Below are positions 1 to 64,000 of a DNA stretch of 64,000 nucleotides, in pieces. The position numbers and the translations under genes were made by a program. The stretch's first letter is position 1. Every line of letters starts with the position of its first letter. The notes below the pieces were generated by a model. The model did no database searches, was not told where the DNA came from, and saw nothing but the letters and a program-made list of their open reading frames with translations. Source of the stretch: Pseudomonas sp. HMWF032 (GTDB taxonomy: Bacteria; Pseudomonadota; Gammaproteobacteria; Pseudomonadales; Pseudomonadaceae); assembly GCF_003060885.1 (NCBI RefSeq), contig NZ_QAIG01000012.1, positions 107,157-171,156 of the forward strand, read 5' to 3'.

Positions 1-498
1 AGTCAGCAGGCCGCCTTCGAACACCTGCGGCAGCAGGCGGCTGTCGCTGGCCTTGACCACGGGCAGCTCTGGCACGTGCGAGCCATAGCGCAGTTCGGTA
101 TTAGAAATCTTGGTTTTGGCCGTCAGCCCGATACGACCGAACTGGTCCGGAGTGCCGCCATCGTCTTGTACCGGGAGCAGGTCAGTGCCGGTGCGGCCGC
201 CGCCGGAATCCAGTTTGACCCCAACCAGACCCAGGGCATCAAGGCCAAAGCCCACCGTGCCTTCGGTGTAGCCGGACTGGACGTCGAGCCAGAAACCTTG
301 GCCCCACTCTTCACGCGTGTTCTGCTGGCTGCTGGTGCCTTCGCGGAAATCACGGTTGAGGTAGATATTGGTGGCGGTCAGGCTGGCTTTGCTGTCTGCC
401 ACAAACTCGGCGTGGGCAGCGGGAGCAAACAGCGCGGCGGCGATGGCCAGGCTAAGCAGGTGAGCAGGCGCGAGCACCCGATGAGATGCAGTCGGCAT
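1..498 (-). CDS. opdH: OprD-family outer-membrane porin, N-terminal part (probable tricarboxylate porin OpdH)
   Basis: The reverse strand opens with ATG at 498 and stays open for 166 codons to the window edge, so only the N-terminus is seen. The first 30 or so residues form a Sec signal peptide ending near AAHA, followed by the typical start of a mature OprD porin (short strand with TNIYLNRDFRE, then aromatic and glycine-rich beta strands). OprD porins are 16- or 18-strand outer-membrane channels for small acidic or basic nutrients. The gene diverges from a TctD/TctE pair, which is the arrangement of opdH (cis-aconitate and tricarboxylate uptake) in P. aeruginosa. The family is clear from sequence; the substrate is inferred from context. 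The ribosome site GGAG lies just upstream of the start. Confidence 0.85.
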   Translation of the reverse strand, partial: MPTASHRVLAPAHLLSLAIAAALFAPAAHAEFVADSKASLTATNIYLNRDFREGTSSQQNTREEWGQGFWLDVQSGYTEGTVGFGLDALGLVGVKLDSGGGRTGTDLLPVQDDGGTPDQFGRIGLTAKTKISNTELRYGSHVPELPVVKASDSRLLPQVFEGGLLT

Positions 499-511
499 CT
501 TGTGGTCTCCA

Positions 512-525
512 TTGTTATTTTTGTT
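512..525 (-). promoter_or_regulatory. A-rich CA motif (Hfq/Crc target type) before the porin start
   Basis: Read on the minus strand this is AACAAAAATAACAA, four perfect units of the AAN pattern, directly upstream of the GGAG ribosome site of the porin gene. In Pseudomonas, Hfq with Crc binds AANAANAA tracts at or near ribosome sites and blocks translation during catabolite repression. Position and sequence fit; binding itself is inferred. Confidence 0.6.
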
Positions 526-704
526 ACGGCTGGGCACCACTGCGTCAGTCGTTTTGGTCGGTGGATCGAGCCACCTTCGCCCGATGCTAGGGCGGCAAGC
601 TTTCACCAGGCTTTCAACTTGAAAGAAAGTCGCCGGGACGTTCGTTGCGGCCTTGGCCCCGTTACACTGGGCACATAACAACAAGTTCGTGGAGTGCCAT
701 TACC

Positions 705-1376
705 GTGCGAGTCCTACTGGTCGAGGACCATCTGCCCCTGGCTGAAAGCGTGGCCCAAGCCCTGCGTGGCATCGGGCTTAATGTGGACATGCTGCATGAC
801 GGCGTGGCGGCCGATCTGGCCCTTGGTAGCGAGGATTACGCCCTGGCGATTCTCGATATCGGCCTGCCGCGCCTGGACGGGTTTCAAGTGCTGGCGCGTT
901 TGCGCGAGCGCGGCAATACCCTGCCGGTACTGATGCTCACTGCCCGTGGTGAGGTGAAGGATCGCGTGCATGGTCTCAACCTCGGTGCCGATGATTACCT
1001 GGCCAAACCCTTTGAAGTGAGTGAGCTGGAAGCACGGGTCAAGGCGCTGCTACGCCGCACCGTGCTCGGTGGTGAACGTCAGCAGCGCTGTGGCAATCTG
1101 CTGTATGACCTGGATACCCGGCGCTTCACCCTCGCTGATAGCCTGCTGACTTTGACCTCCCGCGAACAGGCCGTGCTGGAAGCGATGATCGCCCGGCCCG
1201 GGCGGGTAATGAGCAAGGAACAGTTGGCTGCCCTGGTGTTTGGTCTGGATGAGGAAGCCAGCAGCGACGCCATCGAAATCTATGTGCATCGCCTGCGCAA
1301 GAAGCTTGAAGGCGGTGGGGTGCGCATCGTCACCTTCCGTGGCCTGGGCTATTTGTTGGAGGCAGTAGGTGACTGA
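705..1376 (+). CDS. tctD: TctD-like OmpR-family response regulator
   Basis: The 223-residue protein has an N-terminal receiver domain (acidic pair E7/D8, phospho-acceptor Asp51 in ILDIGLP, conserved Lys near residue 101 in AKPF) and a C-terminal winged-helix DNA-binding domain of the OmpR type (residues about 125-220, ending RGLGYLL). GTG at 705 is chosen over the upstream in-frame start at 645 because it gives the family N-terminus RVLLVEDH and has GGAG 10 bases upstream. It overlaps tctE by 8 bases and diverges from the porin gene, which it probably controls in response to tricarboxylates, as TctD does in related bacteria. Confidence 0.9.
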   Translation: MRVLLVEDHLPLAESVAQALRGIGLNVDMLHDGVAADLALGSEDYALAILDIGLPRLDGFQVLARLRERGNTLPVLMLTARGEVKDRVHGLNLGADDYLAKPFEVSELEARVKALLRRTVLGGERQQRCGNLLYDLDTRRFTLADSLLTLTSREQAVLEAMIARPGRVMSKEQLAALVFGLDEEASSDAIEIYVHRLRKKLEGGGVRIVTFRGLGYLLEAVGD

Positions 1377-2784
1377 GCGCAGCAAGCTTGCGCAGGTCGA
1401 TCCAGGCAGCTTGCGCGGTCGGCTGATCCGCCGCTTGGCGCTGCTGTTGACGCTGATTCTGTTGGTCAGCGGCTTGAGTGCTTATTGGAGCGCGCGCCAC
1501 GCCGCTGATACTGCCTATGACCGAACCTTGCTGGCCTCGGCGCGGGCAATTGCCGACGGTCTGTACACCAGCGCCGAGCGTCTGAATGCCAACGTGCCGT
1601 ATGTAGCGCTGGATACCTTTGCCTATGACAGTGCCGGGCGCATCTACTACCAGGTGCTGGATGTGCAGGGCACTCTGGTGTCGGGCTATGAAGACTTGCC
1701 TGCGCCGCCGGCCCATATCAAGCGCACTGAGGATTATCCGGCGTTGGCGCGTTTCTACGATGCCGAGTTTCGTGAGCAGGGCGTGCGGGTGGTCAGCCTG
1801 CTGCAACCGGTCAGTGAGCCGGGCCTTAACGGTGTGGCGGAAATCCGCGTGGCGGAAACCCAGGGCGCGCGTGAGCGCATGGCTCGCGAGCTGTTGCTCG
1901 GCACCTTGCTGCGCATGGGCGTGTTGTCGCTGAGTGCATTGCTGTTGGTGTGGCTGGCGGTGAGCGCTGCGCTGCGTCCACTGGAGGCCTTGCGCCGCAG
2001 CGTGGCGGCACGTACCAGTGAGGACTTGCAGCCGCTGTCGGATCTTGGCATGCCACGCGAACTGCGCCCACTGATTGATGCGCTGAATCAGTTCAATGAC
2101 CGGCTGCGCAGCCTGTTCGAGCGCCAGTCGCAATTTATCGCCGATGCCTCCCACGAACTGCGCACGCCCTTGGCAGCGCTCAAGGCGCGGGTCGAGTTGG
2201 GTTTGCGTGTGCAGGAGCCGTCGATCTGGCGCAGCACGCTGGAAGAGGCCGCGCTGAACACTGACAAACTGACCCATCTGGCCAACCAGCTGCTTTCGCT
2301 GGCGCGTATCGAAAGTGGTGCTCGGGCGATTGCCGAAGGCGGCGCGCAGCGTCTGGATCTCAGCCAGCTGGCGCGTGAACTGGGCATGGCGCTGGCGCCA
2401 TTGGCCCATGCGCGGGGTATTGCGCTGGCGTTGGAGGCTGAGCAGGCGGTGTGGGTCAGTGGTGAACCGATGCTGCTCAACGAGCTGCTATGCAACCTGC
2501 TGGATAACGCCTTGGCGCACACCGCTGCCGGCGGCAATGTGATCCTGCGGGTATTGCCGGCTGGGGTGCTGGAGGTTGAAGACGACGGCCCGGGGATTCC
2601 GCCAGAAGAGCATGAACGGGTGTTTGCGCGTTTCTATCGGCGCAACAACAAGGGCTCTGGGGCGGGCTTGGGTTTGGCGATTGTCGGTGAGATCTGCCGG
2701 GCGCATCAGGCCGAGATCAGCCTGCATCAGGCCCAGCCGCACGGCTTGTTGGTTCGCGTTGAGTTTGCCAGTGCAGAAGTCTGA
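1369..2784 (+). CDS. tctE: TctE-like sensor histidine kinase
   Basis: A 471-residue inner-membrane sensor kinase with a GTG start inside the end of tctD. Two membrane helices (about 22-40 and 176-200) bracket a periplasmic sensor of roughly 135 residues. A HAMP-like stretch follows, then the phospho-acceptor H-box DASHELRTPL with His262, an N-box around LLDNALAH, and ATP-binding glycine motifs (DDGPGI, GAGLGLAI) near the C-terminus. It should phosphorylate the adjacent TctD. Translational coupling by overlap supports a two-gene operon. The ligand is not visible from sequence; tricarboxylates are inferred from the neighbouring OpdH-like porin. Confidence 0.9.
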   Translation: MTERSKLAQVDPGSLRGRLIRRLALLLTLILLVSGLSAYWSARHAADTAYDRTLLASARAIADGLYTSAERLNANVPYVALDTFAYDSAGRIYYQVLDVQGTLVSGYEDLPAPPAHIKRTEDYPALARFYDAEFREQGVRVVSLLQPVSEPGLNGVAEIRVAETQGARERMARELLLGTLLRMGVLSLSALLLVWLAVSAALRPLEALRRSVAARTSEDLQPLSDLGMPRELRPLIDALNQFNDRLRSLFERQSQFIADASHELRTPLAALKARVELGLRVQEPSIWRSTLEEAALNTDKLTHLANQLLSLARIESGARAIAEGGAQRLDLSQLARELGMALAPLAHARGIALALEAEQAVWVSGEPMLLNELLCNLLDNALAHTAAGGNVILRVLPAGVLEVEDDGPGIPPEEHERVFARFYRRNNKGSGAGLGLAIVGEICRAHQAEISLHQAQPHGLLVRVEFASAEV

Positions 2785-2785
2785 G

Positions 2786-3547
2786 TCAGGGGGCTAGGCT
2801 CAGTGGCTGCTGGATCTCCATAAGGTACTGGGTGATCTTGCCGCTTTCGCGCAGTTGCGCCAGGCCCTTGTTGAAGCGGGTGATTAGCTCAGCATTGCCG
2901 GGCACTTGCCGTGAGAGCAGCAGGTGCAGGCTGTCGCTGCGCAATGGCTTGGGGTGAAAACTCAGTTGCGCGCGCTCGGCGGCGCTGAAGTGCTGATGCA
3001 GCATATCGAAGCCGACCACCTTGTCCATCGGGAATAGGTCGACACGTCCGGCGATCAACTGGCGAAACGCGGTTTCATCACTGGTGACCCGGTTTAGCCG
3101 CAGTTGCCCGCTGGCTTCAGCCTGCTGAAAGGCTTCACCGTAGTCGTAGCCGCGGGTGCCGATCAGGCGCCGGCCTTGCAGGTCGCTCACCTGCTCCCAG
3201 TCAAAGCTGTAGCTCTTGCGGTGGAAGAGGTAGTAACCGCTTTCTACTACCGGGTCGCTGATAAAGAACTTTTCCTCACGCTCGTTGCTGTGCAGCCATA
3301 CTGCGCTGCCGTCGCGTTTGCCGCGCTCGGCCAGTTGCAGTGAGCGTGCCCAAGGGTGGAACTCCCACACCACTTCAATCCCCTGCAGGGCAAAGGACTC
3401 GGCGACGATGCGCGAGGCGACGCCTTTGTGCGGCAGCTGTTCACCCAGATAAGGCGGCCATTCACCGTTGGTCAGCCGTACTTCTGGCGCAGCCGCCAAA
3501 CTGGTGCAAAACAGGCTGAACAGGGCAGATAACAGCAGAACGCGCAT
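2786..3547 (-). CDS. Periplasmic solute-binding-like protein (SBP_bac_3 family)
   Basis: A 253-residue protein with a signal peptide (MRVLLLSALFSLFCTSLAAA) followed by a family-3 solute-binding fold: the TNGEWPPYLGE opening, an FHPWARSL segment, and DGSAVWLHSNEREE. Such orphan proteins, without adjacent ABC permease genes, are common in Pseudomonas and their ligands are mostly unknown. The in-frame start at 3601 would put 18 extra residues ahead of the signal peptide, so ATG at 3547 is preferred. The stop is one base from the tctE stop, so the two genes converge with no room for a terminator. No specific function is claimed. Confidence 0.8.
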   Translation of the reverse strand: MRVLLLSALFSLFCTSLAAAPEVRLTNGEWPPYLGEQLPHKGVASRIVAESFALQGIEVVWEFHPWARSLQLAERGKRDGSAVWLHSNEREEKFFISDPVVESGYYLFHRKSYSFDWEQVSDLQGRRLIGTRGYDYGEAFQQAEASGQLRLNRVTSDETAFRQLIAGRVDLFPMDKVVGFDMLHQHFSAAERAQLSFHPKPLRSDSLHLLLSRQVPGNAELITRFNKGLAQLRESGKITQYLMEIQQPLSLAP

Positions 3548-3615
3548 GAACCGTATGCCGATTGCGGGAACAGCATTCAGTATAGTTACATTCGGCTGCA
3601 TGCGCGTGAGGGGCT

Positions 3616-4452
3616 TTACTGGAGCATGCTCATTGCAGCTTCCATGGCGACGGAAAGGTCTTCGTCATCGTTGAGGTTCTGATTAGGGTCCAGGCCTAGT
3701 TTGCGGAAGGCTGGTATCTGGCTCCAGTCCAGTTGTGTGTAGGGGTGTTCACTGCCTAGATAGCTTTGCAGGGTGGCAACCTGAACGATGTCAACGTAAT
3801 CAACCTTGGCGCTGTCGCGGGTGAAATCCAAGTATTGGTTAGGCACCATGGCAATCAGCTCCGGGAACTCCCAGGTGCGCAGGATTTTGTCACCGATAAT
3901 CGGATGGATTTGCTCAATCACGTGGTTGAGGCTGATCGAGTCAGCCAGTAGTTCACTGTGATCTTCGGCGTAAGTGAGGATTGGTAGCACACCAATCTGG
4001 TGCACCAGGCCGGCCAGGGTTGCCTGGTCCGGTAGCAGGCGCGTGTAGTGTTTGCACAGCACGTGGCAGATACCGGCAATTTCGGTGCTTTTGTTCCACA
4101 CTTCGCGCATTTTGCGGTCAACCACATCGCTGGTGGCCTGGAACATCTGCTCCATCGCCAAGCCTGTAGCCAGGTTGCAGGTGTAATTGATGCCGAGGCG
4201 ACCGACGGCCATTTGCAGGTCGGTGATTTCCTTGTTGGTGCGCAACAGGGGGCTGTTCACCACTTTGATGATGCGCGCGGTGAGAGCGGCGTCGTTGCCG
4301 ATTACCTTGCTCAGTTGGGGGATGCCGATGTCTGGATCTTCTGCCGCTTCGCGGACTTTCAAGGCGACTTCCGGGAGAGTCGGCAATACCAGTTCATCAT
4401 TGTCGATGGCCTGGATCAGTTCCTTTTGCACTTTTTCGGCAAGCTTACTCAT
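3616..4452 (-). CDS. HDOD-domain protein
   Basis: 278 residues, nearly all HDOD domain (about 20-220): the LPTLPEVALKV opening, a VIGNDAALTARIIKVVNSP helix pair, and AGLVHQIGVLP, where the HD residues of true HD-GYP phosphodiesterases are degenerate. HDOD proteins are regulatory, metal-binding-deficient relatives of HD hydrolases, often linked to signalling or motility, and have no proven enzymatic activity. ATG at 4452 has an AGAGAA site upstream; the longer frame to 4632 lacks family similarity and runs into the ygfZ coding region, so it is rejected. No output domain is fused. Confidence 0.85.
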   Translation of the reverse strand: MSKLAEKVQKELIQAIDNDELVLPTLPEVALKVREAAEDPDIGIPQLSKVIGNDAALTARIIKVVNSPLLRTNKEITDLQMAVGRLGINYTCNLATGLAMEQMFQATSDVVDRKMREVWNKSTEIAGICHVLCKHYTRLLPDQATLAGLVHQIGVLPILTYAEDHSELLADSISLNHVIEQIHPIIGDKILRTWEFPELIAMVPNQYLDFTRDSAKVDYVDIVQVATLQSYLGSEHPYTQLDWSQIPAFRKLGLDPNQNLNDDEDLSVAMEAAMSMLQ

Positions 4453-4507
4453 GGGCAATTCTCTGTGGACGTTCGGCTTAATGAGTGTAGTCAGTGGTGC
4501 GCGCTCA

Positions 4508-5449
4508 TCAGCGCTGTATTTCGCGGTTGGAGTCCAGTGTATACGGCAAGTCGAGCACGTTGAGTGTGCTGCCATCGGCAGAACCCAAGTGGAGGCGGCC
4601 ATCCTGTGCGGCATCGTCCTGCAATACTGCAAGCAGCTCTAGCGCATCTGCGCTACGTGCCGCCAGCACGACTTCGCCGACGCTGGAGTTGTGTACCGGA
4701 GAAAACAGTGGTGTGGCCGGTTCGGGGATCTGCGTGCCTGAGAGCGTCAGTCGGTAGAGGCGGCGTTTGAGCTTGCCCAGGTACTGCATGCGCGCAACGA
4801 TTTCCTGGCCGGTGTAGCAGCCTTTCTTGAAGCTGACGCCGCCCAGGGCCTGCAGGTTGATCATCTGTGGAATAAACAGCTCGCGGGTGCTGCCCATGAC
4901 CTGGCCAACGCCAGCTCGCACTTGCGCCAGCAACCAGTCATTGAGTGGTGCTTCACGCAGCTGCGCGGCCAGTTGAGCTTTTACGCTACTGGCCTGATGG
5001 CTGGGGATCCAGAGTTCGGCACGGCCATCGTTCAGGCGCAGAGCCAATAGTTCATCCTCGCGTGCGACACTGTCGGCGGTCTCTGCGAGCACCAGGCCGA
5101 GGTTACGCAACGCGTCATCGCCACCGCTCAGGCCGATTCTCAGCCAATCCTGACTTTCGTCGGTGAGCTTGGATTTGCTGAACACGGCGTATTTTTTCAG
5201 GTCAGCCAGTTGTGCTTCCAGGAGTTCGCTGGCCATGGCCAACAAATAACCGTCTGCAATACTGACGATGCGAAAGCTCGACTGCATGCGCCCCTTGGGT
5301 GTGCAGCGTGCGCCCAGGCTAGAGTGGCTGTCGCTGAGATAGTTGAGGTTGCAGGTGACTTGACCCTGCAGGAACTTGTTGGCATCTGGGCCGCGTACGG
5401 CGAGGATGCCTTCGTGGCTGAGGGTGCAATAGAACGCGGTATCGGCCAT
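4508..5449 (-). CDS. ygfZ: Folate-binding iron-sulfur cluster repair protein YgfZ (GcvT-like)
   Basis: A 313-residue GcvT-like protein with the YgfZ signature K-G-C-Y-x-G-Q-E at 209-216 (Cys211). YgfZ proteins bind folate and support assembly or repair of certain Fe-S enzymes, including the tRNA thiolation enzyme MiaB. The N-terminal part (GPDANKFLQGQVTCN) is the standard folate-fold opening. Its divergent neighbour is sdhE, the succinate dehydrogenase flavinylation factor, an arrangement widely conserved in gammaproteobacteria (ygfZ-ygfY-ygfX). Confidence 0.93.
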   Translation of the reverse strand: MADTAFYCTLSHEGILAVRGPDANKFLQGQVTCNLNYLSDSHSSLGARCTPKGRMQSSFRIVSIADGYLLAMASELLEAQLADLKKYAVFSKSKLTDESQDWLRIGLSGGDDALRNLGLVLAETADSVAREDELLALRLNDGRAELWIPSHQASSVKAQLAAQLREAPLNDWLLAQVRAGVGQVMGSTRELFIPQMINLQALGGVSFKKGCYTGQEIVARMQYLGKLKRRLYRLTLSGTQIPEPATPLFSPVHNSSVGEVVLAARSADALELLAVLQDDAAQDGRLHLGSADGSTLNVLDLPYTLDSNREIQR

Positions 5450-5590
5450 GGTGGATTGGGTATCGCTGGATAAAAGTTAGGGGGCTCATCATAGAGTGCG
5501 CCTCGCACCTTGTCAGCGCCTGCGCTTGACTCGTTGCAGGTGAATAACCCCATGGTTGACGAGTGCGGTCAACAGTTGGGCTTTTCCTCG

Positions 5591-5596
5591 TATACT
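5591..5596 (+). promoter_or_regulatory. Candidate -10 box for sdhE-ygfX
   Basis: TATACT, one mismatch from TATAAT, about 108 bases upstream of the sdhE start in the divergent ygfZ/sdhE gap. I cannot see a convincing -35 element at 16-18 bases, so this is only a candidate. Confidence 0.35.
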
Positions 5597-5626
5597 GCGC
5601 GCCTTATTTATGGCCTGTCATCCAGC

Positions 5627-5684
5627 GCGGCCATCCCTCTGGCCGCCGCTGCGCGACGTTAAAAAATGGCGTTATGCCATTTTT
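5627..5684 (+). promoter_or_regulatory. Two hairpins in the sdhE leader
   Basis: GCGGCCA (5627-5633) pairs perfectly with TGGCCGC (5640-5646). AAAAATGGC (5662-5670) pairs perfectly with GCCATTTTT (5676-5684) across the loop GTTAT. The second hairpin ends one base before the AAGGA ribosome site (5686-5690) of sdhE, and its descending arm is a T tract. It could act as a weak terminator, attenuator or translation control element; this is inference from structure alone. Confidence 0.5.
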
Positions 5685-5698
5685 CAAGGAGCTGATCC

Positions 5699-5953
5699 GT
5701 GGTTGATGAAGTAGAACTCAATCGTCTTTTCTGGCACAGCCGTCGTGGCATGCTGGAGCTGGATGTGCTGCTGGTGCCCTTTGTCCGTGAGGTCTATCCG
5801 CACCTCGATGAGGCGGATCGCGAGCGCTATCGCAAGCTGCTCGAGTGTGAGGATCAGGACATGTTTGGCTGGTTTATGCAGCGCGATGAGCCAGACGATG
5901 CCGACCTCAAACGCATGGTTCGGATGATTCTGGATCGTGTCCAGCCCAAGTGA
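5699..5953 (+). CDS. sdhE: FAD assembly factor SdhE (succinate dehydrogenase flavinylation)
   Basis: 84 residues, the normal length for the SdhE/YgfY/Sdh5 family. The five-helix protein carries the conserved R-G-x-x-E motif at 16-20 (RGMLE), which helps covalent FAD attachment to SdhA and FrdA. GTG start, with AAGGA at 5686-5690 as ribosome site immediately behind a hairpin. Overlaps ygfX by 17 bases. Lies opposite ygfZ, as in many gammaproteobacteria. Confidence 0.93.
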
Positions 5954-6389
5954 GGCATTCGACTGTCAGTGGCAGCCGTCGCGCTGGTTGCTGGTCGCGT
6001 ATGCCCTGATCCAGGGGTTAGCGCTGCTCAGTCTGGGGTTGGTGGATATGTCCATTTGGGCGCGGCTCCTCGGAATGGGCTTCTGTCTCGCCCATGCTGC
6101 TTGGGTGCTGCCACGACATTTGCTGCTCAGTGCGCCGCAGGCTTACCGGGCAATGCGTTGCACGGCCGATGGTTGGCAGGTGCACAGCGCGGCGCAGGGC
6201 TGGCAGGCTATCGAGCTGCACCCTGATAGTTTGGCTTTGCCGTTGGTGGTGCTGCTGCGCTTTCGCCTGGTCGGGCAGCGCCGCGTGCGTTCAGTGTGTA
6301 TCGCTCGTGACAGTCTGAGCCGCGATCAGCACCGGCGTCTGCGGGTGCGTCTGAAATTCAGTCGCCATAGGTGGGCGGCAGCAGGATAG
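5937..6389 (+). CDS. ygfX: YgfX-family small inner-membrane protein
   Basis: 150 residues with two membrane helices at about 17-36 and 41-60, followed by a soluble C-terminal part rich in Arg ([11 protein letters not shown]). Position directly after and overlapping sdhE identifies it as YgfX (CptA). E. coli YgfX has been described as a toxin acting on cell-shape proteins with YgfY as antitoxin, but the SdhE function of YgfY makes that pairing debatable. GTG start. Its 3' end overlaps the 3' end of the convergent nadB by 32 bases. Confidence 0.75.
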
Positions 6390-7974
6390 TGTCTTGGGCT
6401 TCGGCCAGTTGCTGTGGATAGTCCAGGGTGTAGTGCAGGCCGCGACTTTCGTGGCGTTGCATGGCTGAGCGAATCATCAATTCGGCGACCTGAGCCAGGT
6501 TGCGCAGCTCGATCAGGTCACGGCTGACCTTGTAGTTGCTGTAAAACTCGTCGATTTCATCGAGCAGCAGGCGTACGCGGTGCTCCGCCCGTTGCAGGCG
6601 TTTGTTGGTACGCACGATGCCGACGTAGTCCCACATAAAACGCCGCAGCTCATCCCAGTTGTGCGCAATGATCACATCCTCGTCCGAATCGGTCACCTGA
6701 CTGGCGTCCCAGTCGGGAAGTGGCGCCGGGGCTTTCACTTGCTCGAGTTGGGCGACGATGTCGGAGGCTGCCGAGCGGGCATAGACGAAGCATTCGAGCA
6801 GCGAGTTGCTGGCCATGCGGTTGGCGCCATGCAGACCTGTGAAACTGGTTTCGCCGATGGCATACAGGCCTGGCACATCAGTCTGGCCGTTCTGGCCGAC
6901 CAGCACGCCACCGCAGGTGTAATGCGCAGCAGGCACCACCGGGATCGGCTCTTGGGTGATGTCGATGCCGAAGTCGAGGCAGCGCTCGTACACGGTTGGG
7001 AAGTGCGACTTCACAAAGTCAGCCGGTTTGTGGCTGATATCCAGAAATACGCAGTCGATCCCCAGGCGTTTCATCTCATGGTCGATGGCGCGAGCAACAA
7101 TATCGCGTGGGGCCAGTTCGGCCCGTTCGTCGAAGCGCGGCATAAAGCGTTCGCCATTGGGCAGCTTGAGCAGTGCGCCTTCACCGCGCAGCGCCTCGGT
7201 GATCAGAAAGCTTTTCGCTTGTGGATGGTACAGGCACGTGGGGTGGAACTGGTTGAACTCCAGGTTGCCGACCCGGCAGCCGGCGCGCCAGGCCATGGCG
7301 ATACCGTCACCGCAGGCACCATCGGGATTGCTGGTGTAGAGATAAACCTTGGCGGCGCCACCGGTAGCAAGAATCACGAAACGCGCACTATAGGTGTCGA
7401 CTTCGCCGCTGGCGCGGTTGAGCACGTAAGCGCCTAGGCAGCGCTGGCCGTCCAGGCCGAGCTTGCGTTCGGTGATCAGATCAACGGCGACGCGTTGCTC
7501 CAGCAATTCAATATTGCTGCGTTGCTTGGTCTGTTCCAGCAGGGTGTTGAATATCGCTGCGCCCGTTGCGTCGGCGGCATGGATGATGCGCCGGTGACTA
7601 TGGCCACCTTCGCGGGTCAAGTGGAATTCGAAGCCGCCGTCTTCGCGGGCGTGTTCATTGTCGCGGGTAAAGGGCACGCCCTGATCGATCAGCCACTGGA
7701 TGGCTTCGCGGCTGTGCTCCACGGTAAAGCGTACGGCGTCTTCACGGCACAGGCCGCCGCCAGCATTGAGCGTGTCGGCTACATGTGACTCGACGGTGTC
7801 GGTATCGTCAAGCACGGCCGCCACGCCGCCTTGCGCCCAGTAGGTCGAACCATTGGACAGGTTGCCTTTGCTCAATACGGCGATGCGCAAATGTCCTGGC
7901 AGTGTGAGTGCCAGTGTCAGGCCTGCAGCGCCGCTACCGATAACCAGAACGTCGTGTTGGTAATGTTGGCTCAT
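6358..7974 (-). CDS. nadB: L-aspartate oxidase
   Basis: 538 residues, usual for NadB. The N-terminal FAD-binding motif is [13 protein letters not shown] (about 11-23); the capping and catalytic regions follow with GSTYWAQGG, the HRRIIHAAD segment and HTCGG-like YTCGGV. It oxidises L-aspartate to iminoaspartate, the first step of NAD synthesis with NadA. ATG at 7974 gives the family start ([14 protein letters not shown]); 24 extra upstream codons reach into the promoter and are rejected. It is divergent from algU, as in P. aeruginosa. Confidence 0.96.
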
Positions 7975-8001
7975 GTCCGAATTCCGCGAAAAGCGGCCGC
8001 T

Positions 8002-8028
8002 AGTATATAGAGGGGGGGGGCGGCACAA
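8002..8028 (-). promoter_or_regulatory. Candidate nadB promoter with a nine-base homopolymer spacer
   Basis: On the minus strand TTGTGC (8028-8023) and TATACT (8007-8002) are separated by 15 bases, nine of which are a C run (G run 8012-8020 on the plus strand). The -10 is close to consensus and sits 28 bases from the nadB start codon. Spacing is shorter than the 17-base ideal, so the exact -35 is uncertain. Confidence 0.4.
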
Positions 8029-8059
8029 TAGCCGGCTTATGACCAAGTAGGTTGCTCGG

Positions 8060-8086
8060 GAACTTTTTTAGCATTCCGGGTTCCAT
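8060..8086 (+). promoter_or_regulatory. Upstream AlgU-type (ECF sigma) promoter of algU
   Basis: GAACTT at 8060-8065 is a perfect AlgU -35 element; 16 bases later TCCAT (8082-8086) matches the TC core of the TCTGA-type -10. AlgU is known to drive its own operon in P. aeruginosa from GAACTT promoters. Confidence 0.65.
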
Positions 8087-8254
8087 AGGCGGTTGTTTTG
8101 ACGGAATTTGCCGGTTAAGTGTTTTTCACGTAGGCCTGCGGTTTTGTTACCTGAAGGCGGGTCATTCAGACTATCAACGCAGTAAGGGAGCGCCTTTGCT
8201 GTGCTGTTCCGTGCGGGACTGAGCGTGTTCTGCAGGAAGCTTGTTTGAGGGAGA

Positions 8255-8281
8255 GAACTTTTGCGCAATGCCCAAGTCTAC
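8255..8281 (+). promoter_or_regulatory. Proximal AlgU-type promoter of algU
   Basis: GAACTT at 8255-8260, a 16-base spacer, then TCTAC at 8277-8281: close to the AlgU consensus GAACTT-N16/17-TCTGA. It lies about 60 bases before the algU start codon, a normal leader length. Confidence 0.7.
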
Positions 8282-8340
8282 TTTGGCAGACCGATTCAGG
8301 GGTCGGCGTTGCGCTCCTTCGAACCTATTGAGGAGTTTTC

Positions 8341-8916
8341 ATGCTAACCCAGGAAGAAGATCAGCAGCTGGTCGAGCGCGTGCAGCGTGGCGACAAGCGG
8401 GCGTTCGATCTGTTGGTGCTGAAGTACCAGCACAAGATTCTCGGGTTGATCGTGCGTTTTGTGCATGACACCCATGAGGCGCAGGATGTGGCGCAGGAAG
8501 CCTTCGTCAAGGCGTATCGAGCCTTGGGTAATTTTCGTGGCGACAGCGCGTTCTATACCTGGTTGTACCGGATCGCCATCAACACGGCGAAGAATCACCT
8601 GGTGTCGCGTGGTCGGCGCCCGCCAGACAGTGATGTAAGTGCTGAGGATGCCGAGTTCTATGATGGTGATCATGCCCTCAAGGATCTCGAGTCACCGGAG
8701 CGAGCGTTGTTGCGCGATGAGATCGAGGCCACCGTGCACCGCAGCATCGAGCAGTTGCCGGAAGATTTACGCACAGCCCTAACCTTGCGTGAATTTGATG
8801 GTCTGAGTTACGAAGACATTGCCAGCGTTATGCAGTGTCCGGTTGGTACCGTGCGTTCGCGGATTTTCCGGGCGCGTGAGGCCATTGATAAATCCCTGCA
8901 ACCCTTGTTGCAGTAG
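8341..8916 (+). CDS. algU: ECF sigma factor AlgU (RpoE, sigma-22)
   Basis: 191 residues with sigma region 2 (HEAQDVAQEAFVKAYRAL, then FRGDSAFYTWLYRIAINTAKNHL) and region 4 (LPEDLRTALTLREFDGLSYEDIA, VGTVRSRIFRAREAI). AlgU directs envelope-stress and alginate genes in Pseudomonas and is held at the membrane by MucA. ATG at 8341 follows GAGGAG. First gene of algU-mucA-mucB-mucC-mucD, with two promoters of its own recognition type upstream, which indicates positive autoregulation. Confidence 0.97.
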   Translation: MLTQEEDQQLVERVQRGDKRAFDLLVLKYQHKILGLIVRFVHDTHEAQDVAQEAFVKAYRALGNFRGDSAFYTWLYRIAINTAKNHLVSRGRRPPDSDVSAEDAEFYDGDHALKDLESPERALLRDEIEATVHRSIEQLPEDLRTALTLREFDGLSYEDIASVMQCPVGTVRSRIFRAREAIDKSLQPLLQ

Positions 8917-8953
8917 CCTGAAGACAGCGGCGTCAGCCAAGAGAGGAACCGCC

Positions 8954-9547
8954 ATGAGTCGTGAAACCCTGCAGGAATCGCTGTCCGCGGTAATGGATAA
9001 CCAAGCGGATGAACTGGAGTTAAGGCGAGTGCTGGCGGCCAGTGATGACCCTGAGTTGCGTGCCACCTGGTCGCGTTACCAGCTTGCACGCGCCGTGATG
9101 CACAAAGAATTGCTTGAACCGCGTCTGGATATTGCTGCTGCTGTCTCGGCTGCTCTGGCTGACGAGCCATTACCTGCTGCAAGCCAGCCGCAGCGAGGTA
9201 CCTGGCGTGCTGTCGGGCGTTTGGCGGTCGCGGCGTCGGTGACTGTTGCCGTGCTGGCCGGTGTGCGTTTGTACAATCAGGATGAACTCGGTGGCGCGCA
9301 ATTGGCTCAGCAAGCTGCTCAGCCAGTGCTGAGTATTCCACAAGTGAATGGCCCGGCCATGCTGGCAGGGTTCAATACATCTGAAGAGTCGGCTGTCCCG
9401 GCTGACCGTGCAGTTGGCGAAGGTGAGCCAGGCTGGCATCAGGAGCGTCTGCCAGCCTACCTGCGTCAGCATGCGCAGCAGGCGGCAATGGGCGCTAACG
9501 AAGGTGCGCTGCCTTACGCACGTGCGGCTAGCCTAGAAAATCGTTAA
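8954..9547 (+). CDS. mucA: Anti-sigma factor MucA
   Basis: 197 residues: cytoplasmic AlgU-binding part (1-85), one membrane helix (about 88-105, VGRLAVAASVTVAVLAGV) and a periplasmic tail. The gene is intact, so there is no sign of the truncations that make strains mucoid. ATG at 8954 preceded by AGAGGAA gives the family N-terminus SRETLQESLSAVMDNQADE. The sequence MLA-GF around 137-140 aligns with the site where AlgW cuts P. aeruginosa MucA; the correspondence is inferred. Anti-sigma release by regulated proteolysis is established for the family. Confidence 0.95.
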   Translation: MSRETLQESLSAVMDNQADELELRRVLAASDDPELRATWSRYQLARAVMHKELLEPRLDIAAAVSAALADEPLPAASQPQRGTWRAVGRLAVAASVTVAVLAGVRLYNQDELGGAQLAQQAAQPVLSIPQVNGPAMLAGFNTSEESAVPADRAVGEGEPGWHQERLPAYLRQHAQQAAMGANEGALPYARAASLENR

Positions 9548-9570
9548 CTGCTTATGGCTTAGGGAGTCGC

Positions 9571-10518
9571 ATGCGCTTTATTCCTTTAAGCGTTTTGCTG
9601 TTCGGCAGCTGTCTGATGTTGCCAGCATTTGCTGATGATGGTGCCGCTTTGCTGCGGCGTCTGGTGGATGCTGAGCGCATGCAAAGCTTCAGCGGCACGT
9701 TCGTTTATGAGCGTAACGGCAGTTTTTCGACGCACAGCATCTGGCATCAGGCGGGTGCTGATGGTGACCTGCGTGAACGTTTATTGCAGTTGGATGGTTC
9801 AGCTCAGGAAGTGGTGCGCATCGACGGTCGCGTGCAGTGTGCCAGTGGGGCGCTGGCTGACCAGATGATTGACAGTCAGTTGTGGCCAACGCGTGAGCTG
9901 GATGCGCTCCAGCTGAGCAAGTATTACGAATTACGTGTTTTGGGCAATTCGCGCGTAGCAGGTCGTACTGCCCGCGTGCTGGCTTTGTTGCCTCGTGACC
10001 AGCATCGGTATGGCATTGAGCTGCACCTTGATGAGCAAACCGGTCTGTCGCTCAAGTCTCTGCTGGTCAATGACAAGGGGCAGTTGCTGGAGCGCTTTCA
10101 GTTCACCCACCTGCAAACAGCGTCGCCCACGGATCAGGACTTACAGCCAGGCAGCGGGTGCCGGCCGGTGCGCGTATTGCCTGTTCAGGCGGCGGTGGCC
10201 AGTGTCTGGCGTTCTGACTGGTTGCCGCCTGGCTTCAGTCTGAGTTCGGTGGTGCAGCGCCTTAGTCCTGCTTCGGATGAGCCGGTTGCTTGTCAGGTGT
10301 ATGGTGATGGTTTGGCGCGATTTTCCGTATTCATGGAGCCTTTACGCGGAGCCGCCGTGGAGGATGTCCGTACCCAGTTGGGGCCTACTGTAGCGGTCTC
10401 GCGCCGATTGAAAACCGATGACGGCGACGTCATGGTCACCGTAGTCGGTGAAATTCCTATGGGAACTGCTGAGCGGATCGCGCTGTCCATGCGTTCGGCT
10501 ACCGAGGTGGCCCAGTGA
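9571..10518 (+). CDS. mucB: Periplasmic negative regulator MucB (RseB family)
   Basis: 315 residues with a signal peptide cut after about LPAFA (residue 21). Two RseB-type domains follow: a large N-terminal LolA-like domain (SFSGTFVYERNG, LWPTRELDAL) and a smaller C-terminal domain from about 205 (WRSDWLPPGF). MucB binds the periplasmic part of MucA and shields it from AlgW; lipid and lipopolysaccharide signals are known to release the homologue. The last bases overlap the mucC GTG start as GTGA, which suggests translational coupling. Confidence 0.95.
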   Translation: MRFIPLSVLLFGSCLMLPAFADDGAALLRRLVDAERMQSFSGTFVYERNGSFSTHSIWHQAGADGDLRERLLQLDGSAQEVVRIDGRVQCASGALADQMIDSQLWPTRELDALQLSKYYELRVLGNSRVAGRTARVLALLPRDQHRYGIELHLDEQTGLSLKSLLVNDKGQLLERFQFTHLQTASPTDQDLQPGSGCRPVRVLPVQAAVASVWRSDWLPPGFSLSSVVQRLSPASDEPVACQVYGDGLARFSVFMEPLRGAAVEDVRTQLGPTVAVSRRLKTDDGDVMVTVVGEIPMGTAERIALSMRSATEVAQ

Positions 10519-10970
10519 TCGAGGAGCAGGGCCGGGTTGTGGCCGTTGAATCGGGTGCCGTTTGGGTCGAGACCCTGCGTAAGAGCACTTGCTCCAGTTG
10601 CTCCGTCAAGGCCGGTTGCGGCCAGGGTTTGCTTGATCAGCTGGGGGCGAGCAGTCGCCGTGGTTATGTTCGTGCACTGTCAGATCTGCAGTTGAATATT
10701 GGTGATGCGGTGATTATCGGCGTGCGCGAAGATCTGTTGGTGCGCGGTTCTTTTCTTGTATATCTGCTGCCGTTATTGGGCTTGTTTGCTGCGGCTGTTC
10801 TGGCTGAACGGGTTGGTTTGAGTGAGCCCTGGGTCGTACTCAGTGCTTTATCTGGCTTTTTGTTTGCCTGCTGTGCTGTGCGCTGGCGCAGTCGTTTCAC
10901 GGCCGGTGACCCGGCGTTGCAACCGGTGGTGTTGCGTGCATTGCTTGGCGGTGCAGCGGCAGCGTTTTGA
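10515..10970 (+). CDS. mucC: RseC/MucC-family membrane protein
   Basis: 151 residues. The N-terminal soluble part has a cysteine motif (Cys26, Cys29, Cys35 in TCSSCSVKAGC) and is followed by two membrane helices at about 76-97 and 105-122. In Pseudomonas MucC has a modest modulating effect on AlgU output, and RseC homologues are also linked to electron-transfer (Rnf/Rsx) complexes, so the exact role is open. GTG start overlapping the mucB stop by 4 bases. Confidence 0.92.
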   Translation: MIEEQGRVVAVESGAVWVETLRKSTCSSCSVKAGCGQGLLDQLGASSRRGYVRALSDLQLNIGDAVIIGVREDLLVRGSFLVYLLPLLGLFAAAVLAERVGLSEPWVVLSALSGFLFACCAVRWRSRFTAGDPALQPVVLRALLGGAAAAF

Positions 10971-10998
10971 GACTTTTGCTGGTCTGATGGGGAGATGT

Positions 10999-12435
10999 AT
11001 GTCGAAGCTTGGTCTGAAATCTTCATTTACCGCGTTATTTGCTGTGCTGCTGATGGTGCAGTCACTGTTGGCTGAGGCGAGCCTGCCGGATTTTACTGAG
11101 CTGGTTGAGCAGGCGTCGCCTGCGGTCGTCAACATCAGTACCCGGCAGAAAATGCCTGATCGTGCAGTGGCTGGCAGTGGTCAGCTCAATGGGCCCGACC
11201 TGGAAGGTCTGCCGCCGATGTTTCGTGAGTTCTTCGAGCGCAATATTCCGCAAATGCCGCGCGAGCCAGGTGGTAATCGTCAGCGTGAAGCTCAGTCGCT
11301 AGGCTCCGGCTTTATCATTTCTGCTGATGGCTATGTGCTGACCAATAATCATGTGATCGCTGATGCTGATGAAATCATCGTGCGTCTGTCAGATCGCAGT
11401 GAGCTGGAGGCCACGCTGGTGGGCACTGATCCGCGCAGTGATGTGGCGTTGCTTAAGGTTGAAGGGCAGGGCTTGCCAACCGTTAAGCTGGGTAAGTCGG
11501 AAAGCCTCAAGGTGGGTGAATGGGTATTGGCCATCGGTTCGCCGTTTGGCTTCGATCATTCGGTGACCGCCGGTATTGTCAGTGCCAAGGGCCGCAGTTT
11601 GCCGAACGAGAGTTACGTGCCGTTTATCCAGACGGACGTGGCGATCAATCCGGGTAACTCCGGCGGTCCACTCTTCAACCTGGCGGGTGAAGTGGTTGGT
11701 ATCAATTCGCAGATTTTCACCCGTTCTGGCGGTTTCATGGGGCTGTCTTTTGCCATTCCCATGAGCGTGGCTATGGATGTGGCCGATCAGCTCAAGGCTG
11801 AGGGTAAGGTCAGCCGTGGCTGGCTGGGTGTGGTGATTCAGGAAGTTAACAAGGACCTGGCTGAGTCGTTCGGGCTGGACAAGCCAGCCGGTGCGCTGGT
11901 TGCGCAGGTACTGGACGGTGGGCCCGCCGCTAAGGGTGGTCTGCAGGTGGGTGACGTCATCCTCAGTCTGGATGGCAAGCCGATCATCATGTCTGCTGAC
12001 CTGCCGCATTTGGTTGGTGCACTGAAACCGGGTGCTACCGCTGAGATGGACGTGGTGCGTGATGGTTCACGCAAGAAACTGAAATTGAGTATTGGTGCAC
12101 TGCCGGAAGAAGGTGATGCATTGGCAGGCGCTGCAAGCTCTGGAGTTGAACGCAGTAGCAATCGTCTGGGGGTCAAGGTGGTTGAGTTGACCGCTGAGCA
12201 GAAGAAAGCGCTGGACCTGAAAGGTGGTGTGGCGATTTCCGAGGTGCAGGAAGGGCCTGCGGCTTTGATGGGCCTGCGTCCCGGTGATGTGATCACTCAT
12301 TTGAACAATCAGGCGATCAATTCGGCCAAGACCTTTACTGAGGTGGCGCAGGCGCTGCCGAAGAATCGCTCAGTGTCGATGCGGGTATTGCGTCAGGGTC
12401 GAGCCAGTTTCATCACCTTCAAACTGGCTGAATGA
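10999..12435 (+). CDS. mucD: HtrA/DegP-like periplasmic serine protease MucD
   Basis: 478 residues: signal peptide (1 to about 26), trypsin-like domain with catalytic triad His118 (TNNHVI), Asp148 (DPRSDVALLKV) and Ser221 (NPGNSGGPL), then two PDZ domains (about 270-365 and 390-475). It degrades misfolded periplasmic proteins and lowers AlgU activation. The ATG at 10999 is chosen because it is followed by the signal peptide and preceded by GGGGAGATGT; the in-frame extension to 10822 lies inside mucC. A strong terminator follows, closing the algU operon. Confidence 0.96.
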   Translation: MSKLGLKSSFTALFAVLLMVQSLLAEASLPDFTELVEQASPAVVNISTRQKMPDRAVAGSGQLNGPDLEGLPPMFREFFERNIPQMPREPGGNRQREAQSLGSGFIISADGYVLTNNHVIADADEIIVRLSDRSELEATLVGTDPRSDVALLKVEGQGLPTVKLGKSESLKVGEWVLAIGSPFGFDHSVTAGIVSAKGRSLPNESYVPFIQTDVAINPGNSGGPLFNLAGEVVGINSQIFTRSGGFMGLSFAIPMSVAMDVADQLKAEGKVSRGWLGVVIQEVNKDLAESFGLDKPAGALVAQVLDGGPAAKGGLQVGDVILSLDGKPIIMSADLPHLVGALKPGATAEMDVVRDGSRKKLKLSIGALPEEGDALAGAASSGVERSSNRLGVKVVELTAEQKKALDLKGGVAISEVQEGPAALMGLRPGDVITHLNNQAINSAKTFTEVAQALPKNRSVSMRVLRQGRASFITFKLAE

Positions 12436-12452
12436 CGCGAACAGTGACAAAT

Positions 12453-12476
12453 AAGGGCGACTTCGGTCGCCCTTTT
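12453..12476 (+). terminator. Rho-independent terminator after mucD
   Basis: AAGGGCGAC (12453-12461), loop TTCG, GTCGCCCTT (12466-12474) then TT: a nine-pair stem with a stable UUCG-type loop and a short T tract 17 bases after the mucD stop. Confidence 0.85.
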
Positions 12477-12582
12477 ACATGGTGCCTGGCCGTGCTCTGG
12501 GTGACGTGTCCGTTGGCTTTCGGGTACACTTCGCGGCTATTTTCGGCGGGCAATCGCCTGCGCCCTTTTTGAGTGTTGATCC

Positions 12583-14382
12583 GTGAGTGATTTGAGTCAT
12601 ATCCGCAATTTCTCCATCATCGCCCACATTGACCATGGCAAGTCGACCTTGGCCGACCGGTTTATTCAAATGTGTGGCGGCTTGGCCGACCGTGAAATGG
12701 AGGCCCAGGTGCTGGACTCCATGGATCTGGAGCGCGAACGCGGAATCACCATCAAGGCGCATAGCGTTACTCTGTATTACAAAGCCCGTGATGGTATTAC
12801 TTACCAGCTGAATTTCATCGATACCCCAGGTCACGTTGACTTCACTTATGAGGTCAGCCGTTCGCTGGCGGCCTGTGAAGGGGCGTTGCTGGTGGTCGAT
12901 GCGGGGCAGGGCGTGGAAGCGCAGTCTGTTGCCAACTGCTACACCGCCATTGAGCAAGGCCTTGAAGTGATGCCGGTGTTGAACAAGATCGATCTGCCCC
13001 AGGCAGAGCCTGATCGCGTCAAGGAAGAGATCGAAAAAATCATCGGTATCGATGCCACGGATGCGGTGACGTGCAGCGCCAAGACGGGGCTGGGAGTCGA
13101 CGAGGTGCTTGAGCGGCTGGTAAAGACCATTCCTGCGCCGACTGGTGAGATCGAAGCGCCGTTGCAAGCGCTGATTATTGATTCCTGGTTCGATAACTAT
13201 TTGGGCGTCGTGTCGCTTGTGCGTGTGCGTCAAGGTCGTATCAAGAAAGGCGACAAGGTGCTGGTGAAATCCACCGGCAAGACGCATCTGGTGGACAGCG
13301 TAGGGGTTTTCAATCCCAAACACACCGCCACTGCTGATCTGAAAGCCGGCGAAGTAGGTTTTATCATTGCCAGCATCAAGGATATTCACGGTGCGCCTGT
13401 GGGCGACACCCTGACCCTGGCAGCCACCCCAGATGTGGAAGTGCTGCCGGGTTTCAAACGCATCCAGCCGCAGGTTTATGCCGGTCTTTTCCCGGTCAGC
13501 TCAGATGATTTCGAGGATTTTCGTGATGCGTTGCAAAAGCTCACGCTAAACGATTCATCGCTGCAATATTCACCAGAAAGCTCGGATGCGCTCGGTTTCG
13601 GCTTCCGCTGCGGCTTCCTGGGCATGTTGCACATGGAAATTATCCAGGAGCGTCTGGAGCGCGAATACAACCTGGATCTGATCACCACGGCGCCAAGCGT
13701 TATCTTCGAAGTTGCACTGAAAAACGGCGAGACAATCTACGTCGATAACCCGTCCAAACTTCCGGATGTTTCGTCCGTCGAGGATTTCCGCGAGCCGATC
13801 GTCCAGGCCACCATCCTGGTGCCGCAGGAACACCTGGGTAACGTGATTACCTTGTGTATCGAGAAGCGTGGTGTACAGCGCGATATGCAGTTCCTCGGCT
13901 CTCAGGTTCAGGTTCGCTATGATCTGCCGATGAACGAAGTGGTGCTCGACTTCTTCGACCGTCTGAAGTCCACCAGCCGTGGCTATGCCTCGCTGGATTA
14001 CCATTTTGATCGCTACCAGTCGGCCAATCTGGTCAAGCTGGATGTGTTGATCAACGGTGACAAGGTCGATGCCCTGGCGTTGATCGTGCACAAGGACAAC
14101 GCCCATTACAAAGGGCGGCAGTTGACCGAGAAGATGAAAGAACTGATCCCCCGGCAGATGTTCGATGTGGCCATTCAGGCCGCTATCGGTGGGCAAATTG
14201 TGGCGCGTACGACTGTCAAAGCGCTGCGTAAAAACGTATTGGCCAAGTGCTACGGCGGTGACGTCAGCCGTAAACGCAAACTGTTGGAAAAGCAGAAGGC
14301 CGGTAAAAAACGGATGAAGCAGGTGGGTAACGTGGAAATTCCACAGGAAGCCTTCCTTGCTGTACTGAGGCTGGATAGCTAA
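12583..14382 (+). CDS. lepA: Elongation factor 4 (LepA) GTPase
   Basis: 599 residues, the standard LepA length. G1 is [10 protein letters not shown] (about 13-22), G2/G3 are RGITIKA and DTPGHVDF, and G4 is NKIDLP. Domains II, III and V and the unique C-terminal domain ([11 protein letters not shown] near the end) are present. LepA is a ribosome-associated translational GTPase linked to initiation and back-translocation. GTG start at 12583. It is the first gene of a new unit after the mucD terminator, followed after 5 bases by lepB, the classic lepAB operon. Confidence 0.97.
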
Positions 14383-14387
14383 GGCTT

Positions 14388-15242
14388 ATGTCGATCAATT
14401 TCCCGCTGTTGCTGGTTATCGCCGTCGCCGTATGTGGTGTGCTGGCTTTATTTGACCTGATCTTCCTGGCACCGCGCCGGCGGGCAGCTGTTGCCACCTA
14501 TCACGAGCAGGTGGATGAGCCTGATGAGAAAGTGCTCGAACAGCTGAACAAAGAACCCTTGCTGGTGGAATACGGCAAGTCATTCTTCCCCGTGTTGGCC
14601 ATCGTGTTGGTGCTGCGTTCGTTTCTGGTTGAGCCGTTTCAGATTCCATCGGGGTCAATGAAACCGACCCTGGAAGTGGGTGATTTCATTCTGGTCAACA
14701 AGTTTGCCTATGGTATTCGCCTGCCGGTGCTGGACACCAAGGTGATTGAAGTGGGTGATCCGCAGCGTGGCGATGTGATGGTGTTTCGCTACCCCAGCGA
14801 CCCAAACATCAACTACATCAAGCGTGTGGTTGGCTTGGCGGGTGACCGGATTGCCTACAGCAGTGACAAAAGACTGACCATCAACGGTGAGCTTGTGGCC
14901 CAGCAACTGATTGGCGATGAGCCCGGCAGCTTGGGCAGTGCAGTGCTGTACCACGAGAAGCTTGGCGAAACCGAGCACCAGATCCGTAAAGAAATGCAGC
15001 GTTACCGGGTTGAACCGGGGCGTGAGTGGGTGGTGCCGCAAGGTTACTACTTCATGATGGGCGACAATCGCGATAACTCCAACGACAGCCGTTACTGGAA
15101 TGATCCGTCGATTCCCAAGCCATTGCTGGGCATGGTTCCAGACCAGAACATTGTCGGTAAGGCATTCGCCATCTGGATGAGCTGGCCGGATCCCAAATCA
15201 CGTAACCTGCCAAACTTCTCCCGCGTGGGTCTGATTCACTGA
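14388..15242 (+). CDS. lepB: Signal peptidase I
   Basis: 284 residues. Two membrane helices (about 4-26 and 65-80) anchor the protein. The catalytic Ser90 lies in IPSGSMKPTL and the general-base Lys145 in YIKRVVGLAGDR, the same numbers as in E. coli. The C-terminal GDNRDNSNDSR box is complete. It removes signal peptides from secreted proteins at the outer face of the inner membrane. Starts 6 bases after lepA. Confidence 0.97.
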   Translation: MSINFPLLLVIAVAVCGVLALFDLIFLAPRRRAAVATYHEQVDEPDEKVLEQLNKEPLLVEYGKSFFPVLAIVLVLRSFLVEPFQIPSGSMKPTLEVGDFILVNKFAYGIRLPVLDTKVIEVGDPQRGDVMVFRYPSDPNINYIKRVVGLAGDRIAYSSDKRLTINGELVAQQLIGDEPGSLGSAVLYHEKLGETEHQIRKEMQRYRVEPGREWVVPQGYYFMMGDNRDNSNDSRYWNDPSIPKPLLGMVPDQNIVGKAFAIWMSWPDPKSRNLPNFSRVGLIH

Positions 15243-15256
15243 CCTGCTGACGAATG

Positions 15257-15283
15257 TGCGACGCTGTTCAATACAGCGTCGCA
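15257..15283 (+). promoter_or_regulatory. Perfect ten-pair hairpin upstream of the rnc operon
   Basis: TGCGACGCTG (15257-15266), a 7-base loop and CAGCGTCGCA (15274-15283). No T tract follows, so it is not a typical terminator; a TATATATAG stretch right after it (15287-15295) might be part of a promoter. It could be a lepB 3' stabiliser or part of the leader of the rnc unit. Confidence 0.5.
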
Positions 15284-15346
15284 GGCTATATATAGTCTTG
15301 CCTTCTGCCTCAATGGCTTCTTGATAACTCAAATTTGGGGACAAAT

Positions 15347-15724
15347 ATGAAATCTGCGCATTCGCAAAAAGGGATGTCGATTTTAAGTTGGTTGATGGTG
15401 CTGGCGCTGATTGCTTTTTTTGCCAGTGCGGCATTTAAGGTATTGCCGCATTACTTTGACTATATGTCACTGGAGAAACTCATCACTTCCGTTGAAACCG
15501 ACAAAGCCGCCAATATCCGCAGCATCAATGAATTCTATAGCCATGTGGGCAAGGGTATGCAGGTCAACAATATTCGTGACCTGAACCTTCAAGAGGCATT
15601 GAAAGTGAAGCTGGAAAACAATGAGTTTCGCGCTCATCTGAAATATGAAAAGCGCGAGCCGCTGATTGAAAATATTGATCTTGTCGTACGCTTCGACAAA
15701 GAATTTCGTGTGCGCATGCCGTGA
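15347..15724 (+). CDS. DUF4845 single-pass membrane protein
   Basis: 125 residues: a short basic N-terminus (KSAHSQKG), one membrane helix (about 11-33, [21 protein letters not shown]) and a small periplasmic domain. The K-G-M-S opening before the helix recalls type-IV pilin-like leaders, but no peptidase site can be claimed. The family is regularly found between lepB and rnc in Pseudomonas and neighbours; its function is unknown. ATG at 15347, with GGGGACA as ribosome site, is preferred to the TTG 12 bases earlier. Its stop overlaps the rnc start. Confidence 0.85.
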
Positions 15725-16410
15725 GCGCCTCGTTAGCCCGTCTTGAGCGTCAGCTCGGTTATACCTTCAAGGATCAGGAGCTGATGATCCTGGCGCTGAC
15801 GCATCGTAGCTTTGCCGGACGCAACAATGAGCGTCTGGAGTTTCTCGGTGATGCCATCCTCAACTTCGTCGCCGGCGAAGCGCTGTTCGAGCGCTTCCCC
15901 CAAGCACGTGAAGGTCAGTTGTCACGTTTGCGTGCACGTCTGGTAAAAGGGGAAACCCTGGCCGTGCTGGCCCGTGGCTTTGACCTGGGCGAGTACTTAC
16001 GCCTGGGTTCGGGTGAGCTGAAAAGCGGCGGTTTCCGCCGTGAGTCGATCCTGGCCGATGCGCTGGAAGCGCTGATTGGCGCGATCTATCTCGATGCTGG
16101 TATGGAGGCTGCCCGCGAGCGCGTGTTGGCCTGGCTGACCACCGAGCTGGACAGCCTGACCTTGGTCGACACCAATAAAGACCCGAAAACCCGCCTGCAG
16201 GAGTTTCTGCAATCGCGTGGCTGCGAACTGCCACGTTATGAAGTGGTGGATATCCAGGGTGAGCCGCACTGCCGCACCTTTGTGGTGGAGTGCCACGTCA
16301 CCTTACTGAATGAAAAAACCTTGGGCCAAGGTGCCAGCCGGCGTATTGCCGAGCAGGTCGCCGCGGCGGCTGCGCTGATCGCCCTGGGTGTGGAGAATGG
16401 CAATGACTGA
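15721..16410 (+). CDS. rnc: Ribonuclease III
   Basis: 229 residues. The catalytic signature [11 protein letters not shown] (38-48) contains the metal ligands Glu40 and Asp44; a second acidic site is in [13 protein letters not shown] (about 112-124), and the C-terminal double-stranded RNA-binding domain runs from about 155 to 225. It cleaves double-stranded RNA in rRNA maturation and mRNA control. GTG start overlapping the DUF4845 stop by 4 bases; its own stop overlaps era. Confidence 0.97.
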
Positions 16411-17305
16411 TTCACCTGTTACACGCTGTGGCTATGTCGCCATCGTTGGCCGGCCTAACGTGGGCAAGTCGACGCTGCTTAACCACATTCTCGGCCAGAA
16501 GCTGGCGATTACTTCGCGTAAGCCGCAAACCACGCGACACAATATGCTTGGCATCAAAACCGAAGGTGAGGTCCAGGCGATCTATGTTGACACCCCCGGT
16601 CTGCACAAGAACAACGAGAAAGCACTCAACCGCTACATGAACAAGAACGCCTCGTCGGCGCTGAAAGATGTCGACGTGGTGATCTTCGTGGTCGATCGCA
16701 CCCGCTGGACTGATGAAGACCAGATGGTGCTTGAGCGCATTCAATATGTTGAAGGCCCGGTGATTCTGGCGATTAACAAGACGGATCGTCTGGAGGACAA
16801 GGCCGAGCTGATGCCGCATCTGGAGTGGCTGGCCCAGCAACTGCCGAAGGCCGAGATCGTGCCAGTTTCCGCCCAGCAGGGGCATAACCTCGATACCCTT
16901 GAAAAGCTGGTAGGCGAACGCTTGCCTGAAGGTGTGCACTTCTTTCCGGAAGATCAGGTCACCGACCGCTCCAGCCGTTTCTTCGCCGCTGAACTGGTGC
17001 GCGAGAAGATCATGCGTCAGCTCGGTGCCGAGTTGCCGTACCAGATCACTGTGGAAATCGAAGAGTTCAAGCGCGACGGGCGTATCCTGCATATCCACGC
17101 GTTGATTCTGGTCGAGCGTGACGGGCAGAAGAAGATCATCATTGGCGACAAGGGCGAACGGATCAAACGTATCGGCCAGGAAGCACGCAAGGACATGGAG
17201 GTGATGTTCGACTCCAAGGTCATGCTCAACCTCTGGGTCAAGGTCAAAGGTGGCTGGTCCGATGATGAGCGCGCCCTGCGTTCATTGGGCTACGACGATA
17301 TCTGA
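16403..17305 (+). CDS. era: GTPase Era
   Basis: 300 residues. G1 GRPNVGKST (about 15-23), G2 RKPQTTRH, G3 DTPGLH, G4 NKTD, then a C-terminal KH domain ([23 protein letters not shown] and following). Era binds the 3' end of 16S rRNA and helps 30S assembly. The ATG at 16403 gives the family N-terminus [15 protein letters not shown] and overlaps the end of rnc by 8 bases; the longer frame from 16388 is not favoured. Confidence 0.96.
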
Positions 17306-17312
17306 TCCGTCT

Positions 17313-17333
17313 GCGGGCGCGCCTTGCGCCCGC
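17313..17333 (+). other. Perfect eight-pair hairpin between era and recO
   Basis: GCGGGCGC (17313-17320), loop GCCTT, GCGCCCGC (17326-17333), in the 46-base gap. No T run follows, so it probably does not stop transcription fully; it may set mRNA processing or stability. Confidence 0.45.
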
Positions 17334-17351
17334 CATTTCGAGTAAGCCTTC

Positions 17352-18050
17352 ATGCTTGCCCTCAGCCAGCCCGCGTATGTTCTGCACAGCCGTGCCTACC
17401 GTGAAAGCAGCGCGTTGGTGGACTTTCTCACGCCTCAAGGCCGGCTGCGTGCGGTATTGCGTGGAGCGCGGGGTAAAGCGGGTAGTCTGGCGCGGCCGTT
17501 TATTCCATTGGAAGGCGAGTTTCGTGGGCGTGGCGAGTTGAAAAATGTCAGCCGCCTTGAGCCGGCCGGCATTCCCAATTTGTTGATGGGTGAGGCGCTG
17601 TTCAGCGGTTTGTACCTCAACGAGTTGTTGATTCGCCTGCTTCCTGCCGAAGATCCTCATCCAGCGATTTTTCAGCACTACGCCATGACCGTCCTGGCGC
17701 TAGCCGAAGGGCGCGCGCTGGAACCCTTGCTGCGCTCATTTGAATGGCGTCTGCTGGACGAGCTGGGCTATGGTTTCGCCTTGGACCTGGACAGCGAAGA
17801 TCAGCCCATCGCTGCGACCGGCCTGTATCGTTTGCATACCGAGACCGGTTTGGTGCCGGTCGGGCACGTGCAGCCCGGCGTGTTTCAGGGCGCGGAATTA
17901 CTCGCCATGGCCGAGGCCGACTGGACCGCGCCGGGCGCCCTGGCTGCCGCCAAGCGTCTGATGCGTCAGGCCTTGGCACCTCATTTAGGCGGCCGACCGC
18001 TGGTCAGCCGCGAACTGTTTATGACGCTCAAGGAGCCAAGCCGTGACTGA
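17352..18050 (+). CDS. recO: DNA repair protein RecO
   Basis: 232 residues. N-terminal OB fold ([30 protein letters not shown] in outline), central helices ([33 protein letters not shown]). RecO acts with RecR and RecF to load RecA on gapped DNA. The usual zinc-finger cysteines of Gram-positive RecO are absent, as is normal in gammaproteobacteria. ATG at 17352. Its end overlaps pdxJ by 8 bases. Confidence 0.95.
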
Positions 18051-18789
18051 TGCCAATCGTATTCTGCTGGGTGTGAACATCGACCATGTTGCCACCCTGC
18101 GCCAGGCCCGTGGCACGCGTTACCCGGACCCGGTAAAAGCCGCGCTGGATGCAGAAGAGGCCGGTGCCGATGGCATTACCGTGCACTTGCGTGAAGACCG
18201 CCGACACATTCAGGAGCGTGATGTGCGTTTGCTGAAAGAGGTCATGCAAACGCGTATGAATTTCGAGATGGGTGTGACCGAGGAGATGCTCGCTTTTGCC
18301 GAAAGCATTCGCCCGGAGCATGTCTGCCTGGTGCCGGAAACCCGTCAGGAACTGACCACCGAAGGCGGTCTGGATGTGGCCGGGCAGGAGGCCCGCATTC
18401 GTGCGGCAGTTGAACGCCTGAGCAAGATTGGCTGTGAAGTCTCGCTGTTTATTGATCCGGACCCGCAGCAGATCGAGGCATCCAAGCGCGTCGGCGCCCC
18501 GGCGATTGAACTGCACACAGGTCGCTATGCTGATGCGCATACCCCGGAAGAAGCCGTACGCGAACTGGCGCGGATTCGTGACGGTGTAGCCTGTGGCCTG
18601 CAGTACGGCCTAATTGTTAATGCTGGCCACGGCCTGCACTATCACAACGTTGAACCGGTGGCGGCCATTGCTGGGATCAACGAGCTGAACATCGGTCACG
18701 CCCTGGTGGCCCACGCGCTGTTTGTTGGCTTTAAGCAGGCGGTAGTGGAGATGAAACAGTTGATCGTCGCGGCGGCTAATCGCGGTTGA
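18043..18789 (+). CDS. pdxJ: Pyridoxine 5'-phosphate synthase
   Basis: 248 residues, a TIM barrel with the PdxJ signatures [15 protein letters not shown] near the N-terminus, [14 protein letters not shown], and [10 protein letters not shown], followed by [11 protein letters not shown]. It condenses 1-deoxyxylulose 5-phosphate with aminoacetone phosphate to form pyridoxine phosphate. GTG start overlapping recO. Last gene of the rnc-era-recO-pdxJ run. Confidence 0.97.
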
Positions 18790-18795
18790 GGATAG

Positions 18796-18822
18796 GGTGG
18801 ACATGCCGCAGGCTTGTCCGCC
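18796..18822. repeat. Hairpin between convergent pdxJ and cmoB
   Basis: GGTGGACA (18796-18803) pairs with TGTCCGCC (18815-18822), with one G-T wobble, across an 11-base loop. GGTGGACA-type palindromes are a familiar intergenic element in Pseudomonas genomes. Location between convergent ends suggests a bidirectional transcription barrier, though no T tract is present. Confidence 0.4.
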
Positions 18823-18879
18823 ATCTGCGCTGGACAAGCTGGCGTCTGTCGACCCTGCGTGAGCGTTGATCAGTCCGGG

Positions 18880-19848
18880 TTATGGTTTGCGTGCGATCAG
18901 TACCGCGCGGCTCGGCGCCGGCAGCCCTTCGACGGTGCGGCTATGGTCGGCCGGGTCGAGAAATTCCGGCAGCGACTGGAAGCGCATCCACTCGGTCGAG
19001 CGCTGCTCTTCCACGCTGGTGGTGCTGACATCTACGCAGCGCACATCGACGAAGCCGGCGCGGCGCAGCCACAGCTCCAAGGCGGGCACCGAAGGCAGGA
19101 ACCAGACATTGCGCATCTGCGCGTAGCGGTCCTCGGGCACCAGCACTTGCTGCGCATCGCCTTCTACCACCAGGGTTTCCAGCACCAGTTCGCCGTCTTT
19201 AACCAGGCAGTCCTTGAGGTCGATCAAGTGATCGATGGGTGAGCGGCGGTGGTACAGCACACCCATGGAAAACACCGTGTCGAAGCCTTGTAGTTTGCTC
19301 GGTAGTTCCTCGAACGCTAGCGGCAGGTGCCAGGCGGGCAGGTCGGGCAGGTAGTTCTTCATTGCCAGGAATTGGCAGAGGAACAGCCAGTTGGGGTCGA
19401 TGCCAATCACGCTCTCCGCGCCCGCGCCGAGCATGCGCCACATGTAGTAGCCGTTGCCGCAGCCGACATCCAGTACGCGCTTGCCCTTGAGGTCGAGGTA
19501 GGGCGCGACCCGTTGCCATTTCCAGTCGGAGCGCCATTCGGTGTCGACATGCACACCAAACAGGTGAAACGGCCCTTTGCGCCAGGGGATCAGGCCCTGA
19601 AGAGCCGTGGTTAATGCTGCGCGTGTAGCGTCGTCACAGGTTCCGTTGAAACGGAAGCTGTTTAGCAGTTCCAGTTGTTCGACATTCAGAGCCGGCAAGC
19701 TCTGCACCGCGCCGTACCAGCGCGGCAGGTCGCCATGGCCGACGGCCAGTTTGGCGTCGATCTGTCCGGGTAGGTCGGCTGACCAGTCTTGCAGTGGGGT
19801 GCCGGCAAGGGTGGCTTGCAGGGCGTCGAGGTCGAGACGGCTGATCAT
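18880..19848 (-). CDS. cmoB: tRNA U34 carboxymethyltransferase
   Basis: 322 residues. A C-terminal Rossmann methyltransferase domain with motif [16 protein letters not shown] (about 124-138), [13 protein letters not shown], and [14 protein letters not shown]. CmoB uses carboxy-S-adenosylmethionine, made by CmoA, to turn 5-hydroxyuridine at tRNA position 34 into 5-carboxymethoxyuridine. The start overlaps the cmoA stop as ATGA, so the two form a coupled unit with cmoA first. Confidence 0.96.
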
Positions 19849-20588
19849 GGCAGGGCAATCATCGAGGCGAAATTAAGGCACTGGAACCACGGCACCACCT
19901 GGCTAAAACCGGCGGCGAGCAAGCGTTCGCGGTGCTGTTCCAGGCTGTCGGGGAGCATGACTTTCTCGATGGCGCTGCGTTTTTGAGCGATTTCCAGCTC
20001 GCTGTAGCCGTTGGCCCGCTTGAAGGCGATATGCAGATCGCCCAGCAGCGCGTGCTGCTCGGCATCTTCGAATTGCAGTTTTTCCGAGAGGATCAGGGCG
20101 CCGTCCGGCAGCAGGGCCTGGCGAATCCGCGTGAGCAATTCGAGGCGTTGCTCAGGCTGGATAAATTGCAGGGTGAAGTTCAGTGCCACCAGCGAAGTGG
20201 GCTGAAAGTTGAGGCTGAGAATGTCGGCCCCAATCACCTCGACGGGCAGCAGCTCCTGAAACATCGAGTCCTGGGCGTGCAGGTATTCGCGGCAGCGCTC
20301 GACCATGGCGCTGGAGTTGTCCACGGCGATCACCCGGCAATCGGCAATTTGCACATGTCGGCGCAGCGCCTGTGTCACCGCGCCCAGCGAGCTGCCGAGG
20401 TCATACAGCACGCTGTGCGGCTGGGCGAACTGGCCAGCGAGCACGCCGATATTCTCGACAATGGTCGGGTAACCCGGCACCGAGCGTTTGATCATGTCGG
20501 GGAAGACCCGCACCACATCCTCGTTGAACACGAAGTCCGGCACCTGGGCCAGGGGTTGGGCGAAAAGACGGTCGGGCTGTTTGCTCAC
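19845..20588 (-). CDS. cmoA: Carboxy-SAM synthase
   Basis: 247 residues with GTG at 20588, the standard CmoA length, beginning [18 protein letters not shown]. Motif I is [16 protein letters not shown]; CmoA more often has Cys where the first Ser of SSLGA stands. It makes carboxy-S-adenosylmethionine from SAM and prephenate for CmoB. An upstream in-frame start (20630) would add 14 residues not typical of the family; neither start has a strong ribosome site, which suggests coupling to the upstream gene. Confidence 0.92.
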
Positions 20589-21328
20589 GATGGCTGCGCA
20601 CTGGTCAATAAAGCCGGGCATTTTAGCCAAGTGTGCGGCATAGCCAAACCTTGATTGCCGTTATTGGTCGCAAATCTGTGTGGCGAAGGCTCAGCGGGCC
20701 TGTTTGAAGGCTGACGCCGCGATAGCCCATTGCCCCCCAGCCAGTAGCTGAGCATGATCGCCAGTGGCGCAGCCTCGAAGGGGGCGACAAAGCGGTTGAT
20801 GCCGATCAGGCTGTCGGACAGCACGAACAGTGCGGCACCGGCGGCGGCCAGACGCGTGGAGTCTGTGTTCAGGTCGGGCTGACCAAGGCGGGCGAGGGCG
20901 CGCCAGAGCATGGCACTGATGGCCAGGGCGTAACAGGCTACGGGGATCAGCAGCGGGCCCAGGTTGGCACTGGCGAGGATGGCAAACATCGCCCCGCCCG
21001 TGCTCAGGGCCAGCAGCAGGGCCAACCAGGCCGGTTGCGTGCAGTCGCTCAGGTAGGCGCGTAGGTAGGCCAGGTGCGCCAGCAGGAAGGCGCCTAGGCC
21101 GAAGACGAACAGATCCACCGGCCAGTCGAGCAGTATGTCGCCTGCCAGTGAGGCGAGCAGGCCGAGGCTGATCCAGCGTCGATACAGGCTGCTCGGTGCC
21201 GTTCTCAGCCACAGCAGCAGGGCGATGACCGGGATGCCCTTGCTGAGCAGGCCCAGCTCACTCAGGCCGTCGAGCCGTGCATAGAGAAACACGGCAGCGC
21301 CCAGCAAACCCGGCAGCAGATAACGCAT
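20585..21328 (-). CDS. YhhN-family lysoplasmalogenase-like membrane protein with probable C-terminal frameshift
   Basis: As read, 247 residues with seven or eight membrane helices, of the YhhN/TMEM86 family that hydrolyses the vinyl ether bond of lysoplasmalogens. Residues up to SYWLGG (about 198) look normal. After that the frame becomes hydrophilic and Pro/Arg-rich. In the adjacent frame the expected ending continues, [13 protein letters not shown] and a stop at 20691. The switch falls on a C6 run (20733-20738 on the plus strand). One extra base would give a 212-residue protein. The long version ends in a GTGA overlap with cmoA, so it may still be expressed. The ATG at 21328 is preferred over the longer upstream frame. 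Confidence 0.75.
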
Positions 21329-21411
21329 GAGCTTTTCCTGGAGGTTCGTAAGGTCAGCACTATGGCGTGTTGCCAATAAACTGACCACGCCGTGGGTGCC
21401 AGTTAGAGCAG

Positions 21412-21595
21412 CATTTCGCGCCAGCGGCAGGCTGGTGAAAAACCACCTACGTTGCCATTACCGTGTTGAAAACAGACTCGCGCGTGAGTTCGATCAAAAT
21501 GCTCATTTACAGCTCGTAAATTCGCGTGCGAGCGCAATCTATTTTCCGCCTGTTTCGCCTTGCGCAGGCGGCCTCGCCTAGGTTTCAACGGCCTG
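21412..21595. repeat. Non-coding segment with several inverted repeats
   Basis: Between the lysoplasmalogenase start and the chagasin-like gene end. It holds ATTTAC-N5-GTAAAT (around 21504), a nearly palindromic ACTCGCGCGTGAGT and a seven-pair stem CCGCCTG/CAGGCGG (21546-21552 with 21565-21571). The density of short palindromes suggests a member of an intergenic repeat family, but only one copy is visible in this window. Confidence 0.3.
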
Positions 21596-21991
21596 CTAGC
21601 GCGCCTTGATCGTGCAGTTGAAGCGCTGTGCGGGCACAACGCCGACTTCCCAGGGGCGCTCGTAGGTCAGGACCAATTGGCCTTCGCCAGCCTGCGCGAC
21701 CTCGAAGCGCCAGGTGGAAATACCGGCGCTGCCGACCAGGCCGGCATCTTCCGGATTGCTGTAGACCTCAGGGCCGAGGCTTTTCAACACCTGTGGCGCG
21801 GAGTCGCGCAGCAGCCAGCGGAAACCGGTGGTGGGGTTGCTCGGCAGGCGCAAGTTAAATTGCTGGCCGACATGCAACGACAGTGGGCATTTACTTTGCT
21901 GCTTCTGCTCCAAGGTGACGCTACTGGGCGTTTGTGCACAGGCAGCGAGCAATGCAAGGCTGAGTAGCAGTGCCGTGCGGATGACAGGCAT
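21596..21991 (-). CDS. Chagasin-type (I42) protease inhibitor lipoprotein
   Basis: 131 residues. A lipoprotein signal ends with LLAAC, so Cys18 should be lipidated. The mature part has the I42 inhibitor loops NPTTGF (about 56-61) and the RPWE box near the C-terminus, in a small immunoglobulin-like beta fold. Chagasin-family proteins block papain-like cysteine proteases; in bacteria the natural target is usually unknown. ATG at 21991; the longer frame to 22081 has no family support. Confidence 0.85.
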   Translation of the reverse strand: MPVIRTALLLSLALLAACAQTPSSVTLEQKQQSKCPLSLHVGQQFNLRLPSNPTTGFRWLLRDSAPQVLKSLGPEVYSNPEDAGLVGSAGISTWRFEVAQAGEGQLVLTYERPWEVGVVPAQRFNCTIKAR

Positions 21992-22164
21992 GGCGAACTC
22001 CTGAAGCAGATTGGTGGATCGCCAGCATAGCGGTTCCGCCCGTGATGAGTAAATTTGGTGCAGGGTGGTGCGAGGTTTCACCTTGTTCCATTTGTCGTTC
22101 AGGATGCAGTTTTACTTATCAAAAGAGTAAAGTTGCACCTCTGTACATAAAGGTTGCACTTCCA

Positions 22165-22917
22165 ATGCTCAACGCGCGCTTGATGCGCCTCGATGATCAA
22201 GCCCATGAACATACCCACGATCATCATCAGTTGGTGCTGTCACTGGCTGGGCGTGCTGAATTCGAAGTGAACGGGCGCGGTGGTGAAGTTTGTCGCATGC
22301 GCGCCTGCCTGGTGCCGGGCGACGCCGACCATCAGTTTGCCGGGATCGGTGATAACCGGATGTTGATCATCGATCTGGATGAGCAGGGTACGTCCAGCGA
22401 AGACTTGCAGCTGTTGAATGGCCTGTTCGAGACACCGCGTTATCCGCAGTTGGATGCTGATTTTCAGAACCTGTTGAGCTATGCCGGCGCCGAACTTGAG
22501 CGCTACGGCTCAGACCCGCTGTTGGCGCGGGCACTCGGTGGCGTGCTGTTGCGTGCCTTGCATCTGCGATTGTTTGGCGAGCCTCATTCACGTGCGTTGG
22601 GGGCGCTCAATCTGGAGCGGCTCGACAATTACATTGTCGATAATCTGGCGCGGCGTATCAGTGTTGCCGAATTGGCCCAGGTTGCCTGCCTGAGCCCCAG
22701 CCACTTCCATGCGCAATTCAAAGACAGCGTCGGCCTGACGCCTCACCAATATCTGCTGAAAACCCGACTTGATCGTGCGGCTCGCCTGCTGCGTGAGAGT
22801 GGTTTGCCGCTGATCCGGATTGCCGAAGAATGTGGTTTTTCCAGCCAGAGCGCGTTGACTACGGCAATGCGGCGCTACCTTGGCTTGACGCCCAAACGTC
22901 TGCGCGGCGCTGACTGA
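22165..22917 (+). CDS. pruR: AraC-family regulator, probable PruR (proline utilisation)
   Basis: 250 residues. The N-terminal cupin-like sensor starts LNARLMRLDDQAHEHTHDHHQLVLSL in outline (His-rich), and the C-terminal AraC domain has two helix-turn-helix motifs (ISVAELAQVACLSPSHFHAQFK and IRIAEECGFSSQSALTTAMRRYLG). The overall sequence resembles PA0780 (PruR), which activates putA and putP in P. aeruginosa; this is my recognition, not a search. ATG at 22165 is chosen because the preceding 41 codons lack family similarity. putP is about 2.5 kb downstream. Confidence 0.8.
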   Translation: MLNARLMRLDDQAHEHTHDHHQLVLSLAGRAEFEVNGRGGEVCRMRACLVPGDADHQFAGIGDNRMLIIDLDEQGTSSEDLQLLNGLFETPRYPQLDADFQNLLSYAGAELERYGSDPLLARALGGVLLRALHLRLFGEPHSRALGALNLERLDNYIVDNLARRISVAELAQVACLSPSHFHAQFKDSVGLTPHQYLLKTRLDRAARLLRESGLPLIRIAEECGFSSQSALTTAMRRYLGLTPKRLRGAD

Positions 22918-23018
22918 GCCTGTCCTGGGCGGCCGCCTTTGCCGCCTTTCGGCCGTGCTCGCCTCGCTGCTGGCGGCTACGCTAGTTGGCACACTGAAAG
23001 AACTGTGCGCGGGTCAGG

Positions 23019-23579
23019 GTGTCGTTTCATTTTCTCCTGTCGTTGTGTGCGAGTAGTCCGGATGAGTTCGGCCTCAAGGTGCGTCTGTTTGGCGACCTGA
23101 TCTATGACCAGCTGCCACAGGTTTCATGGGGCATTCAGCACAAACGGCAGAAGGATTTTCTGATTCCCGGTTTGGTAGGTGCGCAACATAGCGAAGATAC
23201 CGAAGGGTATCTCACTGCCAGCCGGCTGATCCTTGGCGGCGCTTTTGGCTACAACCTGCTGCTGAACGCTGGTATTCGTTACAGCCGGGCCAACGAGTTG
23301 GGCCTGCTGGGTTTTGGTGGTGATCGCCGTGATCGTCACTCGGTACTCAAGGAAGGCGCTGTCGCCGTACTGCTCAACCCGCGCTGGGTGCTGGGGGTGG
23401 AGTACCGCGAGAAGCCAGACAACTTAAGCTTTGCCGGCGAAAGTGACTGGGCTGATCTGTTTATCGGTTACTTCCCCAACAAGAGCCTGGCCGTGGTGCT
23501 GGCCTATGCGCGCCTGGGGGAGATCGCCACGCTGGATAATCAGGACGGGGTTTATCTGTCCGTTCAGGGGAGTTTCTAA
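23019..23579 (+). pseudogene. DUF3034 protein, N-terminally truncated
   Basis: The 186-residue frame matches only the C-terminal two thirds of DUF3034 outer-membrane-like proteins: EFGLKVRLFGDLIYDQLPQ, RYSRANELGLLGFGGDR, GVEYREKPDNLS, DWADLFIGYFPNKSL. The usual signal peptide and first hundred or so residues are missing; instead there is an unrelated stub (MSFHFLLSLCASSP) with a GTG start and no good ribosome site. This suggests a deletion with a junction near 23050. Two bases separate it from the haemoglobin gene, a common partner of DUF3034 genes. Truncation is seen by comparison with remembered family members. Confidence 0.6.
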
Positions 23580-23581
23580 GC

Positions 23582-24001
23582 ATGCGCAGTCTGCTGCTGG
23601 TTGTTGTTCTGAGCCTGGCGGCCTGTGCCCAGCAGGCGCCTAAAGACGACAGCCTGTACCGTGACCTGGGTGAGCAGGCCGGAATTACCCGTATCGTCGA
23701 AGGCATGCTGCTGAATATTGCCGCTGACCCGCGCATCGTCCGGCATTTCGAGAATATCGACATCGTGCGCCTGCGCGACAAGCTGGTGGAACAGATCTGC
23801 GTCGAAGCCGGCGGCCCGTGCACCTACACCGGCGACAGCATGGAAGAAAGCCACAAGGGCCAGAACCTCACCCCCAGCGACTTCAACGCCCTGGTGGAAA
23901 ACCTGCAGGATGCAATGAGCGCCCAGGACGTGCCCATGCCTGCGCAGAACCGCTTACTGGCCCGGCTTGCGCCCATGCGGGCGCAGGTGATTGATCGTTA
24001 G
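23582..24001 (+). CDS. Lipoprotein group 1 truncated haemoglobin
   Basis: 139 residues. A lipoprotein signal ends LSLAAC (Cys15), followed by a group 1 truncated globin: LYRDLGEQAGITRIVEGML opening, HF pair near 55, and YTGDSMEESHKG, whose His91 is the likely proximal haem ligand. Most truncated globins are cytoplasmic; this one should be exported and membrane-anchored. Group 1 members bind oxygen or nitric oxide. It follows the truncated DUF3034 gene by 2 bases. Confidence 0.85.
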   Translation: MRSLLLVVVLSLAACAQQAPKDDSLYRDLGEQAGITRIVEGMLLNIAADPRIVRHFENIDIVRLRDKLVEQICVEAGGPCTYTGDSMEESHKGQNLTPSDFNALVENLQDAMSAQDVPMPAQNRLLARLAPMRAQVIDR

Positions 24002-24005
24002 GGGG

Positions 24006-24863
24006 CTAGCGCAGGGTCTGGGCAATCGCCAGGATTTCGTCTTGGTGCGTGATCACCAGGCTCAGCTCGCCGTTTTCGCCAATATGGTCCTGGGGCGGCA
24101 GTAACTTTTGATAGGCCGCCAGTTGCGTCAGCGGCGGCAGTTCTGCGCTGGGGTTGTGTTGCTTGGTCGCGTGATACCGCGCCAGGTTAACCAGATCCAG
24201 CAACTGCAAACTTTTTCCTGAACTGTGTTGCCAGTCTCCGGCATGGCGAATCACTTCAATATAGTGCTCATCCACTGACCATTTTTTCAGCACGATCACC
24301 CCAAGCGATGTGCCGTATTCGCGGCATAGCTTGTCGTACAGCTGGCTGGAAGGAACCTGCTGGTTGTTCTTGAAGGCTGACAGAATGAGCAGATTGCCCA
24401 CTTCACTGAGCAGGCTGGCCAGTAATGCATGTTCAGCCGTGACGTGGCCGAGCAGGCGGGCGAGCATGGCGCAAATGCTGGCTTTGCTCACCAGGCGCTC
24501 CCAGGTTTCAACGAACAGCCGTTTATGTGCGGCGCTGTGCAGAGTAAACAGGCTCTTAATGCTGTGCACCATGGTGATCCGGTCCACTTCTGCCAAGCCG
24601 AGCAAGGTGATCACGTCACGCAGGTTTTTGGGCGCGATGGCCTGTCGGAATAGCGCGCTGCTGGCGTGCTTCATCAGCAGCGCGCTGAGTGCCGGATCGC
24701 GGCCGATCAGGGCAGCCAGTTGGTTGATTGTAAGTTTGGGGTTGCTCAGGGCACGGCGGATATCCAGGGTAATAGTTGGCAGGCTGGGTAATTGCTCTTC
24801 ACCCAGCATCAACTGTGAAACGGCACGTCGATAGATTGAATAATCAGATGCATCGCTCAGCAA
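24006..24863 (-). CDS. HDOD-domain protein
   Basis: 285 residues, mostly HDOD domain: LPSLPTITLDIRRAL, LIGRDPALSALLMKHASS, LLGLAEVDRITMVHSIKSLF, then a C-terminal AAYQKLLPPQ segment. It lacks an HD catalytic pair and has no output domain, so a regulatory scaffold role is likely; the specific function is unknown. TTG at 24863 is chosen because GGAGGT lies at an ideal 5 bases upstream (24869-24874); an ATG at 24890 is the alternative. It is separate in sequence from the other HDOD protein at 3616-4452. Confidence 0.8.
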   Translation of the reverse strand: MLSDASDYSIYRRAVSQLMLGEEQLPSLPTITLDIRRALSNPKLTINQLAALIGRDPALSALLMKHASSALFRQAIAPKNLRDVITLLGLAEVDRITMVHSIKSLFTLHSAAHKRLFVETWERLVSKASICAMLARLLGHVTAEHALLASLLSEVGNLLILSAFKNNQQVPSSQLYDKLCREYGTSLGVIVLKKWSVDEHYIEVIRHAGDWQHSSGKSLQLLDLVNLARYHATKQHNPSAELPPLTQLAAYQKLLPPQDHIGENGELSLVITHQDEILAIAQTLR

Positions 24864-25349
24864 AACACACCTCCAGGCTGGCATGCACATAGTCTAGGGC
24901 GGCCTGTTGCGACCGTCATGCCGAATGATGGAAGGCGCATTATCTGGCCGTGAGGATGAAAGAGGCGTTCAGGGGAAGTTCCCTCGGCTGGAGGATTGTG
25001 CAAAAACTCCAGAGTTTTTTGTAAGAAGCTGTCATGCCTCTGCCACTAAATTCCCTGCGCGACACAACTGTTGTGCAGGATTCTGCCAGCGGGCCGTTTC
25101 AGCGCACTGGTGCGATTGGGCTAGATCTGCCCCTGTTGCGTGTAAGCCTGCGTGTATCAGCCCTGTGGGCGTGTCTGTAAGTGGTCCGGCTGCGTCTGTT
25201 TTAAACAGCTGCCTGATCAGTGCTGAAAAGGATTTTACGGGCGACTGTCATATGGCATGCGCCCGTTGTTGTATTGGGGCTTTAGTGGCCTCGACAGAGG
25301 CAGATAGTTGCACTGCGGTGAGCACTGCATGGGATTTGCAGCTGCCTGT

Positions 25350-25394
25350 TACCCGTTAATGCAGCGGTTTGTCACTACAGATACCCGTTAGTGC
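25350..25394. promoter_or_regulatory. Direct repeats TACCCGTTARTGC, possible PruR operator
   Basis: TACCCGTTAATGC (25350-25362) and TACCCGTTAGTGC (25382-25394) differ at one base and start 32 bases apart, about three helical turns. AraC-family activators bind direct repeats on one face of DNA, so this is a natural candidate site for PruR about 75-120 bases before the putP start. Inferred. Confidence 0.5.
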
Positions 25395-25437
25395 GGGTGT
25401 GGATTGCCACGTGGGCAACGGGACTAACCTGTTGCCG

Positions 25438-25450
25438 AAATAACAACAAT
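25438..25450 (+). promoter_or_regulatory. A-rich CA motif (Hfq/Crc target type) before putP
   Basis: AAATAACAACAAT contains AATAACAACAA, a run of AAN units, 5 bases before the AGAGGGGA ribosome site. Such motifs are bound by Hfq/Crc in Pseudomonas to repress uptake genes when better carbon sources are present. Confidence 0.6.
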
Positions 25451-25468
25451 CAAGAGGGGAGCTCCCCA

Positions 25469-26956
25469 ATGACTGCAAATACTCCGATGCTCGTCACCTT
25501 TGTGGTGTACATCGCACTCATGGTGCTGATTGGCCTGTTCGCGTACATGCGCACCAAGAACCTTTCCGATTACATCCTGGGCGGTCGCAGCCTGGGCAGT
25601 TTCGTCACCGCCCTGTCGGCGGGTGCATCGGACATGAGCGGCTGGTTGCTGATGGGCTTGCCGGGCGCGGTATACCTGTCCGGTCTATCCGAAGGCTGGA
25701 TCGCCATCGGCCTGATTGTCGGTGCTTACCTGAACTGGTTGTTCGTGGCTGGCCGTCTGCGTGTGCAGACCGAGCACAACGGCAATGCCCTGACCCTGCC
25801 GGATTACTTCACCCACCGCTTCGAAGACAGCAGCCGCGTGCTGCGCATCTTCTCCGCCCTGGTGATTTTGGTGTTCTTCACCATCTACTGCGCCTCGGGC
25901 GTTGTGGCCGGTGCCCGTCTGTTTGAAAGCACCTTCGGCATGTCCTACGAGACGGCGCTGTGGGCCGGTGCGGCCGCAACCATCGCCTACACCTTTATTG
26001 GTGGCTTCCTGGCGGTGAGCTGGACTGACACCGTGCAGGCCACGCTGATGATCTTCGCCCTGATCCTCACCCCGGTTGTTGTGATGATTGCCACTGGCGG
26101 TGTCGATCCAACCTTCGCCGCGATCGAGCTGAACGATGCCACCAACTTCGACATGCTCAAAGGTGCAACCTTTGTTGGCGTGATCTCGCTGCTGGCCTGG
26201 GGCCTGGGCTACTTCGGTCAGCCGCACATCCTGGCGCGCTTCATGGCGGCCGATTCGGTGAAATCGATCCCGGCAGCCCGTCGCATCTCCATGACCTGGA
26301 TGATCCTGTGCCTGGGCGGTGCAGTGGCCGTGGGTTTCTTTGGTATCGCGTACTTCTCCGCCAACCCGGACCTCGCTGGCCCGGTAACCGAGAACCCGGA
26401 GCGCGTATTTATCGAGCTGGCCAAACTGCTGTTCAACCCGTGGATTGCCGGCATCCTGCTGTCTGCCATTCTGGCTGCCGTGATGAGCACCCTGAGTTGC
26501 CAGTTGCTGGTGTGCTCCAGCGCCCTGACAGAAGACTTCTACAAGGCCTTCCTGCGTAAAGATGCTTCGCAGACCGAACTGGTCTGGGTCGGCCGCGCCA
26601 TGGTGCTGCTGATCGCGGTTATCGCCATCATGCTGGCCGCCAATCCGGAAAATCGCGTACTGGGCCTGGTGTCCTACGCCTGGGCCGGCTTTGGCGCTGC
26701 CTTCGGTCCGGTGGTGATCCTGTCCCTGGTTTGGAAACAGATGACGCGCAACGGCGCGCTGGCCGGCATGCTGGTCGGTGCCCTGACGGTGATTTTGTGG
26801 AAAAACTTCCTCGGCCATCTGGGCCTGTACGAAATCATCCCAGGCTTTATCTTTGCCACCGTGGCCATTCTGGTGTTCAGCAAGGTCGGCAACGGTCCGT
26901 CCGCCAGCATGATCAAGCGGTTTGACGAAGCCGAGAAGGAATACCAGTCGGCCTGA
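25469..26956 (+). CDS. putP: Sodium/proline symporter
   Basis: 495 residues of the SSS family with about 13 membrane helices. The Na-binding region SAGASDMSGWLLMGLPG follows helix 1-2, and the GGRSLGSFVTALSAGASD stretch is the PutP hallmark, as is LAWGLGYFGQPHILARFMA. It imports proline with sodium. ATG at 25469 follows AGAGGGGAGCTCCCCA, whose GGGGAGCTCCCC palindrome could hide the ribosome site in a hairpin; the 26 upstream in-frame codons are leader. putA is not adjacent in this window. Confidence 0.95.
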   Translation: MTANTPMLVTFVVYIALMVLIGLFAYMRTKNLSDYILGGRSLGSFVTALSAGASDMSGWLLMGLPGAVYLSGLSEGWIAIGLIVGAYLNWLFVAGRLRVQTEHNGNALTLPDYFTHRFEDSSRVLRIFSALVILVFFTIYCASGVVAGARLFESTFGMSYETALWAGAAATIAYTFIGGFLAVSWTDTVQATLMIFALILTPVVVMIATGGVDPTFAAIELNDATNFDMLKGATFVGVISLLAWGLGYFGQPHILARFMAADSVKSIPAARRISMTWMILCLGGAVAVGFFGIAYFSANPDLAGPVTENPERVFIELAKLLFNPWIAGILLSAILAAVMSTLSCQLLVCSSALTEDFYKAFLRKDASQTELVWVGRAMVLLIAVIAIMLAANPENRVLGLVSYAWAGFGAAFGPVVILSLVWKQMTRNGALAGMLVGALTVILWKNFLGHLGLYEIIPGFIFATVAILVFSKVGNGPSASMIKRFDEAEKEYQSA

Positions 26957-27043
26957 GTGCCACTGATAAACGGCAATTGACTGGTCGCTCAGTTGCCGCG
27001 CGGAGCTTTCCGCGGTTGTGTGCGTGTGACCCGATAGTGCTTC

Positions 27044-27078
27044 GCCGGCCCACGCCTTTGGTGTGGGCCGGCTTTTTT
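27044..27078 (+). terminator. Rho-independent terminator after putP
   Basis: GCCGGCCCACGCC (27044-27056), loop TTT, GGTGTGGGCCGGC (27060-27072), then six T. Thirteen pairs with one G-T wobble, about 90 bases after the putP stop. Confidence 0.9.
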
Positions 27079-27248
27079 ATGGCGACTTATCCTGAGGCTC
27101 TGCCTGGCTGACGTTACGGCGCAGGGGCATAGCGGCCTCTAGGTAATTTTTATGCTGATGCCCAATCACGCTGGAGGCTTTCGGTTGTTCACCAGCTTGG
27201 CTATGGTGGCAGGGTTTGTCTTAATCGAGCTGTACGTACAGGTTTTGC

Positions 27249-27470
27249 ATGACTCAATCACCTAAAAATCCGCTACACGGCGTCACCCTTGAAGCCATCC
27301 TCACCGCATTAGTGGCTCAGTATGGCTGGGATGGTCTGGCTGAACGGATTGATATCCGTTGTTTCAAGAGTGACCCCAGCATCAAGTCCAGCCTGACTTT
27401 TTTACGCAAGACGCCGTGGGCGCGGGAGAAGGTCGAGGCGCTGTATGTCCGTTCGCAAACACGTAAATAG
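27249..27470 (+). CDS. VF530-family (DUF2132) small DNA-binding-like protein
   Basis: 73 residues, the normal length. Family hallmarks [55 protein letters not shown] structural member from Vibrio has a four-helix fold and was described as DNA-binding; the physiological role is unknown. It is free-standing between the putP terminator and the flagellar promoter. Confidence 0.85.
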
Positions 27471-27493
27471 ACGCTAAGCCCCAGTTCGAAATT

Positions 27494-27509
27494 TGGCACC
27501 CTTGTTGCA
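27494..27509 (+). promoter_or_regulatory. Sigma-54 promoter of fliE
   Basis: TGGCACCCTTGTTGCA: the -24 GG (27495-27496) and -12 GC (27507-27508) are exactly 10 bases apart and flanking bases match TGGCAC-N5-TTGCA. It starts the fliEFGHIJ unit, which in Pseudomonas is under FleQ/FleR and RpoN control. Confidence 0.85.
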
Positions 27510-27563
27510 ATGCCTCTGCAAACGCCGCGAAGCGTCAAAAAACCGCGGCCAGTGGAGGTCGAG

Positions 27564-27893
27564 ATGAGCCAGGGTGTTGAATTCAATCGCTTGATGCTGG
27601 AGATGCGCTCCCTGCAGGCCGACGCCATGGCGCGTCAGAAGCCTGTCGCCAGCACGCCAGAACCCGGTGCGCCAAGCTTTTCCGAGATGCTCGGTCAGGC
27701 GGTGGGCAAGGTCAACGAAACCCAGCAGGCCTCCAACAAGCTGGCAACCGCCTTTGAAATGGGCACCAGCGGCGTGGATTTGACGGACGTGATGATCGCC
27801 TCGCAGAAGGCCAGCGTTTCCTTTCAGGCTATGACCCAGGTGCGCAACAAGCTGGTTCAGGCGTATCAAGACATTATGCAGATGCCGGTTTAA
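27564..27893 (+). CDS. fliE: Flagellar hook-basal body protein FliE
   Basis: 109 residues. C-terminal helices contain [35 protein letters not shown] in outline, typical of FliE, which joins the MS ring to the rod. ATG at 27564 with GTGGAGGT upstream gives the standard length; the longer frame from 27510 overlaps the sigma-54 promoter and is rejected. Confidence 0.96.
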
Positions 27894-27908
27894 GGGTAGG
27901 GCTGACTC

Positions 27909-29696
27909 ATGGCTGAAGCCGTCGCTGCAAACGTACCTGCCACCACGGGTGGTGATGAGCCGAAGAAACCGCTGTTCGGCCTGGCCTTTCTGGAAAACCT
28001 CGCCGATATGTCGATGTTGCGGCAGATCGGTTTGATGGTTGGCCTGGCGGCCAGTGTGGCCATCGGGTTTGCGGTTGTGCTGTGGTCGCAGCAACCGGAC
28101 TACCAACCGCTGTATGGCAGTCTTGATGGCATGGACGCTTCTCAAGTGATGGAGGCGTTGTCCGCGGCTGATATCAAATACACCGTTGAGCCTAATTCCG
28201 GTGCATTGCTGGTCAAGTCTGGCGACTTGGCCCGTGCCCGCATGCGCCTGGCCGCGGCTGGCGTTGCACCCAAGGACAACAGCGTTGGCTTTGAAATTCT
28301 TGACCAAGAGCAGGGGCTGGGCACCAGCCAGTTTATGGAAGCCACCCGATACCGCAGGGGGCTGGAAGGTGAGTTGGCGCGTACCATCTCAAGCTTGAAC
28401 AACGTCAAAGCCGCTCGTGTTCACTTGGCCATTCCGAAGAGTTCGGTATTTGTACGCGATGAACGCAAGCCCAGTGCTTCAGTGTTGGTCGAGTTGTATT
28501 CCGGTCGTGGTCTGGAGCCCAGTCAGGTGATGGCCATCGTCAACCTGGTCGCCAGCAGCGTGCCGGAGATGGACAAGGCACAAGTCACCGTAGTCGATCA
28601 GAAAGGTAATTTGCTTTCGGATATTCAAGAAATGTCCGAACTGACCATGGCCGGCAAGCAGTTCGATTACAGCCGCCGTATGGAAAGCCTGTTTACCCAG
28701 CGCGTGCACAATATCCTGCAGCCGGTGCTGGGGTCAGGCCGCTACAAGGCCGAAGTGTCTGCGGATGTGGACTTCAGCGCTGTGGAATCCACTTCGGAAA
28801 TGTTCAACCCCGATCAGCCGGCGCTGCGCAGCGAGCAGTCGGTCAACGAGCAACGCTCCAGTGGCCAGCCGCCTCAAGGTGTGCCGGGCGCCCTGAGTAA
28901 TCAGCCGCCGGCCGCCGGCGCTGCCCCCCAGCAGGCGGGAGCCGCCGCAGCTGCAGTACCCGGCCCGATTGCCGCCGGACAACCGCTGCTCGATGCCAAC
29001 GGTGAGCAGATTATCGATCCCGCCACCGGTCTGCCGATGCTGGCGCCCTATCCAGCTGACAAGCGCGAGCAATCCACCCGTAATTTCGAACTGGACCGTT
29101 CAATCAGCTACACCAAGCAGCAGCAAGGACGCCTGCGTCGTTTGTCGGTGGCGGTTGTGGTGGACGATCAGGTCAAGGTCGATGCCGCTACCGGGGAAAC
29201 CACTCAGGTGCCATGGAGCAGCGACGATCTGGCAAGGTTTACGCGTTTGGTACAGGACTCGGTAGGCTTCGATGCCAGCCGGGGTGATAGCGTCAGTGTG
29301 ATCAACACGCCGTTCAGTGATGCCCAGGGCGAAGAGCTGATCGATATTCCGTTCTACACCCAGCCCTGGTTCTGGGACATCATCAAGCAGGTGCTGGGCG
29401 TACTGTTCATCCTGATTTTGGTGTTCGGCGTACTGCGCCCGGTACTCAACAACATCACCAATGCGGGCAAGGCTCATGGCGAAGGTCGTGACGGCGACGT
29501 CGAGCTGGGTGAGATGGGCGCGCTGGGCGGTGAGTTGTCCGAAGATCGGGTCAGCCTCGGCGGCCCACAAAGCATCCTCCTGCCAAGTCCGAGTGAGGGG
29601 TATGATGCACAACTGAACGCCATCAAGAGCCTGGTTGCCGAAGACCCGGGCCGCGTTGCCCAGGTTGTGAAAGAGTGGATTAACGCCGATGAGTGA
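27909..29696 (+). CDS. fliF: Flagellar MS-ring protein FliF
   Basis: 595 residues. A membrane helix at about 44-62 (GLMVGLAASVAIGFAVVLW) precedes a large periplasmic region with ring-building motifs; a Pro/Ala/Gln-rich insert lies around 320-355; a second helix is at about 490-510; the cytoplasmic tail (ending VVKEWINADE) binds FliG. Overlaps fliG by 8 bases. Confidence 0.97.
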   Translation: MAEAVAANVPATTGGDEPKKPLFGLAFLENLADMSMLRQIGLMVGLAASVAIGFAVVLWSQQPDYQPLYGSLDGMDASQVMEALSAADIKYTVEPNSGALLVKSGDLARARMRLAAAGVAPKDNSVGFEILDQEQGLGTSQFMEATRYRRGLEGELARTISSLNNVKAARVHLAIPKSSVFVRDERKPSASVLVELYSGRGLEPSQVMAIVNLVASSVPEMDKAQVTVVDQKGNLLSDIQEMSELTMAGKQFDYSRRMESLFTQRVHNILQPVLGSGRYKAEVSADVDFSAVESTSEMFNPDQPALRSEQSVNEQRSSGQPPQGVPGALSNQPPAAGAAPQQAGAAAAAVPGPIAAGQPLLDANGEQIIDPATGLPMLAPYPADKREQSTRNFELDRSISYTKQQQGRLRRLSVAVVVDDQVKVDAATGETTQVPWSSDDLARFTRLVQDSVGFDASRGDSVSVINTPFSDAQGEELIDIPFYTQPWFWDIIKQVLGVLFILILVFGVLRPVLNNITNAGKAHGEGRDGDVELGEMGALGGELSEDRVSLGGPQSILLPSPSEGYDAQLNAIKSLVAEDPGRVAQVVKEWINADE

Positions 29697-30705
29697 CAAT
29701 CGAACCCCAGGCAAACTGAGCAAGGTCGATAAGGCCGCCATTCTGCTGTTGTCGCTGGGTGAGACCGATGCTGCGCAGGTGTTGCGTCATCTGGGCCCAA
29801 AGGAAGTGCAGCGCGTGGGCGTGGCCATGGCCGGTATGCGTAATATTCAGCGCGAGCAGGTCGAGCAGGTGATGGGCGAGTTTGTCGATATTGTCGGCGA
29901 CCAGACCAGCCTCGGTGTGGGGGCTGATGGCTATATTCGTAAGATGCTCACGCAAGCGCTGGGAGAAGACAAAGCCGGCAACCTGATCGACCGAATCCTG
30001 CTCGGAGGCAGTACCAGCGGTCTGGATAGTTTGAAATGGATGGAACCGCGCGCAGTGGCGGATGTGATCCGCTACGAACACCCGCAGATACAGGCCATTG
30101 TTGTGGCCTATCTGGATCCCGATCAGGCGGGTGAAGTGCTCGGGCATTTCGATCACAAGGTGCGCTTGGATATCGTTCTGCGCGTGTCCTCATTGGAAAC
30201 CGTGCAGCCTGCGGCACTGAAAGAACTCAACGACATTCTTGAACGGCAGTTTTCTGGCAGTGCCAGTGCAACTCGTGCCGCGTTGGGGGGCGTGAAGCGT
30301 GCGGCGGACATCATGAACTTCCTCGACAGCTCGGTTGAAGGCCAGCTGATGGATTCGATTCGTGAAGTTGATGAAGACCTGTCCAGCCAGATCGAGGACC
30401 TGATGTTTGTCTTCGACAACTTGGCCGATGTCGACGATCGGGGTATTCAGGCGCTTATGCGTGAAGTGTCGTCCGATGTGTTGGTGCTGGCGCTCAAAGG
30501 GGCTGACGAGGCGATCAAAGAGAAAGTCTTCAAAAACATGTCCAAGCGTGCCGCTGAGTTGCTTCGCGATGATCTTGAAGCCAAGGGCCCGGTGCGCGTC
30601 AGTGACGTGGAAACCGCTCAGAAGGAAATTCTCACCATTGCACGCCGCATGGCCGAGGCCGGGGAAATTGTCCTGGGCGGCAAAGGTGGCGAGGAAATGG
30701 TGTAA
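29689..30705 (+). CDS. fliG: Flagellar motor switch protein FliG
   Basis: 338 residues. N-terminal FliF-binding domain, middle domain with the EHPQ motif (YEHPQIQAIVVAYLDP, about 125-140), and C-terminal domain with torque helix residues (LVLALKGADEAIKEKVFKNMSKRAAELLRDDLE in outline). It forms the rotor ring that meets the stator. Coupled to fliF by overlap and 3 bases before fliH. Confidence 0.97.
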   Translation: MSDNRTPGKLSKVDKAAILLLSLGETDAAQVLRHLGPKEVQRVGVAMAGMRNIQREQVEQVMGEFVDIVGDQTSLGVGADGYIRKMLTQALGEDKAGNLIDRILLGGSTSGLDSLKWMEPRAVADVIRYEHPQIQAIVVAYLDPDQAGEVLGHFDHKVRLDIVLRVSSLETVQPAALKELNDILERQFSGSASATRAALGGVKRAADIMNFLDSSVEGQLMDSIREVDEDLSSQIEDLMFVFDNLADVDDRGIQALMREVSSDVLVLALKGADEAIKEKVFKNMSKRAAELLRDDLEAKGPVRVSDVETAQKEILTIARRMAEAGEIVLGGKGGEEMV

Positions 30706-30708
30706 GGC

Positions 30709-31527
30709 ATGTCCAGCAAAGAACCGCCCAGTGAGCTGATTCGCGCCAAGGATCTGAAGGCGTTTGATCTCTGGACGTTGCCCAGTTTCGACCCAGAAGT
30801 TGAAGCGCCCGAGCCTGTCGAGGCTCCGCCCGGCGACGACACTGCCGTTCAAGGTGTAGATCCGGCGGCGGTTGAAAGCGAAGACGTTGCGCTGGAAGAT
30901 GTCAAACCCTTGACACTGGATGAGCTTGAGGCCATTCGCCAGGATGCCTACAACGAAGGTTTCGCCACCGGTGAGAAAGATGGATTTCATGCTGGCCAAC
31001 TCAAGGCCAAGCAGGAAGCTGATATGGCCTTGGCGGTGAAAATCGCCGGTCTTGAGCAATTGATGACTCAGCTGTTCGAACCCATTGCCGCCCAGGATCA
31101 ACAGCTGGAAGAAGCCATGGTGACATTGCTTGGGCAGATGGTGCGCCAGGTGATTCAGCGTGAGTTGGTCAGCGATTCCAGTCAGATTCGCCAGGTTTTG
31201 AGCGAAGCGCTCAAGCTGCTCCCCATGGGCACCAGTAACATCCGTATTCACGTCAACCCGCAAGACTTTGAGCTAATCAAAGTCTTGCGCGAGCGCCATG
31301 AAGAGAACTGGCGGATCCTTGAAGATGCTTCTCTGCTACCCGGTGGCTGCCGGGTAGAAAGCGAGCTCAGTCGCATTGATGCCACTGTGGAAACCCGTTT
31401 GAATCAGGCACTCAAACAACTCTTTGCGCAACAGCGTGAGCACGCTGCGCACCCGCTGGAGGCTGATCTGCTTATGGACTTGGAGGCTTCTCCGGCCATT
31501 GATCAGGCGAGTCAGGATGCGTCTTGA
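30709..31527 (+). CDS. fliH: Flagellar export ATPase regulator FliH
   Basis: 272 residues. Acidic, Pro-rich N-terminus, helical middle with [26 protein letters not shown] (GxxxG-like pattern) and a conserved C-terminal domain ([20 protein letters not shown]). FliH dimers bind FliI and link it to the export gate. ATG at 30709. Overlaps fliI by 11 bases. Confidence 0.95.
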
Positions 31528-32878
31528 ACGGGTAAGTTTCGCCAAGCGGCTGGCCGGCTATGCCGATGCCGTGCAGTTACCGACCCAGCCGCAGGTGGAG
31601 GGGCGTCTGTTGCGCATGGTGGGGCTTACGCTTGAAGCCGAGGGCTTGCGCGCAGCATTGGGCAGTCGCTGTTTGGTGATTAACGACGACAGCTATCACC
31701 CAGTCCAGGTTGAGGCTGAAGTGATGGGTTTTGCCAATGGCAAGATCTTTCTGATGCCGGTTGGCAGTCTGGCGGGCATTGCCCCCGGTGCCCACGTGGT
31801 GCCGTTGCCGGATACCGGGCGTCTGCCGATGGGCATGTCGATGCTGGGCAGGGTGCTCGATGGCACTGGTCGTGCCCTTGATGGTAAAGGTGGCATGAAA
31901 GCCGAAGACTGGGTGCCAATGGACGGCCCGACCATCAATCCGCTAAATCGGCACCCGATCAGCGAGCCATTGGATGTTGGCATCCGTTCCATTAACGGCC
32001 TGCTAACCGTTGGCCGTGGCCAGCGTCTCGGCCTATTTGCCGGTACTGGTGTTGGTAAATCGGTGTTGCTGGGCATGATGACGCGCTTTACCGAGGCCGA
32101 CATCATCGTGGTCGGGCTGATTGGTGAGCGGGGTCGTGAGGTAAAAGAATTCATTGATGAGATCCTCGGGCACGAGGGCCTCAAGCGTTCAGTGGTAGTG
32201 GCTTCGCCGGCGGATGATGCGCCCTTGATGCGTCTGCGCGCGGCGATGTATTGCACGCGCATTGCCGAGTATTTTCGCGACAAGGGCAAGAACGTGCTGC
32301 TGCTGATGGATTCGCTGACCCGCTTTGCCCAGGCCCAGCGGGAAATCGCTTTGGCCATTGGTGAACCACCGGCGACCAAAGGTTATCCGCCGTCGGTATT
32401 TGCCCGTCTACCCAAGTTGGTGGAGCGCGCAGGTAATGCAGAGGCAGGAGGTGGTTCGATTACTGCGTTCTACACCGTACTGAGCGAGGGCGATGACCAG
32501 CAGGATCCGATCGCCGATGCGGCGCGTGGTGTACTCGACGGGCATATCGTGCTCTCTCGCCGCTTGGCCGAGGAGGGCCATTACCCGGCCATTGATATCG
32601 AGGCCTCGATTAGCCGGGTGATGCCGCAGGTGGTCAGTGAAGAGCACCTGCGCCTGTCGCAGCGCTTCAAACAGTTGTGGTCGCGTTATCAGCAGAGTCG
32701 CGATCTGATCAGCGTCGGCGCCTATGTGCCCGGTGGTGATGCTGACACCGATTTGGCCATTGCCCGCCAGCCGGCCATGGTTAAGTACCTGCGCCAGAGC
32801 CTGCAAGATAACGAAAGTCTGGAAAACAGCCGCACCCAGCTGGCGGCCACCTTCAATCCCGTTGTTGCTGGGACCTAA
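31517..32878 (+). CDS. fliI: Flagellar export ATPase FliI
   Basis: 453 residues. Walker A AGTGVGKS (175-182), Walker B around [17 protein letters not shown], and [25 protein letters not shown], all hallmarks of the F1-beta-like export ATPase. It drives unfolding and delivery of flagellar substrates. The ATG at 31517 gives the standard N-terminus ([14 protein letters not shown]). Confidence 0.97.
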
Positions 32879-32881
32879 ACC

Positions 32882-33334
32882 ATGGCACAAAGCCGCGCCG
32901 CCCGGCTGGCACCGGTGGTGGACATGGCCGAGCGTGCCGAGCGCGAGGCAGCCTTGCAGTTGGGACATTGCCAAGGCTTACTGCGCCAGGCCGAGGTCCA
33001 GTTGGGGGATCTGGAACGTTATCGCGGCGATTATCAGCAGCAATGGATCACTGAGGGGCAGCGCGGGGTCTCCGGGCAGTGGCTGATGAACTACCAGCGC
33101 TTCCTTTCGCAGCTGGAAACCGCTATTGGCCAGCAACGCACCAGTGTGGACTGGCACCGTTCCAATATGGAAAAGGTCCGTGAGCTCTGGCAGCAGCGTT
33201 ATGCCCGTTTGGAAGGCCTGCGCAAATTGGTCAGGCGCTACCAGGACGAAGCGCGGCTGGCAGAAGACAAGCGCGAGCAAAAGTTGCTCGATGAGCTGTC
33301 TCAGCGCCTGGCGTCGCGCGATGGTGTCTATTAG
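32882..33334 (+). CDS. fliJ: Flagellar export chaperone FliJ
   Basis: 150 residues, nearly all coiled coil, with the FliJ pattern of long charged helices (REAALQLGHCQGLLRQAEVQL, YQRFLSQLETAIGQQR). FliJ sits in the FliI ring and promotes its assembly. Three bases after fliI; last of the fliEFGHIJ run before a 155-base gap. Confidence 0.93.
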   Translation: MAQSRAARLAPVVDMAERAEREAALQLGHCQGLLRQAEVQLGDLERYRGDYQQQWITEGQRGVSGQWLMNYQRFLSQLETAIGQQRTSVDWHRSNMEKVRELWQQRYARLEGLRKLVRRYQDEARLAEDKREQKLLDELSQRLASRDGVY

Positions 33335-33489
33335 GTCGGTTTGCGCATATCAGTGCCTGAGCCATGACGAGATCATGCGTGCTAAACATTTGCCGCCGGG
33401 GCGTTGCGATGCTACATCTTGATCATGCATAACCTGCTGCCCGACCCAGCTGATCTTTGGCTTGGTTTTTTCGTTGATAGGAGTAATTC

Positions 33490-33795
33490 ATGGCCATCAC
33501 CTCGCTGCCCTCATCTGACGGGCAAGAGCTGACCATCCTGATTCAAGGACGCTTCGATTTCGGCGCTCATCAGGAGTTTCGTAATGCTTATGAGCGCGTC
33601 AACAGTACCCCGCAACGCTATGTAGTAGACCTCCAAGACACAACCTACCTGGATAGCTCGGCACTCGGCATGCTTCTGCTGCTGCGTGACCATGCCGGCG
33701 GTGACAGTGCACAAATCCGCTTGCTCAACTGCAATCCGGATGTGCGTAAGATCCTTGCTATCTCGAACTTCGAGCAGCTGTTCAAGATCGCCTGA
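33490..33795 (+). CDS. STAS anti-sigma-factor antagonist (HsbA-like)
   Basis: 101-residue STAS domain with the phospho-acceptor Ser motif LDSSALGML (Ser56/Ser57). In P. aeruginosa HsbA is switched between binding the anti-sigma factor FlgM and a diguanylate cyclase by the HsbR protein. Here the gene lies directly before an HsbR-like gene, 15 bases away. Good ribosome site GATAGGAG. Confidence 0.85.
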   Translation: MAITSLPSSDGQELTILIQGRFDFGAHQEFRNAYERVNSTPQRYVVDLQDTTYLDSSALGMLLLLRDHAGGDSAQIRLLNCNPDVRKILAISNFEQLFKIA

Positions 33796-33810
33796 CTCGG
33801 GGGGCGTGTC

Positions 33811-35505
33811 ATGGCCGAGCGCTTGTCCATCCTGATTGCTGAGGACAACGCGGCTGATCGCATGTTGCTGTCGACTATCGTCAGCCGCCAGGGGCATCGA
33901 GTGCTGACCGCCAGCAATGGGTTGGAGGCTGTGGCCTTATTCGAGCAGGAGCGCCCACAGTTGGTGCTGATGGATGCCTTGATGCCAGTAATGGATGGCT
34001 TCGAGGCGGCGCGGCGAATCAAGCATGCGGCTGGCGAAGAGCTGGTGCCGATCATTTTTCTCACCTCTCTGACCGAAGGCGAAGCACTGGTGCGTTGCCT
34101 TGAGGCTGGAGGGGACGATTTCCTCGCCAAGCCCTACAACCGGGTCATTCTCGAAGCCAAGATCAAGGCCATGGATCGCCTGCGCCGCCTGCAGGAAACC
34201 GTGCTGCAGCAGCGCGATCTGATCTCACGGCACAACGAGCACCTGCTCAATGAGCAGCGTGTGGCTAAGGCCGTGTTCGATAAAGTGGCGCACTCGGGCT
34301 GTCTGGATGCGCCGAATATCCGTTATTTGCAATCGCCTTACGCGGTGTTCAACGGTGACCTGCTGCTGGCAGCTTTCAAGCCATCAGGCAGCATGCATGT
34401 GCTGCTGGGCGATTTCACCGGGCATGGTTTACCCGCGGCCATTGGTGCGATGCCGCTCGCTGAAGTTTTTCATGGCATGACTGCCAAGGGTTATTCCCTG
34501 GCTGAAGTACTGCGCGAGATCAATGCCAAGCTCAAGCGTATTCTTCCGCGTGGCGTGTTCTGTTGCGCCGCTGTATTGAATATCAGTTTTCAGCGCCAGG
34601 TGGTTGAGGTGTGGAATGGCGGCCTGCCCGATGGTTACCTGCTCCAGGCCACCGGTCAGCGTATACCCCTGGTGTCGCGGCATTTACCGCTGGGGGTGCT
34701 GGAGCCAGGGGCGTTCAACGATAAGCTTGAGGTCTATCCACTGGCTTATGGGGATCGGGTTTTCCTGCTCTCTGATGGTGTGCTGGAGGCCTGTAACAAA
34801 CAGGGAGAACTGTTTGGCGAGGAACGGTTGCTCGATGTGTTTGCTGCCAACCGGCACCCGCAAACACTGTTTGCGGAGATTCAGCAGGCACTGCTTCTAT
34901 TCAGTGGGGCGCAACAGGACGATGTCAGCCTGCTGGAAGTCAGCCTGATTGACGATGGCCAATTGAGTCGGCCGCCACTGGCTTTTGCTGACAGTGGCCA
35001 GATCCATCCGCTGGACTGGTCTGCCAGTTTTGAGTTTCGTGGGGAAACCCTGCGCCACTTCAACCCGCTGCCGTTTCTTTTGCAGCTGCTTCTCGATGTC
35101 CAGGGACTGCGTCCACAAGGCGGTGCATTGTTCAGTGTGCTGGCAGAGCTTTACTCGAATGCGCTGGAGCATGGCGTATTAGGCCTGGATTCCGCCCTCA
35201 AGGCTGATGCCGCAGGGTTTGCTGAGTATTACCGTCTGCGCAGCGTGCGCTTGGCGGCATTAGCTGATGGCTTCGTACGCTTTCATTTGCAGTTACTGCC
35301 TGAAGCTGGTGGAGGGCGGCTGATTGTTTGTGTCCAAGACAGCGGGCCAGGGTTTGATGCGCATAGCCTGCGTAAAACCACAGCGGATGCCCGTCGTCTG
35401 AGTGGCCGTGGTCTGGCTCTGGTGGAGCAGTTGAGCGAGCGGTGCCGGTGGGGCGGTGGTGAGTCAGGTGTGTGCGTGGAGTTTTCCTGGCAGGCTGGGG
35501 CATAA
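33811..35505 (+). CDS. HsbR-like response regulator with PP2C phosphatase and HATPase domains
   Basis: 564 residues: receiver domain (1-125, phospho-acceptor Asp55 in LVLMDALMP, Lys in LAKPYN), short coiled coil (125-150), SpoIIE-type PP2C phosphatase domain (about 175-385, GDFTGHGLPAAIGAM, LSDGVLEACN), and a C-terminal GHKL ATPase (ELYSNALEHG, DSGPGFD, GRGLALVEQ). Such proteins both phosphorylate and dephosphorylate their STAS partner. Paired with the STAS gene just upstream. A sensor kinase HsbR partner is not in the window. Confidence 0.88.
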   Translation: MAERLSILIAEDNAADRMLLSTIVSRQGHRVLTASNGLEAVALFEQERPQLVLMDALMPVMDGFEAARRIKHAAGEELVPIIFLTSLTEGEALVRCLEAGGDDFLAKPYNRVILEAKIKAMDRLRRLQETVLQQRDLISRHNEHLLNEQRVAKAVFDKVAHSGCLDAPNIRYLQSPYAVFNGDLLLAAFKPSGSMHVLLGDFTGHGLPAAIGAMPLAEVFHGMTAKGYSLAEVLREINAKLKRILPRGVFCCAAVLNISFQRQVVEVWNGGLPDGYLLQATGQRIPLVSRHLPLGVLEPGAFNDKLEVYPLAYGDRVFLLSDGVLEACNKQGELFGEERLLDVFAANRHPQTLFAEIQQALLLFSGAQQDDVSLLEVSLIDDGQLSRPPLAFADSGQIHPLDWSASFEFRGETLRHFNPLPFLLQLLLDVQGLRPQGGALFSVLAELYSNALEHGVLGLDSALKADAAGFAEYYRLRSVRLAALADGFVRFHLQLLPEAGGGRLIVCVQDSGPGFDAHSLRKTTADARRLSGRGLALVEQLSERCRWGGGESGVCVEFSWQAGA

Positions 35506-35535
35506 TCCAGCGCCTAACGCGGGGAGAGCGAGCCG

Positions 35536-35889
35536 TTGTCCGATATTCACCTTGATAGTGCCGTATTGGCTGCGTTGCAGGATGTCATGGAGGACGAGTA
35601 TCCGGTGCTGCTGGATACCTTTTTGTCCGATTCTGAAGAGCGTTTGCTGCTGTTGCGTCAGGCTGAGCGTGATGAAGATGCGCAGAGCTTGCGCTTGGCG
35701 GCGCACAGCTTCAAAGGTAGCTGCAGCAATATGGGGGCTCTGATGTTGGCGAACTTGTGCAGGCAGCTCGAGGAGGCCGGGCGGCGTGAGCAGCTTGAAC
35801 TTGCGCCCGAGTTGCTGGAGCAGATTGAGCGCGAGTTCGCTATTGTGCGCATTCTGCTCAAATCCGAGCGTCAGCGTTACCGGCATTAG
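35536..35889 (+). CDS. Stand-alone Hpt phosphotransfer protein
   Basis: 117 residues, one Hpt domain with the phospho-His motif LAAHSFKGSCSNMGA (His57). It could pass phosphate to the receiver domain of the preceding HsbR-like protein. TTG at 35536 is used because GGGGAG lies 10 bases upstream and the N-terminus fits. No second receiver or hybrid kinase is in this window, so its partner kinase is elsewhere. Confidence 0.85.
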   Translation: MSDIHLDSAVLAALQDVMEDEYPVLLDTFLSDSEERLLLLRQAERDEDAQSLRLAAHSFKGSCSNMGALMLANLCRQLEEAGRREQLELAPELLEQIEREFAIVRILLKSERQRYRH

Positions 35890-35948
35890 TTTTGTCGTGT
35901 GATGTTTGCGCCTGCATCGTTCTGTAGCGGGCCTGTTGACCCGTAAGT

Positions 35949-35964
35949 TGGCCCGTCCCTTGCA
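35949..35964 (+). promoter_or_regulatory. Sigma-54 promoter of fliK
   Basis: TGGCCCGTCCCTTGCA: -24 GG (35950-35951) and -12 GC (35962-35963) spaced by exactly 10 bases, with TTGC at -12. It lies about 40 bases before the fliK start. Confidence 0.8.
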
Positions 35965-36002
35965 AAACTCTCCGCACATCTAACCCCGAGCGGAGAGTAT
36001 CC

Positions 36003-37265
36003 ATGTCCGTTGCCCCTGATCTGTTGCTCAAGTCGGCGCCTGAAGTAAAGCCTCGTGCGACTGCAGCCAAAACGCCTGACAAGCCCGCCCAGCCCAGCAG
36101 TAATGAGCCTTCAAGCTTTTCTCAGGAGTACGCACGGGCGCGTCAGGCGAAAGCGTCAGAACGCAATGATAGCGTTGCAAAACCTGTGCGCGAGCGCAAA
36201 GCCGAACAAGACCCGAGTGCTGAACCGCAGCCTGCTGTTGCCGCCCCTGGGCAAAGTGCGGTTGCCGAGAGCGGCAAGTCTTTGCCGGAAGAGCCGGCTG
36301 TTGAGGGGGCTGTGCTCGACCCGTTATTGATGTTGGGGATTACCGGTGAGTTGCCGCCTGTAGCGCTGACGGAAGAGCTGCCAATAGAGACGGATTCCTT
36401 GCCGGTTGTTTCGGGTAGCTTGCTCAGTTCTGGTCCTGCCAGCATGACTGAGGCCAGTTTCGACGCCGAACTGGACGCGCTCAATCAGCTTCCTGCTGTG
36501 CGCCTGGCATTGGAAATGGGCGCCAAAGAGAATGCGGCGGCTGCTCAGGTGCAAGCACCTTTAGCGCAGGTTGATAAAGCCACGCAGAACGCAAGCCAGA
36601 GTCTTCTGGCCAGTCAGGTGGTTCAGGACGAGGTGCCCGTGGAGGAAGTGGGGCTCGAGTTGCCAGAGCTTCAGCTGGAAGCGCTCACCGGCAAGACTCT
36701 CGAAGCCTTGAAAGAGGGAACGGCGAACAACAGTTCGGATCATTTTGTCAGCAAACTTAATGCGCTGAGTCAGGCTATCGGGCAGCAGAGCCCGTTGGCG
36801 ACACGGGCACCTGTAGTTGGCCAACCCGTTTCTCTGCAGCAGAGTGGATGGAGTGAAGCGGTGGTGGACCGAGTCATGGTGATGTCCAGCCAGAACCTCA
36901 AATCAGCCGAAATTCAGCTTGACCCTGCCGAGTTAGGTCGCCTGGAGGTGCGCATCAGTGTTAACCAGGAGCAAAGTCAGGTGACGTTTGCCAGTCCGCA
37001 CGCGGGGGTCCGTGAAGCGCTGGATTCGCAGATGCATCGTTTGCGCGAAATGTTTGCCCAGCAAGGGATGAACCAGCTGGATGTAAACGTCTCTGATCAG
37101 TCACTCAATCGCGGTTGGCAGGGGCAGGACAGTGACAGCGGAAAAGGTCGTGGTAACGCTAATACAGGTATGCAGGAGGCTGATGATGCGGTCCAGTCGA
37201 GCGCTCTGGAGGTGGCCCGAGGCTCGTCAGTTACTGCCCGAGGCCTGGTGGATTACTACGCCTGA
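36003..37265 (+). CDS. fliK: Flagellar hook-length control protein FliK
   Basis: 420 residues. A long Pro/Glu/Ala-rich N-terminal ruler region followed by the conserved C-terminal domain (about 285-375): VMVMSSQNLKSAEIQLDPAELGRLEVRIS in outline, FASPHAGVREALDSQMHRLREMF. FliK measures hook length and triggers the substrate switch in FlhB. ATG at 36003 after CGGAGAG. Confidence 0.93.
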   Translation: MSVAPDLLLKSAPEVKPRATAAKTPDKPAQPSSNEPSSFSQEYARARQAKASERNDSVAKPVRERKAEQDPSAEPQPAVAAPGQSAVAESGKSLPEEPAVEGAVLDPLLMLGITGELPPVALTEELPIETDSLPVVSGSLLSSGPASMTEASFDAELDALNQLPAVRLALEMGAKENAAAAQVQAPLAQVDKATQNASQSLLASQVVQDEVPVEEVGLELPELQLEALTGKTLEALKEGTANNSSDHFVSKLNALSQAIGQQSPLATRAPVVGQPVSLQQSGWSEAVVDRVMVMSSQNLKSAEIQLDPAELGRLEVRISVNQEQSQVTFASPHAGVREALDSQMHRLREMFAQQGMNQLDVNVSDQSLNRGWQGQDSDSGKGRGNANTGMQEADDAVQSSALEVARGSSVTARGLVDYYA

Positions 37266-37390
37266 TAATCTGGCCCGGACTAAGCAGCATGCACTGTAGC
37301 GTTGTGATTTGGCGCGTCGGTGGCCACTTAGCCTTCAGTCGATCATCCTTGCTGCTGTAGTTGCTGAGCGCACTGTTCTAAACTGCATTT

Positions 37391-37429
37391 CGCCCGACGG
37401 CCATAATAGGCGTCGGGCGATTTTGTTTT
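37391..37429 (+). terminator. Rho-independent terminator after fliK
   Basis: CGCCCGACG (37391-37399), an 11-base loop, CGTCGGGCG (37411-37419), followed by ATTTTGTTTT. Confidence 0.85.
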
Positions 37430-37508
37430 GGGTGCTGATTGACCTGATGCCCTGGCCGCACGCTGTACTCGGCGAGGCTCCCCAGATTGAGCAAGTTTGC
37501 TGACAGAC

Positions 37509-37524
37509 TGGCATAACACTTGCT
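37509..37524 (+). promoter_or_regulatory. Sigma-54 promoter of fliL
   Basis: TGGCATAACACTTGCT: GG at 37510-37511 and GC at 37522-37523 with 10 bases between. Starts the fliLMNOPQR-flhB unit. Confidence 0.85.
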
Positions 37525-37574
37525 CTTAACCCTTTGAAATCGGATAAAACTCCGAACTGCGACGGATTATTGGC

Positions 37575-38105
37575 ATGGCTAAGAAAGAAGCAGCGCAAGC
37601 TCCGGCCGATGGTGAGGCGAAACCAGCGGGCAAGATGAAGTTGATCATTATCATCGCTATTGCCGTGCTCTTGGCTGTAGGGCTTTCAGCCGGAGGAACC
37701 TGGTTTTTCCTGAGCAAGAAAGATGATGGTGCGGCCGATAAAGCCAAGGAAGAGGTGGCTGCGGAGCCGGCTGCGCCTGTTAAGCAGGCAGCCATTTATG
37801 AAGAGTTGGCACCGGCCTTTGTGGTGAATTTCAACCACCAGGGGCGGGCGCGCTACATGCAGGTCAGTGTCGCTCTGATGACCCGCGACCAAGTGGCGTT
37901 GGATGCCCTCAAAGTACACATGCCAGTCCTGCGCAATCGTTTGGTGATGCTGTTCTCCAGTCAGGATTTTGCTTCGCTGATCAGCCCGGTTGGCAAGGAA
38001 ATGCTGCGTCAGCAGGCCACTGCCAGCGTACAGGAGCTGGCCGAAAAAGAGGTCGGTAAGGTAACGGTGGAGCAAGTGCTGTTCACCAACCTCGTATTGC
38101 AGTAA
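37575..38105 (+). CDS. fliL: Flagellar basal body protein FliL
   Basis: 176 residues: short cytoplasmic tail, one membrane helix (about 22-42), periplasmic domain with FVVNFNHQGRARYMQVSVALMTRD. FliL surrounds the stator and increases torque. First gene of its operon. Confidence 0.95.
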   Translation: MAKKEAAQAPADGEAKPAGKMKLIIIIAIAVLLAVGLSAGGTWFFLSKKDDGAADKAKEEVAAEPAAPVKQAAIYEELAPAFVVNFNHQGRARYMQVSVALMTRDQVALDALKVHMPVLRNRLVMLFSSQDFASLISPVGKEMLRQQATASVQELAEKEVGKVTVEQVLFTNLVLQ

Positions 38106-38118
38106 TCAGGAGCCGTAT

Positions 38119-39090
38119 ATGGCAGTGCAAGACCTACTTTCCCAGGATGAGATTGATGCCCTGCTGCACGGCGTCGATGATGGCCTGGTAGAGACCGAGG
38201 ACGAGGCCGAGCCGGGGAGTGTCAAGCAGTATGACTTGACCAGCCAGGACCGGATTGTCCGTGGGCGCATGCCGACGCTGGAAATGATTAACGAGCGTTT
38301 TGCCCGTTACACCCGTATCAGTATGTTTAACTTGCTGCGCCGCTCCGCAGACGTGGCGGTGGGCGGTGTACAGGTGATGAAGTTCGGTGAATACGTCCAT
38401 TCGCTGTACGTGCCGACCAGCCTCAACCTGGTGAAGATGAAGCCGTTGCGTGGCACCGGGCTGTTCATCCTGGATGCCAAACTGGTGTTCAAGTTGGTGG
38501 ACAACTTCTTTGGCGGTGATGGCCGTCACGCCAAGATCGAAGGGCGTGAGTTCACTCCAACCGAACTGCGCGTGGTGCGCATGGTGCTGGATCAGGCGTT
38601 TATCGATCTCAAGGAAGCCTGGCATGCGGTGATGGATATCAACTTCGAGTACGTCAACTCAGAAGTGAACCCAGCCCTGGCCAACATCGTCAGCCCCAGT
38701 GAAGTGATTGTGGTGTCGACTTTCCACATCGAACTGGATGGTGGTGGCGGCGACCTGCACATCACCATGCCGTATTCGATGATCGAGCCGATCCGCGAGA
38801 TGCTCGACGCCGGCTTCCAGTCCGATGTCGACGACCAGGATGAGCGCTGGATCAAAGCGCTGCGTGAAGACATTCTGGGCGTCAGCGTGCCTCTGGGGGC
38901 AACTGTCGCCCGTCGCCAGCTCAAACTGCGTGACATCCTGCATATGCAGCCAGGTGACGTGATTCCGGTCGAACTGCCGGAAAACGTGGTGTTGTGTGCC
39001 AATGGCGTGCCGGCGTTCAAGGTCAAGCTGGGTGCGCACAAAGGCAATCTGGCGTTGCAGGTGCTTGAACCGATTGAGCGCCAGCGCTAA
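38119..39090 (+). CDS. fliM: Flagellar motor switch protein FliM
   Basis: 323 residues. The N-terminal CheY-P-binding peptide LSQDEIDALL is at 5-14, the middle domain is CheC-like, and the C-terminal SpoA domain (about 240-320) ends the protein. Together with FliG and FliN it forms the switch ring. Confidence 0.97.
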   Translation: MAVQDLLSQDEIDALLHGVDDGLVETEDEAEPGSVKQYDLTSQDRIVRGRMPTLEMINERFARYTRISMFNLLRRSADVAVGGVQVMKFGEYVHSLYVPTSLNLVKMKPLRGTGLFILDAKLVFKLVDNFFGGDGRHAKIEGREFTPTELRVVRMVLDQAFIDLKEAWHAVMDINFEYVNSEVNPALANIVSPSEVIVVSTFHIELDGGGGDLHITMPYSMIEPIREMLDAGFQSDVDDQDERWIKALREDILGVSVPLGATVARRQLKLRDILHMQPGDVIPVELPENVVLCANGVPAFKVKLGAHKGNLALQVLEPIERQR

Positions 39091-39127
39091 CCGTTAAACC
39101 CCATTCAACGCCAGCCGAGGAAAAACG

Positions 39128-39604
39128 ATGGCAGACGAAAACGAAAACGAAAACGAAGCCACTTCCCCCGAGGAACAGGCGCTTGCCGATGAGTGGGCGG
39201 CGGCATTGTCCGAGGCAGGCGACGCCGGCCAGGATGATATCGATGCCATGCTTGCCGCCAGTGATCCGGTGCCAGCGGCCCCACGTGCGCCGATGGAGGA
39301 GTTCAACAGCGCGCCCAAGGTGAACCTGCCGGTGAACATGGACGGCCCGAACCTGGATGTGATCCTGGATATTCCGGTGTCGATTTCCATGGAAGTGGGT
39401 AATACCGATATCACCATCCGCAACCTGCTGCAGCTTAACCAGGGGTCGGTGATCGAACTGGATCGTCTGGCAGGTGAACCGCTGGATGTTCTGGTCAATG
39501 GCACCCTGATCGCCCATGGCGAGGTGGTGGTGGTGAACGAGAAGTTTGGTATCCGCCTGACTGATGTGATCAGTCCCAGCGAACGCATCAAGAAGCTGCG
39601 TTGA
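39128..39604 (+). CDS. fliN: Flagellar motor switch protein FliN
   Basis: 158 residues. An acidic N-terminal extension (repeated ENENENE, EEQALADEWAAAL) and a C-terminal SpoA domain (about 75-155, LDVILDIPVSISMEVGNTDITIRNLL in outline). The GAA/AAC-rich DNA at 39131-39155 is a short simple repeat that could slip. Part of the C-ring. Confidence 0.96.
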   Translation: MADENENENEATSPEEQALADEWAAALSEAGDAGQDDIDAMLAASDPVPAAPRAPMEEFNSAPKVNLPVNMDGPNLDVILDIPVSISMEVGNTDITIRNLLQLNQGSVIELDRLAGEPLDVLVNGTLIAHGEVVVVNEKFGIRLTDVISPSERIKKLR

Positions 39605-39606
39605 TC

Positions 39607-40038
39607 ATGCGTAAAGCTCTCTTCCTCTGCTTGCTTGCACCATCAGTGGTGTTTGCAGCCGAACCCGTGACTCAAACCACCGCACCGCTCGTTGGTAGCA
39701 GTATGGGCGGGCAGGTGGTGCAGCTGCTGCTGGGGCTGTTACTGGTCATCGGACTGATTTTTCTGCTGGCCTGGGTCATGCGTCGGGTTCAGCAGATCGT
39801 GCCACGTGGCGGGCAAGTGATCAGCGTGCTGGCTACTCAGCCGCTTGGGCCGCGTGATCGCTTGGTGCTGGTGCAGGTGGGAGGCGAGCAGGTGCTGCTG
39901 GGGCTGACGCCAGGCACCATCACGGCCTTGCATGTGTTGAAAGAGCCTGTGCATTTGCCTGATGCGCAGCCGGCCTCGACCGAATTTGCCCAGCGCCTGA
40001 TGGAGCTGTTGGGCAAGGATCAGAAGGACAAGTCTTGA
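39607..40038 (+). CDS. fliO: Flagellar biosynthesis protein FliO
   Basis: 143 residues. A signal-like N-terminus, one membrane helix (about 37-58, [22 protein letters not shown]) and a cytoplasmic domain with [23 protein letters not shown]. FliO assists assembly of the FliPQR gate. The ATG at 39607 lies 2 bases after the fliN stop; a TTG at 39601 overlaps that stop and is the alternative. Confidence 0.93.
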
Positions 40039-40823
40039 TGCTGCGTTTGTTGCTGGTGTTGCTGTTCAGCCTGGGGGCATCGTTGGCGTTCGCAGCTGAT
40101 CCGCCGGCTGTCAGCACGTTGATTCAATCGGGCAGTAATCCGCTGTCGATTCCGGCCATTACCCTGAGCACTGATACTGAGGGGCAACAGGAGTACTCCG
40201 TCAGCCTGCAGATCCTGCTGATCATGACGGCGCTGAGTTTCATTCCTGCGTTCCTCATGCTGATGACCAGCTTTACCCGAATCATCATCGTCTTCTCAAT
40301 TCTGCGCCAGGCTCTGGGTCTGCAGCAGACCCCGTCGAATCAGATTCTGGTGGGGTTGGCGCTGTTTTTGACCATGTTCATCATGGCGCCGGTGTTTGAT
40401 CAGATTAACCGCGATGCTTTGCAACCCTACCTGAACGAGCAACTACCCGCACAAGAAGCGATCCTCAAGGCGGAAGTGCCGATCAAGAATTTCATGCTGG
40501 CGCAGACCCGCGAGAGCGACCTGGAGCTGTTCGTGCGGCTGTCCAAACGTACCGATATCGCCAGCCCGGAAGCGACACCGTTGACCATTCTGATTCCGGC
40601 GTTTGTGACTTCGGAGCTGAAAACTGCTTTCCAGATCGGTTTCATGATTTTTATCCCATTCCTGATCATCGACATGGTGGTGGCCAGTATTCTGATGGCA
40701 ATGGGCATGATGATGCTGTCGCCGCTGATCATTTCGTTGCCCTTCAAGATCATGCTGTTTGTGCTGATTGATGGCTGGGCGTTGATCATGGGCACCCTGG
40801 CCGCCAGCTTCGGAGGGACATAG
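40038..40823 (+). CDS. fliP: Flagellar export gate protein FliP
   Basis: 261 residues: a cleavable signal peptide, then four membrane helices with the FliP hallmarks [28 protein letters not shown] in outline, [16 protein letters not shown], and [25 protein letters not shown]. FliP5FliQ4FliR1 is the export channel. ATG at 40038 shares bases with the fliO stop (TGATG). Confidence 0.96.
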
Positions 40824-40825
40824 CC

Positions 40826-41095
40826 ATGACCCCTGAAGTGGCTGTTGATCTGGTGCGTGATGCTTTATGGCTGACAGCCATGATTGTCGGCATTCTGGTG
40901 GTACCCAGTCTGATTGTTGGTTTGCTGGTGGCGATGTTTCAGGCGGCCACTCAAATCAACGAACAGACCTTGAGTTTTCTGCCGAGGCTGTTGGTCATTC
41001 TGTTGGTGCTGATTTTTGCCGGTCCCTGGCTGGTGCGTGAGCTGATGGAGTACACCGAGAATCTGATCATGAACATCCCGATGTTGATCGGCTGA
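40826..41095 (+). CDS. fliQ: Flagellar export gate protein FliQ
   Basis: 89 residues with two membrane helices (about 14-40 and 53-76) and the core ATQINEQTLSF. It is a four-copy subunit of the export channel. 2 bases from fliP and 1 base from fliR. Confidence 0.96.
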   Translation: MTPEVAVDLVRDALWLTAMIVGILVVPSLIVGLLVAMFQAATQINEQTLSFLPRLLVILLVLIFAGPWLVRELMEYTENLIMNIPMLIG

Positions 41096-41096
41096 C

Positions 41097-41873
41097 ATGC
41101 TCGAATTAAGCAACGAGCAGATCGGGGCATGGGTCGGTAGCTTCTTGCTGCCACTGTTTCGTATCGCGGCGCTGCTGATGTTTATGCCAATTATCGGTAC
41201 TCAGTTGGTTACTGCCAGGGTTCGTCTCTACCTGGCCTTGGCCATCTGTCTGGTGATCATGCCGACACTGCCGCCGATGCCGGTAGTGGATGCGATCAAT
41301 CTGCAAGCCTTTATCTGGATTGCCCAGGAAATTCTGATTGGCATGATGCTGGGCTTTGTCCTGCAGTTGTTCTTTCAGGTATTCGTGATTGCCGGGCAGA
41401 TTGTGGCGATCCAGATGGGGCTTGGTTTTGCCTCGATGATTGATCCTGCCAACGGGATTTCGGTGCCGGTGATCGGCCAGGTGTTCATGATTCTGGTGAC
41501 CCTGTTGTTTCTTGCCATGAATGGTCATCTGGTGGTCTTCGAGGTGCTCACCGAGAGTTTCTTCACCTTGCCTGTCGGGGGTGGTTTTCTGGTGGAAAAC
41601 TATTGGGAGATTGCCCACAAGCTGAGCTGGGTACTGGGCGCTGCGCTGCTGCTTGTGCTCCCTGCAATTACCGCGCTGCTGGTGGTCAATCTGGCGTTCG
41701 GGGTCATGACCCGCGCGGCACCGCAGCTGAATATCTTCTCCATCGGTTTTCCGCTCACGTTGGTACTCGGCATGGTAATCGTCTGGATTGGCATGGCCGA
41801 TATCCTTGCGCAGTACCAGGTATTTGCCACTGAAGCCTTACAGTTTCTCCGGGAAATGGCGGGGGCGCGTTAA
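41097..41873 (+). CDS. fliR: Flagellar export gate protein FliR
   Basis: 258 residues, six or more membrane helices with the FliR pattern RIAALLMFMPIIG, AQEILIGMMLGFVLQL, GLGFASMIDPANG. A single copy closes the FliPQR assembly. Followed directly by flhB. Confidence 0.96.
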   Translation: MLELSNEQIGAWVGSFLLPLFRIAALLMFMPIIGTQLVTARVRLYLALAICLVIMPTLPPMPVVDAINLQAFIWIAQEILIGMMLGFVLQLFFQVFVIAGQIVAIQMGLGFASMIDPANGISVPVIGQVFMILVTLLFLAMNGHLVVFEVLTESFFTLPVGGGFLVENYWEIAHKLSWVLGAALLLVLPAITALLVVNLAFGVMTRAAPQLNIFSIGFPLTLVLGMVIVWIGMADILAQYQVFATEALQFLREMAGAR

Positions 41874-43010
41874 GTGGCGGAGTCCGAGAGTGGTGCTGAC
41901 AAAAGTGAGGAACCCACGGAGAAACGCCTGCGCGAATCCCGTGAAAAAGGTCAGATTGCCCGCTCCAGAGAACTCAATACCTTGGCTGTGACACTGGCGG
42001 GCTTCGGCGGCCTGCTGGCATTCGGCGCCAGCATGGGCAACGCGATGCTGGACATCATGCGCGGCAATTTCTCGTTGTCACGGGATGTCGTCATGGACGA
42101 GCGCAGTATGGCGCTATGGTTGGCTGCGTCTGGTCAGCTAGCCCTGGAAGCCTTGTTTCCGCTGTTTATGTTGCTGTTGATCGTGTCAATTGTGGGCCCC
42201 ATCTCACTGGGTGGTTGGCTGTTTTCCGCGGAGGCGATGGCCCCCAAACTTAGTCGCATGAACCCCTTGTCGGGGCTCAAGCGTATGTTCTCCACTGATG
42301 CGCTGGTGGAATTGCTCAAGGCCTTGGCCAAGTTCACGCTCATCCTGCTGGTGGGTATTGCGGTGTTGGCTGCTTGGCAGGACGACCTGTTGGCGATTGT
42401 TCATGAACCGATTGAGGCGGCCATTTTACACTCGGCCACGGTGGTGGGCTGGAGTGCTTTGTGGATGTCCTGTGGGTTGATTCTGATTGCTGCGGTGGAT
42501 GTGCCGTTTCAGCTCTGGAGTAACAAGCAGAAGCTGATGATGACCAAGCAGGAGGTCATTGATGAGTACAAAGACAGCGAGGGCAAGCCCGAGGTCAAAC
42601 AGCGGATTCGGCAGTTGCAGCGTGAGATGGCTGAGCGGCGCATGATGCAGGCGGTACCCGACGCTGATGTGGTGATTACCAACCCGACGCACTTTGCCGT
42701 GGCCCTGAAGTACGATCCGGCCAAAGGCAGTGCGCCGGTTCTGCTGGCCAAGGGCGGTGATTTTACGGCGTTGAAAATTCGCGAAATTGCCAATGAGCAC
42801 AAGGTCATGGTGCTGGAGTCGCCTGCGTTGGCGCGCGCCGTGTTCTATTCCACCGAGCTGGATCAGGAAATTCCGGCAGGCCTGTACCTGGCCATTGCCC
42901 AGGTGCTCGCCTACGTCTATCAGCTGCGTCAGCACCAGGCAGGCAAGGGCAAACGCCCGGCGCCGTTGCCGGAGCTACCGATCCCTCCGGATTTACGCCG
43001 CGACGAGTAA
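41874..43010 (+). CDS. flhB: Flagellar export switch protein FlhB
   Basis: 378 residues: N-terminal EEPTEKRLRESREKGQIARSRE in outline, four membrane helices, and a cytoplasmic domain with the self-cleavage motif NPTH (270-273). Cleavage there switches export from hook to filament subunits. GTG start immediately after the fliR stop. A separate FlhB C-domain-like gene occurs at 57342-57668. Confidence 0.97.
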   Translation: MAESESGADKSEEPTEKRLRESREKGQIARSRELNTLAVTLAGFGGLLAFGASMGNAMLDIMRGNFSLSRDVVMDERSMALWLAASGQLALEALFPLFMLLLIVSIVGPISLGGWLFSAEAMAPKLSRMNPLSGLKRMFSTDALVELLKALAKFTLILLVGIAVLAAWQDDLLAIVHEPIEAAILHSATVVGWSALWMSCGLILIAAVDVPFQLWSNKQKLMMTKQEVIDEYKDSEGKPEVKQRIRQLQREMAERRMMQAVPDADVVITNPTHFAVALKYDPAKGSAPVLLAKGGDFTALKIREIANEHKVMVLESPALARAVFYSTELDQEIPAGLYLAIAQVLAYVYQLRQHQAGKGKRPAPLPELPIPPDLRRDE

Positions 43011-43064
43011 TAGCGTCTGCTGTTGCTGCGAGTCCGTGCCTGTTTTGCTGCGGTACGGGGAAGT

Positions 43065-43080
43065 TGGACAGCTTCTTGCA
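43065..43080 (+). promoter_or_regulatory. Sigma-54 promoter of flhA
   Basis: TGGACAGCTTCTTGCA: GG (43066-43067) and GC (43078-43079) with 10 bases between, 59 bases before the flhA start. Confidence 0.75.
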
Positions 43081-43138
43081 AAACCCTCCTCAAAGGCGCG
43101 CATAGCGTCAAAAGATTGAATGGTCTTGGGGTAGTGGT

Positions 43139-45268
43139 GTGGCAATAGATCGCTCGCAAATGATCGGTGATGTTCGCAGCAACCTGGCAGGGTTGAAACA
43201 GGGCAACCTGGGTATTCCTCTGCTGTTGCTGGTCATGCTCAGCATGGTCATGTTGCCGATTCCGCCGTTTCTCCTCGATGTGCTGTTCACCTTCAGCATT
43301 GCGCTGTCGATTGTGGTGTTGTTGGTCAGTATTTATGCTTTGCGTCCTCTGGACTTCGCCGTGTTTCCCACGGTGTTGCTGGCGGCCACGCTGTTGCGTT
43401 TGGCACTCAACGTCGCGTCTACACGGGTGGTGTTGATGCATGGTCACGAGGGCCATGCTGCTGCCGGGCAGGTGATCCAGGCCTTTGGTGAGGTGCTGAT
43501 CGGTGGCAACTATGTGGTCGGTATTGTGCTGTTTGCCATTCTGATGATCATCAACTTCGTCGTGGTCACCAAAGGTGCCGGACGGATCTCGGAAGTCAGC
43601 GCCCGTTTTACCCTCGATGCCATGCCAGGCAAGCAGATGGCGATTGATGCCGACCTCAACGCTGGCTTGATTGATCAGGCTGAGGCCAAGAAGCGCCGCT
43701 CGGAAGTGTCTCAAGAAGCCGACTTCTACGGTTCGATGGACGGTGCCAGCAAATTTGTCCGCGGCGATGCCATCGCCGGCCTGTTGATTCTGTTCATCAA
43801 CCTCATCGGTGGTATTGCCATCGGTGTTTTGCAACATGGTCTGCCGTTCGCTGAGGCCGGCAAAATCTACACCTTGTTGACCATTGGTGATGGTCTGGTG
43901 GCGCAGATCCCTTCGCTGTTGTTATCAACGGCCGCTGCCATCATGGTCACGCGTGTGTCCAGTTCTGAGGACATGGGGGCGCAGGTCAACCGGCAGATGT
44001 TCGCCTCGCCACGGGCACTGGCCGTGACTGCCATCATTATGATCATCATGGGCATGGTGCCCGGCATGCCGCACTTCTTCTTCATCGGCCTTGGCTTGAT
44101 TGCAGCAGGGGCTGCCTACTGGATTGCCAACAAGCAGCGTGTGGTCAAAGAAGAAGAGGTGAAGGAAGTGCAGCGTCAGCAGGAGTTGCTGCCGACGCAG
44201 AAAGCTCAGGAAGTCAAAGAGCTGGGCTGGGATGATGTAACGCCGGTCGACATGGTGGGGCTGGAAGTGGGTTATCGGCTGATTCCGCTGGTTGACCGTA
44301 ACCAGGGTGGCCAGCTGCTGGCGCGGATCAAGGGCGTGCGCAAGAAGCTCTCCCAGGAAATGGGTTTTCTCATGCCCTCGGTGCACATTCGCGACAACCT
44401 GGATTTGCAGCCCAACGCCTACCGGTTGACGCTCATGGGCGTGAGTGTGGCCGAGGCCGAGGTGTATCCGGACCGTGAGCTGGCAATCAACCCCGGTCAG
44501 GTATTCGGCCCACTCAATGGTATCGCCGCCAAGGACCCGGCATTTGGCCTGGAAGCGGTGTGGATCGACCCCAGCCAACGAGATCAGGCGCAGTCTCTCG
44601 GCTACACCGTGGTGGACGCCAGCACAGTTGTTGCCACTCACCTCAATCAAATGCTGCACAAGCACGCTCACGAACTGCTCGGGCACGAGGAAGTGCAGCA
44701 ACTGATGCAGTTGCTGGCCAAGACCTCGCCTAAATTGGCTGAGGAACTGGTGCCGGGAATGATTTCCCTGTCGACCTTACTCAAGGTGCTGCAGGTTCTG
44801 TTGCAGGAACAGGTACCGGTACGTGATATCCGGACCATTGCTGAGGCCATCGCCAACGTGGCCGTGAAGAGTCAAGATCCCGCCGCGATGGTGGCTGCCG
44901 TGCGTGTGTCACTGTCTCGCGCAATTGTGCAAAGCATTGTGGGACTAGAGCTGGAACTGCCTGTCATCACCTTGGAACCCAGGTTGGAACAGATATTGCT
45001 CAATAGTATTCAGAAAGCCGGTCAAGGCTCTGAGGATGGCATTCTTCTAGAGCCAGGCATGGCCGAGAAGCTGCAACGTTCCCTAGTGGAAGCAGCGCAG
45101 CGCCAGGAAATGCTTGGCAAACCAGTGATTCTGCTGGTTGCCGGCCCGGTCCGGGCGATGCTCTCGCGATTCGCGCGGCTGGCGGTTCCGAGTATCCATG
45201 TACTGGCATACCAGGAAATTCCGGACAACAAGCAGGTCACCATCGTTGCGACGGTGGGGCAGAACTAA
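43139..45268 (+). CDS. flhA: Flagellar export protein FlhA
   Basis: 709 residues, standard size: about eight membrane helices in the first 330 residues (FHIPEP-like core PLDFAVFPTVLLAATLLRLALNVASTR) and a cytoplasmic nonameric ring domain. It docks chaperone-substrate complexes and uses the proton motive force. GTG start at 43139. Confidence 0.97.
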   Translation: MAIDRSQMIGDVRSNLAGLKQGNLGIPLLLLVMLSMVMLPIPPFLLDVLFTFSIALSIVVLLVSIYALRPLDFAVFPTVLLAATLLRLALNVASTRVVLMHGHEGHAAAGQVIQAFGEVLIGGNYVVGIVLFAILMIINFVVVTKGAGRISEVSARFTLDAMPGKQMAIDADLNAGLIDQAEAKKRRSEVSQEADFYGSMDGASKFVRGDAIAGLLILFINLIGGIAIGVLQHGLPFAEAGKIYTLLTIGDGLVAQIPSLLLSTAAAIMVTRVSSSEDMGAQVNRQMFASPRALAVTAIIMIIMGMVPGMPHFFFIGLGLIAAGAAYWIANKQRVVKEEEVKEVQRQQELLPTQKAQEVKELGWDDVTPVDMVGLEVGYRLIPLVDRNQGGQLLARIKGVRKKLSQEMGFLMPSVHIRDNLDLQPNAYRLTLMGVSVAEAEVYPDRELAINPGQVFGPLNGIAAKDPAFGLEAVWIDPSQRDQAQSLGYTVVDASTVVATHLNQMLHKHAHELLGHEEVQQLMQLLAKTSPKLAEELVPGMISLSTLLKVLQVLLQEQVPVRDIRTIAEAIANVAVKSQDPAAMVAAVRVSLSRAIVQSIVGLELELPVITLEPRLEQILLNSIQKAGQGSEDGILLEPGMAEKLQRSLVEAAQRQEMLGKPVILLVAGPVRAMLSRFARLAVPSIHVLAYQEIPDNKQVTIVATVGQN

Positions 45269-45283
45269 CCGAGGTCACAGGCC

Positions 45284-46591
45284 ATGCAGGTCAAACGCTT
45301 TTTCGCCGCCGATATGCGCACTGCCATGAAATTGGTGCGTGATGAGCTGGGTGCCGATGCCTCGATCATTGGCAATCGCCGCGTAGCTGGCGGTGTCGAA
45401 CTGACTGCGGCGCTGGACTATCAGGTGCCGGCAGCGCCAGCGCGTCAGCCTAATCCAGCCCTGGAGGCTGAATTGCGCAAGACTCAGGCGAAAATCGCCA
45501 CTGCGCAGGCCGAACTGACTACCCGTGCCAAGGTAGATGCCGGTAAGGATCGCCAGTTGTTTGGCGCAGAGCTGGAGTTGCCTGCCGATAGTCTCGCAGC
45601 CGTTATGCGCAAATCCCGCACGCCTATACCGCCCGCCGCGGGGACTGATCAGCATGCACTGGATGCCATGCGCTTTGAGTTGCACGGGCTGCGTGAGTTG
45701 ATAGAAGTTCAGTTGGGTTCGATTGCCTGGGGCCAGTTGCAAAGTCGTCGCCCGCAACAGGCTAATCTGTGGCGTCGCCTGCAGCGTATGGGGCTGTCAG
45801 CCGAACTGTCCAAAGTCCTGCTGGAGCGCGTTGCCAACGTGGCCGAGCCGCGCCAGGCCTGGCGCATGCTGCTGGCGCACCTGGCCCATGCGATCAAAAC
45901 GCCGAAGCAGGAACCGATGGATGAGGGTGGCGTTATCGCTTTGGTGGGGCCGGCCGGGATGGGCAAGACCACGACTCTGGCTAAATTGGCCGCGCGTTAT
46001 GTCCTCAAGCACGGCGCGCAGCATATTGCGTTGGTCAGCCTGGACAGCTACCGCATCGGGGCGCAGGAACAACTCAAGACCCTGGGGCGCATTCTTAATG
46101 TTTCGGTGACCCTGGTGGATCCTGGCCAGTCACTGACCCAGGCTCTGGCGCCTTTGGCACGCAAGCGCGTGGTGCTGATTGATACGGCTGGCCTTCCAGC
46201 CAACGATCCCGCTTTGCGCATGCAACTGGAAACACTGGCCAGCCGCGGCGTCAACGCAAAAAATTATCTGATAATGGCGGCCACTAGCCAGGGCCAAGTG
46301 CTGAAAGCCGCCTACCATAGTTATAAGCGCTGTGGGTTGGCAGGCTGTATTGTCACTAAGGCGGACGAGGCAACCAGCCTGGGCGAGGTATTAGGGCTGG
46401 CTATTACGCAGCGTCTACCGGTAGCCTATCTCGCTGATGGGCCACGAATTCCTGATGATTTACAGGTGCCTCGCAGTCATCAGCTGGTCAGTCGTGCCGT
46501 AGGGCTGCAGGCAACCCAGGATCCTAGCGAAGATACAATGGCAGAGATGTTTGCCGGTCTTTACCAGCAGTCCGCGCGACGTGTCAGTTAA
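45284..46591 (+). CDS. flhF: Flagellar placement GTPase FlhF
   Basis: 435 residues. N-terminal basic region (QVKRFFAADMRTAMKLVRDELG), a linker and a C-terminal SRP-type GTPase: G1 GPAGMGKTTT (222-231), DTAGLPAND, TKADEATSLGEVLG. FlhF sets the polar site of flagellar assembly and works against FleN. 15 bases after flhA. Confidence 0.97.
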   Translation: MQVKRFFAADMRTAMKLVRDELGADASIIGNRRVAGGVELTAALDYQVPAAPARQPNPALEAELRKTQAKIATAQAELTTRAKVDAGKDRQLFGAELELPADSLAAVMRKSRTPIPPAAGTDQHALDAMRFELHGLRELIEVQLGSIAWGQLQSRRPQQANLWRRLQRMGLSAELSKVLLERVANVAEPRQAWRMLLAHLAHAIKTPKQEPMDEGGVIALVGPAGMGKTTTLAKLAARYVLKHGAQHIALVSLDSYRIGAQEQLKTLGRILNVSVTLVDPGQSLTQALAPLARKRVVLIDTAGLPANDPALRMQLETLASRGVNAKNYLIMAATSQGQVLKAAYHSYKRCGLAGCIVTKADEATSLGEVLGLAITQRLPVAYLADGPRIPDDLQVPRSHQLVSRAVGLQATQDPSEDTMAEMFAGLYQQSARRVS

Positions 46592-46668
46592 AAGGTTCCT
46601 TTCGGTTTGTGGTAGGCCTGACCGGCTAAAGTGGCTCCAGTCGAAGTTAGACAAGGTGTGTAGATAAT

Positions 46669-47499
46669 ATGGGTATGCATCCCGTTCAGGTGATTGCAGT
46701 AACCGGCGGCAAAGGTGGCGTCGGCAAGACCAATGTCTCGGTGAACCTGGCATTGGCTCTGGCTGACCTTGGGCGCAGGGTAATGTTGATGGACGCTGAC
46801 CTGGGCCTGGCTAACGTCGATGTGTTGCTGGGCTTGAGTGCCAAGCGCACCCTGGAAGACGTTATCAGTGGTGAGTGTGAACTGCGTGATGTGCTGTTGC
46901 AGGGGCCGGGTGGCATTCGAATCGTACCGGCAGCATCCGGTATTCAGAGCATGGTGCAGCTGTCGCCCATGCAGCATGCTGGGCTGATTCAAGCCTTCAG
47001 TGACATCAGTGATAACCTTGATGTGCTGATTATTGATACTGCTGCCGGTATCGGTGATGGCGTAGTCAGTTTTGTTCGTGCGGCCCAGGAAGTGCTGGTG
47101 GTCGTGTGTGATGAGCCTACGTCGATTACTGATGCCTACGCGTTGATCAAGTTGCTCAACCGTGACCACGGTATGAATCGTTTCCGTGTACTGGCCAATA
47201 TGGCGCACAGCCCACAGGAAGGTCGTAACCTGTTTGCTAAGCTGACCAAGGTGACTGATCGCTTTCTTGATGTGGCTCTGCAGTATGTTGGTGCCGTTCC
47301 CTATGATGAGTCAGTCCGTAAGGCCGTACAGAAACAGCGTGCGGTATATGAAGCCTTCCCGCGTTCGAAGTGTGCGTTGGCGTTCAAAGCAATAGCTCAG
47401 AAAGTTGACGCCTGGCCTTTACCAGCCAACCCGCGTGGCCATTTAGAGTTTTTTGTTGAACGCCTGGTGCACCAACCGATCGCGGACACGGCCACATGA
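46669..47499 (+). CDS. fleN: Flagellar number regulator FleN (FlhG, MinD-like ATPase)
   Basis: 276 residues. Deviant Walker A GGKGGVGKT (13-21), MDADLGLANVDVLLGL, DTAAGIG. FleN limits flagellar number by restraining FleQ and FlhF. Its end overlaps fliA by 4 bases. Confidence 0.97.
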   Translation: MGMHPVQVIAVTGGKGGVGKTNVSVNLALALADLGRRVMLMDADLGLANVDVLLGLSAKRTLEDVISGECELRDVLLQGPGGIRIVPAASGIQSMVQLSPMQHAGLIQAFSDISDNLDVLIIDTAAGIGDGVVSFVRAAQEVLVVVCDEPTSITDAYALIKLLNRDHGMNRFRVLANMAHSPQEGRNLFAKLTKVTDRFLDVALQYVGAVPYDESVRKAVQKQRAVYEAFPRSKCALAFKAIAQKVDAWPLPANPRGHLEFFVERLVHQPIADTAT

Positions 47500-48242
47500 C
47501 AGCAGCCTCTGGACTTCGTATGTATAGCAAGGCGCAGGCGCAGGACTCCCAGCACCAGTTGATCGAGCGTTATGCGCCTTTGGTCAAGCGTATTGCCTAC
47601 CATCTGCTGGCACGCTTACCGGCCAATGTGCAAGTTGATGATCTGATCCAGGCCGGGATGATCGGACTGCTTGAAGCGTCAAAAAAATACGATTCCAGCA
47701 AAGGTGCCAGTTTCGAAACATTTGCTGGCATCCGCATCCGCGGATCTATGCTTGATGAAGTACGTAAAGGTGACTGGGCACCGCGCTCGGTGCATCGCAA
47801 CAGTCGTATGGTTAGCGATGCGATTCGCGTGATTGAGTCCAGAACGGGTCGTGACGCTAAAGATCAAGAGGTTGCAGCCGAACTCCAATTGAGTCTCGAA
47901 GATTACTACGGCATCCTTGGCGACACGCTGGGTAGTCGCTTGTTCAGTTTTGATGACCTGTTGCTGGATGGTGAACACAGTGGAGTAGGTGAAGACGCGA
48001 GCATTAACTGTCTTGAGCCTTCTCGTGATCTGGAAGATCAACGCTTTCAAGCAGCTTTGGCTGATGCTATTGCCAATCTGCCGGAGCGCGAACGCCTGGT
48101 GTTAGCGCTATATTACGATGAAGAATTAAATCTTAAGGAAATCGGCGAAGTACTGGGGGTTAGCGAATCTCGTGTAAGCCAACTACACAGTCAGTGTGCT
48201 GCTCGTTTGCGTGCTCGACTGGCTGATTGGCGCGCACATTGA
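47496..48242 (+). CDS. fliA: Flagellar sigma factor FliA (sigma-28)
   Basis: 248 residues with regions 2 (VDDLIQAGMIGLLEASKKYD), 3 and 4 (LPERERLVLALYYDEELNLKEIGEVLGVSESRVSQLHSQC in outline). Directs late flagellar and chemotaxis genes. Coupled to fleN through overlap. Confidence 0.97.
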   Translation: MTAASGLRMYSKAQAQDSQHQLIERYAPLVKRIAYHLLARLPANVQVDDLIQAGMIGLLEASKKYDSSKGASFETFAGIRIRGSMLDEVRKGDWAPRSVHRNSRMVSDAIRVIESRTGRDAKDQEVAAELQLSLEDYYGILGDTLGSRLFSFDDLLLDGEHSGVGEDASINCLEPSRDLEDQRFQAALADAIANLPERERLVLALYYDEELNLKEIGEVLGVSESRVSQLHSQCAARLRARLADWRAH

Positions 48243-48327
48243 GTTGAATTTGCTAACGCTGGGCCGGTTTCACGATTAAAGACGCGCACAGAGTGCTGGG
48301 TGCGTTTGGGACTGTACGGAGGTCGAC

Positions 48328-48714
48328 TTGGACAAGAACATGAAAATCCTCATCGTTGATGACTTTTCAACGATGCGACGGATCATCAAGAACCTCCTGC
48401 GCGATTTGGGGTTCACCAATACCGCAGAGGCTGACGATGGCACTACTGCTCTGCCGATGTTGCAGAGCGGCAGCTTCGACTTTTTGGTGACTGACTGGAA
48501 CATGCCCGGCATGACGGGAATTGATCTACTGCGCGCCGTACGTGCGGATGATCGCCTGAAAACACTACCCGTGTTGATGGTGACTGCTGAAGCTAAGCGC
48601 GATCAGATCATTGAGGCAGCTCAGGCTGGAGTAAATGGCTATGTGGTTAAGCCGTTTACTGCGCAGGTTCTGAAAGAAAAGATCGAAAAGATTTTTGAGC
48701 GAGTCAACGGCTGA
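48328..48714 (+). CDS. cheY: Chemotaxis response regulator CheY
   Basis: 128 residues with a TTG start, or 124 from the ATG at 48340. GGAGGT (48318-48323) sits 4 bases before TTG but 16 before ATG, so TTG is favoured, although the family usually begins MKILIVDD. Acidic pocket DD in ILIVDD, phospho-acceptor Asp56 in VTDWNMP (TTG numbering), conserved Lys in VVKPF. CheY-P binds FliM to reverse rotation. Confidence 0.96.
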
Positions 48715-48733
48715 TGTCTGCCACGAGGGTGCT

Positions 48734-49522
48734 ATGGAACATAAAGATTCCGTTCACGGTGACCTTGAGTCAACCCTGAAATACAACGCTCGCCAATTGG
48801 TAGACAGCCTGGAACAGGGCAATTTTGGTGAAGCGGTACAGCTGATACATGAGCTCAACAAAGCACGTGACCGCGGCTTGTATCACGAAGTCGGCAAACT
48901 GACCCGTGAGCTACACAATGCCATTGTGAATTTTCAGCTTGACCCACGCGTACCTCATGCAACCGAAATCTCTCAAATTACTGATGCAACTGAGCGTCTT
49001 AACTATGTTGTGACGATGACCGAAAAAGCGGCCAATCGCACCATGGATTTGGTCGAGCAGAGCGCTCCGCTGGTGAATGATCTGGCTGATGAGGCGCACA
49101 ATTTGAGCACCGACTGGGGGCGTTTCATGCGCCGCGAAATGAGTGCTGATGGTTTTCGAGAGTTGGCCAAGCGAGTTGAGTTGTTTCTTGCGCGTAGCGA
49201 GCGAGACGGGGCCAAGCTGTCTTCGCATTTGAACGACATTCTTCTGGCGCAAGACTTCCAAGACCTGACAGGTCAGGTAATCAAGCGGGTTACCCAGTTG
49301 GTGACCGAGGTTGAAAGTAATCTGTTGAAACTGGTGATTATGGCCAGTTCAGTCGATCAGATTGCCGGTATTGAGCATAACCACGAATTGCTCCGTGCCG
49401 AGCGAGAAGAACAAAAAGAGCCTTCTCGTGGTGAAGGTCCGCAGATTCATGCCGATAAGCGTGAAGACGTCGCATCGAATCAGGATGATGTTGACGATCT
49501 GCTTTCCAGCCTGGGATTTTAG
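48734..49522 (+). CDS. cheZ: Chemotaxis phosphatase CheZ
   Basis: 262 residues, mostly a long helical hairpin. The active-site stretch LAQDFQDLTGQVIKRV is present and the C-terminal tail (DDVDDLLSSLGF) is the CheY-P-binding peptide. ATG at 48734 is preferred to the upstream frame, which overlaps cheY. Confidence 0.95.
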   Translation: MEHKDSVHGDLESTLKYNARQLVDSLEQGNFGEAVQLIHELNKARDRGLYHEVGKLTRELHNAIVNFQLDPRVPHATEISQITDATERLNYVVTMTEKAANRTMDLVEQSAPLVNDLADEAHNLSTDWGRFMRREMSADGFRELAKRVELFLARSERDGAKLSSHLNDILLAQDFQDLTGQVIKRVTQLVTEVESNLLKLVIMASSVDQIAGIEHNHELLRAEREEQKEPSRGEGPQIHADKREDVASNQDDVDDLLSSLGF

Positions 49523-49534
49523 GAGCACGTCTAT

Positions 49535-51781
49535 ATGAGCTTCGGCGCCGATGAAGAAATCCTCCAGGACTTCCTGGTAGAGGCCGGCGAGATTCTTGAA
49601 TTACTGTCCGAACAGCTCGTAGAGCTGGAAAGTCGCCCGGACGACATGAATCTGCTCAACGCTATTTTTCGCGGGTTTCATACCGTCAAAGGTGGTGCCG
49701 GTTTTCTCCAGCTCAACGAGCTGGTTGAATGTTGCCATATTGCAGAAAACGTTTTCGACATCCTTCGTAAGGGTGAGCGGCGTGTTGATTCGGCATTGAT
49801 GGACGTAGTGCTGGAAGCTCTTGATGCGGTCAACGGCATGTTCACTGAAGTGCGTGAGCGGACGGAGCTGACACCCGCATCTCCTGAGTTACTCGCAGCG
49901 TTGTCTCGTCTAGCGGAGCCGGCAGGTTCCGAAGAGGTTGCCGGCGAGGAACCTTTAGTCGAACCGGCCGCAGAAGCAATTGAGGTCGTTGAGGAAGTAG
50001 CGGTTGCAGAGGTCGCAAGTGCAGGTTCTGATATCACTGACAGTGAGTTCGAGCAGCTGTTGGGCGCTCTTGATGGCGGCAGCGTCGACACCGTTACGCC
50101 CGAAACAGCCAGCAGTGACGAAATCACCGATGATGAGTTCGAATCACTGCTCGATCAACTGCATGGCAAGGGTCAATTCGTCGCTGAAGCAAATGTTCCA
50201 GCCGCCGTGCCGGCCTCTGCAGCGCCGGCAGCAGCCACCAGTAGTGATGAAATTACCGATGATGAGTTTGAGTCGCTGCTCGATCAATTACACGGTAAGG
50301 GTCAGTTTGTCCCACCTGCTCCGGTCGAAGATACACCGGCCCCAAAGGTTGCCCAGGTGTCCGAGGTTCCTGGCGAAGACATTACTGACGATGAATTTGA
50401 GGCACTGTTGGATCAGCTTCACGGTAAGGGCAAGTTTGTCGAGCCTGAAGCGATTAAACCTGTAGCCGCTGCGCCGGAGCCTAAAGCTGCAGAGCCCGTG
50501 AAGCCTGCAGTTGTGGCTGCCAAGCCCGCAGCTAAGCCTGCCCCCAAGGTTGAAACAGCCAAAGCTTCTGCGCCCGCTGCACCCGTGGCAGATAAAGCTG
50601 CGCCCCCGAGCGAAGCTGAAACCACGGTGCGCGTTGACACTGCGCGGCTGGACGAAATCATGAATATGGTGGGTGAGCTGGTGCTGGTGCGTAACCGTTT
50701 GGTTCGTTTGGGCTCCAGTAGTGGCGATGAAGCGATGTCGAAGGCTGTATCAAACCTCGATGTCGTAACGGCAGATTTGCAAACTGCTGTTATGAAAACC
50801 CGCATGCAGCCAATCAAGAAAGTTTTCGGTCGCTTCCCGCGCCTGGTTCGTGATTTGGCCAGAAGCCTGAAGAAAGAGATCAATCTTGAATTGGTCGGGG
50901 AGGAGACGGATCTCGACAAGAACCTCGTTGAAGCACTGGCTGATCCGCTTGTGCACTTGGTGCGCAATGCGGTCGATCATGGCATTGAAACTCCAGAAGA
51001 GCGCGAGGCGTCGGGTAAGGCACGTGGTGGCAAGGTCGTGTTGTCTGCTGAGCAGGAGGGTGATCATATCCTGCTGTCGATTTCTGATGACGGCAAAGGT
51101 ATGGATGCTGACGTGTTGCGTGCCAAGGCTGTAGAAAAGGGATTGTTGGATAAGGACGCAGCTGATCGCTTAAATGAGTTTGAATGCTACAACTTGATTT
51201 TCGCCCCGGGCTTTTCGACCAAGACAGAAATATCCGATGTGTCGGGCCGCGGCGTGGGCATGGACGTGGTGAAGACCAAAATTTCCCAGCTCAATGGCAC
51301 CGTAAATGTGTTCTCGGTGAAGGGGCAGGGCTCGAAGATTGTTATCAAGGTGCCATTAACACTAGCAATCATGCCTACGTTAATGGTGATGTTGGCTAAT
51401 CAGGCATTTGCTTTCCCATTGGTGAATGTTAACGAAATCTTTCACCTTGATTTATCGCGTACCAACGTTGTTGATGGTCAGGAAGTGGTGATTGTTCGCG
51501 ATAAGGCCTTGCCTTTGTTTTACCTCAAACGCTGGTTAATTGGCAGTGCTGCACATGTCGAGCAGGGTGAAGGTCATGTGGTTATTCTGTCTGTTGGCAG
51601 TCAGCGAATAGGCTTTGTTGTCGATCAGCTGGTTGGGCAGGAGGAAGTGGTTATCAAGCCTCTTGGCAAGATGCTGCAGGGCACTCCGGGTATGTCGGGT
51701 GCAACAATTACAGGCGATGGTCGCATCGCTCTTATTCTTGATGTACCGAGCATGCTCAAACGTTACGCACGACGTATGTGA
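49535..51781 (+). CDS. cheA: Chemotaxis histidine kinase CheA
   Basis: 748 residues. Hpt domain with His49 (GFHTVKGGAGFL), a long linker (130-365) with four copies of a repeat (positions 50024-50440), dimerisation domain (AETTVRVDTARLDEIMNMVGELV in outline), HATPase (LVHLVRNAVDHGIE, DDGKGMD) and CheW-like domain. CheA phosphorylates CheY and CheB. Confidence 0.97.
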   Translation: MSFGADEEILQDFLVEAGEILELLSEQLVELESRPDDMNLLNAIFRGFHTVKGGAGFLQLNELVECCHIAENVFDILRKGERRVDSALMDVVLEALDAVNGMFTEVRERTELTPASPELLAALSRLAEPAGSEEVAGEEPLVEPAAEAIEVVEEVAVAEVASAGSDITDSEFEQLLGALDGGSVDTVTPETASSDEITDDEFESLLDQLHGKGQFVAEANVPAAVPASAAPAAATSSDEITDDEFESLLDQLHGKGQFVPPAPVEDTPAPKVAQVSEVPGEDITDDEFEALLDQLHGKGKFVEPEAIKPVAAAPEPKAAEPVKPAVVAAKPAAKPAPKVETAKASAPAAPVADKAAPPSEAETTVRVDTARLDEIMNMVGELVLVRNRLVRLGSSSGDEAMSKAVSNLDVVTADLQTAVMKTRMQPIKKVFGRFPRLVRDLARSLKKEINLELVGEETDLDKNLVEALADPLVHLVRNAVDHGIETPEEREASGKARGGKVVLSAEQEGDHILLSISDDGKGMDADVLRAKAVEKGLLDKDAADRLNEFECYNLIFAPGFSTKTEISDVSGRGVGMDVVKTKISQLNGTVNVFSVKGQGSKIVIKVPLTLAIMPTLMVMLANQAFAFPLVNVNEIFHLDLSRTNVVDGQEVVIVRDKALPLFYLKRWLIGSAAHVEQGEGHVVILSVGSQRIGFVVDQLVGQEEVVIKPLGKMLQGTPGMSGATITGDGRIALILDVPSMLKRYARRM
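50024..50440 (+). repeat. Four spaced repeats in the CheA linker
   Basis: Encodes ITDDEFESLLDQLHGKGQFV-type units at residues 164-184 (divergent), 194-216, 237-259 and 280-302. The last three are almost identical in protein but differ in DNA, so they are kept by selection and are not recent duplications. Likely short binding helices. Confidence 0.85.
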
Positions 51782-51824
51782 TTGTTCGTGATGCAGCTGT
51801 CTGTCGTACCGTTTAGGAGTGGTT

Positions 51825-52940
51825 ATGGCTGTTAAGGTGTTGGTGGTGGACGACTCCGGATTTTTCCGCCGGCGTGTATCTGAAATTCTTTCGGCTGATC
51901 CAAACATTCAGGTCATTGGTACTGCTACCAATGGCCGTGAAGCCATCGAGCAGGCGCAGACACTCAAGCCTGATGTCATCACCATGGACTATGAAATGCC
52001 CATGATGGATGGCATTACGGCTGTTCGTAACATCATGCAGCGTTGCCCAACACCGGTCTTGATGTTTTCTTCACTGACGCATGAAGGCGCTCGGGTTACC
52101 TTGGATGCGCTTGAAGCGGGAGCGGTTGATTTTCTTCCCAAGAATTTTGAAGACATTTCGCGCAATCCAGAGCGCGTTAAACAGTTGCTATGCGAGAAAA
52201 TTCATACAATTGCGCGCAGTAATCGCCGGAATTTCAGCACGCCCGCGCCCTCAATTGTGGCGCCTGCGCCGAATCCGGTAAAACCCGCTTCTCGTCCTTT
52301 AACAACTGCCTCGCCCGGTAGGCCGGTCTCTGCTGCAACACCCGTGCAGGCTGCAGTCGCGGCGGCTCCAAAACGGAAACCCTATAAGTTGGTGGCCATC
52401 GGCACGTCAACTGGTGGGCCTGTTGCATTGCAACGCGTGTTGACTCAGTTGCCCGCTAATTTTCCAGCCCCAATCGTTTTAATTCAGCATATGCCTGCTG
52501 CATTTACGAAAGCGTTTGCTGAACGCCTTGATAAGCTTTGTCGGATTAGTGTCAAAGAGGCCGAAGACGGTGATACGTTGCGTCCCGGATTGGCTTTGCT
52601 TGCTCCCGGTGGTAAACAGATGATGGTTGATGCCAGGGGGGTAGTAAAGATTCTGCCTGGTGATGAACGGCTCAATTACAAGCCCTGTGTTGATATCACT
52701 TTTGGATCTGTGGCGAAGTCGTATGCCGATAAGGTATTGGCTGTAGTTTTGACTGGGATGGGTGCCGACGGTCGCGAGGGCGCTCGTCTGCTTAAACAAG
52801 TCGGAAGCCAGGTCTGGGCACAGGACGAGGCAAGCTGTGTGATCTACGGTATGCCGATGGCTATCGTTAAGGCCAACTTGGCAGATGCTGTTTACTCGCT
52901 TGATGATATCGGCAGGCATCTGGTTGAGGCCTGTGGTTAA
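51825..52940 (+). CDS. cheB: Chemotaxis methylesterase CheB
   Basis: 371 residues: receiver domain (phospho-acceptor Asp55), a Pro/Ala linker (about 138-182), and the esterase domain with catalytic Ser195 (GTSTGGP) and His222 (QHMPAAF). Removes methyl groups from chemoreceptors. ATG at 51825 after TAGGAGT. Confidence 0.96.
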
Positions 52941-53680
52941 TGGATGTATTGAGCCTAATTGGGGTCATTCTGGCTTTTGTGGCCATCTTAGGCGGCAATT
53001 ATCTGGAAGGTGGTCATGCGGCTGCCCTTCTGAACGGGCCGGCTGCGTTGATAGTGGTCGGCGGTACACTGGGGGCTGCGTTCCTGCAGGCTCCGGTTAA
53101 CGTCTTCAAGCGTGCTCTGGCAATCATAAGCTGGATTTTCTTTCCGCCACGCGTTGATTTGCAAGGTGGCATCAACCGTGTAGTCGGTTGGAGTATGACG
53201 GCTCGCAAGGAAGGTTTATTGGGGTTGGAGGCCGTGGCGGATGCTGAGCCTGACCCTTATGCCCGCAAAGGTCTTCAGTTGCTGGTCGATGGTGTAGAGC
53301 CGGAGGCAATACGCAGTATCCTTGAGGTTGATCTTTACACTCAGGAAGGGCGTGATATCCAGGCAGCTAAAGTTTTTGAAAGTATGGGGGGGTACGCTCC
53401 CACCATAGGAATTATCGGTGCTGTTATGGGGTTGATCCATGTAATGGGTAACCTGGCTGACCCGAGTATGTTGGGCAGCGGCATAGCAGTGGCATTTGTT
53501 GCCACTATTTACGGTGTCGGTTTCGCCAACCTGTTGTTATTGCCTATCGGTAACAAACTCAAGGCCATCGCTCAGCGCCAGTCGCGGTATCGTGAGATGT
53601 TGCTGGAAGGTCTCCTGTCGATTGCCGAGGGCGAGAACCCTCGCTCCATCGAATTAAAGCTGCAAGGCTTTATGGATTGA
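52940..53680 (+). CDS. motC: Flagellar stator protein MotC (MotA family)
   Basis: 246 residues with four membrane helices and the MotA-type GGYAPTIGIIGAVMGLI core. Pseudomonas uses two stators, MotAB and MotCD; this pair lies in the chemotaxis operon and is needed for swarming in P. aeruginosa. Its ATG shares an A with the cheB TAA. Confidence 0.95.
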   Translation: MDVLSLIGVILAFVAILGGNYLEGGHAAALLNGPAALIVVGGTLGAAFLQAPVNVFKRALAIISWIFFPPRVDLQGGINRVVGWSMTARKEGLLGLEAVADAEPDPYARKGLQLLVDGVEPEAIRSILEVDLYTQEGRDIQAAKVFESMGGYAPTIGIIGAVMGLIHVMGNLADPSMLGSGIAVAFVATIYGVGFANLLLLPIGNKLKAIAQRQSRYREMLLEGLLSIAEGENPRSIELKLQGFMD

Positions 53681-53692
53681 TGGAGGCACTAT

Positions 53693-54562
53693 ATGGCCCG
53701 CAGGCGTCACCAAGAAGAACATGAAAACCATGAGCGTTGGCTTGTTTCCTATGCCGACTTCATCACCCTGCTATTCGCATTTTTTGTGGTGATGTATTCA
53801 ATCTCCTCGATCAACGAGGGCAAGTACAAAATTCTCTCGGACAGTCTGACCGGTGTGTTCAATCAGCCAGATCGTGCTATCAAGCCTATTCCCGTTGGGG
53901 ATGAGCGGCCGCGTACAACCGAGCCCGACCGCTCTCTGGTTGATGAAGATAGCACCTTGTCAGCCGCCGATTCATTGGAAAGCATTGCCAATAGTGTGCG
54001 CGAGGCTTTTGGTGATCTGATTCAGTCCGAGCAGCTCAAGGTCAGTGGTAACGAGTTGTGGATCGAGATCGAGCTCAGCTCCAGTTTGTTGTTTACCAGT
54101 GGTGATGCGATCCCTAACAATGCTGCTTTCGACATCATTGAGAAGGTCGCCAAAATACTGGCGCCTTATGAAAATCCGATTCATGTTGAAGGCTTTACCG
54201 ATAATCTGCCGATTCAGACCGCGCAGTTCCCGAGTAACTGGGAGTTGTCAGCAGCGCGAGCGGCGAGCATCGTGCGTATGCTGAGCATGGACGGTGTGAA
54301 TCCTGGACGTCTGGCCGCGGTTGGTTATGGCGAGTTTCAGCCAGTGGCCGATAACACTACTGCTGAAGGCCGTGGTCGTAATCGTCGGGTGGTTCTGGTG
54401 ATATCGCGCAATCTTGATGTGCGCCGAAGTGTCAGTGGAGTGGGCAGCGCCAATGCAAAGCCTGATCAGGCTCTGCAAAGAGCTGGCACGCAACCTGCTA
54501 ATGCTCCGATAGCGCCGGCTCCGCAAGCGGGAGCCGTCAATCCCCCGTCGCCGGCCCCATAG
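53693..54562 (+). CDS. motD: Flagellar stator protein MotD (MotB family)
   Basis: 289 residues. One membrane helix (about 22-40) with the proton-carrying Asp22 in YADFITLLFAF, a periplasmic plug and linker, and an OmpA-like peptidoglycan-binding domain (HVEGFTDNLPIQ, NWELSAARAASIVR), then a Pro/Ala-rich tail. Forms the stator with MotC. Confidence 0.95.
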   Translation: MARRRHQEEHENHERWLVSYADFITLLFAFFVVMYSISSINEGKYKILSDSLTGVFNQPDRAIKPIPVGDERPRTTEPDRSLVDEDSTLSAADSLESIANSVREAFGDLIQSEQLKVSGNELWIEIELSSSLLFTSGDAIPNNAAFDIIEKVAKILAPYENPIHVEGFTDNLPIQTAQFPSNWELSAARAASIVRMLSMDGVNPGRLAAVGYGEFQPVADNTTAEGRGRNRRVVLVISRNLDVRRSVSGVGSANAKPDQALQRAGTQPANAPIAPAPQAGAVNPPSPAP

Positions 54563-54612
54563 GGTGGCCCCGTTCTCGGTTTGGCTGCAGCTGTACCGGG
54601 AGGATGATAACG

Positions 54613-55401
54613 ATGAGAGTCTGGGCAGTAGCCAATCAAAAAGGTGGTGTCGGTAAAACCACCACATCAATCGCACTGGCAGGTCTGTTGGCCGATGCTG
54701 GCAAGCGCGTAGCTGTGGTTGATCTCGACCCGCATGGTTCTATGACCAGCTATTTCGGGCATGATCCGGATAGCCTCGAGCACAGCTGTTTTGATCTATT
54801 TCAGCATCAAGGTTCAGTGCCCCGTGGCTTGCCTGAGCAGTTGCTGCGTACGACCAGTCATGAGCGTATTTCTCTGCTGCCGTCGAGTACTGCGCTGGCC
54901 ACCCTTGAGCGTCAGTCTCCCGGGCAGAGCGGTCTTGGGCTGGTTATTTCCAAAAGTCTGGCACAGCTTTGGCAGGACTTTGATCATGCTGTCATTGATA
55001 GTCCGCCTTTGCTGGGCGTGCTAATGGTCAATGCACTGGCCGCCAGCCAGCAGTTGGTTATTCCGGTGCAGACTGAGTTTCTTGCGGTTAAAGGCCTGGA
55101 GCGCATGGTCAATACGTTGGCGATGATCAACCGATCGCGCCAACAAGCTCTGCCTTACACCATTGTGCCGACACTGTTCGATCGGCGCACACAGGCCTCT
55201 ATGGGAACTTTGCGGGTGCTGCGCAACAGCTATCCAGATCATCTGTGGCCAGCCTATATCCCAGTTGATACACGTCTGCGTGATGCCAGCAGGGCAGGGC
55301 TTACGCCTTCACAGTTTGATAACAATAGCCGTGGCGTGATTGCCTACCGTGCGCTGCTTAAACACCTGCTATCGCAGCAGATCGCAGCGCAGGTCGCTTA
55401 A
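54613..55401 (+). CDS. parC: ParA-like ATPase (ParC) for polar chemotaxis array
   Basis: 262 residues, ParA/MinD type: deviant Walker A KGGVGKTT (10-17), DLDPHGSMTSYF, DSPPLLGVLMVNAL. Related ParC proteins position chemotaxis arrays at the pole and pass them on at division. ATG at 54613 has GGGAGG 9 bases upstream; ATG at 54604 touches that site and is rejected. The symbol rests on context (between motD and a CheW-like gene). Confidence 0.9.
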   Translation: MRVWAVANQKGGVGKTTTSIALAGLLADAGKRVAVVDLDPHGSMTSYFGHDPDSLEHSCFDLFQHQGSVPRGLPEQLLRTTSHERISLLPSSTALATLERQSPGQSGLGLVISKSLAQLWQDFDHAVIDSPPLLGVLMVNALAASQQLVIPVQTEFLAVKGLERMVNTLAMINRSRQQALPYTIVPTLFDRRTQASMGTLRVLRNSYPDHLWPAYIPVDTRLRDASRAGLTPSQFDNNSRGVIAYRALLKHLLSQQIAAQVA

Positions 55402-55488
55402 GGTGCAGGGCTATGCTGAATGCCTGGGCTCAAGTCTGTCGCAAGAGCGGCCGATAGTCTCTACAGATTGTTATTGTGGGTTGTGTTC

Positions 55489-56325
55489 ATGAGTCGTCCC
55501 TTTGCCACTGCTACACGTCCGCAACTGGCTTTACAGTCCTACCTGGATGGCTTGTTGCGCGATGCTGTAAGCGAGTTAGAGCTGGCTGAAAGCACTACTC
55601 TGGATGAGTTTGAAGCGGCGGTACTGGAAGAGCAGGTGCGTGACGCGCGCCTTGTTCGTCAGGCTGAAATTGCCAAGCCTCTGGTTGAGCTTGCACCGCG
55701 ATCCTTGGTTTTGCCGACGTTCGACATGCCCATGCCAGAAGTGGCGGTAGAGTATGCCGCGCCTTCTATTGATAGTGCGCAACCCATCGTTGTTGAGTCT
55801 GATGCTGTTCATGCTTTGTTGGCCATTCCAGAGTCCGGTCGTCAGGGGCGTCCCGAATGGGCGCAAGAGTCCTTTGAGTGCCTGCTGTTTGATGTGGCGG
55901 GTCTAACGCTGGCAGTACCTTTGGTTTGCCTGGGGTCGATTTATCCTCTGGCCGGTCAGGAGCTCACGCCTCTTTTTGGGCAGCCAGAATGGTTCCTCGG
56001 CATATTGCCAAGCCAGGCAGGCAACTTGAAGGTTCTGGATACCGCCCGCTGGGTTATGCCTGACCGCTATCGCGACGATTTTCGTGAGGGTTTGCAGTAT
56101 GTGATTTCTGTTCAAGGGTATGAGTGGGGCTTGGCGGTGCATCAGGTGAGTCGCTCGATTCGCCTTGATCCTAATGAGGTTAAATGGCGCAGCCAGCGAA
56201 CGCAGCGTCCATGGCTAGCCGGCACTGTCATCGAGCATATGTGTGCGTTGCTGGATATTGCATCCCTGGCCGAGCTGATTGCCAGTGGCGCCGCCAAGCG
56301 CATGGCATCCAGTCGAGCACATTGA
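55489..56325 (+). CDS. parP: CheW-domain protein ParP
   Basis: 278 residues. An N-terminal extension (RPFATATRPQLALQSYLDGLL, acidic stretch) precedes a CheW-like domain (about 140-270, FECLLFDVAGLTLAVPLVCL). ParP links ParC with the CheA/CheW array. ATG at 55489 preferred to a frame starting at 55420. Confidence 0.88.
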   Translation: MSRPFATATRPQLALQSYLDGLLRDAVSELELAESTTLDEFEAAVLEEQVRDARLVRQAEIAKPLVELAPRSLVLPTFDMPMPEVAVEYAAPSIDSAQPIVVESDAVHALLAIPESGRQGRPEWAQESFECLLFDVAGLTLAVPLVCLGSIYPLAGQELTPLFGQPEWFLGILPSQAGNLKVLDTARWVMPDRYRDDFREGLQYVISVQGYEWGLAVHQVSRSIRLDPNEVKWRSQRTQRPWLAGTVIEHMCALLDIASLAELIASGAAKRMASSRAH

Positions 56326-56430
56326 ATAACACTGAGCTGTGCGATGACTGCAGCTTTGCAACTATAGTAATGACAGCGGGGCATTAACCCGTGATCGCCG
56401 CCGCGAGCGGTTCATGACGAGGCTAGGAAC

Positions 56431-56910
56431 ATGAAGAAAAGTTCTGCACAAGGTTCTGAAGATCCGATCCTGCAGTGGGTGACATTCCGCCTGGACAACG
56501 AAACCTACGGCATCAATGTGATGCAGGTTCAAGAGGTGTTGCGTTACACCGAGATTGCTCCTGTGCCAGGTGCTCCGAGTTATGTACTGGGCATCATCAA
56601 CCTGCGCGGCAATGTGGTTACCGTGATCGACACCCGCCAGCGTTTCGGTCTCGATTCCAGTGAGGTCACGGATAACACTCGCATCGTGATCATTGAAGCC
56701 GACAAGCAGGTGATCGGCATCCTCGTCGACAGCGTGGCCGAAGTGGTTTATCTGCGTCAATCCGAGGTAGAAACTGCGCCAAACGTGGGTAATGACGAGT
56801 CCGCCAAGTTTATCCAGGGCGTGTGCAACAAGAACGGTGAGTTGCTGATTCTGGTTGAGTTGGACAAGATGATGAGCGAAGAAGAGTGGTCTGAGCTGGA
56901 GAGCATCTAA
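56431..56910 (+). CDS. cheW: Chemotaxis coupling protein CheW
   Basis: 159 residues, single CheW fold: ILQWVTFRLDNETYGINVMQVQEVLRYTEI in outline, GAPSYVLGIINLRGNVVTVID, and the C-terminal NGELLILVELDKMM. It links chemoreceptors with CheA. Follows parP by 105 bases. Confidence 0.97.
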   Translation: MKKSSAQGSEDPILQWVTFRLDNETYGINVMQVQEVLRYTEIAPVPGAPSYVLGIINLRGNVVTVIDTRQRFGLDSSEVTDNTRIVIIEADKQVIGILVDSVAEVVYLRQSEVETAPNVGNDESAKFIQGVCNKNGELLILVELDKMMSEEEWSELESI

Positions 56911-56913
56911 GTC

Positions 56914-57318
56914 ATGCTTGATGCGCTGCTGGTCACGGTGGCCCTGGTTTGTCTGGGGCTGGTCGCTGCATGCATCTGGTTGACCCGGCAGCTGCGTGAG
57001 GCTATCAAGCTGCAAGGCGAGCGTGATGCGCTACGTGATCGGCGGCTCAAGGAGCTAAGTCGGCGACTGGATGCTTATCTCACTGGCAGCGTGCAGATGG
57101 GTGAAGAGTTGCATGAGTTGCGCAGAGTTGTTGCGCCTCTGCCGGACAAGCTCAATCAGATTGAGCAGCGTGACCCCAGCAGTCTGTCATTTACCCAGGC
57201 TGCGCGACTGGCTGGCATGGGCGCCAGTGTGGATGACCTGACCCAGTCCTGCGGCCTGAGCAAGGCTGAGGCGGAATTGGTCAGCAAGATGCATCAGGCC
57301 AAACTGCAGCGTTCCTGA
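56914..57318 (+). CDS. DUF2802 membrane-anchored coiled-coil protein
   Basis: 134 residues. One N-terminal membrane helix (about 4-24), a charged coiled coil (28-85) and a C-terminal helical domain (QAARLAGMGASVDDLTQSCGLSKAEAELVSKMH in outline) that resembles a helix-turn-helix. The gene regularly follows cheW in Pseudomonas; its function is unknown. Three bases after cheW. Confidence 0.8.
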   Translation: MLDALLVTVALVCLGLVAACIWLTRQLREAIKLQGERDALRDRRLKELSRRLDAYLTGSVQMGEELHELRRVVAPLPDKLNQIEQRDPSSLSFTQAARLAGMGASVDDLTQSCGLSKAEAELVSKMHQAKLQRS

Positions 57319-57341
57319 TTTTCCCAATCCTCAAGTAACTC

Positions 57342-57668
57342 TCAATGTGCCGGCCCTTCCAATAGGCGCAGGGGCGGCGTGATATCCGTGTCATGTTCGT
57401 TGCTGGTCGGCGCTTTCCCCTTCAGGTACCAGGCAAAGGCGATTATTTCCGCGATGCAGCGATACAGCTGTTCGGGAATTGCTTCGCCCAGTTCCAGGCG
57501 CGCCAACAGGCGCACCAGTTCGGCGTTTTCGTAGATCGGTACTTCATATTCGCGGGCGATCGCCAAAATGGCTTCGGCCAGCTCGTCATCGCCTTTGGCG
57601 CTGAGCACCGGTGCATTCTGGCCGTCATAGGTGAGGGCGATGGCCTGGCGTGGCGTGGTCTTTTTCAT
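57342..57668 (-). CDS. FlhB C-terminal-like protein (FlhX-type, no NPTH)
   Basis: 108 residues aligning with the cytoplasmic domain of FlhB after the cleavage site: RQAIALTYDGQNAPVLSAKG compares with FAVALKYDPAKGSAPVLLAKG of the FlhB in this window, and ends with AIIAFAWYLKGK. It lacks the NPTH motif and membrane helices. Homologues (FlhX in Helicobacter, YlqH in Bacillus) can stand in for the C-domain of FlhB. ATGA overlap with the FliK-like gene upstream. The role is inferred. Confidence 0.85.
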   Translation of the reverse strand: MKKTTPRQAIALTYDGQNAPVLSAKGDDELAEAILAIAREYEVPIYENAELVRLLARLELGEAIPEQLYRCIAEIIAFAWYLKGKAPTSNEHDTDITPPLRLLEGPAH

Positions 57669-59209
57669 GCGGTTTCATCTACCCAACGTTGTTCCAGGGT
57701 CGTGCGGGGGCCGCGCGGAGGAATACCCAGTGAACATGCCAGTTCGCCGACTTGCACGCCGGCGCTATTCAGGCGTTGGCGCAGATTGTCCAGTTCTGCA
57801 TCGATCAAGTTGACGGTGCTGTTTCGTTCTGCCCAAAGCTGGCTGGATAGACGGCCCTGCGCCAGTTGTGCTTGAACTTGCAGGGGGCCTAGAGGGTCCA
57901 GGTCAAAGGCCAGTTCGACCTTCCACAGAATTTCCTTTTTTTCAGGTTTGTTGGTTGGCTTGCTTTCATCACGCTGGATTTTGATTTGCAAAGGCACCAG
58001 CTCTTGCTGGTTGCGCATGGGCAATTCAAGTTGCCAGGTGGTGAGCAGGTTGCCGTCTGGGCCGACCTGGCTTTGTGCCAGGCTGGAAAGCTGATGGGTT
58101 TGCAGGCGCGAGATGGCGGCCGCGGCGAGCTTCAGTAGGGCCTCCAGGTCACTGTCGTCTTCCATGCCCTGCAGGATTCGTGAGGGCAATGGAAAACTCA
58201 GCGCCTGTTGGCGACTGCTGGACTTTCCGAGGCTGCTGAGCAGGTCGCGTGCCAGGGTTGGCATGGCTTGCGCCAGCGCTGAGCCGGCATTGGTTGCGCT
58301 AAGCAATGCGCCGGCGGGCATATTGGGTAATAGTTGTGTGATCAGGCGCAGCAAGTTGGCCTTGAGGTCGGTCGGCATCGACTGGCCCTGACCTCCAAGG
58401 AGTTTACTCTCCAACAGAATGCCACTGTTTTCCAAGGCCGCCGCCAGGCCTTTTGCAGTGCTCAGTTGAGTCGTGTCGGGTAATGCGCCGAAGAGTTTGT
58501 CGATACTGGTACGCAGACCTTCACTCATCTCGGCGTTGCCGCGCAGTCCTTGCAGGGCGCCAAACAGCCCTTCAAGGGCGCCCTGGCGATTGCTTTGGCT
58601 GCTCAGCTGCTGGCTCAGGGCAAGTTTGTCAAGGCGGCCACTCAGGGGTAGGAAATTCAGCGCCTGGCTGCCCTGCACCTGAGCGCTGAGCAGGCTACCC
58701 AAAGGCAGTGCCAGTGGGGTTTCCAGCGACAGCTTGCTGCCAGCCAGCGGAGTATTGAGCAAGCTGACCAGCACCTTGTAGATCACCTGTTGCGAGCGGC
58801 CCTGCAGCAATTGTTCGCGGGCCACTACCTTGCCCTGCAGCAGGGTGCCAACGGGCAATTGGTCGAGGTCCAGGCTGGTCAGAGGCTTGTCACCACCCAG
58901 CAGTACGGACAGTGCCAGGCGGGTTTCCGATAGGGCGGTTACGGTTACAGATGTGCCCTGAGCCAGCGGGCGCGGGCTAGCGGCTTCCAGGGTGGTCTGG
59001 CTGCCGTTGCTCAGGGTCAGCTTGAGCAGCATTTGAAAACTTTGCGCCACTTCCTTGAGGGCGATAACTTCGGCCTTGGCGGTTTCGCCACTGGCCAGCA
59101 AGCCTTGCATGGGCTGTAACAGTTTCACTGCCAGATCCGCCGCGACAGCGCTGGGGCGGCTGCTGGGGGGCGTTGGCGCAATAGGCCGCGGGCTGCTGAT
59201 TTCGCTCAT
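57665..59209 (-). CDS. FliK-like hook-length-control-related protein
   Basis: 514 residues. The C-terminal region (about 395-485) has LPMRNQQELVPLQIKIQRDE and WKVELAFDLDPLGPLQVQAQLAQGRLSSQLWAE in outline, the FliK C-domain pattern; the rest is Leu/Gln/Ser-rich. Begins SEISSPRPIAPTPPSS with ATG at 59209; 73 upstream codons reach past the divergent ccm promoter and are rejected. Paired with the FlhB-like gene by a 4-base overlap. Confidence 0.8.
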   Translation of the reverse strand: MSEISSPRPIAPTPPSSRPSAVAADLAVKLLQPMQGLLASGETAKAEVIALKEVAQSFQMLLKLTLSNGSQTTLEAASPRPLAQGTSVTVTALSETRLALSVLLGGDKPLTSLDLDQLPVGTLLQGKVVAREQLLQGRSQQVIYKVLVSLLNTPLAGSKLSLETPLALPLGSLLSAQVQGSQALNFLPLSGRLDKLALSQQLSSQSNRQGALEGLFGALQGLRGNAEMSEGLRTSIDKLFGALPDTTQLSTAKGLAAALENSGILLESKLLGGQGQSMPTDLKANLLRLITQLLPNMPAGALLSATNAGSALAQAMPTLARDLLSSLGKSSSRQQALSFPLPSRILQGMEDDSDLEALLKLAAAAISRLQTHQLSSLAQSQVGPDGNLLTTWQLELPMRNQQELVPLQIKIQRDESKPTNKPEKKEILWKVELAFDLDPLGPLQVQAQLAQGRLSSQLWAERNSTVNLIDAELDNLRQRLNSAGVQVGELACSLGIPPRGPRTTLEQRWVDETA

Positions 59210-59263
59210 TGGCGGGTTACACCCTGTCGAAAATGCCCGCTGCGGCAGGCGCAGTTGGGCATG

Positions 59264-59269
59264 TATAAT
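59264..59269 (+). promoter_or_regulatory. Candidate -10 box for ccm operon
   Basis: TATAAT, perfect consensus, in the divergent gap, 104 bases before the ccmA start. No good -35 visible at 17 bases. Confidence 0.4.
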
Positions 59270-59372
59270 CGCGCCCCGTCCGGTTCGGCTGCGCATTCCT
59301 TGTGCGTCAGTATAGCGGCCAAGACGCTGCCGACTTGAACAGCTTTTGCCATCCATCTTAGGTGCCGATGCC

Positions 59373-60008
59373 TTGACCAGTCCTCTTCTCGAAGCCGTTG
59401 CGCTCGCCTGTGAGCGAGATTGGCGCATGCTCTTCGAGCGTCTGGAGCTGCGTCTGGTTCCCGGTGAAATGCTTCAGGTGGCAGGCCCCAATGGCAGTGG
59501 TAAAACCAGCCTGCTGCGATTGCTGGCTGGGTTGATGCAGCCCACTGCCGGTGAGATTCGCCTCAATGGCCGCCCGTTAGCCGCCCAGCGCGCCGAGCTT
59601 GCACGCAACCTGCTGTGGATTGGACATGCCGCCGGCATCAAGGGTTTGCTCACTGCCGAGGAAAATCTCACCTGGCTCTGTGCACTGCATCAGCCGGCCG
59701 AGCGCGAGGCCATCTGGCAGGCGCTGGCGGCAGTGGGGCTGCGCGGTTTTGAAGATGTGCCCTGTCACACCCTATCCGCCGGGCAGCAACGGCGTGTGGC
59801 GCTGGCCCGCCTGTATTTGCCGGGTCCGCCACTCTGGGTGCTGGATGAGCCGTTTACTGCGCTGGACAAGGCAGCGGTGGCCCAGTTGGAGAACCATCTG
59901 GCCGCACATTGTCAGCAGGGCGGTCTGGTCGTGCTGACCACGCACCATGAATTGACGGTCAAGCCGGCCGGTTATCGCGAGCTTGATCTGGGGCAACGCA
60001 CGTCATGA
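59373..60008 (+). CDS. ccmA: Cytochrome c maturation ABC ATPase
   Basis: 211 residues. Walker [10 protein letters not shown] (about 34-42), signature LSAGQQRR, Walker [16 protein letters not shown] at 59373 (family start [17 protein letters not shown]) with AGGTG 8 bases upstream. CcmAB power release of haem from CcmE. Overlaps ccmB by 4 bases. Confidence 0.95.
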
Positions 60009-60676
60009 GCAATGTTTTTACCCTGCTGCTGGCCCGTGAAGCGCGCCTGTTGTTCCGTCGTCCGGCCGAGCTGGCGAACCCGCTGGTGTTCTTTGCCATT
60101 GTGATTGCATTGTTCCCGTTGGCGGTGGGGCCGCAGACTCAGTTGTTACAAAGCCTTTCGCCAGGGCTGGTGTGGGTAGCGGCGTTATTGGCCGTGCTGC
60201 TCTCGCTGGACGGGCTGTTTCGCAGTGATTTCGAGGACGGCTCGCTGGAGCAGTGGGTCCTTTCGCCGCACCCCCTGGCTCTTCTGGTTCTGGCCAAGGT
60301 GCTGGCACACTGGCTGTTCTCTGGCCTGGCGCTGGTGCTGTTGGCGCCACTGCTGGCGTTGATGTTGGGTTTGCCGGGGCGTTGCCTGCCGGTGCTGCTG
60401 ATCTCGCTGCTGCTCGGTACGCCGGTGCTGAGCTTACTGGGCGCAGTCGGTGCGGCGCTGACGGTAGGCCTCAAGCGTGGTGGTCTGCTGCTCGCGTTGC
60501 TGATTTTGCCGTTGTACATCCCGGTGCTGATTCTCGGCAGCGGTGCGCTACAAGCCAGCCTGCAAGGATTGCCGGCGGTTGGTCACTTGTTGTGGCTGGC
60601 CAGCCTCACCGCATTGGCGGTGACCTTGACACCTTTTGCCATCGCCGCTGGTCTGACGATCAGTGTCGCTGAGTAG
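60005..60676 (+). CDS. ccmB: Cytochrome c maturation permease CcmB
   Basis: 223 residues with six membrane helices, beginning [26 protein letters not shown] in outline, and [16 protein letters not shown] in the first cytoplasmic loop, a CcmB hallmark. Membrane partner of CcmA. Confidence 0.96.
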
Positions 60677-60740
60677 ACAATAAGCCTGAATGGCCGGTTG
60701 ATCGCGGTGCCTGCCTGCACCCTGATCAGCCCTAGCACTG

Positions 60741-61508
60741 ATGAGTAACCTGATGAACTGGACGTGGTTTCACAAGCTCGGCTCGCCTAAATGGTTTTAT
60801 GAAATCAGCAGCCGCTGGCTCCCCTGGTTGGCCCTGGCCGCCGCTGTGCTGTTGGCGGTCGGCTTGGTTTGGGGCCTGGCCTTTGCGCCGCCGGATTATC
60901 AGCAGGGCAACAGCTTTCGCATCATTTACATCCATGTGCCAGCGGCATTTCTCGCTCAGTCGATCTACGTGATGCTGGCGGTGGCCGGCGTTGTTGGGCT
61001 GGTGTGGAAAATGAAACTGGCCGATGTCGCCTTGCAGCAGGCCGCACCCATCGGCGCCTGGATGACGGCGATCGCTCTGGTGACCGGTGCGGTGTGGGGC
61101 AAGCCGACCTGGGGCACGTACTGGGTGTGGGATGCCCGCCTGACCTCGATGCTGATTCTGCTGTTCCTGTATTTCGGTGTGATCGCGCTCGGCAATGCCA
61201 TCACCAACCGTGACAGCGCGGCCAAGGCCTGTGCGGTGCTGGCCATTGTTGGTGTAGTGAACATCCCGATCATCAAATACTCGGTGGAGTGGTGGAACAC
61301 CCTGCACCAGCCGGCAACCTTCAGTGTGGTGGCCAAGCCGGCCATGCCGTTTGAGATGTGGATGCCGCTGCTGATCATGGTGCTGGGCTTCTACTGCTTC
61401 TTTGGGGCCGTGCTGCTGATGCGCATGCGCCTGGAAGTGCTTAAGCGCGAGGCCCGCAGCAGTTGGGCCAAAACTGAGATCAAGGCGCAGGTGGAGAAGG
61501 GGCTATGA
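60741..61508 (+). CDS. ccmC: Haem transporter subunit CcmC
   Basis: 255 residues, six membrane helices, tryptophan-rich WWD motif in [18 protein letters not shown] (about 115-132) and flanking His in IYIHVPAAF. Loads haem onto CcmE together with CcmD. Starts 64 bases after ccmB; its stop overlaps ccmD as ATGA. Confidence 0.96.
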
Positions 61509-61681
61509 GTTTTGCCAGCTTCAGCGAGTTTCTCGCCATGGGCACCCACGGGCCTTATGTCTGGTCCTGTTATGCCATCAGCCTGGCTGTGCTGGGGCTG
61601 AATGTGGCGCTGCCAATCCTGGCGCGTCGCCGTTATCTGCAAGACGAGGCGCGTCGTTTGCGCCGGGAGGAGTCGAAGTGA
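61505..61681 (+). CDS. ccmD: Haem exporter protein CcmD
   Basis: 58 residues: an N-terminal [18 protein letters not shown] segment, one membrane helix (about 19-40) and a basic tail ([16 protein letters not shown]). Small adaptor that stabilises CcmC and CcmE. Overlaps ccmC and ccmE by 4 bases each. Confidence 0.94.
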
Positions 61682-62166
61682 ACCCCGTGCGTAAAAAACG
61701 CCTGTATATCGTCCTGGCAATCATCGCCGGTGTCGGCATCGCTGTGGCGCTGGCCCTGAGCGCGTTGCAGCAGAACATCAACCTGTTCTATACCCCGACC
61801 CAGATCGCCAACGGCGAAGCCCCGCAGGACACCCGCATCCGTGCTGGCGGCCTGGTTGAGGAGGGCTCGGTGAAGCGCTCCAGCGACTCACTGGACACCG
61901 ATTTTGTCGTCACTGACGGCGCCAAGAGCGTGACCATCCGCTACAGCGGCATCCTCCCGGACCTGTTTCGCGAAGGGCAGGGCATCGTCGCCATGGGCAA
62001 GCTCGACGCCAGCGGCGTGCTGATTGCCGATGAAGTACTGGCCAAACACGACGAAAACTACATGCCGCCGGAAGTCATGCAGGCCTTGGAGCAGAGCGGC
62101 ATGAAACAGCAGCACGACGCGGCCAAAGCGGCCAAGCAAGCGTCCCCAGCGGAGTACGCGCAATGA
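61678..62166 (+). CDS. ccmE: Periplasmic haem chaperone CcmE
   Basis: 162 residues: membrane anchor (about 8-29), OB-fold, and the covalent haem-binding His124 in [12 protein letters not shown] (with Tyr128). GTG start overlapping ccmD. Receives haem from CcmC and passes it to CcmF. Confidence 0.96.
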
Positions 62167-64000
62167 TCCCCGAACTTGGCCATCTGGCGATGATCCTGGC
62201 GCTGTGCATGGCGCTGGTGCAGGCAACATTGCCGTTGATCGGAGCCTGGCGGGGTGACCGGCAATGGATGAGCCTGGCGCAGCCGGCTGCCTGGGGGCAG
62301 TTTGCCTTTATGCTGTTTGCGTTCGTCTGCCTGACCTACGCCTTTATGATCGACGACTTCACCGTCGCCTATGTGGCCAACAACTCCAACAGTGCACTGC
62401 CGTGGTATTACAAATTCAGCGCCGTGTGGGGCGCCCATGAAGGGTCGCTGCTGCTGTGGGGGCTGATCCTTGCCGGTTGGACCTTTGCTGTGTCGATCTT
62501 CTCGCGGCAGTTGCCGGAAGAGATGCTCGCCCGTGTACTGGCCGTGATGGGCATCATCAGCATCGGCTTTTTGTTGTTTTTGATCATCACCTCCAATCCG
62601 TTCGAGCGGCTGCTGTTTGACACCCCGGCTGATGGCCGCGACCTCAACCCGCTGTTGCAAGACTTCGGTCTGATCATCCACCCGCCGATGCTCTACATGG
62701 GCTATGTAGGCTTCTCCGTGGCCTTCGCCTTCGCCATTGCGGCGTTGCTGGGCGGCAAGCTGGACGCGGCTTGGGCGCGCTGGTCGCGGCCGTGGACCAT
62801 TGTCGCCTGGGCCTTCCTTGGCATCGGTATCGCGCTGGGCTCGTGGTGGGCCTACTACGAACTTGGCTGGGGTGGTTGGTGGTTCTGGGATCCGGTGGAA
62901 AACGCCTCCTTTATGCCTTGGTTGGTCGGCACCGCGTTGATCCACTCCCTGGCTGTGACGGAAAAACGCGGCGTGTTCAAAAGCTGGACCGTGCTGCTGG
63001 CAATTGCCGCGTTCTCCCTCAGCCTGCTGGGTACCTTCCTGGTCCGTTCTGGGGTGCTGACCTCGGTGCATGCCTTCGCCAGCGACCCTGAGCGCGGCGT
63101 ATTTATTCTGGTGTTCCTGCTGATCGTGGTGGGCAGCTCGTTGGCGCTATTTGCCATCCGTGCACCGGTGGTGAAAAGCCAGGTCGGTTTTGCCCTGTGG
63201 TCGCGGGAAACCTTATTGCTGGTCAATAACCTGATTCTGGTGGTGTCCGCTGCGATGATCCTGCTGGGCACCCTCTACCCGCTGGTGCTGGATGCCACCA
63301 CGGGCGCCAAGTTGTCGGTGGGTCCGCCGTACTTCAATGCCCTGTTCGTACCGCTGATGGGCCTGCTGATGGCCATGATTGCGGTTGGGGTGATTGTGCG
63401 CTGGAAGGACACGCCGCTGCAGTGGCTGCTCGGTATGCTGGCCCCCGTGTTGATCGGCAGCGTGGTGCTGGCGGTAATTGCCACCTACCTGGTCGGTGAT
63501 TTCAACTGGGCGGTGCTCGCTGTTTGCCTGTTATCCGCTTGGGTGGTGCTGGCGGGTGTGCGCGACATCCTTGAGAAAACCCGTCACAAAGGCCTACTCA
63601 AAGGGTTGCCGAGTCTGACCCGTAGCTACTGGGGCATGCAAACTGCGCACCTGGGCATGGCGGTGTGTGCCCTCGGTGTGGTGTTGACCAGCGTGGGCAG
63701 CTTTGAGCGTGACATGCGCATGGCGCCGGGCGAGTCGGTCGACATCGGCGGTTACCAGTTTATCTTCGAAGGGGCTGAGCACTTTGAAGGGCCGAACTTC
63801 ACGTCGGATAAAGGCACGGTGCGCATCCTTGAAGCGGGCAAACAAATTGCCGTGCTGCACCCGGAGAAACGCCTGTATACCGTGCAACAGTCGGTGATGA
63901 CCGAGGCGGGCATCGACGCCGGAATCACCCGCGATCTGTTCGTTGCTTTGGGTGAACCGCTGGAAAACGGTGCCTGGGCGGTACGCGTGCATATCAAACC
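62163..64000 (+). CDS. ccmF: Cytochrome c haem lyase subunit CcmF, C-terminus beyond window
   Basis: At least 612 residues visible; the full protein is usually about 650. Many membrane helices and the WWD motif [19 protein letters not shown] (about 240). The frame stays open to the last base. Ligates haem to apocytochrome with CcmH. ATG at 62163 overlaps ccmE by 4 bases. Confidence 0.96.

Follow-up and report, generated by a model that had tools for sequence, protein, structure and literature searches.

Why does a genome that encodes FlhB and FliK, the two proteins that control the flagellar export switch, carry a second and separate pair of genes resembling them? The question arose from a stretch of 64,000 nucleotides of Pseudomonas sp. 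HMWF032, analysed as a whole and called the window below. A sequence-only reading of this DNA had described two reverse-strand genes joined by a shared four-base ATGA, and both frames are indeed read there. We labelled the 108-aa protein FlhX and the 514-aa protein FliK2. The features used in the analysis are the following:

57342..57668, reverse strand: flhX, a 108-aa stand-alone FlhB C-domain, without NPTH and without the membrane part
57665..59209, reverse strand: fliK2, a 514-aa second FliK-type protein
57665..57668, reverse strand: ATGA overlap between the fliK2 stop and the flhX start, by direct reading of the sequence
57716..57943, reverse strand: FliK switch domain (T3S4 / Flg_hook), FliK2 residues 423-498, by PF02120
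57668..57682, reverse strand: FliK2 C-terminal VDETA, which resembles the canonical FliK end VDYYA
58652..59134, reverse strand: FliK2 N-terminal part, residues 26-186, predicted by AlphaFold2 to be all-beta with two small barrels
59313..59338, reverse strand: sigma28/FliA-type promoter sequence TCAA-N15-GCCGCTA, 129 nt 5' of the fliK2 start
57609..57614, reverse strand: FlhX A19-P20, by alignment the counterpart of Salmonella FlhB A286-P287 (early-substrate pocket)
57441..57452, reverse strand: FlhX A73-I76, which by alignment contains the counterparts of Salmonella FlhB A341 and L344 (early-substrate pocket)
41874..43010, forward strand: canonical flhB, full-length PF01312 match of 422 bits, NPTH in the translation
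36003..37265, forward strand: canonical fliK, PF02120 E 6.6e-23, ends in GLVDYYA

A stand-alone FlhB C-domain and a second FliK in one unit

Searches of the whole 4.39 Mb genome gave exactly two places for PF01312, flhX and the canonical flhB, and exactly two for PF02120, fliK2 and the canonical fliK. This bears out the earlier claim that the pair is distinct from the canonical genes in the same window. The fliK2-flhX unit is flanked by ccmA on its 5' side and by a DUF2802 gene and cheW on its 3' side, and the ATGA overlap suggests translational coupling of the two genes. The closest relatives of FlhX are found in Pseudomonas-type genomes, with up to 94% in FlhX, and the closest named species by this protein are P. 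anguilliseptica (93%) and P. peli (92%).

The small protein had been read as FlhB C-domain-like. It matches PF01312 with an E-value of 2.8e-18 and 66.7 bits (gathering 24.4), and only at profile positions 262-334 of 335, the N-terminal membrane domain of FlhB being absent. Its sequence profile also matches solved FlhB C-domains (3b1s, E 7.4e-17). The best NCBIfam match is TIGR00789 flhB_rel, of which we take Bacillus YlqH to be a member; it covers positions 3-77 of 84, yet its 70.5 bits are below the cut-off of 117.35, so the protein cannot be named by this family. NPTH is missing around the domain start in the window protein, as the sequence-only reading had said, and was found in none of the 110 diverse stand-alone frames (the window's own among them) and none of the 79 FlhX of Pseudomonas/Stutzerimonas type. 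FlhX is defined by a free FlhB C-domain and a separate full-length FlhB in the same genome, and both are present here. These matches assign the 108-aa protein to the known FlhX kind, in agreement with the likeness pointed out before; without membrane part and without NPTH, it is to be placed outside FlhB proper. We used sequence profiles for this identification since the AlphaFold2 model built from the Pseudomonas-type alignment has low confidence (mean pLDDT 53.9) and its fold matches are not significant: the top Foldseek row is 3b0z (E 0.076, TM 0.30, rmsd 12.8), and VIA-align returned two rows, FlhB not being among them.

We also placed FlhX relative to FlhB in quick, unrooted trees of 91 and 86 columns. 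A single branch separates the rows of FlhX from those of the FlhB C-domain, with an SH-aLRT of 99 (65 rows), and of 90 when FlhB of other classes are added (93 rows, after one of the 20 further FlhB was dropped for want of NPTH). Since all FlhX rows lie on one side of the branch, FlhX is most simply seen as one old paralogue, not as many recent copies. Recurrent local duplication of FlhB is unsupported, as FlhX stays separate from FlhB also when other classes are sampled.

The large protein, described earlier as a second FliK-like protein, matches Flg_hook (PF02120) over residues 423-498, with E 2.6e-17 and 62.8 bits against a gathering value of 29.8. It thus has the switch domain of FliK and PscP. 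The V-D-x-x-A ending is common to FliK and to the Pseudomonas FliK2: an aspartate at position -4 together with a final alanine is found in 78 of the 79 Pseudomonas/Stutzerimonas-type FliK2, 65 of which end in VDETA, and the aspartate is present in canonical FliK of 20 of 20 genomes. It is less regular in diverse FliK2 frames (63 of 106). For Salmonella FliK, an action of the last five residues on the C-domain of FlhB has been proposed (PMC13344023). As far as these comparisons go, FliK2 retains both parts of the switching end, at least in Pseudomonas. The tail after the switch domain counts 17 residues in the window's family and 2-33 elsewhere. The AlphaFold2 model of FliK2 (pLDDT 51.9) has no Foldseek match reaching E 0.001. 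The low-confidence model of its C-domain resembles the PscP switch domain 5cuk (Foldseek probability 1.00 and E 0.064, with an rmsd of 2.3 across 68 columns) and is matched to the FliK C-domain 2rrl with probability 1.00, E 0.061 and rmsd 13.2; the VIA Z values are 6.2 and 5.7.

FliK2 differs from FliK in being a second copy, in its short tail after the domain and in its N-terminal part. Residues 26-186 are predicted to be beta-rich, in 10-residue blocks with pLDDT of about 47-75. Their fold matches (di-Mop, OB, EF-P, S28e-like) are weak, with a VIA Z of at most 7.2, and we read no function from them because, as the tool warns, such low values may reflect a common small barrel. The fraction of ILVFMWYC in the N-terminal part is 0.302 in the 79 Pseudomonas-type FliK2, 0.267 in 75 diverse FliK2 and 0.231 in 20 canonical FliK (diverse FliK2 versus canonical FliK, p 2e-4). 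A part that is predicted to be beta-rich and that is more hydrophobic than in canonical FliK would speak, with modest confidence, against a plain disordered ruler. A profile search recognised this N-terminal part in four frames, whereas the 76 FliK2 of loci L145-L224 gave no match.

FlhX keeps substrate-pocket residues and has lost other FlhB residues

The cleaved C-terminal fragment of FlhB (FlhB-CCD or FlhB-CC) covers the same segment as FlhX and has the same pocket residues. We take A286, P287, A341 and L344 to be the early-substrate pocket positions of Salmonella FlhB, in a numbering that is reportedly that of Evans et al. in 2013. Across 111 rows of FlhX, in which the window protein is counted twice, P287 and A341 are kept in all 111, A286 is alanine in 92, and position 344 is isoleucine in 58 and leucine in 53. 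FlhB rows entered the alignment only if NPTH could be located in them, which kept 19 of 21 and dropped two. In a part of another study, the C-domain (FlhBc) is said to carry a pocket for the gate recognition motif (PMC8983047).

FlhX differs from the FlhB fragment in being made free, without cleavage or anchor. Several residues conserved in FlhB are missing from it, for example R320, and the motif P-x-L-A-R/Q-x-[LIVM]-[YFH] occurs in 0 of 111 FlhX rows versus 32 of 39 FlhB rows. All 111 FlhX rows have a one-residue deletion near position 321. The loop between Tyr279 and Pro287 is usually shorter in FlhX, with five residues in 77 of 111 rows and seven in 20, against seven in 26 of 39 FlhB rows and five in one (8 rows could not be parsed). 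Given the lost FlhB-conserved residues, the deletion and the shorter loop after Tyr279, FlhX may not fit the FlhB site. In Salmonella FlhB, deletion of the loop residues 281-285 stops secretion, for which the authors invoke stiffness in a passage of their article (PMC3640470). The shorter loop of FlhX is therefore compatible, as a weak analogy, with a role in the gate that leaves export unsupported.

The two genes are found together

The sequence-only reading had asked for the conservation of the pair, which we studied in 110 loci, each from a different genome: the 30 top-ranking ones of the order, among them the window's, and 80 from the order, class, and phylum, the 38 class and phylum loci being hand-picked among the better-scoring short frames. 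One stand-alone row (G022) was excluded, its contig being short. In 105 of the 110 genomes a FliK-domain frame on the same strand precedes the FlhX domain on its 5' side by no more than 120 nt, the gap being taken between the point where the FliK frame ends and that where the FlhX domain match begins. The exceptions are L014, where the two are 1.3 kb apart, L209, L212, L221, and L223; in the genomes of L212 and L209, the contig of the locus carries a second FliK at a distance of about 4 and 8 kb. Within the window's order, the FlhX query has a match in 86 of 115 sampled genomes. A short stand-alone frame is found in 73 of the 115 by our own row count, and the remaining matches are only in long FlhB frames.

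The arrangement is very regular among the best 80 named loci, 73 of which have Pseudomonas or Stutzerimonas in their title. FliK2 lies alongside FlhX in all 80, the order ccmB-ccmA-fliK2-flhX was read in 76, and DUF2802 and cheW are both within the stretch examined in 67. The 49 FlhX proteins of Pseudomonas/Stutzerimonas type have dozens of invariant residues in common. This conservation, together with the single old lineage and the conserved partner and promoter, already contradicts the reading of the pair as a decaying duplicate without function, which the missing NPTH and membrane part might evoke and which is hardly credible.

We then compared genomes with and without FlhX. A second FliK is present in 73 of 75 FlhX-positive genomes drawn from the 110-locus set (70 by PF02120, and three more by iterated profile, next to flhX), and in 0 of 57 genomes that have a full-length FlhB and no FlhX. 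Of the latter, 56 have one FliK and one has none. These 57 were hand-picked among genomes with a single FlhX-profile match; full-length FlhB was confirmed and a stand-alone C-domain was absent in all of them, and three (G155, G270, G359) have further FlhB-type matches. Only two genomes, G118 and G126, have FlhX and a single FliK. Both states occur within eight families (f9, f40, f44, f48, f50, f65, f82, f86) and two genera (g11, g115), and in each the second FliK tracks FlhX; in f40, f44, and G266 of f65 it was identified by iterated profile or adjacency, not by PF02120. The co-occurrence thus goes beyond shared ancestry, in a sampling that was not designed as a phylogenetic test. Judging from gene order and genome content, flhX and fliK2 are evolutionarily tied to each other as a linkage and co-occurrence unit.

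The pair usually accompanies a full-length FlhB. Among 37 FlhX-positive genomes checked for FlhB, 34 have a full-length protein, two have fragments (G016, G022), and one has none (G010). In G010, a 99%-complete genome that carries the pair, FlhA and FlhB were both undetected. As a side observation, the Flk (Fluke) protein of E. coli is found in 7 of 74 genomes, all of family f53 and all without FlhX. A mutual exclusion of Flk and FlhX is compatible with this distribution, which is uninformative since Flk is restricted to one family.

A probable late promoter in Pseudomonas and its close kin

Upstream of the unit, 129 nt before the fliK2 start, lies the sequence TCAAGTCGGCAGCGTCTTGGCCGCTA at 59338-59313 of the reverse strand, a sigma28/FliA-type promoter sequence. 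The assignment to sigma28 (FliA) relies on what we take to be the consensus behind the pattern TNAA-N15-GCCGNTA. This pattern is found in 77 of 80 upstream regions of Pseudomonas/Stutzerimonas-type loci versus 0 of 1600 shuffles, one of the 80 loci (L088) having no upstream region. Counted by strand within the loci, it occurs in sense in 76 of 79 upstream regions, never in antisense, and once elsewhere in 1.6 Mb; L089, L091, and L100 lack it. A G after the TNAA, which the pattern does not require, is present in 76 of 76.

The bare pattern is not enriched genome-wide (53 matches versus 71 in the reversed control), so the case for a promoter rests on position and conservation. Nine of the 53 genomic matches were inspected: three precede genes whose translated products we read as flagellin, FliS, and CheA, and the other six lie before other genes or nothing clear. 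A FliA-type promoter as a general rule was rejected, the pattern being found outside Pseudomonas and close kin in 3 of 76 loci, versus 3 of 1520 shuffles. Late timing can therefore not be a general rule. In Pseudomonas, the position and conservation of the promoter indicate that the pair is very probably FliA-dependent and made after the export of FlgM, and thus probably after the normal switch, not alongside it.

What the pair may do

As flhX and fliK2 are gained or missing jointly in many related bacteria, they probably provide a second control of flagellar export. From the co-occurrence, the pocket residues, and the FliK C-terminal ending in Pseudomonas, we infer that they may form a second, soluble substrate-specificity switch. 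Our tentative proposal, plausible in our eyes, is that FlhX serves as a soluble replacement of the FlhB C-domain, with FliK2 as its dedicated partner, both acting late in Pseudomonas. FlhX would act in trans in place of the cleaved FlhB C-terminal fragment, and would either re-occupy the place vacated by this fragment or bind early substrates through its retained pocket. FliK2 would dock on FlhX via its switch domain and C-terminal tail, and remove or relieve it. Read from the FliA-type promoter, the pair would appear in Pseudomonas only after the first switch, and hence would be a late, resettable control of early-substrate docking and not the first switch itself.

This proposal leans on two precedents. 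In the Salmonella model, as given in a section of PMC13344023, FliK ejects the C-terminal fragment of FlhB at hook completion, and the gate, now lacking this fragment, remains in late mode. HrcU-C is able to act in trans according to a passage of PMC3040844, where the same is cited for the H. pylori homologue. Against the proposal stand the loss of FlhB-conserved residues, the single FliK of G118 and G126, the presence of the pair without FlhA and FlhB in G010, and the aspartate at -4 in only 63 of 106 diverse FliK2 frames. Extending it further, late-made FlhX would re-seat in the empty site after ejection by FliK, thereby re-imposing early-substrate control or pausing export, and FliK2 would be its own release factor, in a widespread and resettable second lock on the gate that would turn the supposedly one-way switch into a two-way one in the many proteobacteria with the pair; this we regard as speculative and rather unlikely.

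Two main rivals have to be weighed against a late replacement of the FlhB C-domain. FlhX could be a cytosolic escort or decoy that, through its pocket, holds FliK2 or early rod and hook subunits produced once the switch has occurred away from the gate, without ever being seated in it. Retention of the pocket residues alongside loss of NPTH, R320 and the P-x-L-A-R motif, all of them gate-side features, would fit such a protein, as would the late promoter and the ATGA coupling of fliK2 and flhX, an arrangement common for a protein and its escort. By itself, however, it would leave a near-obligatory partner with a FliK-type switch domain unexplained, and we consider it possible if somewhat unlikely.

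The second rival, that FlhX is a plain spare part for the FlhB C-domain and FliK2 a second ruler of the same kind without a separate control stage, appears unlikely. A second FliK in 73 of 75 genomes versus 0 of 57 would not be expected from simple redundancy, nor would a separate late promoter, and the more hydrophobic, predicted beta-rich N-terminal part of FliK2 is, with modest confidence, unlike a disordered ruler. In its favour, the FliK-like ending is retained in Pseudomonas FliK2, and Wand et al. 2006, cited in a passage of PMC3040844, reportedly describe such redundancy for the Helicobacter protein HP1575.

An effect of the pair on something besides export order, such as flagellar gene expression or chemotaxis, might be evoked by the proximity of cheW and DUF2802 in 67 of 80 loci and by G010, which has the pair and no detectable flhA or flhB. 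We find it improbable, as both proteins are built of export-switch domains and 34 of 37 FlhX-positive genomes have a full-length FlhB. We keep the late replacement of the FlhB C-domain, with FliK2 as its partner, as our tentative reading.

Relation to known systems and significance

The FlhX of Campylobacterota, such as HP1575 of Helicobacter pylori, is likewise a stand-alone FlhB C-domain beside a complete FlhB, and we set the Pseudomonas protein beside it by description. By the same description, the system studied here differs in its dedicated extra FliK, its ATGA overlap, and, in Pseudomonas, its FliA-type promoter. Helicobacter FlhX can reportedly stand in for the FlhB C-domain in trans (through a passage of PMC3040844), flhX-fliK is named outside the main flagellar cluster of Nitratiruptor in a part of PMC9321776, and a section of PMC10746217 on Actinobacteria lists FlhX as a flagellar protein missing from some classes. 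In the open-licence literature that we searched, the matches listed include no paper on the Pseudomonas pair, the co-occurrence rule or the promoter, and none linking YlqH/YlqG with FliK/FlhB. FlhX as a stand-alone FlhB C-domain was already known, and what is new here is the linkage and co-occurrence rule of the pair, the conserved FliA-type promoter in Pseudomonas/Stutzerimonas, and the retention of pocket residues in FlhX and of the D-x-x-A ending in Pseudomonas FliK2.

The Salmonella flagellar switch is described, in a passage of PMC13344023, as an irreversible step in which FliK removes the C-domain of FlhB. The tight co-occurrence of the two genes and the late promoter in Pseudomonas make simple and direct tests possible. 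If the pair does act on the gate, the switch of the Salmonella type would be the simpler case.

Gene neighbourhood and pairing of FlhX and FliK2

In 67 of 80 loci, the genes for FlhX, the 108-residue stand-alone FlhB C-domain protein, and FliK2, the second FliK-type protein, have a DUF2802 gene and cheW beside them. The corresponding features in the window are:

56914-57318, DUF2802 gene, flanked by cheW on one side and on the other by flhX, which it faces end to end
57342-57668, reverse strand, flhX
57665-59209, reverse strand, fliK2

Among the 75 FlhX-carrying genomes checked for their number of FliK matches, only G118 and G126, both of genus g155, are clear exceptions to the accompaniment of FlhX by a second FliK. 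Each has a single FliK match, and none adjoins FlhX (loci L221 and L223). At locus L014 (1480-3255), the C-terminal piece of FliK2 ends around 1.3 kb away from flhX, and the frame of the FliK domain extends past the end of the stretch; an insertion between the two genes is possible.

The pair is also present in genome G010 (locus L169; assembly 99% complete, 30 contigs), where a genome search gave no PF01312 (FlhB family) match besides the pair and no FlhA match. Either a flagellar contig is missing or the pair was retained following flagellum loss. An FlhA fragment was found in G052, a genome of the same genus.

Start and front half of FliK2

We placed the FliK2 start at 59209, as in the sequence-only reading. 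An in-frame ATG lies at 59296, 16 nt past the -10 element of the sigma28/FliA-type promoter, and a start there would add 29 residues. For the front of the protein, structure modelling gives:

58652-59134 (residues 26-186), predicted double small beta-barrel

A profile of these residues matches only four frames; the front half of FliK2 is thus either fast-evolving or replaced.
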